Source: Blastocatellia bacterium
GTDB lineage: Bacteria > Acidobacteriota > Blastocatellia > Pyrinomonadales > Pyrinomonadaceae
Length of the DNA stretch: 59,408 bases
Reading direction: 5' to 3'
Assembly (NCBI GenBank): GCA_003168335.1
Contig: PMSM01000004.1
Span: forward strand, 1-59,408
This document shows, one piece after another, positions 1 through 59,408 of this stretch. The notes below the pieces were generated by a model. That model was not told the DNA's origin, did no database searches, and saw only the letters and a program-made list of their open reading frames with translations. The translations under genes and the position numbers were made by a program. Within the stretch, counting starts at the first letter, position 1, and each line of letters starts with the position of its first letter.

Positions 1-617
1 AGATTGCCAGCTTCGGTCAGGCGCATCTGCTCCTGGTCGTTGCCGGAGAAGAAATCGCCGATGCGAAAGGTCAAAGCGCCGCGTCCTCTAATCACCTGTC
101 CGTCAGTGCCGTCGTTGGCGATCACCGTAGGAGTCTGCAACTCGTCCTTCGCGGCGATTGTCCAGGACGAGTTCTCTTCCACGGGCCCGATGGTTTGGGC
201 CTGCGGCGCTGACAATTGTTTCGATTCCGCCGGCTGCACGACTGCTGAGTCCTCTGCAACTGTCACCGTGCCTATCTTCTGGGTGAGCTTGCCGGAGATG
301 GTCTTGGCCGTGACGACGCAGACGTAGGAGCCCGGGGCCAAACGCTGGGCCTGCCCATTCTGCAAGTGCCAGTCAAAGACGTTGCCGCCTCTGATCTCCT
401 GATCGAAGAGCTTCTCGCCGCTGGCCGCATAGACTTCCATGTGCATCTGCACCACCGAAGAAGGCGCGGTAATGCGCACTCGGTCACCGGCAGCGCTCGC
501 CGTGATCGTCAGAGTTGAAGTTTGAACCGTGGCGCTGGTGGTCTCTTGAGCTGCTGCCATCGAGAGCAGAGTAAAGACCAAAACGGAGGCGAATATGATC
601 TGTTTTAGACTAAGCAT
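1..617 (-). CDS. Secreted protein, N-terminal part (cut by window edge)
   Basis: An open frame starts at the ATG ending at 617 and runs off the left edge without a stop, giving about 205 residues. The first 23 residues form a Sec signal peptide (MLSLKQIIFASVLVFTLLSM, then a likely AAA-Q cleavage). Residues 30-120 look like a beta-rich domain of the kind that describes what an object does to a string of text (GSYVCVVTAKTISGKLTQK). After residue 145 comes a segment reading SWTIAAKDELQTPTVIAND followed by LTFRIGDFFSGNDQEQMRLT. Openings of this type precede tail-fibre/S74-like trimeric stalk repeats in acidobacterial secreted proteins. That family link is from memory, and the diagnostic C-terminus lies outside the window. 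The gene is separated by about 135 bases from the stop of the giant protein on the same strand. Confidence 0.7.
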   Translation of the reverse strand, partial: MLSLKQIIFASVLVFTLLSMAAAQETTSATVQTSTLTITASAAGDRVRITAPSSVVQMHMEVYAASGEKLFDQEIRGGNVFDWHLQNGQAQRLAPGSYVCVVTAKTISGKLTQKIGTVTVAEDSAVVQPAESKQLSAPQAQTIGPVEENSSWTIAAKDELQTPTVIANDGTDGQVIRGRGALTFRIGDFFSGNDQEQMRLTEAGN

Positions 618-751
618 AATGGTGAATCCTTTAGAAGTTTTGTTGCCAGATAAGCGAAGTTAAGTAAGCTCCCGAGCACTGCTCCTCGACATTGTCGCTT
701 AACTCCCCTTGTGAATGCTCCGATCTCAAAACGATTGAAGGACGCTCGAGG

Positions 752-3700
752 TTACCCGGCGATAACCCTGATCCGTTGGCGCAACTCTTCAATGTGTATC
801 CGTTTGATCGAATAACCCGTCGTCAAAGACGGATCGGTGTACGGTGAAGTCGAATAGCCAAGCCGGGTGGCAGCGTCATCCAGATAGGTTCGCAGCTCCA
901 GGATGTGAATAGCTTTTATCCGGCTGCCCGCCGCCAGCGCCGGATCAGTCCACGGCGCGCCACTCAACCCGGCGACCGCGCGCATCGCATCTACCGCCTG
1001 ACGCAATTCAATAATGTGTTGCGCTTTCGCCGTCGTCTGGCCAACTCCCAGCGTGTTGTCGGTGAAGATGGTCGGCAAATAGGCGAAGGCGTTGGTTTTC
1101 GAATAGGCGGTTCCCGATGTCGGCGCTAGATCGATCTGGACCGCGCCGGCATCGTGAGCTGGCGTCGTCACGGTAATCTTAGTCGTGTCTCCGGCGCCGT
1201 TTGTGTACAACCATGAAGCCGCAACACCGCCTACCTGCACCGTAGATAAATTGGCAAAGGCGCCTGTGAATATGATCTGCTGTCCGCCTGAAGTGCGCCC
1301 GGCCGGCAGCGCTACGCTGTCGATCTGAAGCGCGGGAGTCAGAAAACTCGCGGTCAGGGTATTGTTCGCTCCCAAAGTGAGCATAGCGGTAAGGCTGGTC
1401 GTAAAGTCCACGCCGTCACGCTGCCATTTCTGAAAGGTCTTGCCGCCGGCGGTGGCCGGAGCAGTTAGGTTCACAACCTGACCATCATTGTAAGTTCGAC
1501 TGAATTGCGTGGTGCCATTTCCCGCGCCGTTATTGTCATTTGGACTGACGGTGATGTTGACGCCACTGTTTGGATTCGAAGACGCCACGGTTAACGTCCA
1601 CGTCGGTGTCACGTAAACCGCAGTCATTGTGTGATCCGCATTGAGCGTCACACTCACATTCGCCAGTGTGTTATTCGTAAAGTCGGCACCGTCTTTCAGC
1701 CACTTCTGAAAGTTATTACCGCCCGCCGTGGCCGGCGCAGTTAGACTCACACTCGTGTTGAGGTTGTAGACACGAGTGAATTGTGTCGAGCCATTGCCAT
1801 TTGCATTATTGTCATTTGGCGTGACGGTTATGTTGACGCCACTGTTTGGATTCGAAGACGCCACGGTTAACGTCCATGTTGGCGTTACATAAACCGCAGT
1901 CATTGTGTGATCCGCATCGAGTGTCACATTCACATTCGCCAGCGTGTTATTCGCAAAGTCGGCGCCATCTTTTAGCCACTTCTGGAAGTTGTTACCGCCC
2001 GCCGTGGCCGGCGCAGTTAGACTCACACTCGTGTTGAGGTTGTAGACACGAGTGAATTGTGTCGAGCCATTGCCACTTGCATTGTTGTCGTTAGGAGTAA
2101 CTGTGATGTTTACGCCACTGTTTGGATTCGAAGAGGCCACGGTTAACGTCGGTGTCGGCGCTACGTAGACCGCCGTCATCGTATGATCCGCATCGAGTGT
2201 CACACTCACATTCGCCAGTGTGTTATTTGCGAAGTCGGCGCCGTCTTTCAGCCACTTCTGAAAGTTGTTACCGCCCGCCGTGGCCGGCGCAGTTAGACTC
2301 ACACTCGTGTTGAGGTTGTAGACACGAGTGAATTGTGTCGAGCCATTGCCACTTGCATTGTTGTCGTTGGGAGTAACTGTGATGTTTACGCCACTGTTTG
2401 GATTCGAAGAAACCACGGTTAACGTCGGCGTCGGCGCTACGTAGACCGCAGTCATCGTATGATCCGCATCGAGTGTCACATTCACATTCGCCAGTGTGTT
2501 ATTTGCGAAGTCGGCGCCGTCTTTCAGCCACTTCTGAAAGTTGTTACCGCCCGCCGTGGCCGGCGCAGTTAGACTCACACTCGTGTTGAGGTTGTAGACA
2601 CGAGTGAATTGTGTCGAGCCATTGCCACTTGCATTGTTGTCGTTGGGAGTAACTGTGACGTTGACGCCGTTGGCGGGATTTGATGACGCAACGGTCAGCG
2701 TCCGAATGGCAGTCGCCGCAAAGTCTACGGTCTTCTGATTGGCGTTCAGATTCGGAACCGCCGCGCTCGGTGGTGCAAAGACATAGGCCGTCTTGCTGGC
2801 GCTCACAGAATAATTCACTCCGGGCGAGAGATTACTAAAGGAATAGTTACCGCTGGCATCGCTTTGGGTCTGTGCCGCCGATCCGCCTCCGAGTGTAAGC
2901 ATCACGTTGCTGATCGGTTGTCCCAGGCCGTCCCGGACCTGGCCTCCTATGTCATATACAGCTTGTTGCGACGCGACTGTGAAATTTAGTCCGAGATGGT
3001 TACTACTACCAGCCAGGTTCGAAACGCTGGTCGGACTATAGGTGTAGATGAACCCGCCGGCCTGAGGGTCAGGCACGACCTCGTAAGTACCGCTGACTGG
3101 CAGGGACGCAAAAATGAAGCTGCCGTCGCTTCCGGTTAATGCCGAACGGCCTGGTCCTGAGTCACTATTCAGATTGACCCTGACGCCTGACACCCCAACG
3201 CCATTAGACAAGTGCACCTTACCGCTGATCGACCCGCTCTGGATACCAGAACCGCGCTCCACCAAGTTCCCATCATTCACAATTCCTGATAAGGCGGTGT
3301 AGCTAAGCTGCGTAGGAATAAACTCGGCAGACCCATCTCCACTGACCGTGTAGTTTCCGCCGACTGGCAGACCGTCAAAGGCATAATAGCCATTGCTATC
3401 GGTAGTAGTCTGGCGTGAAGCGCTGCCACTCAGAAGTATTTGTCGGCCGCTCGCCGGCGGTCCGGTAGGAGTGTTAAGGGTCAAACGTCCACTAATGCGG
3501 CTGCCAATACTCCAGCTGAGCACTGTAGTTCCGAAATAACCGACATCCCCGCGGAAAGCATCGACCGCGATGCGATACTCCGTCCCGGCGGTGGCGTTGA
3601 AACTTAGCGCGCTCGTCTTCACGCTGCTGCTCGCATCGTCGTTGCCGGCCACCGGTGTCAGCGCGTTGACGCTGTTGCCGGTATAGACGGCCAAGAGCGT

Positions 3701-6700
3701 ATCAGGCGGAGACAAGCCGAACCTTGGATCGGACTCGCTGCCATTGGTGTCAAAGAAAACTGTGCCACTGCTGGGGGCAGTCCAGCGGTACCAAATTGAG
3801 GTGTGGCCGTCCAGACCGGCATGAGACGGCTCGCCCGCCTCTTTGGTCGCGTTGACGAGCGTTCCTGTCACCCCACCCGTGGCTCCGCTGATGAATTGGC
3901 TGTTGACAAAGTTATCGTTCGGCGGACGATCGTTGATTCCCAAGATGGCGGTGCTGGGCGTCCCCAAGGTCGGGCCCGTCGGGTTAGTAAGGGTGAGGTT
4001 CACCGTCTCGTTGCCTTCATTAACCGCGTCATTCTGAATCGTGATGCTAAAGGTCTTAAGGACCTCGCCCGGGCTGAATGTCAGCGTGCCGCTTGTCGCT
4101 GTGTAATCGCTCCCTGCCGTTGCCGTCCCGTCGCTGGTCGCGTAATTCACGGTCGCCGCGGAACTGGCGTCGCCCGTTCGCAAGACCGTGATCGTTGCCG
4201 AACCGCTGTTTTCCGCTGCACTGTAAACGGGAGCACTGAACTGAAGCGTTGGCGCGATGTAGTCGCCGTTGTAACGCACCAACGCAAAGTCGTCGTTTGA
4301 ACCGTTGTTGCTATAACCGGCAGCAACAATCTTGCCGTCGCTCTGAATCGCTACCGCATAGGCGACATCATCAGCACCGCCAATCGCGGTGGTCGCCTTC
4401 CCAGTGCCGTTAAAGCTCGGATCAAGTGAGCCATTCGAGTTGTAACGGGCAACTGCGAAATCGTTGTTTGAGCCATTCGAGCTGGTGCCCGCCAGGACAA
4501 TCTTTCCGTCTGCCTGGAATGCCATTGAATAAGCCACGTCGGCGGCGCCGCCGATGGGCGTTGTCACCTTCCCGGCGGTACCAAACGCAGAATCAAGCGA
4601 ACCATCAGTGTTATACCGAGCCAGCGCGAAGTCGTTGTTTGAGCCGATGGTGCCAAATCCCGCAGCCAGAATTCTGCCGTCAGGTTGCAGCGCTGCCGAG
4701 TAAGCCAGATCGGAGCCGCTACTAAACGAAGTGATCACTTTGCCGCCGGTGCCGAAGGATGTGTCGAGCGAGCCGTTTGAGTTGTAGCGGAAAAGCGCAA
4801 AGTCTCCGGTCGAATAACCGACGCCAACGATCTTGCCGTCGGCCTGAATAAGCAGCGCCCTGAAAGTCTCGTCGGAAGTGACGTCATTCGTCACCACACC
4901 GCCGCTGCCGAATCCAGCATCAAGCGTCCCATTCGGGTTATACCGTGCTACGGCAAAGTTATATTGTGAACCATTCCAAACGGTCCCGCCGACTATTATT
5001 TTCCCATCAGGTTGGAGCGCGGCAGCGTGGACGTAGTCGTCCGTCGCAATGGCAGCGCCCGTGACTTTGCCATTAGTACCGAAACTACTATCCAACGTGC
5101 CGTCCGAATTGTAACGGACCAGGGCAAAGCGATAGTGCGAGCCATCGGACGTGTATCCCGCGACCACGATACGACCATCAGGTTGAATGACGATTGCCGC
5201 TGGATCGTCATGCGAACTACCAAATGCGGTCGTTACAATGCCGCCGGTGCCGAACGACGAGTCCAGCGTGCCGTCGTTGTTATAGCGCGCCAGCCCAAAA
5301 TCATAGTTCGAGCCGTTGTAAGTGTCGCCGGCGACGACGATCTTGCCGTCAGCTTGAAGAGCGATGGAGGTAATTTGATCAAGAGCTGAGCCAATGGGAG
5401 TCGTCACTTTTCCGCTTCCGCCAAAGCCCACGTCCAACTGCCCAGGGACGTCGTTATCCACGATTGTGAGTACGGCATTGCTTTGCGCTCCGAGCGCCGC
5501 GCCGTTGGTTGGATTGGCGAGTGTTAGGTTGACCGTTTCATTGCTTTCGGGAAGCCCATTGTCGAGAATCGGAACTATGAATGCCTTAGCGCCTGATTCG
5601 CCGGCGTTCCAGGTTAGTGCGCCGCTGGTTGCCGTGTAATCACTGCCGGCCGTAGCTGTGTTGTTGCTGGTTGCGTAGTTAACCGTTACAGCATCGCCAC
5701 TGCCACCAGTTCGCGTGACAGTAATCGTCGCGCTCCCACCGTTTTCAATTACGCTGAAGGTCGCGCTGCTGAATTGCAACGCGCCAGGATTGGCGGCCAC
5801 TGGCTGCCAGCAGGGATTGTCATCCGTCAACGCGTTGTTGGTCAGCCGCGTTTGCGAACTTCCGTCTGAATTCATCACATAGATTTCGGTGTTTCCGTCG
5901 CGGTTTGATCGGAACACTATCCGTGCGCCATCGGGGGACCAGGCGGCGGTGTCGTTCGCGGCAGTACCGGTAGTAATGCGAGTTTGTCCGGTACCATCGG
6001 AGTTCATCACATAGATTTCCCCGTGGCCGTCGCGATTCGTCCAGAATAAGATCTTGCTGCCATCCGGCGACCACTTCGGATGGGAGTCGACCGCTGAGTT
6101 ATTAGTGACTGGAACCAGCCCACTGCCATCCGCGTTCATCACATAGATTTCATAGTTGCCCGCGCGATTGCCGGCAAAGACAATCTTATTTCCGTCAGGC
6201 GACCATGATGGCTCAACAGCAGTCTCCCCCGAGACCGCGCTGAGTTCCACACGATTAGTGCCATCAGCATTCGCTTTCCAAATGCCCACCGCTCCGGTCG
6301 ATTGATTGCTCGTAAATGTGAGCTTGGTTCCATCCTGCGACCAGGAGGGGGCGTGATCGGTCAGCGCACCGGTGGTCAGATGGATGCGATTGGTTCCATC
6401 AGCGTTCATGCTCCAGAGATTGGACACGCCTCCGGAAAGATTGCTGACAAAAACAATCCTGGCGCCATCAGGCGCAAACGAGGGCTCGGTATCTTCGTCT
6501 CCCCCACTTACCGCATTATTGGTCAGATTGACGACACCGGTTCCATCCGCGTTCATCAAATAGATTTCATTGTTGCCGGTGCGGTTCGATTGAAAGGCAA
6601 TCTTCCCGTTACCGTACTGCTGTCTGATCGAGCCGACACCCTGACTATCAGCGATGGTGGCGTTGGTCGGGTTAGTGAGATTAACGAAGTAGGATTCAAG

Positions 6701-9700
6701 GGGTTCGGTAACCGCATCGGCGTTGACCGTCACGTTGATCGTCTTGGTGGTTTGGCCGGGACTGAACGTTAGCGTGGTAGTCGGAATCGCAACATAGTCT
6801 CCCGGCGCAACAGCGCTGTTATTAGCCGTAGCATAGTTCACGCTTATTGATTGAGCGGAAGCGCCCGACAAACTCACGGTGAAGGTCGCTGTCGTCGTCC
6901 CGCTCAGGGGCTCCGTCACGCTGAGATCATTGATGCTGATGGTTGGTTGGGTCTCGTTGTCGAGAATCGCCAGTGTGGCTGTGCCGGGTGATCCAACGAC
7001 CGCACCGCCGGTAGCGTTGCTCAATACGACATTGAGTGTTTCGTTGCCCTCGTAAATGGTGTCGTCGAGAATGGGCACCACGACAGTCTTACTAACCTCT
7101 CCTGGATTGAACGTGAATGTCCCGCTGGTTATTGTGTAATCGCTCCCGGCAACCGCGGAACCATCGCCAGTGGTGTAATCAACGGTCACCGTGCCGGTGC
7201 TGCCGCCGATCCGATTCACGGTAAGGGCCCCCTGGGCTCCGTTTTCGTTCACGTTGTAGTTCGCCTGTGAAAACTGGAGTGCCTGCGCCACCGGTGCTGA
7301 CAGTTGCGCGACGACAAAAGGCGAGAGACTGGTAACCGTTTGCGCCACGGCACAAGTCAGACTGCTGCCGTTGTAGATCGTCGTTGGATTGGCGGCCGGA
7401 GTCCAAGCCCCGTTTTCAAAATGCAAGCTTCGCAGTTGATCGCATGTCACAGCGCTGCCGATATTTCCTACATTGAACGTAACGGTAATGTTGCCCGTAT
7501 AGCTCGCAGCAGTGCGAATGTCGTAAGCCAGCACGTTGGTGGGCAACGCATAGCCCTGCGGCAACGGCGGCAATTGGCTGGCGGTCAGAGGCGTGGCAAC
7601 GGTGTCACCTGATTGCGTGAGATTGTTAAAAAATACGCTGAGATTGCTGGCCGGCGCGACGGTGATGTTTGTACCGTTCGCATTGTACCGGATGAGCGCA
7701 AAGTCGTTGTTTGAACCATTGAAGCTATAGCCGGCCACAACCAGTTTGCCATCGCCTTGAATCGCCAAAGCATTCGCCCTATCGTCCCCACTGCCAATCG
7801 CGTTGGTAACTTTACCTGTCGAATTAAATGAAGTGTCCAGTGAGCCGTTGGTGTTGTAGCGGACGACCGCAAAATCGGCATTCGAATTACTCACGCTGCG
7901 ACCGGCCGCTACGATTCCGCCGTCAGCTTGTATTGCCACTGCACTAGCAATGTCGTCACCACTGCCAATCGCTGTTGTGATTTTACCGGTTGAATTGAAA
8001 GTAGAATCAAGGGAACCATTGGTGTTGTAACGCACCGTCGCAAAATCAGCATTGGATCCATTCGAGCTGGAGCCTGATGCGACAATCTTGCCGTCTGCCT
8101 GGATTGCCAACGCGTAGGCAGAGTCATCGGCACTGCCAATCGCTGTCGTGAGTTTGCCGTCCGCATCGAAGGACGTGTCGGCGCTGCCGTTTGTGTTAAA
8201 GCGAGCCAGCGCGAAGTCATAGTTTGTGCCATTGAAACTGTAACCCGCTACCACAATCTTGTTATCGGCCTGGATTGCGATTGCATCCGCAATATCGACA
8301 GGGAAGGACACTAACACAAATGAACTAAGTTGTAAGATCACGCTGCCGGCAGCAGAACCGAATGATGAGTCTAGAGTACCATTGGCGTTATACCGGGCAA
8401 TCGCAAAATACCGAGCTGAGTTACTTCCACTTCCGGCAACATTGGTACTACCCGCAATAACAATTTTCCCATCTGCTTGGATCGACACGGCGTACGCGTC
8501 GTTATCCTTGCCCATACCGAGAATGTCGGTGATCGCCTTTCCGCCCGCACCGAACGACCCATCAAGCGAACCGTCGCCGTTATAACGGACAACCGCGAGG
8601 TCATCGTCAAAACCGTTAAAGCTGTAACCCACGGCGACGATCTTGCCGTCTCCTTGAACAGCAAGGCCGTAAGCCTCCTCGTTGGCACTGCCAATGGGCG
8701 TAGTGACCTTTCCGCCCACGCCAAATGATGAATCCAGAGTGCCATCGATTTTGTAGCGTGCCAACGCAAAGTCCAGGTTTGAGCCGTTGTTGCTGGAACC
8801 GGCAACGACTATCTTGCCGTCCGCTTGTATCGCTTCAGCGTAGGCGTTGTCGTTTCCACTACCGATCGGTGTAGTAACTTTCCCGCCGGCGCCGAATGAA
8901 AGATCGAGCGAACCACCCGCACGCGCGGGTGTTGAGACTTGGCAAATGCCTGCACTGCCGGCGTTGTAGTTGGTTTGCACCTCGACCGCCGAAAGAGCGC
9001 GGTTGTAGATTTGCGCTTCGTCAATCTCGCCGTTAAATGGAGCTCCAAAGGTTCCGGTGATGGTGTAGGCGCCAATTCTCGGATGTGTTGCTACATCAAA
9101 AAGCGAAGTAACGTTTGATCCGGAAATTGTCGTAGGCATATCGACGCCATTGACGTAAATCTTGATGGCCTGAGTTGAGGTATCGAAGGTCGCCGCCACG
9201 TGGGCGTAAACACTTGCGGCAATCACACTCGGGTTCGTGGAGGCAGATCGGAAAACAGTAGTGCTTTGTTGCACGTTGAATTGCAGACTGCCATTGGCGC
9301 TGAGCACGAAATGAAAAGTTCCATTGTCGGTGCTGGCATTCAGATTCGAAATGATCGCCTGTCCTGTACCGACACTGTGAGGCTTGATCCAAGCCTGCAG
9401 GCTAACGGCGGTAGTCGGGCTGACGCTGGGCACATCCGGAATATCCACATAATCATTGACCCCATCAAGCAGGAAATTTCGACCGACCCTGCCATTTGAG
9501 AACGTCGCGCCATTTTGCAGGGAGGCGTTGTTTCCGTTGCCGGAAGCGTCGGTCGCATTGTCTTCGGCCCGATACCAGGCGACTAAACCCGAGGGGAGAG
9601 GCGTGCACAGCGGGACACCACTTAGGAAGTTTGCGACTTGGTTGTTGTTGAGACTGTTGAAAGTCTGGTTGGTCGGAGTGAAAACGTATCCACTCTTGTA

Positions 9701-9979
9701 AACCGTTACGACATAGTTACCACCGGCATTGGCCGTGAACGAATAATTGCCGCTGGCATCCGTGGTGGTGGTCGCAGATGCTGCGCCGCTCAGGACCAGA
9801 GTAGCCCCTGGCAAATTCACGCCGTCAGCCTGAACATTGCCGCTGATTGTGAAGCTGACAGAAGAGAGGGAGGACTTTTCCTTCGCCTTGGACCGAATGA
9901 TGCCGTCCGCGAGTAAGAGACAGCAACACACGAGCATCACGAAAAACACAGAAATCCAACGCGAGGGGGGCGACTTCAT
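752..9979 (-). CDS. Giant secreted multidomain repeat protein (3075 aa)
   Basis: A signal peptide at residues 1-33 is followed by a very long chain of extracellular modules. Approximate positions are: carboxypeptidase-regulatory-like 45-115; LamG-like jellyroll 125-346; delta-60 repeats (pattern ADGKIVVAG...DFALARYN.DGTLDSSFG) 353-770; two Calx-beta domains 896-1113; TolB/PD40 beta-propeller repeats (SPDG.KI.F.SNRDG.EIYVMN) 1120-1393; Calx-beta 1395-1516; a second delta-60 block 1516-1910; Calx-beta 1913-2015; a PPC-like beta-sandwich 2016-2156; three carboxypeptidase-regulatory-like domains 2160-2420; five 92-residue InlB-type repeats 2424-2880; an IPT/TIG domain 2881-2970; and a C-terminal block with three ELR-type repeats. 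No catalytic domain is visible. The likely role is a surface or secreted adhesive/scaffold protein. The start is fixed by the signal peptide. The many plus-strand ORFs across this gene are shadows. Confidence 0.9.
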   Translation of the reverse strand: MKSPPSRWISVFFVMLVCCCLLLADGIIRSKAKEKSSLSSVSFTISGNVQADGVNLPGATLVLSGAASATTTTDASGNYSFTANAGGNYVVTVYKSGYVFTPTNQTFNSLNNNQVANFLSGVPLCTPLPSGLVAWYRAEDNATDASGNGNNASLQNGATFSNGRVGRNFLLDGVNDYVDIPDVPSVSPTTAVSLQAWIKPHSVGTGQAIISNLNASTDNGTFHFVLSANGSLQFNVQQSTTVFRSASTNPSVIAASVYAHVAATFDTSTQAIKIYVNGVDMPTTISGSNVTSLFDVATHPRIGAYTITGTFGAPFNGEIDEAQIYNRALSAVEVQTNYNAGSAGICQVSTPARAGGSLDLSFGAGGKVTTPIGSGNDNAYAEAIQADGKIVVAGSSNNGSNLDFALARYKIDGTLDSSFGVGGKVTTPIGSANEEAYGLAVQGDGKIVAVGYSFNGFDDDLAVVRYNGDGSLDGSFGAGGKAITDILGMGKDNDAYAVSIQADGKIVIAGSTNVAGSGSNSARYFAIARYNANGTLDSSFGSAAGSVILQLSSFVLVSFPVDIADAIAIQADNKIVVAGYSFNGTNYDFALARFNTNGSADTSFDADGKLTTAIGSADDSAYALAIQADGKIVASGSSSNGSNADFATVRYNTNGSLDSTFNSTGKITTAIGSGDDIASAVAIQADGGIVAAGRSVSNSNADFAVVRYNTNGSLDTSFNSTGKVTNAIGSGDDRANALAIQGDGKLVVAGYSFNGSNNDFALIRYNANGTNITVAPASNLSVFFNNLTQSGDTVATPLTASQLPPLPQGYALPTNVLAYDIRTAASYTGNITVTFNVGNIGSAVTCDQLRSLHFENGAWTPAANPTTIYNGSSLTCAVAQTVTSLSPFVVAQLSAPVAQALQFSQANYNVNENGAQGALTVNRIGGSTGTVTVDYTTGDGSAVAGSDYTITSGTFTFNPGEVSKTVVVPILDDTIYEGNETLNVVLSNATGGAVVGSPGTATLAILDNETQPTISINDLSVTEPLSGTTTATFTVSLSGASAQSISVNYATANNSAVAPGDYVAIPTTTLTFSPGQTTKTINVTVNADAVTEPLESYFVNLTNPTNATIADSQGVGSIRQQYGNGKIAFQSNRTGNNEIYLMNADGTGVVNLTNNAVSGGDEDTEPSFAPDGARIVFVSNLSGGVSNLWSMNADGTNRIHLTTGALTDHAPSWSQDGTKLTFTSNQSTGAVGIWKANADGTNRVELSAVSGETAVEPSWSPDGNKIVFAGNRAGNYEIYVMNADGSGLVPVTNNSAVDSHPKWSPDGSKILFWTNRDGHGEIYVMNSDGTGQTRITTGTAANDTAAWSPDGARIVFRSNRDGNTEIYVMNSDGSSQTRLTNNALTDDNPCWQPVAANPGALQFSSATFSVIENGGSATITVTRTGGSGDAVTVNYATSNNTATAGSDYTATSGALTWNAGESGAKAFIVPILDNGLPESNETVNLTLANPTNGAALGAQSNAVLTIVDNDVPGQLDVGFGGSGKVTTPIGSALDQITSIALQADGKIVVAGDTYNGSNYDFGLARYNNDGTLDSSFGTGGIVTTAFGSSHDDPAAIVIQPDGRIVVAGYTSDGSHYRFALVRYNSDGTLDSSFGTNGKVTGAAIATDDYVHAAALQPDGKIIVGGTVWNGSQYNFAVARYNPNGTLDAGFGSGGVVTNDVTSDETFRALLIQADGKIVGVGYSTGDFALFRYNSNGSLDTSFGTGGKVITSFSSGSDLAYSAALQPDGRILAAGFGTIGSNNDFALARYNTDGSLDSAFGTAGKVTTPIGGAADVAYSMAFQADGKIVLAGTSSNGSNNDFAVARYNSNGSLDPSFNGTGKATTAIGGADDVAYAVAIQSDGKIVAAGYSNNGSNDDFALVRYNGDYIAPTLQFSAPVYSAAENSGSATITVLRTGDASSAATVNYATSDGTATAGSDYTATSGTLTFSPGEVLKTFSITIQNDAVNEGNETVNLTLTNPTGPTLGTPSTAILGINDRPPNDNFVNSQFISGATGGVTGTLVNATKEAGEPSHAGLDGHTSIWYRWTAPSSGTVFFDTNGSESDPRFGLSPPDTLLAVYTGNSVNALTPVAGNDDASSSVKTSALSFNATAGTEYRIAVDAFRGDVGYFGTTVLSWSIGSRISGRLTLNTPTGPPASGRQILLSGSASRQTTTDSNGYYAFDGLPVGGNYTVSGDGSAEFIPTQLSYTALSGIVNDGNLVERGSGIQSGSISGKVHLSNGVGVSGVRVNLNSDSGPGRSALTGSDGSFIFASLPVSGTYEVVPDPQAGGFIYTYSPTSVSNLAGSSNHLGLNFTVASQQAVYDIGGQVRDGLGQPISNVMLTLGGGSAAQTQSDASGNYSFSNLSPGVNYSVSASKTAYVFAPPSAAVPNLNANQKTVDFAATAIRTLTVASSNPANGVNVTVTPNDNNASGNGSTQFTRVYNLNTSVSLTAPATAGGNNFQKWLKDGADFANNTLANVNVTLDADHTMTAVYVAPTPTLTVVSSNPNSGVNITVTPNDNNASGNGSTQFTRVYNLNTSVSLTAPATAGGNNFQKWLKDGADFANNTLANVSVTLDADHTMTAVYVAPTPTLTVASSNPNSGVNITVTPNDNNASGNGSTQFTRVYNLNTSVSLTAPATAGGNNFQKWLKDGADFANNTLANVNVTLDADHTMTAVYVTPTWTLTVASSNPNSGVNITVTPNDNNANGNGSTQFTRVYNLNTSVSLTAPATAGGNNFQKWLKDGADFTNNTLANVSVTLNADHTMTAVYVTPTWTLTVASSNPNSGVNITVSPNDNNGAGNGTTQFSRTYNDGQVVNLTAPATAGGKTFQKWQRDGVDFTTSLTAMLTLGANNTLTASFLTPALQIDSVALPAGRTSGGQQIIFTGAFANLSTVQVGGVAASWLYTNGAGDTTKITVTTPAHDAGAVQIDLAPTSGTAYSKTNAFAYLPTIFTDNTLGVGQTTAKAQHIIELRQAVDAMRAVAGLSGAPWTDPALAAGSRIKAIHILELRTYLDDAATRLGYSTSPYTDPSLTTGYSIKRIHIEELRQRIRVIAG
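1338..2708 (-). repeat. Five tandem 276-bp repeats inside the giant gene
   Basis: The coding sequence contains five in-frame copies of a 276-bp (92-residue) unit with the landmarks SSNPNSGVNITVTPNDN, STQFTRVYNLN, NFQKWLKDGADF and TLDADHTMTAVYV. Copies 1-4 are close to identical at DNA level over long stretches. The last one (nearest 1338) has diverged (GTTQFSRTYNDGQVVNLTAP). The sequence type is the bacterial InlB B-repeat-like fold. Near-identity of neighbouring copies implies recent expansion or gene conversion, and copy number could vary between strains or be mis-assembled. Confidence 0.9.
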
Positions 9980-10265
9980 AAACTGCTTAATTATTCTCCG
10001 GGTTCGCTTCTATCGATGTTGCTTTTCCCTATGAGTCACCCCAGAGAGTGATTTAAGAGCGAATGGCCATAAAGCTGTTCGAGGTTCCCAGCAAAACCAC
10101 CACGCCCAAATGCCGCGACAGCGACATTTTCGCTCAGCAGAAGAAACTCAAAAGCACCCCGTAAGGATGACGAGCGCGGCAGTCGGGCTAGTTGTCGAGG
10201 CCGTGTCAATCAGTGCTACAACAAGTAGGATCCTCCAGAGGGTGTGAGGACCGTCCAACCATAAT

Positions 10266-13200
10266 TCAAAACGAATACTTCAAAGAAATCTGGATTCTAC
10301 GTCCAGACGTAACCGTATTCGTTGCCTGACCAAAACTCGGGGCTTCAAGCAACCTCACGGGAATGCCAAAGTTGGCTCGATTTGGGAGGTTAAAGACATC
10401 GGCCCTGAGAGTCAAGGTTTCTCTGGCCCTAAGATAAATCTTTTTCATCACCGACAAATCGAGTTCGAGGATACTTCCCGCGCGAAAAGTGTTGCGTCCA
10501 ATCCTGCCATCCTGCCCGAAAGGCGCCAGCAAGCTCAAGGTGTTCGTCGTAGTCAGCGCCAGTGGCTGTCGCCGATTGCCCGTCACCGCGATCCCATTAG
10601 TTGTATCCAGCCGATCGGTGAGATTCCCATCCTGGTTTATGTCGATATTCGTATTTACGGTGAATGGCTGTCCGGTTTGGAAACGGCCCGTGCTCGCGAT
10701 TTCGACTCCTTTGAAGATTGTTCGGGCGAATTTGCTTTTGTAACTTGTTGGAAACTGATAGTTGAGGTTGTACGCCAGCCGGTGACGGGCATCGAAGTTC
10801 GCCGGGCCCCATTCACCAGCGAACGTTAAACTGTTCTGCGGCAAGGCGAACGAACCCGCTAAATCGAACACGTCTGAAACATCATCCGACGCTTTAGACA
10901 ATGTATAGGCCACCTGATACTGCAGCGATCGCTGGAACCGGCCGCGGAGTTGTAGCTGCAAACTGTCATAGCGCGAACTGCCAATCGTCTCAAATCTGCT
11001 GAGCCCGCCTAATCCGGCAACCGGGCGCGCCGGCGAGGAAACCCGCCCGAGAAAAATAGGCACATTAGGTATGCCCGCATTGATCAGGTCAGTGGGAACC
11101 AGATTTAGGGCCGGCCCCAAATTAGGCGTGGTGAAGCGCAACAGGTGGCTCCCTGACGTGCCAACATAAGCTGCTGAAAAAACGAGATCCATTGAGAGTT
11201 GCTGCTCAACCGTAAACGCATAATGCTGCGCCGAAGGCATTTCCAAACGACGCGCCGGGAGCGTGGGGCTGATTGCCCCCGGAAAAAATGCCAGCAAATC
11301 GGGAAGCAAAGTCTGCACATTAAGTTGAGGATTTAGCCGGTTAAGCGTTCCCGGGGCAACGAGCGGAATTGCGAGATTGCCAAACGTCGTGTTGGCTGGA
11401 TTAAAAAGCTCAAGAAAAGTTTGGTTCTGAACTGAAGAGAATGGCCCGCCACCGAAGTTGAGAGTGAAGAACGACGGAAAGACGTTGCGCGATTGGCTCA
11501 CCACTGCGCCGAGAATCTGATCGTAAAAAATTCCATAGCCACCGCGGAGGACAGTTACTCGCTTCTGGCCAAACGGGTGCATTGAATAGGCTATGCCAAC
11601 TCGGGGAGCAAAGTTATTCCGGTCGGGATCGAATATTTTCGTTCGGCCGTCAACAAAACCTCGCAACCCTGGAGCGAGATTCAACAGTGGGCTATTGAAA
11701 CTATTCTCAATCAGTGAGTGGACTTCTCGCGCGGGTGTGTTGTACTCATATCGCACCCCGAACGACAGCGAGAGCTTGCGGCCCAGGCGCATTTCATCCT
11801 GGGCGAAAAAGTTGAGCTGATAGAAGCGCAGGCCGATCTCGTCGGGACCGCCCGTGCTGAGGGTCAGAAACAGATTATTAGGCGCGTCGATGGCAGCCAG
11901 GTCCACGGCTCTGATGATCGGATTCGGATCGTTAGCTGTCGGAAAGCGCGGCACCCCGTTCGCGTCAAAGATCAGCCGCGGAGATCCGTTGAACGTGACC
12001 AGGGGCCGATTGTTGCGAGGCAGCTCGCTGTTCAATTCGGTGCGGCGATTATCGGTACCAAAGGTAAAGCTGTGCTTTCCTGCGCGCAGGGTTAGTTGAT
12101 CAGCTAACTGGTAAGTGTTGTTTACGCGACGCTGCGGAAAGTTGAAGACATCCACACCCAGCGGACTGAAGCCACCGACGACGACCTGTCCAATTGACCC
12201 TATTTCTTCTTCCACGGTGATGGGTTGTCTAACATAAATCACCGGCCCGGTATTCGCGATTCCCACCGCGGCAGGCGCTGTCATGTTTACGAATTCGGCC
12301 GAGTTCAATAAGAAGGGGGCTTGAGGAAAAGCCAGACTGGGGACCTGGAACTGCGTATCACGAACTTCGTCGAACCTGAGCCTGGTTCGTCCGTACGACA
12401 GGCGCAACTGATTGAAAGCGGATCGAGAGTCAGCAGCGCTCAGTTTGCTGTTCAGAAAAAAGGAAAAGTTTTGTGTCCGAATCTGTGGTTTCAGCGTCGA
12501 GAAGATTGCACCACCCGTTACCGGAATTTCGCGCCAGTCATTGGTGAAGTTATAACGTCCCGTCACCGATTGTTCCTTCCCGCTGATTTTGAAGTTGTCG
12601 TCAATCTTTCCGGAGAACACACTGCCGCGCGCACTAGCCGGCAACACCTGAGTGAAAGTATTTACGCCGTAGACGCCGCCGGGATTATTAGCAAAGGGGA
12701 AGAGACTGAAGATGGCGCTTCCATTTACGCTGGTGGGAAAGAATGAGGTAGGCAGGCTCGTGAAAGGATCCTGAAAGATTCCCGTTGCGCCAGTTCCAAA
12801 AGCGCCTCGCTGCCCAACCGTCGGGACCGCAAAACTCTCTTCACTCGTGGCATTAGTAATTTCCCGCTCAAACGACACGAAAAAAAATGTTCTTTGCTTC
12901 CGCAGCGGACCTCCAAGGACAAATCCGAACTGGCCAAAGGTGAACGAATCCTCGTCGCCGCTCTGGTTCCTTACCGTCAGTGGCTGCTGACTGAGCACCG
13001 CTCCAAACACATTTCTGGTCTGAATCAGCACATCCTGATTGTTGGCGCGCACCGTGCTGACTGCATTCCCAAAATTTGTATCAAAGAAGTTTCGAGCATT
13101 CAGTTGACTGGAGTTGAATGTGCCGTAGACAGTCCCGTGGATCTTACTTCCGCCCGACCTCGAAACAGCGTTGACCTGTCCGCCAAGATTCCTGCCGAAC

Positions 13201-14003
13201 TGCGCGGGCGCAAGCAGAGTGATGACCTGATACTCCTGGATCGACTCGATCGGCTGAGGGATGAGCGCGACGAAGCCCTGCCTTCTTACCCCGATGTCTT
13301 CGTCATTGTTGTCTGAGCCGTCGACTGTGAAATTATTTGCCCGCGAGCGCAAACCATTGACGGCGAACTGTCCCGCTGAACCGACACCGGCGCCTACGCC
13401 GGGACCGGCCACACTTCCCAACGTTTGCGGTGGTGGGGCTACGCCCGGCAAGAACAGCGCCAGTTCGTCGAACGTCTGTGTTACCGTGATGCCACCGAGC
13501 GGAAGCGCGACAATTTCTTCCTCAGCAAATGATCCGCTGCGGCGGCCATCGGTTCGGTTAATGTTCGATCGAATGTCAGTGTCGGCTACGGTAAGCGCGG
13601 GCGTGGCAGCGGGCACTGGTGTTCCCGGGGCCGCCGCGGGATCGAGCGATACCGGTACGGGCACGACTTCGCCTGTGTATGTGATTCTGAGGCGCTGAGG
13701 TACCTCACGAGTTTGATAACCCGGCATAGAAACACGAACGAGATAGTCTCCGGGTATTAGCAATCCCTGGAAGAAACGACCGCGGTAGTCTGTTTGAAGT
13801 CTGAAAACGATGCCCGTTTGTTGGTTGACGATCTCAACATTCGCCCCCTTGAGGGGCACTCCAGTCTGGCTGTTACTGACCGTTCCCTCGAAGGCGCCGG
13901 TGACAGTGTCCTGGGCGTGAATGGAGCCTGATGTCCCGAGGACTAGCAAAACCACCGCTACCAGCAATAGGCATTGAGTTATGAGGGGTGAGATGACCAA
14001 CAC
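10266..14003 (-). CDS. TonB-dependent receptor, Oar-like with carboxypeptidase-like domain
   Basis: The 1245-residue outer-membrane receptor begins with a signal peptide (residues 1-30, cleavage near IHA-QD). A carboxypeptidase-regulatory-like domain follows at about 33-115 (EGTVSNSQTGVPLKGANVEI), then a plug at about 165-290 (FAVNGLRSRANNFTVDGSDN, GGQVNAVSRSGG). The rest is a large beta-barrel rich in aromatic-ended strands, ending RRIQISLKYSF, with the C-terminal Phe expected for BAM-dependent insertion. Length and layout match the Oar/CirA-like receptors that are abundant in Acidobacteriota and often linked to glycan or peptide uptake. The substrate cannot be read from sequence. It stands alone on the minus strand, with about 290 bases to the giant protein downstream and more than 300 bases upstream. 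A TPR-TonB protein at 15.4-16.4 kb could belong to the energising system. Confidence 0.9.
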   Translation of the reverse strand: MLVISPLITQCLLLVAVVLLVLGTSGSIHAQDTVTGAFEGTVSNSQTGVPLKGANVEIVNQQTGIVFRLQTDYRGRFFQGLLIPGDYLVRVSMPGYQTREVPQRLRITYTGEVVPVPVSLDPAAAPGTPVPAATPALTVADTDIRSNINRTDGRRSGSFAEEEIVALPLGGITVTQTFDELALFLPGVAPPPQTLGSVAGPGVGAGVGSAGQFAVNGLRSRANNFTVDGSDNNDEDIGVRRQGFVALIPQPIESIQEYQVITLLAPAQFGRNLGGQVNAVSRSGGSKIHGTVYGTFNSSQLNARNFFDTNFGNAVSTVRANNQDVLIQTRNVFGAVLSQQPLTVRNQSGDEDSFTFGQFGFVLGGPLRKQRTFFFVSFEREITNATSEESFAVPTVGQRGAFGTGATGIFQDPFTSLPTSFFPTSVNGSAIFSLFPFANNPGGVYGVNTFTQVLPASARGSVFSGKIDDNFKISGKEQSVTGRYNFTNDWREIPVTGGAIFSTLKPQIRTQNFSFFLNSKLSAADSRSAFNQLRLSYGRTRLRFDEVRDTQFQVPSLAFPQAPFLLNSAEFVNMTAPAAVGIANTGPVIYVRQPITVEEEIGSIGQVVVGGFSPLGVDVFNFPQRRVNNTYQLADQLTLRAGKHSFTFGTDNRRTELNSELPRNNRPLVTFNGSPRLIFDANGVPRFPTANDPNPIIRAVDLAAIDAPNNLFLTLSTGGPDEIGLRFYQLNFFAQDEMRLGRKLSLSFGVRYEYNTPAREVHSLIENSFNSPLLNLAPGLRGFVDGRTKIFDPDRNNFAPRVGIAYSMHPFGQKRVTVLRGGYGIFYDQILGAVVSQSRNVFPSFFTLNFGGGPFSSVQNQTFLELFNPANTTFGNLAIPLVAPGTLNRLNPQLNVQTLLPDLLAFFPGAISPTLPARRLEMPSAQHYAFTVEQQLSMDLVFSAAYVGTSGSHLLRFTTPNLGPALNLVPTDLINAGIPNVPIFLGRVSSPARPVAGLGGLSRFETIGSSRYDSLQLQLRGRFQRSLQYQVAYTLSKASDDVSDVFDLAGSFALPQNSLTFAGEWGPANFDARHRLAYNLNYQFPTSYKSKFARTIFKGVEIASTGRFQTGQPFTVNTNIDINQDGNLTDRLDTTNGIAVTGNRRQPLALTTTNTLSLLAPFGQDGRIGRNTFRAGSILELDLSVMKKIYLRARETLTLRADVFNLPNRANFGIPVRLLEAPSFGQATNTVTSGRRIQISLKYSF

Positions 14004-14614
14004 AAAATCTCTCTAAACAGTCAACAAGAACCCTCTAGAGCCAAATCAACTTGTTAGCTAATTCTCAGTCCGGGGCTAGAACTTCATTAACATCATCGTT
14101 ACCCTAACAACCCTGCTCCTCTACTTGGTGTTTGAGAGAGCGCGTGAGGTGTCTACAACATACTTGGGCGAATGCTTAACCGATCATTTAACACCCTGAC
14201 CGTTATTGATTGTCCGAGAATATAGTTGAAGTCTGTAGGTTTTGCAAGAGTTGGTTGGTGGATTGGAATTACCTGAAAGTCAACATGTTTGGCATCAAAG
14301 ATCCGGCTATTAAGTTGGACCAACCTCAATGAGTGTTGACCGCACTCGAATCGGATGTTATGAATTTACTGAAGAAATGGAGCGGGCGACGGGGATCGAA
14401 CCCGCAACATCCAGCTTGGGAAAGTAAATTAAGGAAGTCGCATGGTTGGCATGTGTACTTTAGGGTTCAAGAACCGGCTCAACGTTCAGAGTTCACGTCC
14501 CCTCGTGGCAAGACAATAACTTGCATTCGATCCCTCAAGTTGAGAGACCCGCGTAACGCTGATCCTTCTAGTTTTCGCGGCCTCCCATGCGCGCGATTGT
14601 TAGGCACACTGCTT
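14004..14614. other. Intergenic region with a tRNA remnant only
   Basis: No protein gene is supported here. The only recognisable element is a minus-strand tRNA-Gly 3' half at 14378-14422. A 112-residue plus-strand ORF across it (14333-14671) reads the tRNA antisense and then runs into the neighbouring gene, so I do not accept it. The receptor promoter should lie in the part next to 14003, but I could not place convincing boxes. Confidence 0.6.
14378..14422 (-). tRNA. Truncated tRNA-Gly (CCC), 3' half only
   Basis: Read on the minus strand, this stretch gives the anticodon loop TTCCCAA, the 3' strand of the anticodon stem (GCTGG), a variable region, a well-paired T-arm (GCGGG, loop TTCGATC, CCCGT) and the acceptor 3' strand CGCCCGC followed by TCCA with an encoded CCA. 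The 5' half (GCGGGCG acceptor strand, D-arm and CCAGC) is absent: the upstream sequence is AT-rich and pairs with nothing. It is therefore not a working tRNA. 3' tRNA halves of this kind are left behind when an element integrates into a tRNA gene, or when such an island is rearranged. Confidence 0.75.
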
Positions 14615-15133
14615 TTAGAGTGGCGCCAGCTTCTTAAGTTTGCTCAAAACATCTCTCACCCTTATATCTGAGCGCAAATCCTTCCCGAAAGCGATTGTCG
14701 GTGGGTATGCCCTCTCGATCAATAATACATCGGCATCGGCAGCCTGGCTCTGCGCCACCCTATCAACAACAATGACAGGTAGCTCACATGATATCGACGA
14801 CACGCTGGTATAGAACGCACCCGGGTAGATGCGCTCTCCATTGACGACAACAACAAATGGTGTCCCCGCTACGGGAGGACGCGGCAGACGTCTCAAGGCT
14901 TCAAGCTTCAGCCTGATCGCGTGCTTTGAGAAGTCGTAGGCCAGGATGTCGGCCTCGGAAATAATAGGCATACCTGCCAGCGGCAGATTCTTCCACTGTC
15001 CCCGCTGCGCAAAGTCCCGCGCATCAACTGGGCCTGCGATCAGGTGAATTGCAAACGTACTCCGCTGCGGTATGGCGACCGCAGAAGTAACAATCAGGAG
15101 CGACACCACCACCCACAAAGCCCTTGTTTTCAT
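14615..15133 (-). CDS. Small secreted protein of unknown function (172 aa)
   Basis: The protein has an N-terminal signal peptide (about residues 1-20, MKTRALWVVVSLLIVTSAVA) and a compact mixed alpha/beta domain. Readable segments include HAIRLKLEALRRLP, TPFVVVVNGERIYPGAFYTS and PVIVVDRV. The single Cys (about residue 115) makes a structural disulfide within the monomer impossible. I do not recognise the family. The VVVVNGERIYPGAFY segment suggests a protein that presents a loop or small ligand site on a beta-sheet, but that is a guess. It is an isolated minus-strand gene, with about 290 non-coding bases upstream before the TPR-TonB gene. The clear signal peptide and the gene-like codon pattern support it as real. 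Confidence 0.7.
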   Translation of the reverse strand: MKTRALWVVVSLLIVTSAVAIPQRSTFAIHLIAGPVDARDFAQRGQWKNLPLAGMPIISEADILAYDFSKHAIRLKLEALRRLPRPPVAGTPFVVVVNGERIYPGAFYTSVSSISCELPVIVVDRVAQSQAADADVLLIERAYPPTIAFGKDLRSDIRVRDVLSKLKKLAPL

Positions 15134-15420
15134 TGCCCTCCTCGATGTGTGCCAAACGATAAGGACATGTGTGTGAATGTCAGGTCGAGTCTCTACAATG
15201 AGCCAGGTGGCTCAGGAGAAAATCGACGATGACAGTTCAGATTCAACCCTCGGCGCGCCGGCAACACTGATCACAACTAAGACAATGCGTTTGGTGCCTT
15301 GCTTCTATTCCAATCTGAAATAGAAGTCAACAGAAACAGAAAAACGGTAGTGCTGTAAATCTGTGTTGGTGAGCTAAGAATCGAAGACCGCCAGTTCGGC
15401 GCGCGCGGCGGCCTCAAGTT

Positions 15421-16449
15421 TCAGTACAGGGTAAAGTGGTATTCAAGCTGCATATACATGGAAACCGGATGGCCGTCCTTCATCGCAGGATCGAATTTGA
15501 TCAGGCGCGCGGCCTTAACAGCTTGTGTAGTAAGACCGTAGCCCAATGGCCTCGTCACGACAAGGTGCGTTACTTCGCCGTTAGACGCGAATACCGCCCT
15601 CAGCACAACTGGACCTATAACTCCCGCCTTTCGCGCTGCCTCAGTATACCGCGGCTCCGGTTTGCTCAAGATGCGTGCTTTCTGGGTTACGTCTCTTCCG
15701 TTGAAGACTTTCTGATAGTCAGCGTTAGATACTGCTGATGACGTCTCTGTCGCTGGTATGGTAGTTGGCGTCTGAGTTGTGCGCGGGCGCAACCCTTCCA
15801 ACTGCCCGCGCCACGTCTCGGCATCCAAATCATCCGGACGACTCGCTAGAAAGCTTTCCAGACTCGCCGCAGCTTCGGGATACTGTCGCAGGTTGAAGTG
15901 CGCGAAGCTCTTGGTAATTAACGCGAGCGTGAAATTCGGATTGATCTTCAGCGTAGTATCCGCTTCCTCCACAGCCTTCGTAAAAGCGCCAGTTCTGAGA
16001 CTCGCTTCCGCAATCGCATAGTGCGCTTCAGCACTTTGATCGCCCAGCTCCAGAGCGCGCTGTGCGATCGCTATGGCTTTCTCCGGTTCATTCGCGAGGC
16101 TTAACGCGAAGGCCAGTTTTGCATGTGCATCAGCCGAGTCGGGACGGAGTTTGATGAGCTGTTCAAACGCGGGACGCCCACTACCAAAGATGCCCTCACT
16201 ATTGAACGCTAGTCCCAGGTAATACCAGGCATCCGCATCATCCGGATGCTTATTGACGATCTCTCTTAGCAGTTTAATCGCCTGGGTGGCATCGCCCTGC
16301 TTGTAGAGTTGAATCGCGCGCGACGTATCCTGATTTGCCGAGGCATCAGGCTGCTGCGCGTGTACTGTCTGTGATCCACAGATCGGGAAAGAAAAATAAA
16401 GAAGCAAAGAGACAAGAACTAACGCACCGACGTAGTGAGACATACGCAT
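15421..16449 (-). CDS. TPR protein with C-terminal TonB domain (342 aa)
   Basis: A hydrophobic N-terminus (residues 9-28, signal peptide or anchor) is followed by TPR units at about 40-205 (AWYYLGLAFNSEGIFGSGRP, AHAKLAFALSLANEPEKAIA, AHYAIAEASLRTGAFTKAVE). A low-complexity Thr/Pro linker leads to a TonB C-terminal domain at about 258-342 (EPRYTEAARKAGVIGPVVLR...GEVTHLVVTRPLGYGL...AARLIKFDPA). TonB domains contact the TonB box of outer-membrane receptors. The TPR half probably makes the periplasmic protein contacts. This domain pair is common in acidobacteria. It may serve receptors such as the one at 10.3-14.0 kb, although it lacks the usual long Pro-rich TonB spacer. The start is chosen for the hydrophobic segment. 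Confidence 0.85.
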   Translation of the reverse strand: MRMSHYVGALVLVSLLLYFSFPICGSQTVHAQQPDASANQDTSRAIQLYKQGDATQAIKLLREIVNKHPDDADAWYYLGLAFNSEGIFGSGRPAFEQLIKLRPDSADAHAKLAFALSLANEPEKAIAIAQRALELGDQSAEAHYAIAEASLRTGAFTKAVEEADTTLKINPNFTLALITKSFAHFNLRQYPEAAASLESFLASRPDDLDAETWRGQLEGLRPRTTQTPTTIPATETSSAVSNADYQKVFNGRDVTQKARILSKPEPRYTEAARKAGVIGPVVLRAVFASNGEVTHLVVTRPLGYGLTTQAVKAARLIKFDPAMKDGHPVSMYMQLEYHFTLY

Positions 16450-16545
16450 ACGGCTTCTCCTGTGCGCCGGGATAAACCGGCCAAAAGATCCTGGTTGGGA
16501 ACGTGGAGTTGAGAGGGTTTGTAGACATTGGGAAAGATTCTTATA

Positions 16546-16719
16546 TCACTGATCGACTTGACTTGCTATGGTAATGGCTTGCCCAGGTAGTGCTCTATTA
16601 GCTGTGTTGTTTGAGCGTTCCTCAGGGGTCATGCTCGCCGCTCTTGCGGGCCCACGCTTCAATCCACCCCTCCGGCCAAGCGATACGGCGGCCGCGTTCT
16701 TTCGTCGTGGTTTTGGCAT
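16546..16719 (-). CDS. Short basic protein with damaged C-terminus
   Basis: From the ATG ending at 16719 the frame reads MPKPRRKNAAAVSLGRRGG, then a KRGPARAASMTPEERS segment. This is the start of a small basic protein type widespread in bacteria. Its usual continuation after PEERS is a helix such as ..IARKAAQARW. Here the frame instead goes to NNTANRALPGQAIT and stops, so a frameshift or deletion near 16620 has probably replaced the normal end. The function of the family is unknown to me, though the charge suggests nucleic-acid binding. An upstream extension to 16767 is possible but looks non-coding. Confidence 0.5.
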   Translation of the reverse strand: MPKPRRKNAAAVSLGRRGGLKRGPARAASMTPEERSNNTANRALPGQAITIASQVDQ

Positions 16720-16887
16720 GCGGTCGCGCACGATACAGACACAAAGTCTAGCGGATCGGTAGCACAAAAGCCGAGCCTCCTACAAACTGACCTTTAACTC
16801 TCGAAACTGTCCAATAATTGGGAGGGTTGCAACGATGAAAGAAGGCAGGTTGATCAATTCCGAGGTGTTTGGGGCGCGCGTTTCTTG

Positions 16888-17073
16888 TTAGACGAAAGGA
16901 ATTTTGAGGTACCCAAAGATCACCAGCAGAAGGACCACGATTAGGGTCGCAAGAGCGGCCCAGCGAAGCACAAATCGCGGCGCGGGCAATAACGTGTGGC
17001 AAGCGGGACATCGGGTGGCCGTCCCGCTAACTCGACGCCCGCAATCGGCACATAACTTCTTCGGTTTCTCTCT
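16888..17073 (-). CDS. Small zinc-ribbon / single-pass membrane protein, copy 1
   Basis: The product is about 61 residues: a short N-terminal zinc ribbon with two CxxC pairs (LCADCGRRV and RCPACHTLL), then one transmembrane helix (about residues 35-54, ALATLIVVLLLVIFGYL) and a short tail KIPFV. I chose the GTG start at 17073 because the frame-aligned GTG is conserved in the third copy at 21173 and the sequence upstream of it is not conserved. An ATG at 17112 would add 13 residues. Zinc-ribbon-TM proteins of this size are usually uncharacterised membrane adaptors. It is encoded downstream of the MYAKTSP-type gene within repeat unit A, so the two probably form a pair. Confidence 0.65.
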   Translation of the reverse strand, partial: REKPKKLCADCGRRVSGTATRCPACHTLLPAPRFVLRWAALATLIVVLLLVIFGYLKIPFV

Positions 17074-17218
17074 CACGATTGAGCTAAATCCCCCGGGCGC
17101 TACGAAAAACAAGAAAGCTCTGCGGTCAATTGCCGCGATTCCGATTTGCTTGACCGCTCATAACCTTCGCCAGCGGCCTTAATCGCGATCACCTTCCCGT
17201 CGTTGCCCGTCACACTTC

Positions 17219-17434
17219 TTACTCCGCGCTTCGCGATTGTCGCTCATCTTTACTATCCCTGGCACACTCTTGACAGAGCGGGCAAGCAGTCGGCTTTTGA
17301 GACGTCAAGTGCAGAGCTGAAGTCTTGGCTGGGCGATCAATTATTACTGGCACAACGCTCTGGCCGCACAAAGTGTTCGCTTCGTCTGCGGCAAGCAGAT
17401 GGTAAACGTCACTAGGTGAGGTTTTGGCGTACAT
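17219..17434 (-). CDS. Small Cys-rich protein MYAKTSP-type, copy 1
   Basis: A 71-residue soluble protein opens MYAKTSPSDVYHLL, has LCGQSV in the middle and a C-terminal Cys cluster ACPLCQECARD. The four Cys residues (one in LCG, three in CPLCQEC) could bind a metal, probably zinc. The paralogue at 19878-20102 shares the opening, the segment TSALHLTSQKPTACPLCQEC and the spacing, while the tails differ. That pattern of conserved core and free tail supports a real coding sequence. I recall similar short hypothetical proteins in Blastocatellia but cannot verify it here, and no function is known to me. It lies about 145 bases upstream of a zinc-ribbon membrane protein, an order kept in repeat unit B. 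Confidence 0.65.
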   Translation of the reverse strand: MYAKTSPSDVYHLLAADEANTLCGQSVVPVIIDRPAKTSALHLTSQKPTACPLCQECARDSKDERQSRSAE

Positions 17435-17570
17435 CAGGGACGTTTAGGAAACTAGCGGAACGGGCTGGAGAAAACCTTGGTCGCTTCAGCCGTACAGAAG
17501 GCCTTCTTTAGGCAAACGCAATGGACGGCCTCGAATAGACGAGCTCGCCTGTTTTTACGGCACCTCGGCT

Positions 17571-17678
17571 GTCTCCAGCCAAATTCTTTTGACGTGTGCA
17601 AAACTTACTGTCCGGAATATCAATTACGGGACGGCTGGCTAAGCATCCGAGTCATGAAACCCAAAGTAGAAAGATCCA
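17571..17678 (+). repeat. Leader repeat, copy a
   Basis: This is about 110 bases containing CTCCAGCCAAATTCTTTTGA, GTCCGGAATATCAATTACGG, GACGGC and TCATGAAA. It recurs at 17868-17975 and 20238-20342. Copies a and c lead directly into the GC-rich hairpin. It lies upstream of the minus-strand MYAKTSP-type gene. It may be part of a mobile repeat or a regulatory leader; the sequence alone does not decide. Confidence 0.6.
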
Positions 17679-17730
17679 CCAGCGGGGAAGTCGGCAAGTG
17701 TCTAGACCACCCCCAAGGCTTCCCCGCTGG
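17679..17730 (+). repeat. GC-rich hairpin element 1
   Basis: A perfect 12-bp stem CCAGCGGGGAAG / CTTCCCCGCTGG encloses about 28 bases beginning TCGGC and ending ACCCCCAAGG. The same arrangement occurs at 20343-20390 and 20774-20822. It is followed by a second conserved block, GCCACTCTCGAACGGGA. No U-tract follows, so this is not a simple terminator. Confidence 0.75.
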
Positions 17731-17867
17731 TAGCGACGGTCCGCTAATCTCCAGTCGGCCGCCACTCTCGAACGGGAAGCCGGCTTTCGGGCAACCCCGC
17801 TGGCCTGCTCAGCAATATTCCCATTCGTTCAAACTGTTCATGTCTTCTCGGCAGGTCCTGGTTGTCT

Positions 17868-17975
17868 CCAGCCAGATTCTTTTGACGGGCGCAAACCTAC
17901 CTGTCCAGATGTCAATTAGCGAACGGCAAGCTAACCGCCTGAATCACGAAATCCGACATCAAGGAATAACAAGCG
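17868..17975 (+). repeat. Leader repeat, copy b
   Basis: This second copy of the leader block reads CCAGATTCTTTTGACGGGCG, TGTCCAGATGTCAATTA, CGAACGGCAAGC, then AATCACGAAATCCGACATCA and AGGAATAACAAGCGGG. It ends at AAGCGGG without the rest of the hairpin, so it is a truncated leader-plus-hairpin unit. Copy b is closer to copy c (20238-20342) than to copy a. Confidence 0.6.
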
Positions 17976-18051
17976 GGCGATGAGGGGAAGATGAGGGGCT
18001 TACGTGCTGGGACCAAGTCTGACGTAGCTTGAAGTCTGAAGGAGAATTCGC

Positions 18052-18362
18052 CTATTTTAAAACCGTCCTAATGTCCTGGAGTGGCGGCAAGGATAGAGGG
18101 AAAGATTTAGATTTTATTTTTGACTTTGAACAATTCATTTCTTGAAGTTTATCAATGGTTATTATTCCACCGCGGTCATAGTTTGATAAGGCGACAACCG
18201 TATAGTTACCGGAGTCAGGAAACCATTCTAGCGCAGAGCTGACTCCAAGATCACCGCCGGTATGCCCGATAACACGCTTTCCAACTATGTTTTCCAACTC
18301 AAAGCCATATCCGTAATATGTATCGTCAGCAGCGTACTTACGGAAGAAAGCCTTCTTAGTGA
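18052..18362 (-). pseudogene. C-terminal fragment of a beta-lactamase-family serine hydrolase
   Basis: Read on the minus strand from 18362, the frame gives KKAFFRKYAADDTYYGYGFE, LENIVGKRVIGHTGGDLGVS, then EWFPDSGNYTVVALSNYDRG. This is the C-terminal signature of class C beta-lactamase/penicillin-binding-protein-like hydrolases, including the GHTGG motif that holds the KTG-like triad position. The N-terminal two-thirds, with the SxxK nucleophile and YxN, is missing. The sequence ends abruptly at 18362, where a bactofilin fragment starts on the other strand. The tail after DKLQEMNCSKSK also looks degraded. It cannot be catalytic. The short ORF starting at 18297 is a chance start inside the fragment. 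Confidence 0.75.
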
Positions 18363-18773
18363 ACGTTGCGCATTGATGGCCGCTTCTCAGGCCGCATCAC
18401 CTCCCGCGACGGCGAGCTGATAGTGGGTTTCGGCGGTCGGGTGGATGCAAATGTCGACGTTTCAGTAGTAACCGTTCAAGGAATAGTCAATGGCGACCTC
18501 ATCGCTAGCCGGCGCATCGAGTTGGGTCGTGCAGCAATAGTTATTGGCAACATTCGGACGCCTTCCCTGATTATTGCACCAGGCGCTACCTTCGAAGGAA
18601 CCTGTAAGATGGCCCAGCAACCAGCTGGCGTCGAACTTAGCACGCTAAGTGATGGCGCCCATGATGCTCGCCAACCCGCAAGGTTGGGTGCTCAGGTCGA
18701 CCAGGAAGATTTCGATCCGCTTAAAAACCCGGCTCCCGCCGTTGTCACACCGATAACGAATCTCCTTCACTAA
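18363..18773 (+). pseudogene. Bactofilin fragment lacking its N-terminus
   Basis: From about 18366 the frame reads LRIDGRFSGRITSRDGELIV, then GGRVDANVDVSVVTVQG, VNGDLIASRRIELG and SLIIAPGATFEGTCKM. This is the right-handed beta-helix repeat of the bactofilin family (polymer-forming cytoskeletal proteins). The usual start, with a membrane-targeting end and the first beta-helix turn, is absent: an in-frame TGA (18360-18362) comes just before the first conserved residues. Only a TTG at 18366 could serve as start, with no ribosome site visible. The Pro-rich C-terminal tail (about residues 85-135) is intact. A nearby mreB fragment suggests an ancestral cell-shape locus, or debris drawn from one. 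I call it broken. A shortened working form is possible but less likely. Confidence 0.75.
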
Positions 18774-18830
18774 GAGCTAATCTTGAGGATTGTTACCCGC
18801 ACGTCCTTCCTTGAGTGATAGGAGCGAAAC

Positions 18831-19352
18831 TTAAGCGGCCGCAGTCAGTTTGTTTTCCGACCTTACTCTCTTTAGCAACTCGAAGTCCGACAGCATCTGA
18901 CCTGCGCCGAGGACTACCGAGTGTAGTGGCTCATCAGCCACGCTTACCGGGAGCCCGGTCTCGATCGTCAGGCGCTTATCAAAATTCTTAATCAAGGCAC
19001 CGCCTCCGGTTAAGACCATGCCCCGTTCATAGATATCAGCCGAAAGCTCGGGCGGCGTTTTTTCCAGGGCCATCCGCACGGAATCGACAATCGCCGCCAC
19101 TGAGTCGGCCAGCGCGTCGCGAATCTCTTCGTCCGTAACGGTAATTGTCTTGGGAATGCCCTCAATCAGATGGCGGCCGCGGACCTCACGCGAAAGGTGC
19201 TCATCGAGTGGATAGGCCGAGCCTAATTCGATCTTAATTGACTCCGCGGTTCGTTCTCCGATCAACAAATTGTACTTTCGTTTGATGTACTGAATAATCG
19301 CTTCGTCCATTTCATTGCCAGCCAAATTGTATCTCCAGGATCGCGGTCTCAA
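18831..19352 (-). pseudogene. mreB: C-terminal half of MreB
   Basis: The 173-residue frame starts at the break and continues with GNEMDEAIIQYIKRKYNLLI, ERTAESIKIELGSAYPLDEH, HLIEGIPKTITVTDEEI and ERGMVLTGGGALIKNFDKRL. These match the second half of the actin-like cell-shape protein MreB, whose normal length is about 340-350 residues. The first half, with the phosphate-1 loop and the rest of domain I, is missing. The sequence upstream of 19352 belongs to zinc-ribbon repeat material instead. The retained half has no internal stops, so the truncation may be fairly recent. Without domain IA it cannot form filaments. Confidence 0.85.
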
Positions 19353-19392
19353 GGAGCGGGTTAATCCTAGTTATTTGCAAGTGCGCCCTTAG

Positions 19393-19420
19393 TTAGACAA
19401 AAGGGATCTTTATGTCTCCC
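19393..19420 (-). pseudogene. 3' scrap of a zinc-ribbon membrane protein gene
   Basis: The minus strand reads GDIKIPFV then a stop. This matches the last residues of the zinc-ribbon membrane proteins (GYLKIPFV, GYLKILFV, GYIKIPFIS). Nothing of the rest of the gene is recognisable upstream. It is a fourth, nearly lost copy just outside repeat unit B. Confidence 0.5.
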
Positions 19421-19560
19421 AACGCCACACGCAAAACAGCGAAAGGTATCTGGAACTGGCCCGTGGTCAGAGCCAGGCGCAGGATCGCGAGGTGTTGGCG
19501 TCAAGGAGCCGCTAGTGGCAGGTTGGTTAATTCCGAGGTGCTTGTAGGCGCGTCCTTCGA

Positions 19561-19748
19561 TTAGACGAAAAGGATCTTTAGATACCCCAAAAGAACGAAA
19601 AGCACGGCGACTATTATGGTCGCAATAGCGACGAGTGTGAGGATGAGTCGCGGCGTAAGAATTAACGTGTGGCAAGTGGGACATCGGGTGGCCTTCCGGT
19701 TAACTCGACGTGCGCAATGGGGCATAACCTCTTGGGTTTGGCTCTCAT
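19561..19748 (-). pseudogene. Zinc-ribbon / membrane protein, copy 2, frameshifted
   Basis: The ATG at 19748 gives MRAKPKRLCP, in register with copies 1 and 3. One base is then missing relative to copy 1 (TTATGCCCCATTGCG against TTATGTGCCGATTGCG), so the true continuation HCARRVNRKATRCPTCHTL lies in another frame. That second frame then gives one transmembrane helix and the tail GYLKILFV. Reading from any other start loses the first Cys of the first CxxC pair. The gene is therefore damaged, or reduced to a shorter three-Cys form starting MPHCARRV. A 78-residue reading from 19797 is open but its first 25 residues are not conserved. Confidence 0.6.
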
Positions 19749-19877
19749 GAAGGGAGCAAATTCTTCGGCGCCAAGAGAAAACAAGGCTCCCGGTCAATTA
19801 CCCGGCTTCCGATCTGCCTGACCGCATATGACCTTAGCAAGCGGCCTTAATCGCGATCACCTTCTCGTCGTTGCACG

Positions 19878-20102
19878 TCACACTTCTGGCTCCGCTTCAT
19901 CGCGATTGCCGTCATCTTCACGGTCGTTGGCACACTCTTGACAGAGCGGGCAAGCAGTCGGCTTTTGAGACGTCAAGTGCAGAGCTGAAGTATTGACCGG
20001 GCGATCAACAATGATTCCTACGACCCTGAGGCCGCATAGCGTGCGCTCCTCGTCCTTAGTAAGCAGGTGATAAACGTCTTTAGGTGAGGTCTTGGCGTAC
20101 AT
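19878..20102 (-). CDS. Small Cys-rich protein MYAKTSP-type, copy 2
   Basis: This 74-residue paralogue of 17219-17434 opens MYAKTSPKDVYHLL, continues ERTLCGLRVVGIIVDRP and carries the block TSALHLTSQKPTACPLCQEC with the same four Cys. The acidic tail (REDDGNRDEAEPEV) differs from copy 1. It is likely a small soluble metal-binding protein of unknown role. The frame is intact although its zinc-ribbon partner downstream is frameshifted. It sits in repeat unit B, with the leader and hairpin element upstream, as in unit A. Confidence 0.65.
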   Translation of the reverse strand: MYAKTSPKDVYHLLTKDEERTLCGLRVVGIIVDRPVNTSALHLTSQKPTACPLCQECANDREDDGNRDEAEPEV

Positions 20103-20237
20103 GAATGACCTTGGGGGAAACTAGCGGAACGGGCTTGAGAAGACCGCGGTCGCTTCAGACGTAGAGAGAGCCCTTCTTTAGAAAGGGCAATGGATGGATT
20201 CAAGTCGACGAGTTGGTGTTCTCGTCAGGCACGTGAT

Positions 20238-20342
20238 TGTCCCCAGCCAGATCCTTTTGACCGGCGCAAACCCAACGTCCGGAATGTCAATTACCGGACG
20301 GCAAACCATCCGAATCATGAAATCCGACATCAAGAAATAACA
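20238..20342 (+). repeat. Leader repeat, copy c
   Basis: This third copy of the leader block reads CCAGATCCTTTTGACCGGCG, AACGTCCGGAATGTCAATTA, CCGGACGGCAAACC, then AATCATGAAATCCGACATCA and AGAAATAACA. It joins the second hairpin directly. CGTCCGGAATGTCAATTACCGGACG contains a CGTCCGG / CCGGACG inverted repeat, which is weaker in copy a and lost in copy b. Confidence 0.6.
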
Positions 20343-20390
20343 AGCGGGGAAGTCGGCGAGTCATGGATCACCCCCAAGGGCTTCCCCGCT
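20343..20390 (+). repeat. GC-rich hairpin element 2
   Basis: The stem AGCGGGGAAG / CTTCCCCGCT (10 bp) encloses TCGGCGAGT...ATCACCCCCAAGGG. It is followed by GCCACTCTCGAATGGGAGTC, as in copies 1 and 3. The loop start (TCGGC) and the ACCCCCAAGG segment are shared by all three copies, while the bases between them vary. Confidence 0.75.
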
Positions 20391-20773
20391 GGCAGAGTGA
20401 CGGCCCGCTCACTCCGAGCCGCCACGCGCCACTCTCGAATGGGAGTCCGGCTTTTCGGCAACCCTGTTTTGCCTGCTCAGGAATATTCCCATTCGTTCTA
20501 ACTGTTAACGACCTTGGCCCAGTCAATGCGACTGTTTCGGCATTCCTCACCCGGCGGTGTGATCGACTGTTCAAGCCTCACCGCTTGGGCGCTGCGCGTT
20601 CGCTTCCCTTCTCGCGCTTCCCTTCTCAAACCGAGGCTTGTCGGCCGCCGGAGGCTATTGCGGCCAGCAACAGCATCCGTCGCTGAAGTCAAAATCTGGT
20701 CGGGCATTGATTTTCGTAGGCAAAGACCGAAGTCGTTTCGATTTGGCTACCTCCAATGCTTTCGGCAGATAGA

Positions 20774-20822
20774 AGCGGGGAAGTCGGCGAGTGCCGAGAG
20801 CACCCCCAAGGGCTTCCCCGCT
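20774..20822 (+). repeat. GC-rich hairpin element 3
   Basis: The same 10-bp stem AGCGGGGAAG / CTTCCCCGCT appears, with an inner GTGC...GCAC stem, ACCCCCAAGGG, and then GCCACTCTCTAACGGGAGCA. It lies without a leader block between repeat unit B and the third zinc-ribbon gene. Its position 3' of that minus-strand gene differs from copies 1 and 2, which lie upstream of genes. Confidence 0.7.
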
Positions 20823-20984
20823 GGGAGAGTGATGGCCCGCCCCACGGGAGGAGTCGACGGCCGCCACTCTCTAACGGGAGCATGGTTTCAGCAAACGGGC
20901 ATTGCTTACTTCGCTGTGCTCCCATCTTTTCCTGTTCTTGCTAACCAGATAAGGACCTGCTCCGGCGTCACAACCGTGCTACCA

Positions 20985-21173
20985 CTACGATATGAAAGGG
21001 ATCTTTATGTACCCCAAGAAAACGAGGAACAGGGCAACTATTATTATCGTAATAGCAGCCAAGCCGAGGACGAGTCGCGGCGTAAGAATAAACTGATGAC
21101 AAGATGGACACTCGGTAGCTGATCGACTAACTCGACCTGCGCAGCGGGGACAGAATTTCCGCTTCCCTCTCAC
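20985..21173 (-). CDS. Small zinc-ribbon / single-pass membrane protein, copy 3
   Basis: The 62-residue protein starts at a GTG (21173) and reads MRGKRKFCPRCAGRVSRS, then ECPSCHQF, giving two CxxC pairs of a zinc ribbon. One transmembrane helix follows (about residues 33-54, IIIVALFLVFLGYIK) and the tail ends KIPFIS. Architecture and position-by-position matches make it a paralogue of the proteins at 16888-17073 and 19561-19748. Here both Cys pairs are intact. No MYAKTSP-type partner is present next to it, so it is the stand-alone member of the group. Its role is unknown; the zinc ribbon probably faces the cytoplasm by the positive-inside rule. Confidence 0.65.
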   Translation of the reverse strand: MRGKRKFCPRCAGRVSRSATECPSCHQFILTPRLVLGLAAITIIIVALFLVFLGYIKIPFIS

Positions 21174-21357
21174 AAATCACCTAAATTCTCCGGGCGCTGC
21201 GAAAGCAAGGAAACTTCGGGTTTGATTACCGAGCTTCCAACAACTCGCGGTCTACAATACTTCGGCGACGGACCTTGTCGGTGGAGGTCACGGACATCGT
21301 TTCAACTTTCTGAGTCGAAGTTCTCGCTCGCCTATCTCCCACGCGAAGCAGGTCTTC

Positions 21358-22677
21358 CTATTGTTTTGGTTTCTCCAAGGTGAATGTATCCAGCCACAAG
21401 CGTCCGAAGATAGGGCAGGGACCGCTCGGGCAACTCTGGCGCTGTAGACTGATAAGGACAGAGCGAGTGGTATCGCCGGTGCCAAACTCTAGAGTGAGTT
21501 CCTGCCAACCGTTCGTGCCTGCCGGTAAAGGGGCTGATGATGCCAGCGCATGAGGAGCACTGCCGGATGCATCCGTCACGACTATCAGAGGCAGGCCCCC
21601 GGTAACGATTTCCTCCGTCCGCACGGCAAAGCGCAACTGGTAACGCGTACTCGCAGAAACGAGCACCAACTGGGAAACGACCGCCCCTGCTGGATTAGAG
21701 TTACCTGTCCAGTCCACCCGCAGGCTGTAAACTCCGGCGCGCGGCTGGCCCGTATCACGAGAGATCGCCACACCGGGCTGGTCACGCCGCAATTGCCACC
21801 CAAACCCGGATTCGTCCAGGTTGATTTCGCCCTCAAAGCCGCCATCCGTGATGGTCCCAAGGCCGCCCTCAATGCCATCCCTAGTGCCATCCTTAGCGTT
21901 GCTGCTATGTTTATCCCGTCCGCTGGACCACACTTCATAAGCTTCACTGAAATCTTTTGCCGTAATCAGTTCGGTTACGAGCTCACGACGGCCCGCAGCA
22001 GTCACCTCACCGGCCTCGCGAAACAAAGCCACCGCCTCCGCAGGTTTCCCTCGCCTGGCAAAGGTCTTCGCCAGCATCAACCGTGAATCAGAACTCCGGG
22101 GCTGGACCGCAGTCCTGACGGCGGCAGCGTCTCCTTTGAGTACTCCCCACGCCAGATCGATCAAGGCCGGCAGCAACACCGGGTCACTCTCCGCTGCCCG
22201 CCGCATTTCCGCAAACGCTGCTTCAGTCCGGCCCATCCTCAGCAGGAGGTTACCAAACTGCCAGCGTGGTTGTGCGTAAGCGGGAGCGCATTGAATGGCT
22301 TGCTGATAGGCGGCCAGAGCTCCCTGATCGTCACCAGGGTCTTCACGAGTGCCGCCCAGCTTGAGCCATATTTCGGAATCGCGTGGACGTAGCCTGGCGG
22401 CCAGCTCTAACTCCTTGACCGCATCGGCCGCGCGACCGGCGTCCACCAGAGCGATGCCCAGCGCATAGTGACTTTCGGGATCCGACGGAGCCAGACGCAC
22501 GGCTTCCTCGGCTGCGGCCATGGAATTCGGCCGATACTGCGGTGGTAACGAACTAGCGTTGGCGACAAACTGAGAAAGGGTACGCGCCAAGCCCATGCGC
22601 CAGGCGGTCCTAATCCCAAAGAGGCAAGCTAGTAGCGCAAGACTGGCTACTAAACAGCGTATTAAGGGGTGACGCAT
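21358..22677 (-). CDS. Membrane-anchored TPR protein with C-terminal jellyroll-like domain
   Basis: The 439-residue protein has an N-terminal transmembrane or signal segment (residues 8-24, LVASLALLACLFGIRTA). TPR units follow at about 50-235 (ESHYALGIALVDAGRAADAV, DSEIWLKLGG, PRWQFGNLLLRMGRTEAAFA, LMLAKTFARRGKPAEAVALF). A C-terminal beta-sandwich lies at about 285-435 (NLDESGFGWQLRR, YSLRVDWTGNSNPAGAVVSQ, WLDTFTL), which resembles carbohydrate-binding or jellyroll domains. Such TPR proteins often lie at exopolysaccharide loci and help polymer assembly or export at the inner membrane. Here it is downstream of the polysaccharide genes, separated by the FecR-like gene and a terminator. The assignment to glycan work is inferred from context. 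Confidence 0.75.
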   Translation of the reverse strand: MRHPLIRCLVASLALLACLFGIRTAWRMGLARTLSQFVANASSLPPQYRPNSMAAAEEAVRLAPSDPESHYALGIALVDAGRAADAVKELELAARLRPRDSEIWLKLGGTREDPGDDQGALAAYQQAIQCAPAYAQPRWQFGNLLLRMGRTEAAFAEMRRAAESDPVLLPALIDLAWGVLKGDAAAVRTAVQPRSSDSRLMLAKTFARRGKPAEAVALFREAGEVTAAGRRELVTELITAKDFSEAYEVWSSGRDKHSSNAKDGTRDGIEGGLGTITDGGFEGEINLDESGFGWQLRRDQPGVAISRDTGQPRAGVYSLRVDWTGNSNPAGAVVSQLVLVSASTRYQLRFAVRTEEIVTGGLPLIVVTDASGSAPHALASSAPLPAGTNGWQELTLEFGTGDTTRSVLISLQRQSCPSGPCPIFGRLWLDTFTLEKPKQ

Positions 22678-22727
22678 AGACAGACTCTGGGTTTGAACTT
22701 ATCAAGAGACCGGCAGAAGACCATCAC

Positions 22728-22767
22728 CAAAAAGAAATGTGCCCTCCCATCTAAACAGGAGGGCACA
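22728..22767 (-). terminator. Intrinsic terminator of the FecR-like gene
   Basis: The stem TGTGCCCTCC / GGAGGGCACA (10 bp, loop of 10) is followed on the minus strand by TTTCTTTTT. It lies about 70 bases past the stop at 22839, in the right orientation to end that transcript and to separate it from the TPR gene. Confidence 0.8.
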
Positions 22768-22838
22768 CCCTCAACGCGAACTTATTTACTGCCGACTCAT
22801 ACCGGTAGCGTATGGCCCCTAACTAGTGCGGGCTACCA

Positions 22839-23384
22839 TCACGGGCTGCTATTACGTGTCACCACAACAATGACGATGACGACGACGACCCCAGCAGCAA
22901 CTCCAGCCCAAATCCAACCCTTCTCTGACGGTGTCTTTTTCGGCACCGGAAGGGCCCCAGGCTCGCCCGCAGTGGTTGACGTCTTACCATCCGGAGTAGT
23001 GACTGACGACGTAACGCCTGCGTTGGCAGCTACGAATGCATTTCCTGCCGCCACCTTCACGTTGACGTTCGTCTTGTCAAAAGTCACCGTCAGATTAGTG
23101 CTAGGTTGAATGTAAAGCGTTCCGGCACTTCCAAGTTGCACAGTAGCTTCGACATTTTCAGGCGTCTGCAGCTGCGAGCCGGAAAGAATCGTCGTACCGG
23201 AGTTAGCGCTGTTGCCGTTAACCAGAATTGATTCAGTTTCAGCCAGCATCAGCCGGCCCAGCATCAAGCCGTTTGCAGCAGTAGCGTTGGGTGTCGTTGC
23301 TCCGGCCAGGACATAGACCTGAAACAAACAAAGCGCAGCCGCCACGCTGATTATTTTGAAAGTCTTACGAGACACCGAATTCAT
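22839..23384 (-). CDS. FecR-like secreted/membrane protein
   Basis: The 181-residue protein starts at 23384, where AAGGGAG stands at ribosome-site distance; an upstream ATG at 23414 lacks one. A signal peptide covers residues 8-30. A FecR-like beta-domain follows at about 42-120 (ILVNGNSANSGTTILSGSQL, EATVQLGSAGTLYIQPSTNL), then a linker and a C-terminal transmembrane helix (KGWIWAGVAAGVVVVIVIVV) ending RNSSP. FecR domains usually relay a signal to an ECF sigma factor, or hold a polymer. No sigma factor lies nearby, and the C-terminal anchor differs from classical FecR, which is anchored at the N-terminus. It could display the domain on the membrane for the adjacent polysaccharide system. Confidence 0.7.
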   Translation of the reverse strand: MNSVSRKTFKIISVAAALCLFQVYVLAGATTPNATAANGLMLGRLMLAETESILVNGNSANSGTTILSGSQLQTPENVEATVQLGSAGTLYIQPSTNLTVTFDKTNVNVKVAAGNAFVAANAGVTSSVTTPDGKTSTTAGEPGALPVPKKTPSEKGWIWAGVAAGVVVVIVIVVVTRNSSP

Positions 23385-23414
23385 GTGTGAGTCTCCCTTC
23401 GAGACGAGTTCCAA

Positions 23415-24105
23415 GTTGACGAGTTAGCTACAGATAACACTCAAAAGGCTACCCGGCAACATCGTGTGGGGTCTAAATATAGAGCCGAACGCGCGTACTC
23501 TACTACCTCTTATGCTTCTAATGTGTGCGTGGGCAAGCACAATCTGGCCAATTTGTTGCTGGCAATTTTGTGGCTTTGTGGTTTTCATTGGCCCTGAAAA
23601 TTGAGGGTAATTGTGTGAACTTGGCCCAAGAAACAAAAACGCTTAAGGTGTATATAAGATTCATAGAAAGAAGGGGCCACGTTGACAAGATGGCCCCGCT
23701 ACCACGTAACTCGTTGACACCTTCTCTATCGGAAGGAAGCGACTGGGGGGACGCCCCCATGATTAACGATCTTTGGTTATTACAGTGCCCAAAAACGGTC
23801 AACCGGCAACCAACACGAATCGCAAGCGACTCTCTCAGGCGCGGAAACATTCTACCCCTAAGACACTTTGAGCGCCGGAACTTCTCGACGATCCCTGCGT
23901 TCATTGAGTGAACGACTTCCCTTCACGGCATCGACGGCCACCAATTCGAGTTCCACACATTTGCCCCCCCCTACCGCCACCCCAAAAGGCTCGCTTCTTG
24001 ACCCACATCTTAAGAATTTCCAGCCGCATAAAGCTGTCCGTCACAAAGTCAGTCCCAGTCATTCAAGAGTCGATATAAGACGATTCACTAAAGCCCTGAA
24101 TACTT
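23415..24105. other. Intergenic region, no gene supported
   Basis: About 690 bases separate the FecR-like gene from the GDP-fucose synthase gene. Overlapping 128-residue ORFs on both strands have no recognisable features. A GGGGCCA / TGGCCCC inverted repeat (23673-23697) has no U-tract. The FecR-like promoter presumably lies near 23400-23560. Confidence 0.5.
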
Positions 24106-25074
<969 letters not shown>

Positions 25075-25233
25075 TCAGCAGCTACGCTCTTCAATGGGCC
25101 GATTCCGCTTGAGTGGGATCATGCAGTGCAACACAGAAAGTTGAAGGCTAACGCAAGCATCTATGTGGTTTTCGTAGTCTCTGTCCTTCTCTGGTGAGTT
25201 TTAACCTCTATACTCAATTGAGGGCGAATAAAC

Positions 25234-26277
25234 TCACGCTGCGCCCCAACGCCGCTGGGGCAAAAGCGCGCCTTTAATCTGCTGCGTAGCTTTTTCTTGG
25301 CGAGCAAGTTCAAGATCGTGATCAACCATTAATCGCACCAATTCCTTGAATCCTATTTTTGGCTCCCATCCGAGCGCCCGTCGCGCTTTGGTTGCATCTC
25401 CAAGTAGAAGATCAACTTCAGCCGGCCGGTAGTAGCGCGGGTCTATTGCTACAAACTTCTTCCAATCCAGATCTAGATAGCCAAATGCATCATCTAGGAA
25501 TTCCCTGATCGAATGCGTTTCGCCCGTGGCGATCACATAATCGTCCGGCTCCTCGGCTTGCATCATCAACCACATTGCCTCTATATAATCTGGTGCGTAT
25601 CCCCAATCACGACGCGCCTCGAGATTACCTAGAAAGAGTTGTTCTTGTAATTTTAGTTTGATCCGTGTGGCCGCGCGTGTGATCTTCCGTGTCACGAAGG
25701 TTTCGCCGCGTCGCTCAGACTCGTGATTGAACAAGATCCCATTGCAGGCGAATAGCCCATAAGACTCCCGATAATTAACAGTGATGAAGTAAGCGTACGC
25801 TTTGGCACATCCATAGGGGGACCGAGGACGAAATGGTGTCCGTTCAGTCTGCGGCACTTCCACCACGCTTCCGAAAAGCTCTGAAGATGATGCTTGATAG
25901 AATTTGGTGCGGAGACCTATCGTTCGGATCGCCTCAAGCAAACGCACAGTGCCCAGCCCCGTCACTTCACCCGTATATTCCGGCACGTCGAAGCTCACGC
26001 GCACATGAGATTGCGCTCCAAGATTGTAAATTTCATCCGGCTGAACCCGCTGCAGAATTTGATTGAGCGAACTTGAGTCATTTAGATCACCGTAGATAAG
26101 TCGCAACCGTGTCTCAGGTTCATGTGGATCCTGGTAAAGGTGATCAATACGATCCGTGTTGAACGATGACGAACGGCGAATAATTCCGAATACCTCGTAT
26201 CCTTTGTTGAGTAAGAACTCAGTCAGGAATGAACCATCTTGGCCGGTAATACCTGTAATCAATGCGCGCTTTGGCAT
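25234..26277 (-). CDS. gmd: GDP-mannose 4,6-dehydratase
   Basis: The 347-residue enzyme makes GDP-4-keto-6-deoxy-D-mannose from GDP-D-mannose using bound NADP. The N-terminus carries the family hallmark [19 protein letters not shown], followed by [23 protein letters not shown], the catalytic YGCAK (about residue 155), [18 protein letters not shown] and the [16 protein letters not shown] block. All are diagnostic for Gmd against other SDR dehydratases. It is followed by the GDP-fucose synthase gene and preceded, after 25 bases, by the ligase-like gene, so it is probably co-transcribed with it. The product could also feed rhamnose-type reductases, but Fcl is the visible partner. Confidence 0.95.
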
Positions 26278-26302
26278 GAGGCTAAAATCCTTGTTTAATT
26301 AG

Positions 26303-27727
26303 TTAGCGATCCATAACGGCGCGTGACGCACCCCTGTGCGTCGCTTTAACGTCCGCGGTCGCTATCGCAATCAAGACCACAAAGATCACCGCATTAATGG
26401 TCGTTTGTAGTCCGAATTCCACCAGGCTATGAACCGCCACTCCAAACAGCCCTACCAGTGCCCCGGCACACGCCGCACGACGAAAAGAATCGGTTGTGCG
26501 TAATTGAAGTCGCGCGCGTTTGATTACCAGAAATACAACCCAGCCGGCCAGCGCCAGACCAATCAGTCCTCCGCTCGCGAGTATATCCAGGTAATCATTA
26601 TGAGCTTCGAATGGCTTAAATTTCCCCGATCGATCACTAAACTCGTCTATCGACACCCAGTAGGCGCCAAAACCGACCCCGAAGACCGGATGCGCCTTAA
26701 TTACTTGCCACGTGGCACGCCAGATTTCTATCCGGGGGGTCACGTCACGCCCTGTCGCATTAATTTCGTCGTTCAGTCCGATTCTACTTTCCAGGCGCTC
26801 TCCACCCAGCCAAAACACGCTGAAAACTAATCCTATCAACAAAGCGATAATGATTGCGCCGCGCACAACTGAGGAACGAACCGCGCGCAATAACCAGGTT
26901 GGCCTTTCGGAAGCCTCTCGCTCCGGCCGGCTCAGGCTATATATAAGGACAAGAAAAAGCATTTGGCTGAGCATGCTCAAGATGCCCCCCTTTGAATTTG
27001 TCAGAACCAGCGCCGCCCACAGTAGCAACGCTGGCGCCAGATAAATGAGCATCTTTTCCCGGCGAACGCCTCCGGCGACAATCAGACCCAGCGTCAGCCC
27101 TAACCCCATCTCCATCAGAAAGGCAAAGTGGTTACGGTTGATGAACTGGCCGTAGCCCTGGCCGGGCATTAGTCCAGGGAGTACAAAGCCAGCTTCGTGC
27201 TGCGTCATCTGTCGTACCATGCCGAACACAGCGCTTAACACAGCAATCCCGATTACCAGATAGATCAACGCCCGCAAGCGATGCCGGGTGTTCGTGTAGC
27301 GCAGCAAAAGCCCTAGAGCCAAAACGTAGGCAAGCAGCTTCATCGTGGCAAGACGCGTGCTTTGGGGGTCGAAGCTAATAACCCGCCACACGCCACCTTC
27401 AATCTCCGCTCCGATATTCGCCCTGGAGAAAGGCAGCGTCTGCAGGAAAGCGTAAGCGACGAGTGCGAGCCCAGGCGCGAGCAATCGGTGAACGGGTCGC
27501 CACCAAGACCCACTCAGCAGACCTTCGATGATCCACAATATTGCGAGCGCCAGGACAATGCACTCAAAGAGCGCTTTCGGCAATGGCCCATTCGCTCCAT
27601 AAGGAATGGCGGTTAAAACAATCAGCGCTAACAGAGCGATGAATATCGTTACCTCGATCACGCGTGCTATGCGGGTAGATCGTTCTGCATGGGAACCTGC
27701 GAACTTGACTGGCACTGTTTGAGACAT
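26303..27727 (-). CDS. O-antigen ligase / polymerase-like membrane protein
   Basis: The 474-residue polytopic membrane protein has about ten to twelve transmembrane helices. The Wzy_C/WaaL-type core is visible in the periplasmic loop: GQFINRNHFAFLMEMGLGL, then EIWRATWQVIKAHPVFGVGF, and the hallmark EAHNDYLDILASGGLIGL. Such proteins transfer a lipid-linked glycan onto an acceptor, or polymerise repeat units. I take the start at 27727, just after the stop of the preceding dehydratase gene (27735). A longer reading from 27826 would add 33 residues that overlap that gene and look non-coding. A second, unrelated polymerase-like gene (34363-35727) exists in the locus, so this one is more likely the ligase, and the other the Wzy polymerase. 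Confidence 0.8.
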   Translation of the reverse strand: MSQTVPVKFAGSHAERSTRIARVIEVTIFIALLALIVLTAIPYGANGPLPKALFECIVLALAILWIIEGLLSGSWWRPVHRLLAPGLALVAYAFLQTLPFSRANIGAEIEGGVWRVISFDPQSTRLATMKLLAYVLALGLLLRYTNTRHRLRALIYLVIGIAVLSAVFGMVRQMTQHEAGFVLPGLMPGQGYGQFINRNHFAFLMEMGLGLTLGLIVAGGVRREKMLIYLAPALLLWAALVLTNSKGGILSMLSQMLFLVLIYSLSRPEREASERPTWLLRAVRSSVVRGAIIIALLIGLVFSVFWLGGERLESRIGLNDEINATGRDVTPRIEIWRATWQVIKAHPVFGVGFGAYWVSIDEFSDRSGKFKPFEAHNDYLDILASGGLIGLALAGWVVFLVIKRARLQLRTTDSFRRAACAGALVGLFGVAVHSLVEFGLQTTINAVIFVVLIAIATADVKATHRGASRAVMDR

Positions 27728-27734
27728 CTTCACT

Positions 27735-29741
27735 TCAATTTCCGCCCACAGCGCTGGTCGCAAATTCAGCGGCGGGTGTAACGGTATCACTGGTAACCGT
27801 AAGGTGGGCCTCTGGCAAAAGTTCATTGAAGAATCTGCGCAACTCCTGCTCTTGTCCGTCCTGCGACAGAATTGTTAACTGTCGCAGTGCGTGGCGCACT
27901 TTTTCATCCGGATAAGTGCCGATCTTGCCGATAAAGATTTTCGGGTGACGCGTCTTGGCGAGATGCTCTTCCGTCATTTCTAATTCCTCGAAGAGCTTCT
28001 CACCTGGCCGTACTCCGGTAAAGACGATATCAATGTCTTCGAAAGGTTTAAGTCCTGAGAGAGTGATTGTGTCTTTGGCGAGGTCAAGAATACTTACCGG
28101 CTCACCCATGTCCAGAATATATATCTCTCCTCCTTGCGCCATCGCGCTGGCTTGTAACACCAGTTGAACCGCCTCAGGTATAGTCAGGAAATAACGCACC
28201 ATGTCCGGATGGGTAACGGTAACTGGTCCGCCCTTACGAATCTGTTCCCGAAAGATGGGTATTACCGATCCTGCCGACCCGATAACATTTCCAAAACGCA
28301 CGGTGACAAAGCGGGTGTCAAAATGCTGCCCTAAATTCTGTGCCACCAACTCAGCTACTCGCTTCGAAGCGCCCATCACCGACGTAGGACGAACTGCCTT
28401 ATCGCTGGAGATTAGAACAAACACCTCGACGCCAAACTCACCTGCCAGTTCTCCCAGCAAGTTCGTAGCGAGCACGTTGTTCTTTACCGCCTCCATAGGA
28501 TTGGTTTCCATCATCGGCACATGCTTGTGCGCCGCGGCGTGCACCACTACTTCCGGACCATAGTCCTTGAAAATGGAACGCATTCTTGTTTCATCACCGA
28601 CGTCGGCGATTAGCGGCATAATCGACAAGGCCGGCCAAAGCTCCTTGAGTTCACGGTTGATATTGAACAACGCGAACTCGGCCCGCTCTACCAGAAGCAG
28701 GCTGGAAGGCTTAAACCATGCCACCTGGCGCGCTAGTTCCGAACCGATCGAGCCGCCGGCCCCGGTCACCATCACTACTTTGCCGGTCAAGAACTCTTTT
28801 ATGTTTTCTGCTTCCAGACACACCGGATCTCGCCCCAACAGATCTTCAATTTGCAGGTCGCGAATACGACTGATCCCCACCCGGCCATCGAGAATTTCGT
28901 ACAGCCCCGGAATGATTCTTACCTTAACGGGAATCTCTTCACATATTTTGACGATTCGGTGAATGCTTTGCCGCGAAGCCTGTGCGATGGTGATCACCAC
29001 GTGATCAATTTGCAGAGAGTGAACCAATCTGGGCAAAGCGTCGGTGGTACCCAACACCTTATGTCGTTGCACGACCGACCTACCTAATTTCATGCGATCG
29101 TCGTCAATGAATCCTTTGATATCGAGATCGAGATCACCACGCCCTTCTATCTCTTTAGCAGCGAGGACTCCAGCCTGTCCGGCGCCAATCAGCAATACCG
29201 GCAACTTGGGCTTGCCATTCCTCCCACCGTTGCCGTTTCCAGTTCCCTTCACTTGCTTTCGTCGCTTGGCATGCTCGTAGACTGCGCGGCGCAACATGCG
29301 CAATCCGAAAGTCCCGCCGAAAGCCAGCATACTGTCAATAAAACCAACTGAAAACGGAACCCGCCACGCCTGATGGGCGTCAGATAACGTCCCCCGCAGC
29401 AGCACTACAACCAGCAGCGAGCCCAAGGCAGCATAAAGAAATGACTTTATGTGCGCCATGTCGGTGTAACGCCAGATGAAGCCCCGTCCCCCGGCAAGGG
29501 TCAGCGCGAGAAACTGGAGCAGCACCACAAAGGGAATTTGCACCAGTACGTAATGCCAGTCTTTTCGAGGGATCTGGAAATCGAGGCGGAGCATATACGC
29601 AATCACAAGTCCGGCCGCCAGAACAGAAATGTCGAGAATCGTTTGTGTTCCCGCAGAGACGAAATGGCGCCGGAAACGTTCTAAAGCGCTGTCCGGGCGC
29701 GCTCCCACACTTTCTTGTATGAATGAAGCTTTCGAGATCAT
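27735..29741 (-). CDS. Membrane UDP-sugar 4,6-dehydratase, PglF/FlaA1/WbpM family
   Basis: The 668-residue protein has four N-terminal transmembrane helices (about residues 33-160), a first Rossmann-like fold (LLIGAGQAGVLAAKEI, about 182) and a second, catalytic one (VMVTGAGGSIGSELARQV, about 326). It also carries the family segment SSDKAVRPTSVMGASKR. The usual Tyr of YxxxK is replaced by Met, which is normal for the large membrane members of this group. They convert UDP-GlcNAc to UDP-4-keto-6-deoxy-GlcNAc, the first step to bacillosamine, QuiNAc or FucNAc. Together with the DegT aminotransferase and the PglC-type transferase nearby, it suggests a UDP-diamino-trideoxy sugar. It is separated from the latter by an IS3 remnant. 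Confidence 0.9.
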   Translation of the reverse strand: MISKASFIQESVGARPDSALERFRRHFVSAGTQTILDISVLAAGLVIAYMLRLDFQIPRKDWHYVLVQIPFVVLLQFLALTLAGGRGFIWRYTDMAHIKSFLYAALGSLLVVVLLRGTLSDAHQAWRVPFSVGFIDSMLAFGGTFGLRMLRRAVYEHAKRRKQVKGTGNGNGGRNGKPKLPVLLIGAGQAGVLAAKEIEGRGDLDLDIKGFIDDDRMKLGRSVVQRHKVLGTTDALPRLVHSLQIDHVVITIAQASRQSIHRIVKICEEIPVKVRIIPGLYEILDGRVGISRIRDLQIEDLLGRDPVCLEAENIKEFLTGKVVMVTGAGGSIGSELARQVAWFKPSSLLLVERAEFALFNINRELKELWPALSIMPLIADVGDETRMRSIFKDYGPEVVVHAAAHKHVPMMETNPMEAVKNNVLATNLLGELAGEFGVEVFVLISSDKAVRPTSVMGASKRVAELVAQNLGQHFDTRFVTVRFGNVIGSAGSVIPIFREQIRKGGPVTVTHPDMVRYFLTIPEAVQLVLQASAMAQGGEIYILDMGEPVSILDLAKDTITLSGLKPFEDIDIVFTGVRPGEKLFEELEMTEEHLAKTRHPKIFIGKIGTYPDEKVRHALRQLTILSQDGQEQELRRFFNELLPEAHLTVTSDTVTPAAEFATSAVGGN

Positions 29742-29874
29742 TGCTGAGGCTCCTTACGGGCTTTGAGGCAGCTAAGGACAGACCACTACTAACAATCCGA
29801 TTCCGGTCAGTAGAATCAGTTCGTCGAAAATCATGATCGGGTAATCGAACAAAGCTAGGCTCAGAGAATGGCCC

Positions 29875-30099
29875 CGAGTCCGTCGCGGTGGCGCTGGCGG
29901 ACTGGGCCGAACATCACGGCATGACTTTGGAGTTCATCGAACCAGGCTAATCAATGCAGAATGGTTCACTGAAAGACTCAGTCGCAGCTATCGGGAACCA
30001 GTGCCGGACATGTTTGTGGTTCAGACTGTGAGCGAAGCGCGAGAGCGGACGGATATGTCGCTGAAGGAATGCAACGAAAACGGCTACACGAGTCTATGA
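29875..30099 (+). pseudogene. IS3-family transposase remnant (OrfB end)
   Basis: The plus strand reads ESVAVALADWAEHHGMTLEF, IEPG, a stop, SMQNG, then after a one-base frameshift FTERLSRSYREPVPDMFVVQ, TVSEARERTD and ECNENGYTSL. This is the end of the DDE integrase of IS3-family transposases (usual form EFIEPG.P.QNGF.ERFNR.YR). One stop and one frameshift make it inactive. No terminal repeats could be identified. It is the only clear insertion-sequence trace in the polysaccharide locus, and lies between the phosphoglycosyltransferase and dehydratase genes. Confidence 0.85.
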
Positions 30100-30188
30100 G
30101 CCACATGACGACTCAAGGAATTGTTAACGCAAAGGCCCGAAGTCTCTAGTTATGAAGGGACACAACATGGGGAGGGTTACACGCGAAT

Positions 30189-30914
30189 CTAACCGGATGT
30201 TCTTTGAGGAATCACCACCGCCGCAACCGTTCGCAATAACACGTTGAGATCACTGCGCCAGTTTCGCGTTTCAAGGTATGCAACGTAACCCTTCAATTTC
30301 AACGGCTGCAGCTCCTCCACGTAATACTTCTCCGCATCACCGTTAACCTGTGCCAACAGCCCTTCTTCGTCTCGAAGCTCTAATGTAACGGGATCAGTTA
30401 TTCCTGGTCTGGCAGCCAAAACGGCTTGCCAGATCGGATCGTCCAGTTTCACATAGCGCGGCACTTCAGGACGTGGGCCAACGAAGGCCATATCACCTCT
30501 CAGAACGTTCCACAACGTCGGTAGCTCATCGATTTTCGTACTACGTAGGAATCTGCCCGGCCGTGTGATTCGAGCGTCGCCGGCAGTTGTCACTTGCGGC
30601 CCGCCATTCGAAACGCGCATGGTCCGAAGTTTATACAAGGTAAAGGTGTCGCCGTCTTTGCCCACACGCTTCTGCCGAAACAGGACGCCGCCTCGTGACG
30701 TCAGTGCAACGGTGAAAGCGGAAACCAGAAGCAGCGGCGCCGAAAGAAGCAATCCAATCAAAGACGCCAGTACATCAAAGCTGCGCGGCAGCCCGCTCCT
30801 CGGTTGGGAGGCTCTCCCCGCCTCCCCTGTGTCTCTGTGGTGAAGGTTTTTCAATTGCGCCGCTTTTTGGGCGGCATCAAACCGCAATGCTGATTTCGCG
30901 TTTCGAAGTTGCAT
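30189..30914 (-). CDS. Initiating phosphoglycosyltransferase, PglC/WcaJ family
   Basis: The 241-residue bacterial sugar transferase moves a sugar-1-phosphate from UDP-sugar onto undecaprenyl phosphate, starting the repeat unit at the inner membrane. A re-entrant membrane helix lies at about residues 46-72 (FDVLASLIGLLLSAPLLLVS). The motifs are GVLFRQKRVGKDG, the KLRTMR strand, the helix DELPTLWNVLRGDMAFVGPR and ARPGITDPVTL. The short monotopic form without the extra four helices points to PglC-type enzymes. The neighbouring dehydratase and aminotransferase suggest UDP-diNAc-bacillosamine or a related sugar as donor. It starts 38 bases inside the 3' end of the aminotransferase gene, so the two are translationally coupled. 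Confidence 0.9.
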   Translation of the reverse strand: MQLRNAKSALRFDAAQKAAQLKNLHHRDTGEAGRASQPRSGLPRSFDVLASLIGLLLSAPLLLVSAFTVALTSRGGVLFRQKRVGKDGDTFTLYKLRTMRVSNGGPQVTTAGDARITRPGRFLRSTKIDELPTLWNVLRGDMAFVGPRPEVPRYVKLDDPIWQAVLAARPGITDPVTLELRDEEGLLAQVNGDAEKYYVEELQPLKLKGYVAYLETRNWRSDLNVLLRTVAAVVIPQRTSG

Positions 30915-32127
30915 GCTCCTTACAAATCGCTTTGACCGTTTCGACTACGTATTCCGTTTCAGCCGCCCGCATGCCGGGGAAGATAGGCAAACTGACCAGC
31001 CGCTCCCACACGCGTGTGGCCACCGGAAAATCCTCCGGCCTCCAACCGAATGTTTCCTGATAGTAAGGATGCAAATGTAACGGCCTCCAGTGCACAGAAC
31101 AGCCGACACCGGCTTGTCTTAGTTCTTCAATAAACTGGTTGCGATCAATCTTCAGTCTCTCGAGCCGTAATCGAATTGGAAATAGATGCCATGCGTGAAT
31201 ACGATTCGGATAGTCGGGTGGCAATTCGATTTCTTCGATGTCCGCGAATGCCTCCAGATAATTGCCGGCGATTCTTTCTCGCTCCAGGCGCATCTCTTCC
31301 GCTCGTGCGAGTTGGTGTATACCAATCGCTGCCGCGATGTCTGTGAGATTGTATTTGAAGCCCGGCGCGATAATCCGGTAATCCCAACTACTGCCACCTG
31401 AGTATCTCTCCCAGGCATCATGCGAAAGGCCGTGCAGTGACATCAAGCGCATGCGCTGGGCCAACTCCTCATCGCCGGTGACGGCCATGCCTCCTTCACC
31501 GGTCGTTATGGTCTTGTTCGCGTAGAACGAAAAACAAACGACCCTTCGCTCTCCGTCTTCCATCTGCCCACATCGTTGCCACGCCTTGCCTTCATCCGTT
31601 CTCCAGGCGGCGGGAAAGGCATGGGCTGCATCTTCGACAATCCACAAATGATGGGCGGCCGCCAAGTCTCTGATTGCCTTGATATCCATCATCATCCCGC
31701 CCACATGAACTGGCATGATGCCAACAATCTCGGACGGCTTTCTGCTCTGACGATCTGTGTAATCTGTGTAATCTGCGGATAACTGCCGAGCTGCATCACC
31801 CAGGTCCATATTCAGAGTGATCGGATCACAATCGACCAGAAGAGGAATGGCGCCCAGATAACGGACCACCTCAGCCGTCGCGGCAAACGTCATAGCCGGC
31901 ACCAGCACGCCCTGGTCCGGCTTCAGTCCCAATGCCTCCACCGCCAGGTGCAAAGCTGCCGTGCCCGAGTTGACGGCAACCGCCCTTGGGGCGTTTACGG
32001 CCTTTGCAAACTTTTCTTCGAAAGTCTTCACCCTGGCGCCGCTCGTCAGCCATCCCGACTCTAAGGTCGAGACAACTTCGTCGACCTCGGCGTCTCCGAT
32101 CAGAGGGCGAAAGAAAGGGACTTGCAT
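30877..32127 (-). CDS. DegT/DnrJ/EryC1-type sugar aminotransferase
   Basis: The 416-residue PLP enzyme transfers an amino group to a 4-keto (or 3-keto) nucleotide sugar. Motifs include PFFRPLIGDAEVDEV at the N-terminus, SGWLTSGARVKTFEEKFA, AVNSGTAALHLAVEALGL, the HVGG loop, EDAAHAFPA and the PLP-binding Lys in CFSFYANKTITTGEGG. With the PglF-type dehydratase it would make a UDP-4-amino-4,6-dideoxy sugar (PglE-like reaction). An odd insert SADYTDYTDRQSRKP at about residue 118 is encoded by a short ACACAGATT-type repeat that interrupts a normally short loop before the HVGG segment. The reading frame is kept and active-site residues are intact. Confidence 0.9.
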   Translation of the reverse strand: MQVPFFRPLIGDAEVDEVVSTLESGWLTSGARVKTFEEKFAKAVNAPRAVAVNSGTAALHLAVEALGLKPDQGVLVPAMTFAATAEVVRYLGAIPLLVDCDPITLNMDLGDAARQLSADYTDYTDRQSRKPSEIVGIMPVHVGGMMMDIKAIRDLAAAHHLWIVEDAAHAFPAAWRTDEGKAWQRCGQMEDGERRVVCFSFYANKTITTGEGGMAVTGDEELAQRMRLMSLHGLSHDAWERYSGGSSWDYRIIAPGFKYNLTDIAAAIGIHQLARAEEMRLERERIAGNYLEAFADIEEIELPPDYPNRIHAWHLFPIRLRLERLKIDRNQFIEELRQAGVGCSVHWRPLHLHPYYQETFGWRPEDFPVATRVWERLVSLPIFPGMRAAETEYVVETVKAICKEHATSKREISIAV

Positions 32128-32340
32128 TTTCGTTATGGAACTTCGACTGAAATCACAATCGGGGGAGTCTACGAGAGAGGAATATTCTGCAATAAATCAG
32201 CTAACAGCCAACGCACCGCGCAAACTCTTATTCGAAGCATCTTATTTTGGGGCCGGTGATAATCCAGTCGGGACGCAGGGTGTGAAGAACTTAGTCTAGA
32301 GTTCCTGTCCGCTTAAGAATGGAGAAAAAGAGAGAAGGTA

Positions 32341-34245
32341 TTACGCACCTCTTGCTTTCTTTGGCAGAACCATCAAGTATTCGTTCATCGCTCGCCCCTC
32401 GGGCGTAATGAACGTATTACTTAGCTGAAAACCTAGTCGTTGGTAGAAACGATTGACTGGTTCATTCTTGACTTGATCGGTTGTCAGACAAACCGACGGC
32501 GAGCCGCGTTGTGATAACTCCTCGCAGAATGCCTTGACCAATTGTTGCCCAATCCCCTTACTCACGTAATCGGTGTGCACTGCAATAGACATCAGGCACG
32601 CTTCGCCCGTCGCCTTGTTTGCTTCAGTTGGTCGATGCAGAGCCCTTACCAGGCGGAAGAGTATTGCCGGCCGTTTGATCAAAGCCTTCAGAGCGCTGAA
32701 GGCAAACCGCCACTTTCGCCTGGCAATCAAGGATTGGTAAAAGCATTTTTGATTTGTCACACCGGCCACGAAACCCCGGACGCAAATGTCAGAGGCGGCC
32801 ACCAGGATAATACCTTTAGAGTCTTCATAAATACTCTTGTACAGCAACTCAAGAAAATCGCGACCAAGAAAAGTCAAAAAGAATCCGGGAAAGCTTCGTA
32901 GGTGTATTTCGACAACCTGAGATATTTCATCCGAAGAAACCGGACGCACATCCATTTGAGGGTGATGTTCGATCTTCACCTTCCCGTCACTCTCGATCCC
33001 CTCTTTTCGGCCCGCCATTTCCAATACATCAATAACTTTTGGCAGGCAAACCTCACGGGTGAGGTTTCTTAGAGCATAGGCCCGCCCCATTTCGCCCCGA
33101 CGGATTAATTCCAGAGTATCCATCGTCATTACTTCCCTGATCTTGGTGGCTAGCAGATCGGGGCTGTCCGGCTTAACCACCCAACCGCAAGTTGACTCTT
33201 CGATGATTGTGCCCAAATCGGAACGCGGATGCGCGTTAGCAATAATCGGTCGAGCTGACAACATATACGAGATGAGCTTTGAAGGAAGTGAGGCCAATGA
33301 TTGAGAGCCGCTGGTTGGAAGAATGAGCACGTCAGCAGATGCTAAAACCATTGAGGTTTCGTCTTTTGCCCAGGGGCTGTGGAAAATAATTCGGGGACAC
33401 CCTAGCTCCCGAACTAACTCCCGGCATGCGGTCACGCTACTGCCTTGACCCGCAATAACAAGGTAAAGATGTTCAATGTCTCGAAGACGATGAAAGGCCC
33501 TTATGATGGTATCAACGCCCGCGGCAGTTCCAACATTTCCGCCGTAGAGGATGACAAATGCATTCTGTGGGATATTCTTTGCTGCTCGAAACATTGAGGC
33601 CCGAGCATCGTTCGGGGTTACAAGCCCGCTATCCGCCCAGTTTGATATCACTTGGAGACGCGACGGATCTACGCCGCGTTCGCGACGATACACTTCGGCG
33701 AAGCTTTCCGAAATCACGATCACTTTTTGCGATCGGCGAGCTATGATTCCGTCGATCCACCGCATGCAACGTGACACCAAGTGGTCCGAGCCGAGCCGCC
33801 CCTGAGAGATGAGGGACTCCGGATATATATCTTGAATACTAATCACCATCCGGATTCCGCGTAGTCGCGCGACCGCCGACAGTATCCCCGTGGCGATGAT
33901 GGGCCAGCTATTCGAGTAAATCAGGGCGGGGCGGCGAGTAGTCAGGGCAATCCAGCCTGCCGTCAGACCAAAGGACAAGTTCTCCATCAGTCGGCTAAAT
34001 ATACGAGACCTTCTCGAAAGAAAAGAAAAGCACCTGATCAATTCAACCCCTTCCCGCGCTCGTTGACGCTTAATGAGCCGCCGCGTATAGCCTGCGTACA
34101 ACCTGCCCGCCGGGCGACTGGGGAACGGAGCCACAACCGTCACCGTGTGCCCCCTGCGATTTAGACCCACGACAATATCGGAACTAGTTTGACTTGACAC
34201 TACCGGTTCAGGCGGAAAGACGGATGTTACAATCAAGACACGCAT
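32341..34245 (-). CDS. Glycosyltransferase family 4 fused to a GNAT acetyltransferase
   Basis: The 634-residue protein has two enzymes in one chain. Residues 1-410 form a WbuB-like GT-B glycosyltransferase: RVLIVTSVFPPEPVVSSQTS at the start, IVISIQDIYPESLISQG-type acceptor side, ILYGGNVGTAAGVDTIIRAF, and SGSQSLASLPSKLISYMLSA at the nucleotide-sugar site. Residues 430-634 form a GNAT-type N-acetyltransferase with YKSIYEDSKGIILVAASD, the acetyl-CoA loop VSKGIGQQLVKAFCEEL and NRFYQRLGFQLSN. I chose the start at 34245 because GT4 proteins begin at this M-R-V-L-I segment; a reading from 34338 adds 31 non-conserved residues. The fusion could acetylate the amino sugar made by the neighbouring PglF/PglE-like pair and then transfer the next sugar. 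Confidence 0.85.
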   Translation of the reverse strand: MRVLIVTSVFPPEPVVSSQTSSDIVVGLNRRGHTVTVVAPFPSRPAGRLYAGYTRRLIKRQRAREGVELIRCFSFLSRRSRIFSRLMENLSFGLTAGWIALTTRRPALIYSNSWPIIATGILSAVARLRGIRMVISIQDIYPESLISQGRLGSDHLVSRCMRWIDGIIARRSQKVIVISESFAEVYRRERGVDPSRLQVISNWADSGLVTPNDARASMFRAAKNIPQNAFVILYGGNVGTAAGVDTIIRAFHRLRDIEHLYLVIAGQGSSVTACRELVRELGCPRIIFHSPWAKDETSMVLASADVLILPTSGSQSLASLPSKLISYMLSARPIIANAHPRSDLGTIIEESTCGWVVKPDSPDLLATKIREVMTMDTLELIRRGEMGRAYALRNLTREVCLPKVIDVLEMAGRKEGIESDGKVKIEHHPQMDVRPVSSDEISQVVEIHLRSFPGFFLTFLGRDFLELLYKSIYEDSKGIILVAASDICVRGFVAGVTNQKCFYQSLIARRKWRFAFSALKALIKRPAILFRLVRALHRPTEANKATGEACLMSIAVHTDYVSKGIGQQLVKAFCEELSQRGSPSVCLTTDQVKNEPVNRFYQRLGFQLSNTFITPEGRAMNEYLMVLPKKARGA

Positions 34246-34362
34246 GCAATTATCGTAAGGCAACTGCACCTTCGTTCGTCCGCGCGAGTTCTGGCAAGTT
34301 TTGCAGACACAACTCGAGCAAATCCACGCACGATACAAACTGATGATTGAAACGGGAAACGC

Positions 34363-35727
34363 TCAAACGCCTTGACCCGGGGATGTGGCCCATTTCACTT
34401 TTGGCTGTTGCGCCGTGAACAACAAAGCACTGCCTGATTGCAAAGACAGCAAGTTCCGGGCCCGCGTTGAATAGACAAAAAGAACCCATCTCCAAAGCAA
34501 AAGAGTTAATATTTGTACAACCCAAATGACCCAGTTTCCCTCAAATAGGGCGCACCAGGAATAAATTAGATACCATTCGTAATGCACACGTATCTCAGCC
34601 GAACGAGTTCCCGCGAAATAGTTATCGAATATCCCTATGCCATATGAGATGACAGGAAGGACAAGCCAATAAGCCCAATCCGAAGTCCCAATCAACAAGG
34701 AACCAAAAAGGGACGGCGACGCAGCAGTGAAACCGTAAGAATAGAGGGAATTGATCGCGTAGGCAGGATTGATAGGTTTACCAGGCCACAAAAACCCGGG
34801 GACGAAACTCAAAATGACTCCTCTCAGGTATTCTTCACGAAACGCCTCGCGCCAAGTCCCCGATTGCTGAATAACAGCCGCGACATCTTGCTGGGTGAAC
34901 CTACCTAGAGCTGCCGAGATTGCCTGCGTCAAGTCGATGGAATCTGTCTGAAAACGATTCCGGACAGAATACAAAAGGACAAGAGGAATAGACAATGCAA
35001 ATAAGGGCAAAAGAAGTCTGAATAGATATCGAGATTGCCTCAGAGTTGGTAAACTGCGGTAACGTATTAGTGTCCAGACAGTCATCAGCAAAAAGATAGG
35101 AGCCATACCCTTTGAGCCAGTGCCAACAAAAAGGACAATGGAGATACCCACGGCGCCCAAACCCAACCAAATGTTGCTGAGAAAAAGAGGAATAGAAATG
35201 CCAGAGAAAAGGGCAGCAAGCAGGCTCGCAGTCAGAAGCCCTCCCACGACTAAATCACTCTCACTCCGTGCTGTTAGAACGCCAAAATCCGTATTTCTGA
35301 ATGGATTTAGATATATTGAACCAAGAACAAGAAAGCCCACAATGATATACGGTGTTCTGGCGAGAGATAACGTTTTCATTACCATTGGGGCGGCAGCATG
35401 CTCTGCCCAAGGTTTTTTGACCCGCCCAAATTTTGAATGTGAGCCAGCAAAATAAAACACAACAGTTAGGCAAACAGACGCACACCACCAAACTGTGGCA
35501 ACAAGGTAATCTAGAGCTCCAATTTTCCGAAGCGCGGTCCAATCATACGTCAACTCGCGCAGAGCATTTGAAATAGCGCTAGCGAGGACATAGCCTATTA
35601 GAACGATCAAAAAAGGCACCTGCGATATCGGAGTTCCCCGTTTTCTCAACCGAGAATAGATAACCCCAAACAAGACCAGCCCAAACACTATCTGCATCAA
35701 TTGCAATTGCAGATACGATATCTCCAT
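34363..35727 (-). CDS. Oligosaccharide repeat-unit polymerase (Wzy-like)
   Basis: The 454-residue polytopic membrane protein has about 11 to 12 helices and a large periplasmic loop at about 260-330 (RNRFQTDSIDLTQAISAALG, REAFREEYLRGVILSFVPGF, WPGKPINPAYAINSLYSYGF). The pattern of helices, the loop, and the segment VGTGSKGMAPIFLLMTVW resemble O-antigen polymerases of the Wzy type. These vary too much for a firm family call. They join repeat units flipped by Wzx at the outer face of the inner membrane, and this gene sits among the flippase and glycosyltransferases. The start at 35727 is preferred; 35754 adds nine residues without support. The closing tail is weakly conserved. Confidence 0.75.
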   Translation of the reverse strand: MEISYLQLQLMQIVFGLVLFGVIYSRLRKRGTPISQVPFLIVLIGYVLASAISNALRELTYDWTALRKIGALDYLVATVWWCASVCLTVVFYFAGSHSKFGRVKKPWAEHAAAPMVMKTLSLARTPYIIVGFLVLGSIYLNPFRNTDFGVLTARSESDLVVGGLLTASLLAALFSGISIPLFLSNIWLGLGAVGISIVLFVGTGSKGMAPIFLLMTVWTLIRYRSLPTLRQSRYLFRLLLPLFALSIPLVLLYSVRNRFQTDSIDLTQAISAALGRFTQQDVAAVIQQSGTWREAFREEYLRGVILSFVPGFLWPGKPINPAYAINSLYSYGFTAASPSLFGSLLIGTSDWAYWLVLPVISYGIGIFDNYFAGTRSAEIRVHYEWYLIYSWCALFEGNWVIWVVQILTLLLWRWVLFVYSTRARNLLSLQSGSALLFTAQQPKVKWATSPGQGV

Positions 35728-35768
35728 TTCACCTCCATCTAAGGACCGCAACAACCGTCAATGGATCA

Positions 35769-36851
35769 CTACAACAATGGACCATATGTGCACCGAACAG
35801 TATTTGAGATCTCAGGAACCTCATATCGCCGCACAATACTGCGTTGATTTGAAAGTAAACCTTCTCGCTCTGATTCCGAGCCTAAGATTTCAACAGTCCG
35901 TCTCCAGAATTCACTCGTCCGAGATCTTGGAACCATACCATGTCCCTCAAGAACGCTTTCTGTGCCCCCACATTCAAGATAAAGTGCTGGGGTACCTTGT
36001 GCGATTGCTTCGCAGACCGGCAATCCAAAACCCTCGTGCAGTGACATGCTTACATACAACCATGACCTCTTATATAAGGCGTGTAACTCTTGGGAATCTA
36101 CTCCGCCGCGTCTCCAATCTATTCGCAGCCATGGATGGTTGGAAAGCGCAGCGACCTTACGTTCAAAAGCCTTGCCGAAGCGGCAGCCCCGTTTTACCTC
36201 GCCCACTACAATCAACTCCGTGGGTGCCGCTAAGCGCTCCGCAACCCAGGCCATTTGCTCCAGCAAAACGACGCAGTTCTTATTCGGTGCAATACGTCCG
36301 TTAAAAATTGAGGAAAAATACTCTGTTTTTGACACCTCACCGACACTCTCAGCAACAACAATATTTGGACAGATCGATACATCAGCGAATCCAAATCGTC
36401 TCAGTTCCTGGGCATTATATTCGCTAACAGCAATCCATTTACATTTCTTTGGTAATAGCAGCAGCTGGAGTCTTCCTAGTAGCGAACGCCCCGCCACAAG
36501 AGGCTGCGTTGTCCAAAAGAAGCGTGCAGGTGTGATATTGTGATAAACAAAGATAGTCTTTGGGTTATACTTCACTCCTATAAGGTCCGGGTCAAATCCG
36601 CCATAATGCCAGATCAGGGACATACCCGAACCGTTAAGCCCCTTCAAGGCATGCCGAGATCCTTCCATCGCTGGGTGTAATATCGGAGTGCTGACATGCA
36701 GCTGCTGGGAAATAGTTTGCGCTAGAAGGTGAGCTTGCAGGAATATGGAATTGAAACGGGAGGAAGTGCCCACCCATGAATACACTGCACGATCAGATAT
36801 CACCTGAAAACCATCCACTTGGACATACGCATCCAGATTACGGTCAAACAA
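35769..36851 (-). CDS. Glycosyltransferase family 4
   Basis: The 360-residue GT-B glycosyltransferase has an N-terminal acceptor half with IWHYGGFDPDLIGVKYNPKT and FVYHNITPARFFWTTQPL. The C-terminal nucleotide-sugar half has FNGRIAPNKNCVVLLEQMAW and the E-x7-E segment SLHEGFGLPVCEAIAQGTPA. These are standard for GT4 retaining transferases that add hexoses to lipid-linked oligosaccharides. Donor and linkage are unknown. The first 10-15 residues vary in the family, so the start could be downstream at the conserved VQVDGF. It lies between the GT2 gene and the polymerase gene, with short gaps. Confidence 0.88.
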   Translation of the reverse strand: MFDRNLDAYVQVDGFQVISDRAVYSWVGTSSRFNSIFLQAHLLAQTISQQLHVSTPILHPAMEGSRHALKGLNGSGMSLIWHYGGFDPDLIGVKYNPKTIFVYHNITPARFFWTTQPLVAGRSLLGRLQLLLLPKKCKWIAVSEYNAQELRRFGFADVSICPNIVVAESVGEVSKTEYFSSIFNGRIAPNKNCVVLLEQMAWVAERLAAPTELIVVGEVKRGCRFGKAFERKVAALSNHPWLRIDWRRGGVDSQELHALYKRSWLYVSMSLHEGFGLPVCEAIAQGTPALYLECGGTESVLEGHGMVPRSRTSEFWRRTVEILGSESEREGLLSNQRSIVRRYEVPEISNTVRCTYGPLL

Positions 36852-36924
36852 GAGACAGCGTGATATTCATACTAACTACCTACCAATATCCAACCCTTTT
36901 GTTACACGCGTCTTCGGCTGCAGA

Positions 36925-37902
36925 CTATCGCAAAACTCGCAGCTCCCGCAGTACGCTGATCGGAATAACGCGAATCGGTTTCCACGCTTCTTTGAGCGTT
37001 ATGGTCAGCCATAACAGAAATCTCTCACATAGAGTGAGGGAGGTCTCGCTCGCTATTAGCTTTCGCATGTTTGAATAATATGCATGGTTTCGCACGAGGA
37101 ATAGCAGCAGGTTCCCTCTGTGACCGGGCTTCCGCTGCGTTAGGCGTTGCCATAGATAGCACATTGCTGGCTCGTCTTGGTGCACAACGAGCGAACGCAC
37201 CCGGTAATGAAATAATACTTGATCGACTATCACAAACTCCCACCTTGCCAGGAGACGTAACAAAGTCAGGATGTCTTCCCCACAGTAATCTGCACCAGGC
37301 ACAGAGATCATTCCGCCGATTTCCAAGAGGGCTTCTCTCCTCATCAAACCATAAATATGGTTCGCCTTTTGAGTCTTTGCCTCATCGGATAAAGCCATAT
37401 GAGCAAACTGCCAAAACTTGGAACGGGAAAATACATCTGCCCAATCCATTTCGAACGTTCGTATCAAGCGACTGTCTTCATCTATATTGATAAATCGGCA
37501 GAAAGCCAAAGCCGCCTGCGGATTCTCATCGAGAGCTTGCACCAAACACGCTACAAACGAAGATTCCCATCCGTCATCATGCGCCGCCCACATAAAATAT
37601 CGTCCATTGGCAAGCTCAAGCACACGATTAAAATTCGCATTTGCCTCTAGCTCCACCTCATTTGGACAGTAACGTATCCGCCGATCTATTGCCGCATATT
37701 CTAAGCAGATCTGCCGCGTCTCGTCCGTCGAAGCATTGTCAGAGATGACCAACTCAAAGTCGGTGAAAGTTTGATCCAACAGTGAGTCCAGCGCCTGCCG
37801 GATGAACTTCTCACCATTGTAAACCGGCATCCCAATGCTGACTTTGGGTGAGTTACGATTTGTGGCAGGTGATTCCAGAGTGAAGACATTACTCTCAAGT
37901 AC
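36925..37902 (-). CDS. Glycosyltransferase family 2
   Basis: The 325-residue GT-A inverting transferase has the usual opening KVSIGMPVYNGEKFIRQALD, then ELVISDNASTDETRQICLEY and the metal-binding motif in YFMWAAHDDGWESSFV. The C-terminal part (DYCGEDILTLLRLLARWEFV and LFHYRVR) holds the catalytic Asp region. The reading frame is open to 37926, overlapping the flippase gene by 32 bases. I prefer the internal Met at 37902, which keeps an eight-base overlap with that gene's end. It adds one sugar to the lipid-linked repeat unit; the sugar is unknown. Between this gene and the GT4 gene are about 70 bases. Confidence 0.87.
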   Translation of the reverse strand, partial: VLESNVFTLESPATNRNSPKVSIGMPVYNGEKFIRQALDSLLDQTFTDFELVISDNASTDETRQICLEYAAIDRRIRYCPNEVELEANANFNRVLELANGRYFMWAAHDDGWESSFVACLVQALDENPQAALAFCRFINIDEDSRLIRTFEMDWADVFSRSKFWQFAHMALSDEAKTQKANHIYGLMRREALLEIGGMISVPGADYCGEDILTLLRLLARWEFVIVDQVLFHYRVRSLVVHQDEPAMCYLWQRLTQRKPGHRGNLLLFLVRNHAYYSNMRKLIASETSLTLCERFLLWLTITLKEAWKPIRVIPISVLRELRVLR

Positions 37903-39409
37903 CATAGCCCGGCCGCCATCTCCCAATTTTGCCGAACACCCAGAGCCGAATCTGGGGTGTGGCTAACGCAGCTGAAGTTAGAGCCAGAGCAAATACTATC
38001 ATTAAGCTAACTAGTACGATCGGCAGCGATATGAGATTATGGATCAGCAAACGCCCCATACCAATCACGCTCAATGTCGCCACCATCGGCAAACCCACAT
38101 CTTCAAAATACCATCGCCATTGCTCGCCTTTTAGCAACCGCCGGTGCATGATCTGAAGTTGGATAAGCACATAACCGCTGTTCAGCGCGATCCAGACCGC
38201 CGCTGCGCCGACCGCCCCATAATACGATGTTGCAACTACCAGCAAGGGTATCAAGACAACTACCGAAATCACATTGGTGTAAAAAGCAAGGCTTGTCCAA
38301 CCGTGAGCCAGTTGGAGCGCATACGGCAAATTCATTAGACCGTTTAGTGCCGTGCCAATGATCAATAGGCTCACCAGGAAGTGAGTGTTTGCAACCGTGA
38401 CCGAGTTTTGTGTCCAGACCATAAGTATTTCGCGAGCAAACAGCGCCACGAATATTGCTACGGGCAAAATGATCACGGACATCAGTTGGCAACTACGGTG
38501 GTACAACTGCTTCAGTCCTTCTACATCCCCCAACGCCGCTCGCTGCGAAAAGCTAGGGAACATTGCCATGAAAACCGAACCCGTCAAGGTTGTGAGACCG
38601 TTAGCAACCGTCCAAGCGAGGGTATAATAACCAAACAATTCCAGCGACAACATCTTGCTTAGGATGATTTTGTCTAATTGAGTCAGAAGCAGAACTGTAA
38701 TAGAGATACCGCTCATGCCGATCGCAAAACGCCAGACCGAATGCCAGATAGAGACTCGAAATCGAGCGCGTTCATGACCAGCGGGTAGACTGCGCCACAG
38801 AGCCACAGCCATAAGCCCGGTGCTCACAGCACTCACTACAACTTGCCACCTGAAAAAGGTCAGAATCGTAGGCGACACCAACCAGAGCACCATTACCCCA
38901 CCAGCAAATCGAAGTGTGTACCAAATGGCATTCAGGATATTGAATAGGACTTGCCGCTGCAAACCCAGCAATCCGCCGGAGTAAAAGCCCAGAGGGAATT
39001 GAAAGGCCATCACCAGCCCCATCAATATTACTGACTTTCGAACAGCTTCCACGGATAGCGTGCCGGCCTTAATCCACCCACTGGAGATAAAGGGAGATAG
39101 GATCAGAACTACCGCTCCGATGCAGAAGGCCAATGCCCAGTAGACTGTCTCTAGCGTACGCACCAGATCGCGCATATCCCGCGATTTTTCGGGTAAAGCC
39201 GAGTAGCGGGCAAGCTCGCGGTTTAGAGTTGTAGTCAAGCCAAGATCCAGGAGGAGGAAGACAGCTTGTAGCGCCGTGAAAAAACCTACCAGGCCATAAG
39301 ACTCGATACCCATGAACCTGATGTAGAGCGGGATAAAGGCAATGCCCATCAGCGCCACCCAGCCCCTGCCCACAAAGTTGGCAATCAGGTTACGCTTGAG
39401 CTGGCTCAT
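37895..39409 (-). CDS. Wzx-type polysaccharide flippase
   Basis: The 504-residue protein has about 12 to 14 transmembrane helices and the PST/MOP-family layout: SQLKRNLIANFVGRGWVALM at the start, FIPLYIRFMGIESYGLVGFF, LLDLGLTTTLNRELARYSAL, QLDKIILSKMLSLELFGYYT, and repeated hydrophobic segments up to the C-terminus. Proteins of this type flip undecaprenyl-PP-linked repeat units to the periplasmic side, where Wzy polymerises them. The protein is encoded in the middle of the glycosyltransferase genes and overlaps the GT2 gene downstream and the CmcI-like gene upstream by 20 bases, indicating one transcript. The family fold and neighbours are clear, but substrate specificity is not. Confidence 0.92.
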   Translation of the reverse strand: MSQLKRNLIANFVGRGWVALMGIAFIPLYIRFMGIESYGLVGFFTALQAVFLLLDLGLTTTLNRELARYSALPEKSRDMRDLVRTLETVYWALAFCIGAVVLILSPFISSGWIKAGTLSVEAVRKSVILMGLVMAFQFPLGFYSGGLLGLQRQVLFNILNAIWYTLRFAGGVMVLWLVSPTILTFFRWQVVVSAVSTGLMAVALWRSLPAGHERARFRVSIWHSVWRFAIGMSGISITVLLLTQLDKIILSKMLSLELFGYYTLAWTVANGLTTLTGSVFMAMFPSFSQRAALGDVEGLKQLYHRSCQLMSVIILPVAIFVALFAREILMVWTQNSVTVANTHFLVSLLIIGTALNGLMNLPYALQLAHGWTSLAFYTNVISVVVLIPLLVVATSYYGAVGAAAVWIALNSGYVLIQLQIMHRRLLKGEQWRWYFEDVGLPMVATLSVIGMGRLLIHNLISLPIVLVSLMIVFALALTSAALATPQIRLWVFGKIGRWRPGYGT

Positions 39410-40172
39410 CCGATTTTTTTAACCATGCGCCCGGCCAATGGGTAATGTTCTCAGTCAATTCGCTTTCGTTGAAGGGCCACGCGGGTTGTTCCAAGACAAA
39501 ATCCGGATGACTGGCAATAAACTCGGCGGCGGCAGCTGCAGGATGATCCCACTTCCACTCGGCGTTGCCTTTCGGCGAATCATATAAGTCTTTCATCAAC
39601 CCGTCCGTGGCCACGATATAGGAATCGGTCGTGACGAGATCACAGTAAGCCTCGAGTTCCTCCGCCACATGCTGTTTGCTGTGATTTGAATCGAGGATGA
39701 CCAGCACAACTTCATTTGATTTCACTAGTGAATGCACCTGTTGCACAACGTCCGCTGAAGTCGAGCTGCCTTCGATCAATGTGATCAAGTGACTCATTTC
39801 ATGGGTTTCAATGGCGCGCCGGTTGGCGGGCCGGATTTCAATATCAATTCCCATCACGCGCCCGCGCTCCATGACCTTGCACAGGCTGGCGTAATAGATC
39901 AATGAACCGCCATGCGCGACGCCGGTTTCGATAATCACGTCCGGGCGCACCCGATAGATGACCTCCTGCACGCGAATCATATCCTCCGGCAATTGCACGA
40001 TGGGCCGCCCCAGCCAGGTGAAGGTGTAGGGATATTTTTGATTCCACCCGATTTTCAGCCACTGCTCGGAGATCAATTGGAAGGCTTCTTTGGAATACAG
40101 TTCAAGAACCCTGGTTTCTGCCTCGGTCTCGCTGGTGAGCTTTCCTTCAGTCGTGTCAATAATCAGTTTCAT
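39390..40172 (-). CDS. CmcI-like SAM-dependent methyltransferase
   Basis: The 260-residue protein belongs to the family named cephalosporin hydroxylase (CmcI) but which is a class I methyltransferase group. Rhamnosyl O-methyltransferases also fall in it. Motifs are IETGVAHGGSLIYYASL (SAM-binding), the acidic end GIDIEIRP, VVLVILDSNHSKQHVAEELE with the metal/SAM-proximal D-S-N-H, and SYIVATDGLMKDL. The C-terminal part (DHPAAAAAEFIASHPDF) is typical for family members next to sugar genes. It probably O-methylates a sugar of the glycan. It overlaps the upstream methyltransferase gene by four bases (ATGA) and the flippase gene by 20, so it is coupled to both. Confidence 0.85.
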   Translation of the reverse strand: MKLIIDTTEGKLTSETEAETRVLELYSKEAFQLISEQWLKIGWNQKYPYTFTWLGRPIVQLPEDMIRVQEVIYRVRPDVIIETGVAHGGSLIYYASLCKVMERGRVMGIDIEIRPANRRAIETHEMSHLITLIEGSSTSADVVQQVHSLVKSNEVVLVILDSNHSKQHVAEELEAYCDLVTTDSYIVATDGLMKDLYDSPKGNAEWKWDHPAAAAAEFIASHPDFVLEQPAWPFNESELTENITHWPGAWLKKSDEPAQA

Positions 40173-41326
40173 AACTGTTCGACCAGCCGCACATCGGCTT
40201 TGGCCGCTCGCAACAAAGCCAGGTTCTCTTCGCGGTAATTTGGGTTCATCAAAATTGCAGTCGAAACGCCGCGCGCAGTCAGCGCTTTATAACTCACAAT
40301 CGGATGGCCCGTGCCGGGCACGTAATGACCCTGCTTCAATGGATTCAGATCGACGACACAGTCTATCAACTGCCGCGATCCGTCAATCAGATTTGCGAAG
40401 GTTACACCTTTCGCGCCCGCACCCCAGAGCGCGACCTTATTTTCAGCGGCGCACGCGCGAATCTTCCGGCTCCAATCTTCCTTCAATTTCGCTTCTGACT
40501 GCGCGAACCTTTCCGCCTGGGCTACTACGGTGCCGGGTCTCTTGTCGATGCGCGGCGTGGTTTTGGGCAGCGTTGCTTCCAACCACAAATACTGTCCCTC
40601 AAATACATGCTGCACGCTCTGAACTTCAAAACCGGCAGCTTGAAACGCCGTCGACAGCGATGAGCCGGAGAAGTAAGAGCAATGCTCGTAAAAGAAATCC
40701 CACACGACCAGGTTGGCGAGTATCCATTCAACACACGGCGTCTCAAAAAAGATTCGAGCCTTTGGAGTGCGCGTCAGAGCTTTCTTAATGTCATCGAGCA
40801 GTTGGAGCGGGCGCGGAACATGCTCGATAACATGGCGGCAGACAATCACGTCGGCGGACACATCGGCACATTCTGAGTCATAGTATCGCGTGAAAAACTT
40901 TAAGCGGCCGTCCAGTTCGCTTTCGGCTCCCCGGTAACTGGGGTCAAAACCATAGCCGCGGTTGCCCGCCCCATCGTAAGCGACCAGCTTGCGCAGGAAC
41001 GAACCATTGCCGCAGCCGACTTCAACCACATGACAGTCACGAACGTCTTGCTCCACGATCATGTGCCTGACCAGCCCGTCCAGGTATTCATTGAAAGATG
41101 GCGAGCAAGCCTGAGTGTTCTCGTAGTCTTCTCCATACATGATCTTCCGCGGATCAAAAGCGCAGTTGAAAATGAACCCGCAGTCGTGGCATGCAACCAG
41201 AACCAGGTCCCCGCGCGGAATGTCCATTGCCGCGGCCTGGTCGCACATCAGCAGATTTTGGTGAACCGGCACCTGCTCGCGAGACAGAAACTCGCTAAGC
41301 GAATCCGAGGCGCACACAGGACACAT
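40169..41326 (-). CDS. Sugar C-methyltransferase-like SAM enzyme (second copy)
   Basis: The 385-residue protein begins at MCPVCASDSL (41326), directly after the stop of the preceding gene at 41329. It has the three-part layout of sugar C-methyltransferases: an N-terminal zinc site (CPVC...CHDCGF), a SAM fold (HVVEVGCGNGSFLRKLV), and a C-terminal Rossmann-like domain (VALWGAGAKGVTFANLI). The motif FFYEHCSYFS corresponds to the catalytic HEH...YFS of TylCIII/TcaB9 enzymes, but the first His is replaced by Tyr. It could act on a different keto-sugar carbon, or on another substrate. It overlaps the CmcI-like gene by four bases. The longer reading from 41359 overlaps the upstream gene by 31 bases and is not preferred. 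Confidence 0.8.
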   Translation of the reverse strand: MCPVCASDSLSEFLSREQVPVHQNLLMCDQAAAMDIPRGDLVLVACHDCGFIFNCAFDPRKIMYGEDYENTQACSPSFNEYLDGLVRHMIVEQDVRDCHVVEVGCGNGSFLRKLVAYDGAGNRGYGFDPSYRGAESELDGRLKFFTRYYDSECADVSADVIVCRHVIEHVPRPLQLLDDIKKALTRTPKARIFFETPCVEWILANLVVWDFFYEHCSYFSGSSLSTAFQAAGFEVQSVQHVFEGQYLWLEATLPKTTPRIDKRPGTVVAQAERFAQSEAKLKEDWSRKIRACAAENKVALWGAGAKGVTFANLIDGSRQLIDCVVDLNPLKQGHYVPGTGHPIVSYKALTARGVSTAILMNPNYREENLALLRAAKADVRLVEQL

Positions 41327-41328
41327 AA

Positions 41329-42246
41329 TTAGCTGGCCCCTTCTTGCTGAAGCTTCCACCAGTTGATGGTCTCGGCCAATCCACCCGTGAGATCGTACCG
41401 CGGCGACCAGCCGACTTCATCACGCAAACGAGCAACATCGGCCAACAAAGCAGGCGGCTCATTGACCGCAGCAGGAAGCGCGTCCAATTTCACTAAATCC
41501 TGTCGTCTCAAATTCTGAGCGATTGTTTCAATTATTTCCTTCAACGTAACTCCATGCCCTGAGGCAATATTAACCGCGCCAGTCACTTCTGATTCCAACA
41601 ACTTCACGAAAGCAGCAGCAACATCCTTCACATAGAGAAAATCACGAACTTGGTTACCGTGTGAGCAGCGTGCTGGTTCGCCCTTCAATATAGATTGAAC
41701 TACAGATGGGACTAAGCGGTTAGGATATTCATGTGGCCCGTAGAGAAAGAAACTACGGCCCCACCCTGCACTTATACCTATCTGCTGGGCAAAGGCATCG
41801 AGCATGACCTGAAGGGCATGCTTGGATGCCCCGTAAAGTGTCGCTGGCTTTAGTGGGGACGATTTCTCAGCGCAATAACCATCTTGCCAATCATATTCAG
41901 CGCATGAGCCCGCACCTACAACCCGCTCTCCGCCACATATGGCGAACGACTGGAACAAGTTTAAACTTGCCTGTACCCAGCGAAGATTTTCTATGGAGGT
42001 CCAATATTTCCCGGGCACGGCGTACCAAGCAAAATGCAAGAGATGTGTAGGCTTTATCTTCTCTAATAAATTAGTAACTTGTCGCGGATCCAGCAAGTCA
42101 GCTTGATGCCAGCTCACTTCAGGCGCAATCGTATCCGTTACAATCCTGGATGAGACCCCGTCTACTTCAAAACCATTTGCTAATAGTAGAGGCAAACAAT
42201 GCCGACCTATGAACCCGGTTGCGCCGGTAAGGAGAACTCTCTTCAT
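41329..42246 (-). CDS. NAD-dependent sugar epimerase/reductase
   Basis: The 305-residue extended SDR enzyme has the N-terminal VLLTGATGFIGRHCLPLLL, the segment HLLHFAWYAVPGKYW, the catalytic YGASKHAL (about residue 140) and the later block RDFLYVKDVAAAFVKLLESE. These place it with nucleotide-sugar epimerases and 4-ketoreductases. In its context (RfbF, RfbG, C-methyltransferase and RmlC-like epimerase) the most likely role is the final 4-keto reduction of a CDP-linked branched 6-deoxyhexose. Its start overlaps the RmlC-like gene by four bases (ATGA). The exact stereochemistry of the product cannot be read from the sequence. Confidence 0.85.
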   Translation of the reverse strand: MKRVLLTGATGFIGRHCLPLLLANGFEVDGVSSRIVTDTIAPEVSWHQADLLDPRQVTNLLEKIKPTHLLHFAWYAVPGKYWTSIENLRWVQASLNLFQSFAICGGERVVGAGSCAEYDWQDGYCAEKSSPLKPATLYGASKHALQVMLDAFAQQIGISAGWGRSFFLYGPHEYPNRLVPSVVQSILKGEPARCSHGNQVRDFLYVKDVAAAFVKLLESEVTGAVNIASGHGVTLKEIIETIAQNLRRQDLVKLDALPAAVNEPPALLADVARLRDEVGWSPRYDLTGGLAETINWWKLQQEGAS

Positions 42247-42773
42247 AGGACAAAATCAGAATACCCCTGATCTTTAACAGAAAGTATCTGTACATCAGAT
42301 GGCCAGGCGATCCCAAACGCGAGGTCATTCCACCGAACCCCCTTTGCGCTTGCATGGTCATAAAACTCCGACATTTGGTAAGAGACTTCCGTATCCTCCT
42401 CCAAAGTCTGAAAGCCATGTGCAAATCCTTCAGGGATGTAAAGCATTAGGTGATTGGCAGCGGTCAATTCCACTGCGACCCATTGTCTGAAGGTCATCGA
42501 GTTGGGGCGCAGATCAATAATCACATCGTAGATCGCACCCATCGTGCAACGTACCACCTTGGCTTCTTCGTGTGGGGCAAGTTGGTAATGCATTCCACGC
42601 AAGGTGCCTTTCTCCTTATTGAAGGAGATATTGCACTGCACAAGCCTGGGATTAAGGCTATACGCTGCAAACTCACGTTCGCACCAGGTGCGAGCGAAAA
42701 ACCCACGCGCGTCTTCCACCAGCTCAGGCTCGATGATGAATGCGCCTTTGAGTTTTGTTTCGGTAAGAATCAA
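42243..42773 (-). CDS. RmlC-like 3,5-epimerase of the CDP-sugar pathway
   Basis: The 176-residue cupin protein carries the RmlC family signatures: LVEDARGFFARTWCEREFA, KGTLRGMHYQLAPHEEAKVV with the catalytic His, IYDVIIDLRPNSMTFRQW, PEGFAHGFQTLEEDTEVSYQ and MSEFYD with the partner Tyr. RmlC enzymes epimerise C3 and C5 of 4-keto-6-deoxy nucleotide sugars, usually dTDP-linked. Here no RmlA, RmlB or RmlD gene is in the window and the neighbours make a CDP-sugar, so a CDP-4-keto-6-deoxyhexose substrate is more likely. It is one link of a chain of overlapping genes (seven bases from the methyltransferase upstream). Confidence 0.87.
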   Translation of the reverse strand: MILTETKLKGAFIIEPELVEDARGFFARTWCEREFAAYSLNPRLVQCNISFNKEKGTLRGMHYQLAPHEEAKVVRCTMGAIYDVIIDLRPNSMTFRQWVAVELTAANHLMLYIPEGFAHGFQTLEEDTEVSYQMSEFYDHASAKGVRWNDLAFGIAWPSDVQILSVKDQGYSDFVL

Positions 42774-42780
42774 CGCGGAA

Positions 42781-44031
42781 TCAAGCTACTCTTACTTCGG
42801 GGACGGGAAGAATGAAACGACCACCGCGCCGGCGGAATTCGGCCTGCTGTTGCAAAATTTCATCTGCGAAATTCCAAGTGAGGAGCAAGACATATTCGGG
42901 CATAGCCTCCAACAACTTTTCTGGCGCGTAAATCGGAAGATGCGTACCTGGAGTAAAATACCCCTGCTTGGCAGTGCTGCGGTCGACTACGAAATCAAGC
43001 GTTTCGCTGCCGATGCCAAAGTAATTGAGGAGAGTGCTGCCTTTGGCCGAAGCACCGTAAACAGCGATGCGCTTGCCCTCCGTTCTCACCTGACGCAACA
43101 ACGCGACCAAGTCATCGCGCAGGCGCTCGACTTTAGCGCCGAAGCCTTGATAAAACGCCACCCGATCCACACCCCATTCAGCCTCTTCATGAAGCAGCTG
43201 CTGAACGGCAAGCTTCTGCCCATCGTTTTCAACGTGAGGCTCTTTAATCTTACCGGCGATGATGCGCAACGAGCCGCCGTGAATAGTAAGGCGCTCAACC
43301 TCACGAATTTCGAGGCCGTTCCTCCTAAAGAGGTAATTAACGGCTGTCAACGAAAAGTAACACAGGTGCTCGTGATAGATAGTGTCAAACTCGCACCCAG
43401 CTATCATATCCTTAACATAAGGCGCCTCGATGACGGCCACGCCATCTTCCTTCAAGAGCAGTTGCAGACCCCGAACAAAGCCATTTAGATCGGCGACATG
43501 GGCCAACACATTGTTGGCGTGAATAATGTCGGCGCGATGCCCTTGGTTCTTGAGTCGCTCCGCTAGTTCCTCAACAAAAAACTCGCACAGCGTAGGTATG
43601 CCGCGCTCGTCTCTAGCCACCCGAGCGATATTAAAGGCAGGCTCAATGCCCAACACGGGGATGCCCGCCTTTTGGTAGTGTTGTAAAAGATACCCATCAT
43701 TACTAGCTATTTCGATTACCAAACTCGCGTCGTTCAATTGACGCGAGTCGATTAGGCGCGTTGCCAACTCTCCCGCGTGTTGAACCGTTGTCTCAGAGAA
43801 CGAAGAGAAATAGAGATACTCACAGAACAACTCTTCCGGCGGGACCGTCTCTGTAATCTGCACCAGAGTGCAGTGAGGGCAAAAAACCAATTCAAGTGGA
43901 TAGGTTGGCTCCGGCTGATCGAGTTGGTCGGCCGTAAGCAATGCATTAGCTAACGGCGTCCGGCCCAGAGAAAGAACCGTCGCCAAGTCCGCTTCGCCGC
44001 AGGAGCGGCAGGTTGTTTGAATCTCACTCAT
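42781..44031 (-). CDS. Nucleotide-sugar 3-C-methyltransferase (TylCIII-type)
   Basis: The 416-residue enzyme starts at [18 protein letters not shown], whose ATG shares one base with the upstream stop (TGATG). It has the full TylCIII/TcaB9 layout: an N-terminal four-Cys zinc site (CRSC...CPHC), a SAM fold (VIEIASNDGYLLQHYQKAGI), the catalytic DTIYHEHLCYFS and a C-terminal domain (IAVYGASAKGSTLLNYFGIG). Members add a methyl group from SAM to C3 of a 4-keto-6-deoxy nucleotide sugar, giving branched sugars. Directly downstream of RfbF and RfbG, its substrate is probably CDP-4-keto-6-deoxyglucose. The HEH motif, unlike in the second copy at 40169-41326, is intact. Confidence 0.88.
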   Translation of the reverse strand: MSEIQTTCRSCGEADLATVLSLGRTPLANALLTADQLDQPEPTYPLELVFCPHCTLVQITETVPPEELFCEYLYFSSFSETTVQHAGELATRLIDSRQLNDASLVIEIASNDGYLLQHYQKAGIPVLGIEPAFNIARVARDERGIPTLCEFFVEELAERLKNQGHRADIIHANNVLAHVADLNGFVRGLQLLLKEDGVAVIEAPYVKDMIAGCEFDTIYHEHLCYFSLTAVNYLFRRNGLEIREVERLTIHGGSLRIIAGKIKEPHVENDGQKLAVQQLLHEEAEWGVDRVAFYQGFGAKVERLRDDLVALLRQVRTEGKRIAVYGASAKGSTLLNYFGIGSETLDFVVDRSTAKQGYFTPGTHLPIYAPEKLLEAMPEYVLLLTWNFADEILQQQAEFRRRGGRFILPVPEVRVA

Positions 44032-45014
44032 CAAGACGCTCTCAAGAACTCCCGGTACCACTCAATGGTTTTCAGCAATCCTTCGTCGAGGGTAAATAGA
44101 GGTTGCCAATCCATCACTTTTCTGGCTTTAGCCGCACTGAGGTACTGGTGACGGATTTCGTTCGACGCCTCGTTGCGCACATCCGGCTTAATATCAGAAT
44201 TCATCAACGAGAGAATCCGCTCAACTATTTCCAGCACCGTCACCTGAATCTCGTTGGAAAAATTGAACGCCTCGCCACGGAGATTCGCATCAGAAGCCAA
44301 GCGCTCGGCTAAAAGCATGTAGACTGCCGCGCCATCTTCAACATAGAAATAGTCACGAACATACTGCCCATCAGAACGGATGACCGGTCGCTGGTTTCTG
44401 AATACTGAACGAATGGTTCCCGGTACGATGCGATTCCAGTTTAGATCGCCACCGCCGTAGAAATTCCCGCAGCGTGTTATTGCAACCGGCAATCCGTAAG
44501 TCTCAGCATATGACTGTGCTATCAAGTCAGCGCATGATTTGCTCACGTCGTAAGGATGAGAGCCTCGTAGCGGCGCCGCTTCGGTATACGGCAAGACATC
44601 GTGATCACCATAAGCCTTGTCGGACGATGCGAGCACGATCTGCTTTACAGTCGGACTACGACGGCAAGATTCCAACAGGGCCCACGTACCGCGAATATTC
44701 GACTCAAGGGTCGAGACTGGATTGCGGTTTGCTATCGTGACGATTGTTTGTGCCGCCAGGTGAATGACAGTGTTGACTTCATACTCGCCCAAAACTCTCT
44801 CCAACAATACTTGATCCTGCACATCGCCACGCGCGACTTTGACCTTTTCGAGCCAGCTCCCGCGCACCAACTCGCTCTGCGGCACCCAGTCGCGTACAAG
44901 GCACACGACATCCGCACCTTCGTCAAGCAAGCGGCGGACGAGCCAACAGCCAACAAGGCCGGTAGCGCCGGTAATAAACGTGGGGCGATCTAGCCAGAAT
45001 CCTGTCCCGCTCAT
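44031..45014 (-). CDS. rfbG: CDP-glucose 4,6-dehydratase
   Basis: The 327-residue SDR enzyme converts CDP-glucose to CDP-4-keto-6-deoxyglucose. Readable motifs are [20 protein letters not shown] (NAD-binding), [37 protein letters not shown], the catalytic [30 protein letters not shown] and [16 protein letters not shown]. The [19 protein letters not shown] block is typical of RfbG. Start 45014 gives an ATGA overlap with the rfbF stop; ATGs at 45020 and 45029 are also in frame. Its substrate is made by the RfbF enzyme encoded immediately upstream, which confirms the CDP-glucose assignment. Confidence 0.9.
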
Positions 45015-45784
45015 TGCCATACTTTCCATGGCGCCCGCCGCTCATTCCATAAGCTTTCCAGCAAGCGTTTGTCGCGCATCGTGTCCATGCATTGCCAGAA
45101 ACCTTCGTGCCGGTAGGCGGCAAGTTGGCGGTCGGATGCCAGATGCTCCAACGCATCGGCTTCAAGACTGGTGTCATCGTCCTTAAGGTAGTTGAAGATC
45201 TCAGGCTCAAAGACCATAAAGCCACCGTTGATCCAGCCCTCTCCGATCTGCGGCTTTTCCGTGAAGTCGACCACCAAGTTATCGCCGTCAAAGATTAGTC
45301 CGCCGAAACGGGCGGGCGGCCGCACGGCGGTCACGGTTGCAATACGCCCGTGCGAGCGATGAAACTCAAGCAAGTCGCGCAGGTTCAGATCAGAGACTCC
45401 GTCGCCGTATGTAGCCATGAAGGTCCCGTCGTTGAGAAACGCTTCGAGTTGCTTGACGCGCCCGCCGGTATTCGTACTTTGCCCAGTGTTCTTCAGATGG
45501 ACTACCCAGTCCTCACACTCGCGGTCGTGCCTGTTAACATGGCCGTTCGCCAGATCAATGGTGATACTCCCGTTCAGGCTGTAGTAGTCCATGAAGAAGC
45601 GCTTGATGATTTCCCCACGATAGCCCAGCGCGAGATAGAACTCCTGGAGTCCATAGTGCGAGTAGTGCTTGATGATGTGCCAGAGAATCGGTTGCCCGCC
45701 AATCTCAATCATCGGCTTTGGTTTGACTTCGGTTTCTTCCTGGAGCCTTGTGCCCAAACCACCAGCAAGGATCACAACTTTCAT
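45011..45784 (-). CDS. rfbF: Glucose-1-phosphate cytidylyltransferase
   Basis: From the ATG at 45784 the product is 257 residues, the normal length for RfbF. It joins CTP and glucose-1-phosphate to CDP-glucose. Motifs are [60 protein letters not shown] (metal-binding Asp), [16 protein letters not shown] and [14 protein letters not shown]. The frame is open to 45850, but the N-terminal 22 extra residues are not part of the family. It begins the chain of overlapping genes for the CDP-linked sugar, which makes CDP-deoxysugar the likely branched sugar of this locus. Confidence 0.93.
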
Positions 45785-45824
45785 TGCGTGTTTTCTGTTC
45801 ATTTGTTTTGGAGCAGTCACAAAA

Positions 45825-45844
45825 CCTCTAAAACCGGTTAGAGG
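45825..45844. repeat. Inverted repeat upstream of rfbF
   Basis: CCTCTAA and TTAGAGG flank AACCGG, a perfect 7-bp inverted repeat (20 bases in all) 41 bases before the rfbF start. It may be an operator or part of a weak hairpin between the wzc-like and rfbF genes. There is no U-tract on the minus strand. Confidence 0.4.
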
Positions 45845-46007
45845 CCACAAACGCGGACTGGAATGTTTGGGATAAATTCTAGCGAGGCTATGCCTCAGAC
45901 CGGCGAGCCATACTCTTGCATAATTCGCTAGAAATGAACCTTACGTGCAGGCTTGGTTTGCCAAAATAGAGAAAGCCCGAATAACGACCCTCTGGGTTTA
46001 GGAACAA

Positions 46008-48479
46008 CTATCCCGCCAAGTCAGCTGGCGTTTTCTGTTCGTAGTGAGAATGCTGATAGTAGCCACTATAGTAGTAGTAGGAGTTCGATCCGGCCGCCTC
46101 TACCTTGTTCAGTACGACACCGATTATTCGCGCGCCGACGTCCAACAACATTTTCCGAGCGCGGGCGATAACTTTTCGCGAACTCTTGCCACTGTGAACG
46201 ACCAGCAACACGCCGTCGACCATGGTCGCAATCAAGACTCCATCGGTAAACACAGCAACGGGAGGAGAATCGATCACGACGTGCGTGAAATTCGGCGTAA
46301 CTGTAGTGATGAGTTTTACCATCTGTTCGGAACCAAGGAGTTCTGCCGGGTTCGGCGGCACAGGTCCGGAGGTGAGAATGAACAGACCAGATTCCTCGTC
46401 ATGTTGGATAGCTGAAGAGACTTCGCCCTCGGATGCCTCGCGCGATAGCAGCGCACTCAAGCCCTGATCATTCTTGAGATTGAAGATGGAGTGGAGGCGT
46501 GGCCGGCGCATGTCGGCATCAACAATTAATACTCTCGCTCCGGTCTGGGCCAGACTCATAGCAGTATTAACCGCAGTTGTAGTTTTTCCTTCAGAAGGCA
46601 TGCTTGAGGTAACCAGCAGTGTCCTTGGCGGTCTGCCGGCGGTTGATAACAGGATGGACGTGCGCAGGTGACGGTAAGCCTCAGCCAATGGAGAGCGCTT
46701 TTCGATGCCGGTCAACAATACGTCTTCTCTAGCGCTGTTGCCGTTGCCGGATACCAGGGCATTCTTAGGGGTGCGTGAGAATGAGCGTTTCGTTTTTGCC
46801 TTGCCCATTTGCGGGATAACCGCGACTGAGGGGAGATGAAGGAAATTCTCGACGTCTTCTGTCGAGCGCACACTATCGTCAAGATACTCAATCAGGAATG
46901 CCAGTCCAACGCCGCAACCAAGCGATAGCAGCAGAGACAATCCGACAATCAAAGTCCGCTTCGGCGCAACGGGTTTTTTCTGGGCGATGGCGTAATCGAC
47001 GACGCGGATATTATTAGGCGTGCCGGTGATGACCACGTCGTTCTCTTTCATACGTTGCAGGAGCCCGTCCAGGAGGCTCTTATTCGTTTCGATCTCCTGC
47101 TGGATGATGCGATAGTTCACCGCCGCTTCATTTTGCGTCAGAGTCTCGGCACGTTGCTGGTCGTAGGACTTGCGCAGCGCTTCCTCAGTCGCCAGGGCCT
47201 GGCGATACCGGGTAGCAAGATTAGTGGTCACGATCGTGGTGGCGCGGGTGCGCGTGTCGCTCATCTGTTTTTCGATGACAGCGATCTGCTTGTCTATTTC
47301 CTTAACTGCGGGCCACTTCTCAGTGTTCTCGACCAGCAATTCAGCGCGCTTCTGTTTCAACTCAGCCAACTTCAGCCCGGCTTCGGTAGAAAGCCGAGTA
47401 GCTGAAGGAACTTCTCTTTCGCCGGTTCCTCCTTCCGCAAGGGCTTCGGCCGCTCCGGGCTGAAGGCTGGCCTGATAGGCCGCTTCGGCGAGCTTCCGTT
47501 CGTTTTCGGCCTCCAGGAGCTGTTTGTTGAGGCCGGCGAGCCTTTCCACCACGACGTTCTGCTTATCATCCAGCGAGAGGATTTGATGGGTCTTGCCGTA
47601 ATTGATGAGTTGCTCTTCTTTGCTTCGATTGGTGGATTGCAGCTCGGCGATGCGCTTCTCAAGATAGCTGCCGGTGGTGCCGCTCGTCTCAGTCTTCTTT
47701 TCAAGATTCTGGTCTACGAAAGTTTGCGCTATCGTATTGACAATCTTTGCGGCCAATCGAGGATCGGTATGCCGGTAGCTAATGTCGATCAGCCGCGTCT
47801 CGCGCACAGTAAGCCGAGTCTCCTTAACGGGTTCAACGGATAAGGTGGTTTGGAGTTCGTCCACGTAGTCCGAAAGGCGTTCTGCCTCTGCGAGGTCTTG
47901 CGCGGTAGTGGAGGAGGACGCAGCTGTAGTTGGGAGCAAGTCTGGTGAAGAATATTTGGAGTTAGCGGTCGACTTGAAAAAGATACTCCGAATGTTTGTC
48001 CACATCGACTTACCGCTTGAGGCAACAACAAAATCCTGGTTGTGCTCAAGGTCCAAATTCTTCGCGATTTTGCGCAGCAATCCCGGGCCGGTAAGGATCT
48101 GAAGTTGGGTATTGAAATAAGCGGGATCCGCGGCCTCGTTACTCAGGATCACGTTGCTGCCTTTGGACATGCCTCCAAGTAACGGATTAGCGTTTTCAAG
48201 ATCGACCTGGACGCGCGCCTGGGCTTCGTAGATGTCAGGCTTTCTAACTAGATAGATGGCAACTATTGTCGGTATGAGTACGGAGATACCGAGGATCAGC
48301 CAAATATGCTTGCGGACGATTCGCCAGTAATCCATCAGGTGCACACCCTGGTCATCGGCGCGATCATCCGCGTACCTGGGGTAGGAGGTCGCATCGTGGC
48401 CGTTTCGTTCCGGCCTTTCCATCTGCTCATTCCCGGTTGAAATAACGCGCGGCCGGGATAGTTGTGTTGATTCGTTCAT
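46008..48479 (-). CDS. Wzc-like polysaccharide co-polymerase and tyrosine kinase
   Basis: The 823-residue inner-membrane protein combines a chain-length/export domain with a BY-kinase. The first transmembrane helix is at about 55-77 (IWLILGISVLIPTIVAIYLV). The Wzz domain and a long coiled coil (about 230-470) span the periplasm, and the second helix is at about 508-530 (LIVGLSLLLSLGCGVGLAFL). The kinase domain follows with Walker A TSSMPSEGKTTTAVN (about 628-642), Walker A' VLIVDADMRRP and Walker B HVVIDSPPV. A Tyr-rich tail, NSYYYYSGYYQHSHYEQ, is the autophosphorylation cluster. It works with the Wza-like exporter encoded upstream, controlling glycan length and export. Confidence 0.92.
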   Translation of the reverse strand: MNESTQLSRPRVISTGNEQMERPERNGHDATSYPRYADDRADDQGVHLMDYWRIVRKHIWLILGISVLIPTIVAIYLVRKPDIYEAQARVQVDLENANPLLGGMSKGSNVILSNEAADPAYFNTQLQILTGPGLLRKIAKNLDLEHNQDFVVASSGKSMWTNIRSIFFKSTANSKYSSPDLLPTTAASSSTTAQDLAEAERLSDYVDELQTTLSVEPVKETRLTVRETRLIDISYRHTDPRLAAKIVNTIAQTFVDQNLEKKTETSGTTGSYLEKRIAELQSTNRSKEEQLINYGKTHQILSLDDKQNVVVERLAGLNKQLLEAENERKLAEAAYQASLQPGAAEALAEGGTGEREVPSATRLSTEAGLKLAELKQKRAELLVENTEKWPAVKEIDKQIAVIEKQMSDTRTRATTIVTTNLATRYRQALATEEALRKSYDQQRAETLTQNEAAVNYRIIQQEIETNKSLLDGLLQRMKENDVVITGTPNNIRVVDYAIAQKKPVAPKRTLIVGLSLLLSLGCGVGLAFLIEYLDDSVRSTEDVENFLHLPSVAVIPQMGKAKTKRSFSRTPKNALVSGNGNSAREDVLLTGIEKRSPLAEAYRHLRTSILLSTAGRPPRTLLVTSSMPSEGKTTTAVNTAMSLAQTGARVLIVDADMRRPRLHSIFNLKNDQGLSALLSREASEGEVSSAIQHDEESGLFILTSGPVPPNPAELLGSEQMVKLITTVTPNFTHVVIDSPPVAVFTDGVLIATMVDGVLLVVHSGKSSRKVIARARKMLLDVGARIIGVVLNKVEAAGSNSYYYYSGYYQHSHYEQKTPADLAG

Positions 48480-48504
48480 TTTTGGTTTTGGTTCAAAAAC
48501 TGGT

Positions 48505-48660
48505 TAGCCACAGAGACACGGAACTGGAAGAATTAGCCCAGATAAACGCGGATTTTCACGGATAAGAAATACGAAATTGAGATCTGTGTATATCCGTGTG
48601 CATCTGTGGCTGATTTTTGCTTTCTCTCTGTGACTCTGTGACTCTGTGGCCGATTTCAAG
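48505..48660. repeat. ACACAGAT-type dispersed repeat between the wza- and wzc-like genes
   Basis: The plus strand contains GAGATCTGTGTATATCCGTG, GCATCTGTGGCTGATTTTTG and CTCTGTGACTCTGTGACTCT, preceded by ACGCGGATTTTCACGGATAA. This imperfect, self-complementary pattern (ACACAGAT/ACACGGAT words) matches a short intergenic repeat type I know from many bacterial genomes. The same words appear inside the aminotransferase gene near 31.75 kb. It fills nearly the whole gap between the two genes. The 73-residue ORF across it is not a gene. Confidence 0.55.
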
Positions 48661-48675
48661 TTCGTCAGCAGCGAG

Positions 48676-49719
48676 CTACGGAATGGCCCGAACCATACCC
48701 TGCGAAACGACTGCAGGAACGACACCAGTCAAAATTTGAAGCATCGTCTTACTCGTGGACCCACCCACTTCCACTATGTCGTCGGGCAGCAAAAGAATGT
48801 CTGCGGCTTTCTGTTTCTGGATGGCCCTGAGGTCGACAAGAATTTCCTGCTTGCCATCGCCCCCATTGACTTGCCTGATAATGCGAACCCGGCTGGTGCC
48901 GGCATCGCGCGCCGGCCCGCCGGCGATCGCAATTGCCCGTAAAATCGTTATGGGTTGATCCCTTAGGAAGATTGCCTGTGGCGCATTGACGTGACCGATG
49001 ACAAAGACCTGATCAGCTTCAAGTAGAGAGACGATGTCGCCGGGTTGCACAAAGGGGTTCGATCCCTCTTTTCCTTTCAGCGTATCGTACAGCTTGTAAA
49101 CGCTGAGTTCCTGAGGAGCAACGGCGGCACTGCTACTATCAGACGCTTTAGTCTCGCAGATGTTCGGCCCTCCAGCATGAATGATGTTGATAACTCGGCC
49201 CGACCGGGGAGAGGGTCCGCCGGCGAAGCTCAAAAGCTCGAGCAGACGAACCTGTCTTTGCAAACGGAACTGCCCGGGCGCGTTAACTGCCCCGATTACC
49301 GCCACGGGACGCCCCTGAAACTCACTGACAAAGATCTCGACGCTGGGATTGTTCTTGTACTCCAAATATAACTTCGCGATGTTGGTGGCGAGTTCGCTTT
49401 CGGTGTTGCACGCGGCGGGCACGGCTTCGTCAATCATGGGAATGCGGATCATTCCGCGCTGATCCACGCGCACGGGCCCCGAAAGCTCTGGCGCCTTCCT
49501 CACGGTAATAGTAAGCACATCTCCTGGACCGATTCTGTAGCGCGTATCCTCAGAAGAGACCGGAGTAATGGCTGGGGAACCAGGCGGCTTGGCCGGCGTG
49601 GGGGCTGTTTGGGCGTTGGCCGCGAAGGTGAACATGGCGGTCACTAAACCAATTGCAGCGCACCTGACCGGCCACTTCCAACAAACAGCGAAAATCAGAG
49701 AATCAGACTTGCTTGTCAT
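48676..49719 (-). CDS. Polysaccharide export protein, Wza-like (SLBB)
   Basis: The 347-residue protein starts at the ATG at 49719, with GAGGTG ten bases before it. An upstream reading from 49821 lacks this. A signal peptide (about 1-33, ending AANA-Q) leads into the polysaccharide export domain at about 45-135 (YRIGPGDVLTITVRKAPELS). Two SLBB domains follow, at about 140-190 (VAVIGAVNAPGQFRL) and 235-300 (VFVIGHVNAPQAIFL, ILRAIAIAGGPARDAGT). There is no lipobox Cys at the signal-peptide end and no obvious C-terminal amphipathic helix like that of E. coli Wza, so the outer-membrane anchoring is unclear. It is the first gene of the polysaccharide locus, followed by the Wzc-like gene. Confidence 0.9.
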   Translation of the reverse strand: MTSKSDSLIFAVCWKWPVRCAAIGLVTAMFTFAANAQTAPTPAKPPGSPAITPVSSEDTRYRIGPGDVLTITVRKAPELSGPVRVDQRGMIRIPMIDEAVPAACNTESELATNIAKLYLEYKNNPSVEIFVSEFQGRPVAVIGAVNAPGQFRLQRQVRLLELLSFAGGPSPRSGRVINIIHAGGPNICETKASDSSSAAVAPQELSVYKLYDTLKGKEGSNPFVQPGDIVSLLEADQVFVIGHVNAPQAIFLRDQPITILRAIAIAGGPARDAGTSRVRIIRQVNGGDGKQEILVDLRAIQKQKAADILLLPDDIVEVGGSTSKTMLQILTGVVPAVVSQGMVRAIP

Positions 49720-49892
49720 TGCAAAACACCTCAAACCATCTAATACTTCCTTGTAATGCAACTGGTCCCTGCCAGTTTCTTCTTCCGCAAAACAAAGTTC
49801 CACGCTGACATGTATCTCCAAGGTATTTGACCCTGGAATTCATGCGGGACCCCGAGGGGAAACCTCTCTCGCGGCATTTCGGTTAACTTGCC

Positions 49893-49907
49893 GCAATCTA
49901 TCTGCCA
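49893..49907 (-). promoter_or_regulatory. Candidate sigma-54 promoter of the polysaccharide locus
   Basis: The minus strand reads TGGCAGATAGATTGC, giving GG and GC separated by exactly ten bases, against the sigma-54 consensus TGGCAC-N5-TTGC. It lies about 170 bases upstream of the wza-like start, pointing towards it. One mismatch (G for C at the last conserved -24 base) weakens it. The polysaccharide loci of related bacteria are often driven by sigma-54, which is context and not proof. Confidence 0.45.
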
Positions 49908-50143
49908 TTCTTTGCCAGGCCGGTCCGCCGTCGTTTGGCCGTAATGCCGAGCCAACCGGCTACGGTTGCGCCCCAGTGTGTGCTCCACCAGCGAAGAGGA
50001 AAATCAATAATATGCCGCTGATCATATTCGCGAATGAACTTGCGCTGGTGATTTCATATCAATTTCGCCTGTGCTTTTCTCTTGCCGACTTGTCAATCAC
50101 TGCATTCACTTATCTGGCGTCCGACGGCGATTTGAGAGGACCC

Positions 50144-50593
50144 TCATTTGTCTCTCATGGCCGTAACGCGAAAGTGGGCGCTGCGATGCGCCACCGGTGA
50201 TGATCCATAGGCAGCCTTGAAGCTTCTGGTAAAGTGACTCGCGTTGGGAATACCTACTGAGGCTGCGATGTCTCTCACGGTGAGGAAGCCTGTTTCTAAG
50301 TACTGTCGCGCTTTCTGCAGCCGTACCAAAGTCAGGTAACGCAGCGGTGAAATTCCCACCTCAGCTTTGAATAAATGTGCCAGCCGCCAGGAGGAAAGAT
50401 TCACGGCCTTCGCCATTTCCGACAGATCCAAATGGCGGTGAAAGTTGTCCTCGATCAGAATCTTAACAACTTGCACCCTCCGGTCGCGATTCGGATGATC
50501 TGTCCGGCTACCAGAACCATCCGAAGACCGCCTTATTGATTGCTTATTCACTTGTTGGTTGAAGGGCATCAACCCTTCGGTGCGAAGGATCAT
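50144..50593 (-). CDS. AraC-type DNA-binding protein without sensor domain, copy 1
   Basis: The 149-residue protein carries only the AraC/XylS DNA-binding part. The first helix-turn-helix is DLSEMAKAVNLSSWRLAHLF with KAEVGISPLRYL. The second is TVRDIAASVGIPNASHFTRS with FKAAYGSSPVAHR. The N-terminal 40 residues (Gln/Ser/Arg-rich) form no recognisable ligand-binding domain. It is related to the copy at 51198-51659 and to the broken copy at 56397-57636. Targets are unknown. It lies upstream of the polysaccharide locus in the same direction, so it may act on the region between, but this is an inference. Confidence 0.85.
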   Translation of the reverse strand: MILRTEGLMPFNQQVNKQSIRRSSDGSGSRTDHPNRDRRVQVVKILIEDNFHRHLDLSEMAKAVNLSSWRLAHLFKAEVGISPLRYLTLVRLQKARQYLETGFLTVRDIAASVGIPNASHFTRSFKAAYGSSPVAHRSAHFRVTAMRDK

Positions 50594-51197
50594 GCCTTGG
50601 TATTTTCCGCAACCAGAGTCTTAGGTAGAGTTATTGCCGCTGAGAATTGTTAACCCGAACTTTTGCGGAAGCTGACCAAACCTGTCGTTCTCATTTGGAT
50701 TTCCAAGTCAATGCATAAGTCTGCGCTCGCCTGAAATAAGGATCGTCGGACGATTCTCAATTCACGCATTACCCCGAAGGGAAGCCTATCTCGCCAGGCA
50801 GCATTCAATTGAAGTAACGTGCGTCTCCCTCACGTTCCGCAGACACACTCGTATCCAACCACGCCGCTATTGGACAGAGCGCGGGGAGGAAAGGCCTTCA
50901 CCTTTTCCCGAGAGTCCCTTTCCCGTGTCAGAAGGATGAGAATTCGTGAGTGTGGGCGAACGAAAGTTCAGGAGCTCACAAACAGGAAATCGCCTACTGC
51001 TGAGTCGAAAGGATCATAATGAGTCAACGGTCTACGTTAGTTCTGGGAACCGCGAGGTGACCTTATATGGTAGTTTGCCAGACTGAGCAAGGTCTATCTA
51101 TTGACGCATTACGCTATTTACAACTTGTTACTGCTAATCATGTACTGATCTTGCTACGGCGTGGTTCTAGCTGTCATCAGATGACTGAAATTGCCGC
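50594..51197. other. Intergenic region, no gene supported
   Basis: About 600 bases separate the two AraC-type genes. Short plus-strand ORFs at 50819-51019 and 51067-51288 have no recognisable features, and the latter overlaps the AraC gene antisense. No repeats or RNA genes were found. Confidence 0.5.
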
Positions 51198-51659
51198 TCA
51201 CTTCACCCAGATTCGTAGCACCGGAGCCACGCTGGTCAGATCCAGTCGCAGGTGGGTCTTACGATATTCCTTTGGGGTGGTGCCATAGCGAGCTTTAAAG
51301 CTGCGGCAGAAACCGCTGACGTTGGGAATGCCAACTTCAGCTGCGATCTCCTTCACACTCAGCACCCCGTTTTCTAAACATTCCTTTGCCTTGTCCAGCC
51401 GAATGTTATTGAGGTAGCGTTGCGGAGACACTCCGATCTCGTTCTTGAACAAATGAGCCAATCGCCCTGGCGAGAGATTAACGGCTCGGGCAATATCTCC
51501 TATCAACAGCCGGCGCCTCGCACTGTCGTTGACCAGCATCAACACCAGTAGCATTCGCCGATCATGCGTCCTCGAGCAGGGCTGGCCGCACGGCATCAGG
51601 GCCGCCGTCGACTCTTTGATGTTGCAGCCAGTCGCAAAGTGATTCGCCGGGTCGTGCAT
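51198..51659 (-). CDS. AraC-type DNA-binding protein without sensor domain, copy 2
   Basis: The 153-residue protein has a Cys-containing N-terminus (TGCNIKESTAALMPCGQPCS) and the AraC DNA-binding domain. The first HTH is LIGDIARAVNLSPGRLAHLF with KNEIGVSPQRYL. The second is SVKEIAAEVGIPNVSGFCRS with FKARYGTTPKEYR. It lacks a sensor domain. The Lys-rich gene immediately upstream (24-base gap, same strand) suggests one transcript. The broken AraC copy at 56397-57636 matches this copy closely at both its ends, including the ending TEYRKTHLR, so they are recent relatives. Confidence 0.85.
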   Translation of the reverse strand: MHDPANHFATGCNIKESTAALMPCGQPCSRTHDRRMLLVLMLVNDSARRRLLIGDIARAVNLSPGRLAHLFKNEIGVSPQRYLNNIRLDKAKECLENGVLSVKEIAAEVGIPNVSGFCRSFKARYGTTPKEYRKTHLRLDLTSVAPVLRIWVK

Positions 51660-51683
51660 GTGAGCATCCTCCTGGCACTTTCT

Positions 51684-51986
51684 TCAGCGCCCCAGGCCTA
51701 CCCGACGGGACATCAGCGCCTCGCGCAGGTGATTGGGGTGAGCTAGATTCAATACGGTATTACTAAATACCACCATCAATTCCTCATGCTCGCGGGCGAA
51801 CCTGCCGGTAAGCGGAAGGTCTCCAGTCTTGGCCACCACGCCTTCTCTGACCCACTGCCAGAATTGAGTCTGCGTGGTCCAGAACTCCTTGCGATCGACG
51901 CAGACCACCAGAGCAGTTTTCTTCTTTTTCTTCTTCTTGAGTTTGTTCTGTTTCTTCGTAGTCAACTTTTCGCGCTCCCCGGTCAC
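51684..51986 (-). CDS. Lys-rich small protein of unknown function
   Basis: This 100-residue frame starts with GTG and has a basic N-terminus (TTKKQNKLKKKKKKKTA), then VCVDRKEFWTTQTQFWQWVR, GDLPLTGRFAREHEELMVVF, and NTVLNLAHPNHLREAL. The regular, Trp-rich core is gene-like. I recall similar acidobacterial hypothetical proteins but have no name for them. The poly-Lys tract suggests nucleic-acid or membrane contact. It precedes the AraC-type gene (24-base gap), so they may form a small operon. The start is uncertain; a TTG near 51966 would also retain the core. Confidence 0.55.
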   Translation of the reverse strand: MTGEREKLTTKKQNKLKKKKKKKTALVVCVDRKEFWTTQTQFWQWVREGVVAKTGDLPLTGRFAREHEELMVVFSNTVLNLAHPNHLREALMSRRVGLGR

Positions 51987-52139
51987 CCGTCACACCTCTG
52001 CGCCCTATCAGCATGTCGTGCGGCGCTTCGCGGCCGGAATCCGTGATCAGCTACTATTCCGGTCGTTGGCGAACGGGCAATCATCGTGTTCTCCTATTGA
52101 CTGACAGCGTAAGACCACAATCTCCTGACGAGGCATCTC

Positions 52140-52544
52140 CATCAGAACCGCTTCGCGTCCCGAAACGCCGAGTAGTGTTAGTGAAGCGCCTGGAAGTTTG
52201 TCTTTGACCATCCCTGGCATGTTTCAGCAACTACTGAACATTGCGATACCGCGTCGAGCCAGACCGTAATCACCATGCCAGCTTCCCCCTTCGCGATAAA
52301 ACTTCGCTAACCAAGCACCCCTCTCTGAAATGAAATCACTGTTCTCATCGCTGATCTCATGGCGATGCTGCCAGCGATGCCCATATTCTCAGGAGAGGGG
52401 TCGGGATTCTCATACAGGCATTAGCTCAAATGTGTGCGACAACAAGCACACTGTTGTGGATTCTTGCTGATAGGCTTAAGAGGTTCTTGTAGACTTGACA
52501 GAATCGAGCCGCCCGCAAACACCTAGGCTCAACCGAAAGCCTCA
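52140..52544 (+). repeat. Upstream repeat U1 of the HTH paralogue 1
   Basis: This region is similar to 54050-54449: both contain CGTCCCGAAACGCCGAGTAG (or CGTCCGGCGATGCCGGAGTG), TGTTAGT, AAGTTTGTC, TTTCAGCAA (CTTCAGCAA), CGAGCCAG.CCGTAAT and GCTGATA followed by AGAATCGAGCC. Each copy runs up to the start codon of an HTH paralogue. The copies share no reading frame, so this is regulatory or untranslated DNA duplicated with the gene. Confidence 0.6.
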
Positions 52545-53651
52545 ATGTACGTTACTCACGGTCTCCCTCTGATGATCTACACCGTGCTGGCCCACAGCGC
52601 TGTGCCCGGCGTCCTGAAGTCGCCGACCGGCTTGGTTCGTCTAATTGGCCCTGTGGCAGCAAGCTTTGTCAGCTCCCAACCGATCGCCGCCAGTTTCTCT
52701 CGACTGCAACAAACGGCCAACACGATCTACAGCCGTATGCGATTCCTCGGACTTAATGAGACGCAGTTGTCCGAGCGATGCAGTCTTACGGCCATCCATT
52801 TATTCGAGGATGCTGAGGTGCCTAGTTTGACGCGGGACCGCGTTTCCAAAATCCTGATGAACCGGCAGGATGTACCGGCAAAATCTGCGGCTCGGATCAT
52901 CACCCAGGCGGAATTGACCGTGCTGGCCAATGTGCTCGGGGTCTCTGTCGAATGGTTAATCGGGCAAGAAGAAAGTCGGGATCCGGTGGTTTGGAACGTA
53001 TTGGCTAATCCGGACCGCGTGGTTGAATTCGCGCACGTGCTGCAAGCGTACGAGGAGGTGGGTAAGGAAAACAAGGTTTGGAGCCAATATCTGATGCACT
53101 CCTATACCAGCGAAGCCTTTGCTCGCGCCTTCAACCAGGTGCATTACGAAGGGAAACCCAACCCCGCGAAGGCGAGATCACTAATCGAGTTCTACAATCG
53201 GATAGCCCGAATCAGGCGGAAGCGGATCTTGCGAACCGGTCGCTCATTTGACTACACGAGCCTTCTTTATCAGTCACATTTCGAGGAGGTTAGCTGTGGC
53301 CAAGGTGTTTTTTCGGCCATCTCCAAAACGATCCTGCGAAGAAATCTGGAGGTGATGATCGACACAATCACTAGCCCCTCGTTAAGAATCAAACTGGTTA
53401 TCATTAAGGACGACTATGTCGCAGGTTTGCAGGCTGTCCGTGACTACGAGATCCTGTCAACCGTGGATAACCTGTTTTCAAGCTGGAATTATCATGGAGG
53501 CGACGTTGGCTGGTCTGAGCACCCCAGCTACGTCCAACCCCATCGCCAACTGCTGGACCGTATGTCGGCGCATTCTCTTTGCCGCGACGTTAACGAAACA
53601 GTCGAGTACCTTAAGTCTTTGCAGAGCCGCCTTCGTAGCCGTCCAAAGTAG
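52545..53651 (+). CDS. HTH regulator with unrecognised C-terminal domain, paralogue 1
   Basis: The 368-residue protein begins with about 55 residues that vary between paralogues. An XRE-like helix-turn-helix follows at about 65-145 (GLNETQLSERCSL, RDRVSKILMNRQDVPAKSAA, ELTVLANVLGVSVEWLIGQE), with an insert (HLFEDAEVPSLT) between the second and third helices. The C-terminal domain, about 150-368, is not one I recognise. Its landmarks are RDPVVWNVLANPDRVVEF, FNQVHYEG, GQGVFSAISKTILRRNLEVM, IKLVIIKDD, DVGWSEHPSYVQPHRQLLDR and VEYLKSLQSRL. It is probably a cytoplasmic transcription regulator with a sensor half. Two paralogues lie next to it (54450 and 56450). Its ATG follows upstream repeat U1, with no strong ribosome site. 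Confidence 0.8.
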   Translation: MYVTHGLPLMIYTVLAHSAVPGVLKSPTGLVRLIGPVAASFVSSQPIAASFSRLQQTANTIYSRMRFLGLNETQLSERCSLTAIHLFEDAEVPSLTRDRVSKILMNRQDVPAKSAARIITQAELTVLANVLGVSVEWLIGQEESRDPVVWNVLANPDRVVEFAHVLQAYEEVGKENKVWSQYLMHSYTSEAFARAFNQVHYEGKPNPAKARSLIEFYNRIARIRRKRILRTGRSFDYTSLLYQSHFEEVSCGQGVFSAISKTILRRNLEVMIDTITSPSLRIKLVIIKDDYVAGLQAVRDYEILSTVDNLFSSWNYHGGDVGWSEHPSYVQPHRQLLDRMSAHSLCRDVNETVEYLKSLQSRLRSRPK

Positions 53652-54049
53652 ACCTTAAGTCGATCTGCTCAGCCGTAATACCATCAGGACTCTGCTGCCA
53701 ACATTGCCAAGATTTCGGGACCAGGAAGTAGAGCCACCCCTCCGCAATAGATCTCGGCTTGGCGCCGCTCGACTTCGGCAGCCCAAACTCTCTCGATCAG
53801 GATCAGTTTGAGGCTGGCGATCAGCCTCGCAGGTTTTGGTTTTGCGCGCCGAGTGGTAAATGCCTGGCCGCGGCTGGCAGCGTTTCCGGCAGTTCTGTCT
53901 TACGTCTTTGCTTCAACGCTTCCTCGTAGCGAGCCGAAACGAGACGCAAGCCAAGGGCATTCGCGCTTTTCTCCGGCGCAGTCCGACCATCGACCGATCG
54001 TTGTCAGTGTTTTTGGCAATAGCAACTGGGAGTGACCTGTGGCCGCAAC
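53652..54049. other. Intergenic region, no gene supported
   Basis: About 400 bases follow the first HTH paralogue before upstream repeat U2. Both paralogues 1 and 2 are followed by the shared downstream words TAGACCTTAAGTCGATC. Short plus-strand ORFs at 53808-54180 have no recognisable features. No RNA gene or repeat beyond this tail was found. Confidence 0.5.
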
Positions 54050-54449
54050 CCAGAACAACTGCGTCGCGTCCGGCGATGCCGGAGTGTGTTAGTAAGGCGA
54101 TTTTAGAAGTTTGTCATCGACCCTCCTGGGCATGCTTCAGCAATTTTGGGCGTTGCGACCCGCAGCGAGCCAGGCCGTAATCCCCATGCCGGGTTATTGC
54201 TTCCCGATAAGATTTCGCTATTCCCCTGAAATAGAATCACTGTTCCAGCAATTGATCTTAGAGCGACGCCGAGAACTCCAGCTATTTCCAGAGACAAACG
54301 AGGCGCGGGATGCTCTGGTAGGCAGTAGCTCCGATCTGTGCGACACCAAGCACACTATGCGAATTTATTGCTGATAACCTTAACAGGTCATCGTATGATC
54401 GCTTTGACGTAGAATCGAGCCTCTTGCCCGGGATCGGTGCACGCCCTCA
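54050..54449 (+). repeat. Upstream repeat U2 of the HTH paralogue 2
   Basis: This is the second copy of the upstream region at 52140-52544, diverged by substitutions and small indels. The frame of an 87-residue ORF here (54111-54374) is broken in U1, which argues against a coding role. The tandem U1-gene and U2-gene arrangement shows that promoter and gene were copied as one unit of about 1.9 kb. Confidence 0.6.
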
Positions 54450-55556
54450 ATGTCCGTTAGCCACGTTCTCGCTCCGCTGATCGACACCGTGCTCGTCCGC
54501 AGCGCCGTGCTTGGCGTATTGAAGTCAGCGATTGGCTTGGCAGGCGTAATTTACCCTGTGGTAGCAAGTCTGTTTGGCTCGGAAGCGATTGCTCACAGTT
54601 TCCCTCGTCTACGACAGACGGCCAACAACATACACAGCCGCATGCAATCCCTGGGACTGAACGAGACCCAGCTGGCCGAGCGCTGCAGTCTCGCTTCGAT
54701 TCATTTATTTGAGGATGGTGAGGTGCCTCGTTTGACCCGGGACCGCCTTTCCAAAATCTTGATGAACCGGCAGGATTTACCCGCAAAGTCCGCGGCTCGG
54801 GTAGTTACCCATGCCGAATTGACCATTCTTGCCAATGTGCTCAAAGTCTCAGTTGAGTGGTTAATCGGGCAAGAAGAAAATCGAGATCCGGTGGTTTGGA
54901 ACGTATTGGCTAACCCGGACCGCGTGGTTGAATTCGCGAATTTGTTTCAAACGCACGAGCAGATAGCTAAGGAAAACCGGATTTGGAGCCAATCTCCGAT
55001 GTATTCGTTTCTTAGTGAGCCTTTTGTCCATGCTTTTAACCAGGCGCACTACGGAAGGCAACCTGGCCTGCCAAATACCAGACCGCTGGTTGAGTTCAAC
55101 AATCGAGTGGCCCGGGTAAGGCGCAAGTGGATATTGCGTCCGGATCGCTCCTTTAAGTATACAAACCTGATCAATCAGTCACATTTCGAGGGCGTTACCT
55201 GTGGTAAAGGCGTTTTTTCGGCTATCTCCAAAACCATCCTAACCAGGAATTTAGACGTAATCATAGATGTGGTAACGAATCCCTCGCTCAGAATGGAACT
55301 CGTTATTCTGAATGACGCAAACCCCGCTGCCCCGGAGGCCTTACGCAACCATGAATTCGTCGCAGTCGTGGATAACTTGTTTTCAGTTTGGGGTTATCAC
55401 AGCGCTGACATTGGCTGGTCTGAACATCCAAGCTACGTTAATCCCCATCACCAGCTGCTGGACCGCATGATGGAGCACCGCCTTTTCCGAGATGTTAGCG
55501 AGACAGTCGAGTACCTTAAGTCTTTGCAGAGCCGCCTTCGCGACGGTCGCAACTAG
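54450..55556 (+). CDS. HTH regulator with unrecognised C-terminal domain, paralogue 2
   Basis: This 368-residue protein is a close relative of paralogue 1, with identical length and order. The variable N-terminus (about 1-55) is followed by the HTH part at about 65-145 (GLNETQLAERCSL, RDRLSKILMNRQDLPAKSAA, ELTILANVLKVSVEWLIGQE), with the same insert between the HTH helices (HLFEDGEVPRLT). The C-terminal domain keeps RDPVVWNVLANPDRVVEF, FNQAHYG, GKGVFSAISKTILTRNLDVI, DIGWSEHPSYVNPHHQLLDR and VEYLKSLQSRL. Differences cluster in the C-terminal half outside these blocks, which could mean different ligands. No partner gene is visible; both paralogues 1 and 2 stand alone behind a duplicated promoter region. 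Confidence 0.8.
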   Translation: MSVSHVLAPLIDTVLVRSAVLGVLKSAIGLAGVIYPVVASLFGSEAIAHSFPRLRQTANNIHSRMQSLGLNETQLAERCSLASIHLFEDGEVPRLTRDRLSKILMNRQDLPAKSAARVVTHAELTILANVLKVSVEWLIGQEENRDPVVWNVLANPDRVVEFANLFQTHEQIAKENRIWSQSPMYSFLSEPFVHAFNQAHYGRQPGLPNTRPLVEFNNRVARVRRKWILRPDRSFKYTNLINQSHFEGVTCGKGVFSAISKTILTRNLDVIIDVVTNPSLRMELVILNDANPAAPEALRNHEFVAVVDNLFSVWGYHSADIGWSEHPSYVNPHHQLLDRMMEHRLFRDVSETVEYLKSLQSRLRDGRN

Positions 55557-55853
55557 ACCTTAAGTCGATCGACTACTCAGTAAATACTTCATTAGAATTC
55601 CCCTCGTCAAGATTGTCTCTGGCTGAAAGGACTCGGTCTCATCTTCGCCCTGACGCAACTCTTGTTTGGCACTTCTCAATCAATGAATGTCTCCTGACCT
55701 GACCTGAGGCTCTCCGCGATTGTTGGCGCAAGAAACGCGCTGCTACGGATCAGTTTTGGCATTACGCGAGGGTATGCCGCGTCCCCCGAGTCCCGAGTCA
55801 TCCGACCCTATCTGGAGTCGCTGGTATGACAAAGCTCTTGAAGACTCGATTCT

Positions 55854-56265
55854 TCAAGCAATCGCGAACAACCGAGCCAAATCGACTGGCCGCAGAATCT
55901 GAGTCGAGACCAAGGGTTGTTCGGCGAGTAAGTCTTTGTCGCCTGTGATTAGATAGTCCGCATCGCTGGCAAGACCTGCAGGAATGAAAATCTCGTCTCT
56001 TTCGGATCGCGGGGAAAAGTAGGATGAGTCGAGGGCTCAACGCGAATGGTGATTTCTTCAATGAACGCTCTCCAGCTCTGTTGGATCGCGTCTGGGACTT
56101 TGAACTTCGGACGTGCCAGAACTTCACGGTATTTCGGTTTCAATCTCTGCGGTGACGATCCCGAAACCAGTCGTCGCGCAATACGATCTCATCGATAGCG
56201 CGCTGCGGCAGTCGGTCCCGAATCACAGCCGAGATGAAGGCACTCGTATCCACGAGAACATTCAT
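55854..56265 (-). pseudogene. Frameshifted PIN-domain toxin (PIN_3 type)
   Basis: The ATG at 56265 gives MNVLVDTSAFISAVIRDRLP, QRAIDEIVLRDDW, the frame then breaks. A second frame carries KYREVLARPKFKVPDAIQQS and EITIRVEPSTHPTFPRDPKE. A third gives DEIFIPAGLASDADYLITGD, KDLLAEQPLVSTQILRPVD and a stop at 55854. Together these are the full PIN-domain ribonuclease with its conserved acidic residues (DTSAFIS, the second acidic helix, ASDADYLITGDKDLL). Two frameshifts make the present form inactive. It was the toxin of a small toxin-antitoxin pair; the antitoxin remnant overlaps its start. Confidence 0.75.
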
Positions 56266-56381
56266 CGCCCGGCCAGGTAATCATCAATTTACTTCTGGAT
56301 GTCCTCGTCGGTGATTTCTTTCGACCCAGACAGGTTCTCTCACAAACGCCGCCACGCAGCCACGCGTTCAGCGGCAGGCAT
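56262..56381 (-). pseudogene. Antitoxin remnant upstream of the PIN toxin
   Basis: The minus strand reads MPAAERVAAWRRL, a stop, ENLSGSKEITDEDIQK, a stop, then IDDYLAGR and TGA, which overlaps the toxin ATG by four bases (ATGA). The end of this reading is typical of the short antitoxins paired with PIN toxins. Two in-frame stops show it is dead. Only its C-terminal part is preserved; the DNA-binding part is missing upstream, where an AraC fragment begins. Confidence 0.55.
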
Positions 56382-56396
56382 CGATGCTTTTCAATT

Positions 56397-56462
56397 CTAT
56401 TCTCAGGTGGGTCTTACGATATTCCGTTGGAGTGCTGCCATAAAGAGCTTTAGAGCTGCGAA
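56397..56462 (-). pseudogene. 3' end of a broken AraC-type gene
   Basis: The minus strand reads SSKALYGSTPTEYRKTHLR, matching the end of the AraC-type protein at 51198-51659 (FKARYGTTPKEYRKTHLR). The rest of the AraC gene is found on the far side of HTH paralogue 3. The 3' end of that paralogue reads into this remnant (YALSSQL before its stop at 56450), so the two overlap by about 13 bases. Confidence 0.75.
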
Positions 56463-57457
56463 CTTAGAGCGTACTTTGGACCGCGACGAAGGCGGTTCTG
56501 CAAAGACCTAAGGTACTCGACTGTCTCGTTAACGTCTTGGAACAAAGACCCCAGCGCCAGGCGGTCCAGCAATTGGCGATGGGGTTTGGTGTAGCTGGGA
56601 TGCTCGGACCACCCAATGTCGCCGCTGTGATATCTCCAAACTGTAATCAAGTCATCCACCGCTCCGAGAAACTCATAGTTGCGCAGCGCCTTTAGAGATT
56701 CGGCGCATTCGTCCTTAACGATAACCAGCTTGAGTCTTAACGAAGGGTTAGTTATGACGTCTATCATCACGTCCAGATTGCTTTTGAGGATCGTTTTGGA
56801 GATCGCGGCAAAAGCACCCGTGCCACAGATAACCGCCTCGAAACGGGAACGAGAGATGAGTCCCGTGTAGCCAGATGAGCGATCTGGTCGCGTGAGTTCC
56901 TTCCGCCTGATGCGGGCCACTCTATTGTAGAACTCGACCATGGGTCTGGTGTCCCCAATGCCAGGTTTGCTTCCGTAATACACCCGGTTAAAGGCGTAGA
57001 CAAAGGCCTCGCTGGTATAAGAGTGGAGGGGGTATTGGCTCCAAACCCTGGTTTCTGTGCCGGGTTTCTCATACTCTTGGAGCAAATGTGTGAACGTCAG
57101 GGCGCGATCAGGTTCTGCCAATACATTCCAAACCACTGGGTCTTGATTGTCTGCTTGCCCATCCAACCATTCAGTAGAGACTTTGAGGACTTTGGCAAGT
57201 ACGGCCAGTTCCGCGTGGGTAATAACCCGAGCCGCTGCTTTTGCGGGGAAATCGTGCCGATTCATCAAGATTTTGGAAAGGCGATCTCGCATTAAGCCAG
57301 GCACATCCTGATCTTCACTCATATGGACCGCAGCCAGGCTGCATCGCTCGGACAACTGGGTCTCGTTCAGGCCCAGGAATTCCATCCGGGAATATATTTT
57401 GCTCGCCGTGGTTTTTAGGCGAGCGAAGGTCGAGGATAACGATTGCGAAGCTAGCAT
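56450..57457 (-). CDS. HTH regulator paralogue 3, embedded in a broken AraC gene
   Basis: This 335-residue protein is a third member of the family at 52545 and 54450, on the opposite strand and lacking their variable N-terminal 30-35 residues. The start at 57457 (MLASQSLSSTFARLKTTASK) shares a base pair of TAATG with the stop of the AraC 5' fragment. A TTG at 57475 adds six residues. The HTH part (GLNETQLSERCSL, RDRLSKILMNRHDFPAKAAA, ELAVLAKVLKVSTEWLDGQA) and the C-terminal blocks (GAFAAISKTILKSNLDVMID, DIGWSEHPSYTKPHRQLLDR) are present. The family ending (SLQNRLRRGPK) lost its stop, so translation runs on into the AraC remnant as YALSSQL. The frame is open, so it could be functional as a fusion-coupled unit. 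Confidence 0.75.
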   Translation of the reverse strand: MLASQSLSSTFARLKTTASKIYSRMEFLGLNETQLSERCSLAAVHMSEDQDVPGLMRDRLSKILMNRHDFPAKAAARVITHAELAVLAKVLKVSTEWLDGQADNQDPVVWNVLAEPDRALTFTHLLQEYEKPGTETRVWSQYPLHSYTSEAFVYAFNRVYYGSKPGIGDTRPMVEFYNRVARIRRKELTRPDRSSGYTGLISRSRFEAVICGTGAFAAISKTILKSNLDVMIDVITNPSLRLKLVIVKDECAESLKALRNYEFLGAVDDLITVWRYHSGDIGWSEHPSYTKPHRQLLDRLALGSLFQDVNETVEYLRSLQNRLRRGPKYALSSQL

Positions 57458-57636
57458 TAAAGCGCTCCCAGCCAAATGTTGTTCAGGTGGCGCGGCGGGG
57501 AGACCCCAACCTCGCTCTTGAACAGATGCGCCAATCGCCCCGAGGAGAGGTTTACCGCGGTGGCCAGATCTCGGATTACCAACTGGCGCCGCAGATTGTC
57601 CTCCACCGCATTACTAAACACAACCCAGTGACGCAT
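57457..57636 (-). pseudogene. 5' part of the broken AraC-type gene
   Basis: From the ATG at 57636 the frame reads MRHWVVFSNAVEDNLRRQLV, IRDLATAVNLSSGRLAHLFK, SEVGVSPPRHLNNIWLGAL and a stop at 57457. This is the first HTH and connecting helix of the AraC domain. Compared with the intact copy at 51198-51659, about 29 residues including the second HTH (KAKECLENG to VSGF) are missing, replaced by HTH paralogue 3. The stop and the paralogue ATG overlap (TAATG), so the 59-residue single-HTH product could still be translated and coupled. Confidence 0.75.
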
Positions 57637-57666
57637 CCAGGCGAGTGAGTCTAGCAGGTATCAGCG

Positions 57667-57710
57667 AACCACTTTCGGAACGCTGTCGGCTGTCGTGTCC
57701 GAAAGTGGTT
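57667..57710. repeat. Perfect 13-bp inverted repeat
   Basis: AACCACTTTCGGA and TCCGAAAGTGGTT enclose an 18-base loop. The element lies 50 bases before the truncated gene at 57760 and just upstream of the broken AraC gene. TTTGCTGTTTCG follows on the plus strand, which is a weak U-rich tail. It could be a terminator, an operator or the end of a mobile element. Confidence 0.6.
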
Positions 57711-57759
57711 TGCTGTTTCGTGCTAGGCTCTTAGGCTGGAAGGGAAAATTAATAGGCAT

Positions 57760-58035
57760 ATGTTGGATCGGACCGAAGACGTGACCGTGAAGGCTTTTGA
57801 GCTGGCTTACTTCGTACATCGCGATCGCGACTTGGCATTACAAATCGCCACAGAGGCCTGGGCGGCGCTTAACGCCCATTTCAGGCCGCAGCGGAAGAGA
57901 TCTTTTTATCGCTTGAGGGGACGAAGCATTGGCGGTGCCAAGGTAAGCGCTAGGACCAAGATCACTCTCGAAAGCGCTCAAAAGCTGCAGTTGCTTGTCT
58001 ATATCAGATCGGAGCAGTTCGAGAGAAAGAGACTC
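57760..58035 (+). pseudogene. N-terminal fragment of an acidobacterial protein, cut at a tRNA-like sequence
   Basis: The plus-strand frame reads MLDRTEDVTVKAFELAYFVH, RDRDLALQIATEAWAALN, RKRSFYRLRGRSI, then SARTKITLESAQKLQLLVYI and RSEQFERK. This looks like the start of a large protein type I recall from Blastocatellia (AFELAYF.H.D...A...A, ...RTK.S.S...LLQ.LVY.ESEP.ER), whose function I do not know. At about 58033 the sequence changes into antisense tRNA, and the remaining frame (GGRDRTADLGVMNP) is a classic false translation of a tRNA. So the gene is truncated at the tRNA end. Position and length of the preserved part fit a real gene start. Confidence 0.55.
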
Positions 58036-58079
58036 GGGGGGCGGGATCGAACCGCCGACCTTGGGGTTATGAATCCCAA
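58033..58079 (-). tRNA. tRNA-Met-like 3' half (CAT anticodon)
   Basis: The minus strand reads a TTCATAA anticodon loop flanked by GGG/CCC-type stem bases, AGGTC, a paired T-arm (GGCGG, TTCGATC, CCGCC) and the acceptor end CCCCGAG. The matching 5' acceptor strand CTCGGGG and a convincing D-arm are not found upstream. No CCA is encoded. It is probably a truncated tRNA-Met/Ile-type gene and not active. The plus-strand gene at 57760 is cut exactly at its 3' end. Confidence 0.6.
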
Positions 58080-58374
58080 AGAAACGCCTGCACCAAACTC
58101 ATACGGAGCATAAGGCCAATAAAACAATGGGTCGCGGTCGGAAAAGATGCGTTTATGCGGTATATGCGAAATAAGGTTCGATATGAATCTCGGCAAAATC
58201 TCGGCAAAATATTTCTCGGCGGTATGAAGAGAATCAAAGAGGTAAACTAGTAAGGCGGATTCGTCAGGTGCATTCCGATCTTCTCGCGTTACGTTTCAGC
58301 GATTTCCACGTATGCGGCGAACGTGCCCGGCCCGAAAGCCACCATCGAGCCTGGACGAGTAAGGTTTTGTTGCC

Positions 58375-58671
58375 TCACGCCGCTCGAAATACTTTAACCT
58401 CTTTACCTATTCTCCTCTCAAGTTCGTTCTGGGCCATCTCAAGCTCGTAGCGCGCTTGGATTCGTACCCACACTCCGGCGCTCGTCCCGAAGTACCTTGC
58501 AAGTCGGAGCGCGGTGTCCGCACTTATGCCGCGTTCGCCTTTGACGATCTGGTTGATGCGCAGTGCGGGGACCCCGATGTCCTTAGCCACTCGGTAAGCC
58601 GTAAGTCCGTTTGGCTTCATAAAATCTTCCAGTAAAACTTCGCCCGGATGAACGGGTGCCAATCTCTTCAT
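58375..58671 (-). CDS. higA: HigA-type antitoxin
   Basis: The 98-residue protein is an XRE-family antitoxin of the HigA type: MKRLAPVHPGEVLLEDFMKP, the HTH LTAYRVAKDIGVPALRINQI, KGERGISADTALRLARYFG and the C-terminal helix WVRIQARYELEMAQNELE. The start at 58671 has GAGGTG at ribosome-site distance; a GTG at 58680 would add three residues. It neutralises the HigB toxin encoded 14 bases upstream and probably represses the shared promoter at 58974-59002. Toxin-first gene order is the rule for HigBA. The protein looks complete. Confidence 0.93.
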   Translation of the reverse strand: MKRLAPVHPGEVLLEDFMKPNGLTAYRVAKDIGVPALRINQIVKGERGISADTALRLARYFGTSAGVWVRIQARYELEMAQNELERRIGKEVKVFRAA

Positions 58672-58685
58672 CGCCGTCACCTCTC

Positions 58686-58967
58686 TCAGTGATAATCATC
58701 TATCTCGACATTCTCTGCTCGATTATTCGTCCAATCGAAACAGATGCGCCATTGATCATTGATACGGATGCTGTACTGACCTTTTCGATCCCCTTTTAAC
58801 TTCTCAAGCTGATTGCCCGGCGGCACGAATAAATCCTGGAGATTCTCAGCATCGTCCAGATAGATCAGTTTGCGTCGAGCGACCCGTTGAATGTCACGCG
58901 GCAATTTCTTTGATGGAACGCCGCTGTGAATCTTCCGCGTCTCCTCATCAGCGAACGATCCAATCAT
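58686..58967 (-). CDS. higB: HigB-type toxin
   Basis: The 93-residue RelE/ParE-fold toxin cleaves mRNA on the ribosome. It starts MIGSFADEETRKIHSG, has the central DIQRVARRKLIYLDDAENLQ and ends with the family block GQYSIRINDQWRICFDWTNN, then AENVEIDDYH. The conserved Arg and aromatic residues of QWRICF are present. Length is typical. The HigA antitoxin follows on the same strand, and a promoter with an inverted repeat lies directly before the start. The pair is intact, in contrast to the decayed PIN pair 2.5 kb away. Confidence 0.93.
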   Translation of the reverse strand: MIGSFADEETRKIHSGVPSKKLPRDIQRVARRKLIYLDDAENLQDLFVPPGNQLEKLKGDRKGQYSIRINDQWRICFDWTNNRAENVEIDDYH

Positions 58968-58973
58968 CCGAAG

Positions 58974-59002
58974 ATAGTATCACTTAATGATAATATCGCC
59001 AA
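58974..59002 (-). promoter_or_regulatory. Promoter and operator of higBA
   Basis: The minus strand has TTGGCG and TACTAT separated by 17 bases, a plausible -35/-10 pair, just before the higB ATG (58967), so the mRNA would have almost no leader. The spacer holds the inverted repeat TATCATTAAGTGATA (58978-58992). That is a good binding site for a dimeric HigA, whose binding would block RNA polymerase. Confidence 0.6.
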
Positions 59003-59408
59003 GCGGTATTATCGGTTACATTTTCATTTGACGACCCAAGAGCTTCAGAAGATGACGGTTCTTTCCATTTCTCTGGTCGGAGCACCACTAGACGCCGAAC
59101 CGCCGCGAAATTGCCGGGTAGCCACAAACAAGTGGCGTTGATCCGGAATCGCTTTTGTGTCGGAACGGCAAAGGCATACGGCTGTCCGCCGGTAAATGCC
59201 GTGCGGCGATGAAAAGCTAAATCAAAACCACATCGCATGGGCACACAAAACGGTATTGTCAACTTAAGGTGAATATCGCAGATCTTACCACTTCAGGTTG
59301 GGGGTATTGTCAGGTTAAACGGCGGAGAATGTAATCAGACTGTTCCTGCGGCATACTTAACTGATAAACACCTCCGTCTGCTCATGTTTCTCCTGCTGGG
59401 AATGTCGG
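59003..59408. other. Window end, no gene supported
   Basis: A 92-residue minus-strand ORF (58984-59262) has no recognisable features and overlaps the higBA promoter. Two similar words, GGTATTGTCAACTTAAGG and GGTATTGTCAGGTTAAACGG (about 59252 and 59303), may be ends of an insertion element continuing beyond the window. I cannot confirm this. Confidence 0.4.

Follow-up and report, generated by a model that had tools for sequence, protein, structure and literature searches.

An XRE-type regulator gene between the remnants of an AraC-type gene, a probable recombination scar in a local regulator cluster

The contig analyzed here (G000:C5; 59,408 bases, all of which constitute the window) belongs to a 5.16-Mb genome assembled in 14 contigs and carries, between two colinear pieces of an AraC-type gene that has lost 89 bases, an open copy of a helix-turn-helix (HTH) regulator gene, HTH3. 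We consider, with a probability of about three in four, that this arrangement was made by a single illegitimate-recombination event within a local cluster of duplicated regulators. The features on which the argument depends are the following:

50144-50593, minus strand: second intact AraC-type gene, A0 (Pfam HTH_18, E 3.2e-21)
51198-51659, minus strand: intact AraC-type gene, A1 (Pfam HTH_18, E 9.3e-24), nearer to the remnants than A0
52545-53651, plus strand: paralogue P1, the first 36 codons of which are probably leader rather than coding
54450-55556, plus strand: paralogue P2, a member of the HTH family
56383-57636, minus strand: composite locus, HTH3 between AraC remnants
56383-56460, minus strand: 3' AraC remnant, F3, with the end of the second HTH and the C-terminus, in its own frame and not that of HTH3
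56450-57457, minus strand: HTH3, the third family copy, from the ATG at 57457 to a TAA in the AraC remnant
56461-56474, minus strand: 3' junction, with TAC in place of the native stop TAG (56473-56471), nine bases and one unassigned base before the AraC sequence
57449-57467, minus strand: 5' junction zone, clearly assignable to neither gene, with TAATG and most of a GGGAG stretch
57469-57606, minus strand: 5' AraC remnant, F5, with the first HTH of the AraC-type domain, inside the open frame 57457-57636 (59 aa)

A0, A1, P1, P2, and the composite locus lie upstream of a minus-strand polysaccharide cluster, recognized by eye from its translations, at 30-50 kb of the window. The two intact AraC-type genes share 54% amino acid identity, cover the HTH_18 profile almost end to end, and possess the two HTH motifs and linker helix of the AraC family. 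Several other sequences of the neighborhood were recorded. A 75% identical copy of the segment upstream of A1 (51691-51938) occurs at C1:127516-127763, and the open frame over this segment has no Pfam match. A short minus-strand frame at 56146-56265, also without a Pfam match, resembles by eye the beginning of a PIN-type protein and is then closed by a stop. The 40 bases at 58039-58078 correspond to the 3' part of a tRNA-Met gene and are identical to C2:330769-330808, with 93-95% identity to places on C13 and C14; among the five such loci checked, ARAGORN accepts a tRNA gene only at C14, and these parts look like attachment-site scars left by integrative elements at tRNA-Met. Close to the contig end, at 58375-58967, a gene for a HigB-like toxin (Pfam E 3.6e-20) adjoins an HTH_3 antitoxin-like gene.

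When the A1 protein (51201-51659) was searched against the window by tblastn, it matched on both sides of HTH3, at 57606-57469 (46 aa, 70% identity, E 5.8e-16) and at 56460-56383 (26 aa, 69% identity, E 1.0e-7), on one strand and in the order of A1. At the DNA level the identity to A1 is 74.8% over 123 nt of the 5' piece and 88.3% over 60 nt of the 3' piece; F5 has 72% identity to A1 vs. 63% to A0, and the first 60 nt of F3 have 88% vs. 53%. Since both pieces are colinear, on the same strand and closer to A1 than to A0, a single AraC gene was most likely interrupted. For the same reason we dropped the idea that the 3' piece came from a different gene than the 5' piece, though their synonymous divergence from A1 differs (dS 1.05 for F5 and 0.37 for F3, both short), and separate histories or gene conversion may account for this difference. 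Against Pfam HTH_AraC, F5 stays under the cut-off (E 3.1e-4), with 32 of the 80 profile positions matched. The sequence missing between the pieces corresponds to A1 51306-51394, i.e., 89 nt or A1 residues 89-118, which from the helix limits we take to comprise what is left of the linker and the greater part of the second HTH. In contrast to stand-alone AraC-type genes with two HTH motifs, the interrupted copy therefore retains only the first motif and the end of the second. A search of 119 genomes, with queries other than F5 and F3, found no uninterrupted counterpart in the relatives, the nearest AraC sequence outside this genome being 54% identical, so the ancestral state is reconstructed from A1 alone.

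The earlier note had proposed, from the letters of the sequence, that a third paralogue of the 52545/54450 family sits inside a broken AraC gene from which about 29 residues are missing, and each of these statements agrees with the alignments. Its limits for the AraC pieces had to be revised: there is AraC similarity on both sides, but the 5' piece, drawn at 57457-57636, is confined by BLAST to 57606-57469, and the 3' piece runs to about 56383, below the 56397 at which it had been ended.

Both junctions can be placed. In an in-register alignment, AraC similarity stops at 57468, 19 bases follow, and HTH similarity becomes clear at 57448; the ungapped similarity of HTH3 to the 52545 copy extends from 57448 to 56462, nine bases beyond the native stop position, AraC similarity being found again from 56460. 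The breakpoints are thus located within about 20 nt at the 5' side and within 1-2 nt at the 3' side, and the 3' junction shows 1-2 nt of microhomology at most, the 5' junction up to 19 unassigned nt. As the note had described, the stop of the AraC fragment and the start of HTH3 overlap as TAATG (57459-57455), and HTH3 has lost its own stop: the TAG of P1 and P2 is TAC, and the frame continues for seven codons to a TAA inside the AraC remnant, without a fusion to the AraC domain because the remnant is read in another frame. The nine bases past the native stop position partially match the conserved 3' flank of the paralogues, with TAAGT in common. The junction alignments and a repeat search revealed no target-site duplication and no terminal repeats at the ends of HTH3. 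A gene interrupted by illegitimate recombination has lost bases at the target and shows little or no microhomology and no terminal repeats. The present interruption resembles such cases in all of these features, yet differs from them in that the segment inserted amounts almost exactly to one coding sequence. Boundaries so near the ends of a coding sequence would rarely be expected from random breaks, unless selection kept such cases. One regulator does lie inside another with both junctions placeable, but the insertion is not clean in the manner of a transposon, since the target lost 89 nt. That the whole arrangement is an assembly error seems extremely improbable: although the contig stems from a 14-contig assembly, an error would need two independent wrong joins that happened to yield colinear AraC pieces around an intact gene, and the closest further copy of this gene in the genome has a protein identity of only 62-63%.

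The extent of the inserted piece depends on where the family's coding sequence begins. HTH3 has 62-63% amino acid identity to P1 and P2; in DNA it matches the 52545 copy at 73.3% over 956 nt and the 54450 copy at 71.9%. P1 and P2 have open frames that start 36 or more codons farther upstream, and HTH3 therefore looked truncated. Nevertheless, differences between P1 and P2 in codons 1-36 are spread over the codon positions as 8/10/9, against 84/54/136 for the entire gene, and on this small sample these first codons look non-coding. Moreover, in the distant homologues of the genomes G017, G251, and G282 a methionine is found one column off the ATG at 57457 in the alignment, preceded in G282 by an AGGAGG-like stretch, although in all three these methionines sit within longer open frames. 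Taken together, the comparison suggests that HTH3 carries a complete coding sequence starting at this ATG. The inserted piece would then amount to about one coding sequence, beginning within about 10 bases of a methionine codon that lies one residue off in the distant homologues, and without the leader of about 400 nt that P1 and P2 have in common (52146-52545 and 54057-54450; 69% over 365 nt); P1 and P2 are also similar over 14 nt downstream.

HTH3 has been under protein-level constraint since its divergence from the paralogues. By the NG86 method, dN and dS are 0.196 and 0.801 for P1-P2, 0.253 and 0.828 for P1-HTH3, and 0.255 and 1.005 for P2-HTH3, giving dN/dS of 0.25-0.31 between HTH3 and its paralogues. 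With G017 as outgroup, unique residues number 22 in HTH3 vs. 21 in P1, and 23 in HTH3 vs. 24 in P2, and these relative-rate counts give no sign that HTH3 has accelerated. A mild result in the opposite direction comes from the maximum-likelihood tree, built from six of the eight alignment rows (fragments L006 and L007 left out, the G251 row trimmed at its start), which did not resolve the three copies and gave HTH3 the longest branch (0.33 vs. 0.17 and 0.23). Under simulated random change, a 328-codon frame stayed open in 3.9% of runs at 0.1 changes per site and in 0.3% at 0.2, so selection must have maintained the HTH3 frame through the greater part of its history, a history that may in part predate the insertion. 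As its dN/dS and relative-rate counts resemble those of its paralogues, HTH3 is probably a working, expressed gene. It is about as far from P1 and P2 as these are from each other, so that neither stands out as its source copy.

The AraC remnants present a different picture, being probably relics without function. F3 differs from A1 by 4/5/6 changes at the three codon positions over 26 codons (dN 0.18) and thus lacks a third-position excess, as expected of a relic, whereas F5 differs by 13/6/19 over 46 codons (dN 0.19), a pattern that may be older than the insertion. Both relic frames remained open in 33%-12% of runs of simulated neutral decay at 0.2-0.5 changes per site; the open frames are not decisive, for dating the insertion either.

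The earlier note had spoken of a possible coupled pair. In its full form this reading would have the AraC fragment and HTH3 function together through translational coupling, with a short AraC peptide that is produced and has a role. The layout permits it: the fragment has an open frame, it differs from A1 mainly at first and third positions, TAATG joins it to HTH3, and the GGGAG stretch ahead of the HTH3 ATG could act as a ribosome-binding site. On the other hand, the 59-codon frame has one HTH left of two, its codon-position pattern can predate the insertion, and a strong hairpin ends about 10 nt before its ATG. This hairpin is formed by an inverted repeat at 57647-57730 with 33-nt arms (z -7.0), lies between the AraC relic and an open frame at 57760, and covers the interval from about 10 to 94 nt ahead of the relic's ATG. 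Such a structure would tend to impede a leader; a terminator or an operator is another possibility. As a candidate repeated element the hairpin was rejected, being single copy in the genome. No sigma-70-like promoter turned up in 56300-57900 by a simple consensus scan (0.6 expected by chance), a result that says little for this phylum and is only weak evidence that a promoter is absent. Rfam gave no match at E up to 1 on 49900-59408. What is observed of coupling is the TAATG layout itself, and a functional pair with an important AraC peptide appears unlikely to us.

The note had further suggested that the locus may reveal how this HTH family moves, and here the evidence points elsewhere. If the gene were mobile or cassette-like, inserting into genes with HTH3 as one such insertion, the presence of three copies in this genome and none in six genus mates would be readily understood, as would the closeness of the inserted piece to one coding sequence. 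However, besides the absence of terminal repeats and target-site duplication already described, a scan of 10 small frames between 51.8 and 59.3 kb matched no transposase or integrase, and there is no common unit: no repeated insertion with the same boundaries was seen, P1 and P2 having flanks, including the 400-nt upstream region, that are missing from HTH3. No second insertion of the family was found, and across eight loci with members or fragments no other member has a convincing AraC remnant beside it (best E 0.046, 29 residues at 34%). The family matched nothing in 72,556 plasmid records or 50,697 phage records, and none of 16 pattern matches in viral contigs is a member.

Its distribution is narrow as well. 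With the window's genome included in each count, matches with an E of 0.001 or less occur in four of 97 relatives (two of them partial), in 3/119 genomes of the taxonomic family (one weak and short), and in 5/396 genomes of a phylum sample (two partial). In the family to which G251 belongs, three of eight genomes have a match (one partial). A scan of 84,980 species genomes, using patterns that reach fairly close relatives only, returned one locus, that of G017, a relative belonging to the same taxonomic family as the window's genome. The weak match in G030 (55 residues inside a 1079-codon frame) was not accepted as a family member, and the partial copies in G066, G085, and G295 were excluded from the full-copy counts. 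In G066, two parts of a family gene (L007 and L035) are found at contig ends, on C18 and C29; they may be a single gene that the assembly divided, with loss of the middle part. Given that all three copies of this genome are on the one contig and that G017, G251, and G282 have a single full copy each, duplication in place is a better account of the copies than movement, and we regard a mobile gene as very unlikely.

The family itself is best named an XRE-type regulator, possibly with a DUF5753-like C-terminus, a name based on distant profile similarity. None of the three window proteins matches a Pfam family at E up to 1, nor P2 at E up to 10. An N-terminal Cro/C1-type HTH exceeds the curated cut-off in the G282 homologue (HTH_31, 36.6 bits against a cut-off of 27), in contrast to the window proteins, and stays under it in G251 (23.9 bits). 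DUF5753 was not assigned at its curated cut-off (23.4 bits), the fragment L006 reaching 20.0 and G282 13.0 bits, and was seen neither on the window proteins nor in the whole genome, where the search had no positive control, 14 control genomes likewise having none over the cut-off. NCBIfam, PHROGs, and PADLOC offered no convincing family for the window proteins; the best PHROGs match was PHROG 8 "transcriptional regulator" (E 0.0027 on P2 and 0.017 on P1, over short stretches) and the best PADLOC match was capH (E 0.0074 on a short stretch of P2). A profile search of solved structures gave nothing significant (best E 0.39 and 0.48), and the AlphaFold2 model of HTH3 from a four-row alignment, with a mean pLDDT of 39.7, was too poor for use. 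According to one Streptomyces study, DUF5753 is the C-terminal region of XRE regulators that affect antibiotic production, these regulators are often paired with DUF397 genes, and some authors propose that XRE-DUF397 pairs are toxin-antitoxin systems (PMC10364602). Judged from its distant members, our family may share an N-terminal HTH with the XRE-DUF5753 regulators; it differs in length, its conserved part having about 330 aa against 258-295 in rows of a table of that study (PMC10364602).

In the recombination reading that we prefer, a copy of the XRE-type gene, reaching roughly from the start codon through the nine bases after the stop, would have been placed into a third AraC-type paralogue, the same event deleting 89 bases of the target. 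The AraC gene would have been destroyed, leaving two relics, and its upstream region would now precede HTH3, which may be transcribed from whichever promoter precedes the AraC relic, with translation starting at the ATG at 57457, perhaps aided by ribosomes finishing the 59-codon frame at the TAA of TAATG. The product would probably still be a DNA-binding regulator. A more ambitious possibility, which we hold only tentatively and think rather improbable, is a near-codon-exact capture of a whole regulator coding sequence in another regulator gene, in which the promoter and the first-HTH frame were taken over as a coupled leader and HTH3 answers the former signal of the AraC gene. Among the titles listed in literature searches, none dealt with a gene inserted into an AraC gene.

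On the best reading, then, the locus is an ordinary, one-off recombination scar, neither a mobile gene nor a novel type of gene pair, and its modest interest lies in the near-exact capture of one coding sequence, and it carries little weight as evidence on gene mobility. The XRE-type family escapes the models tried from Pfam and NCBIfam, to which it would be a possible addition. Were the capture reading true, the locus would be a case of regulator rewiring by gene-into-gene capture, and if HTH3 is expressed from the AraC upstream region, a duplicated regulator would have gained new control in one neat step.
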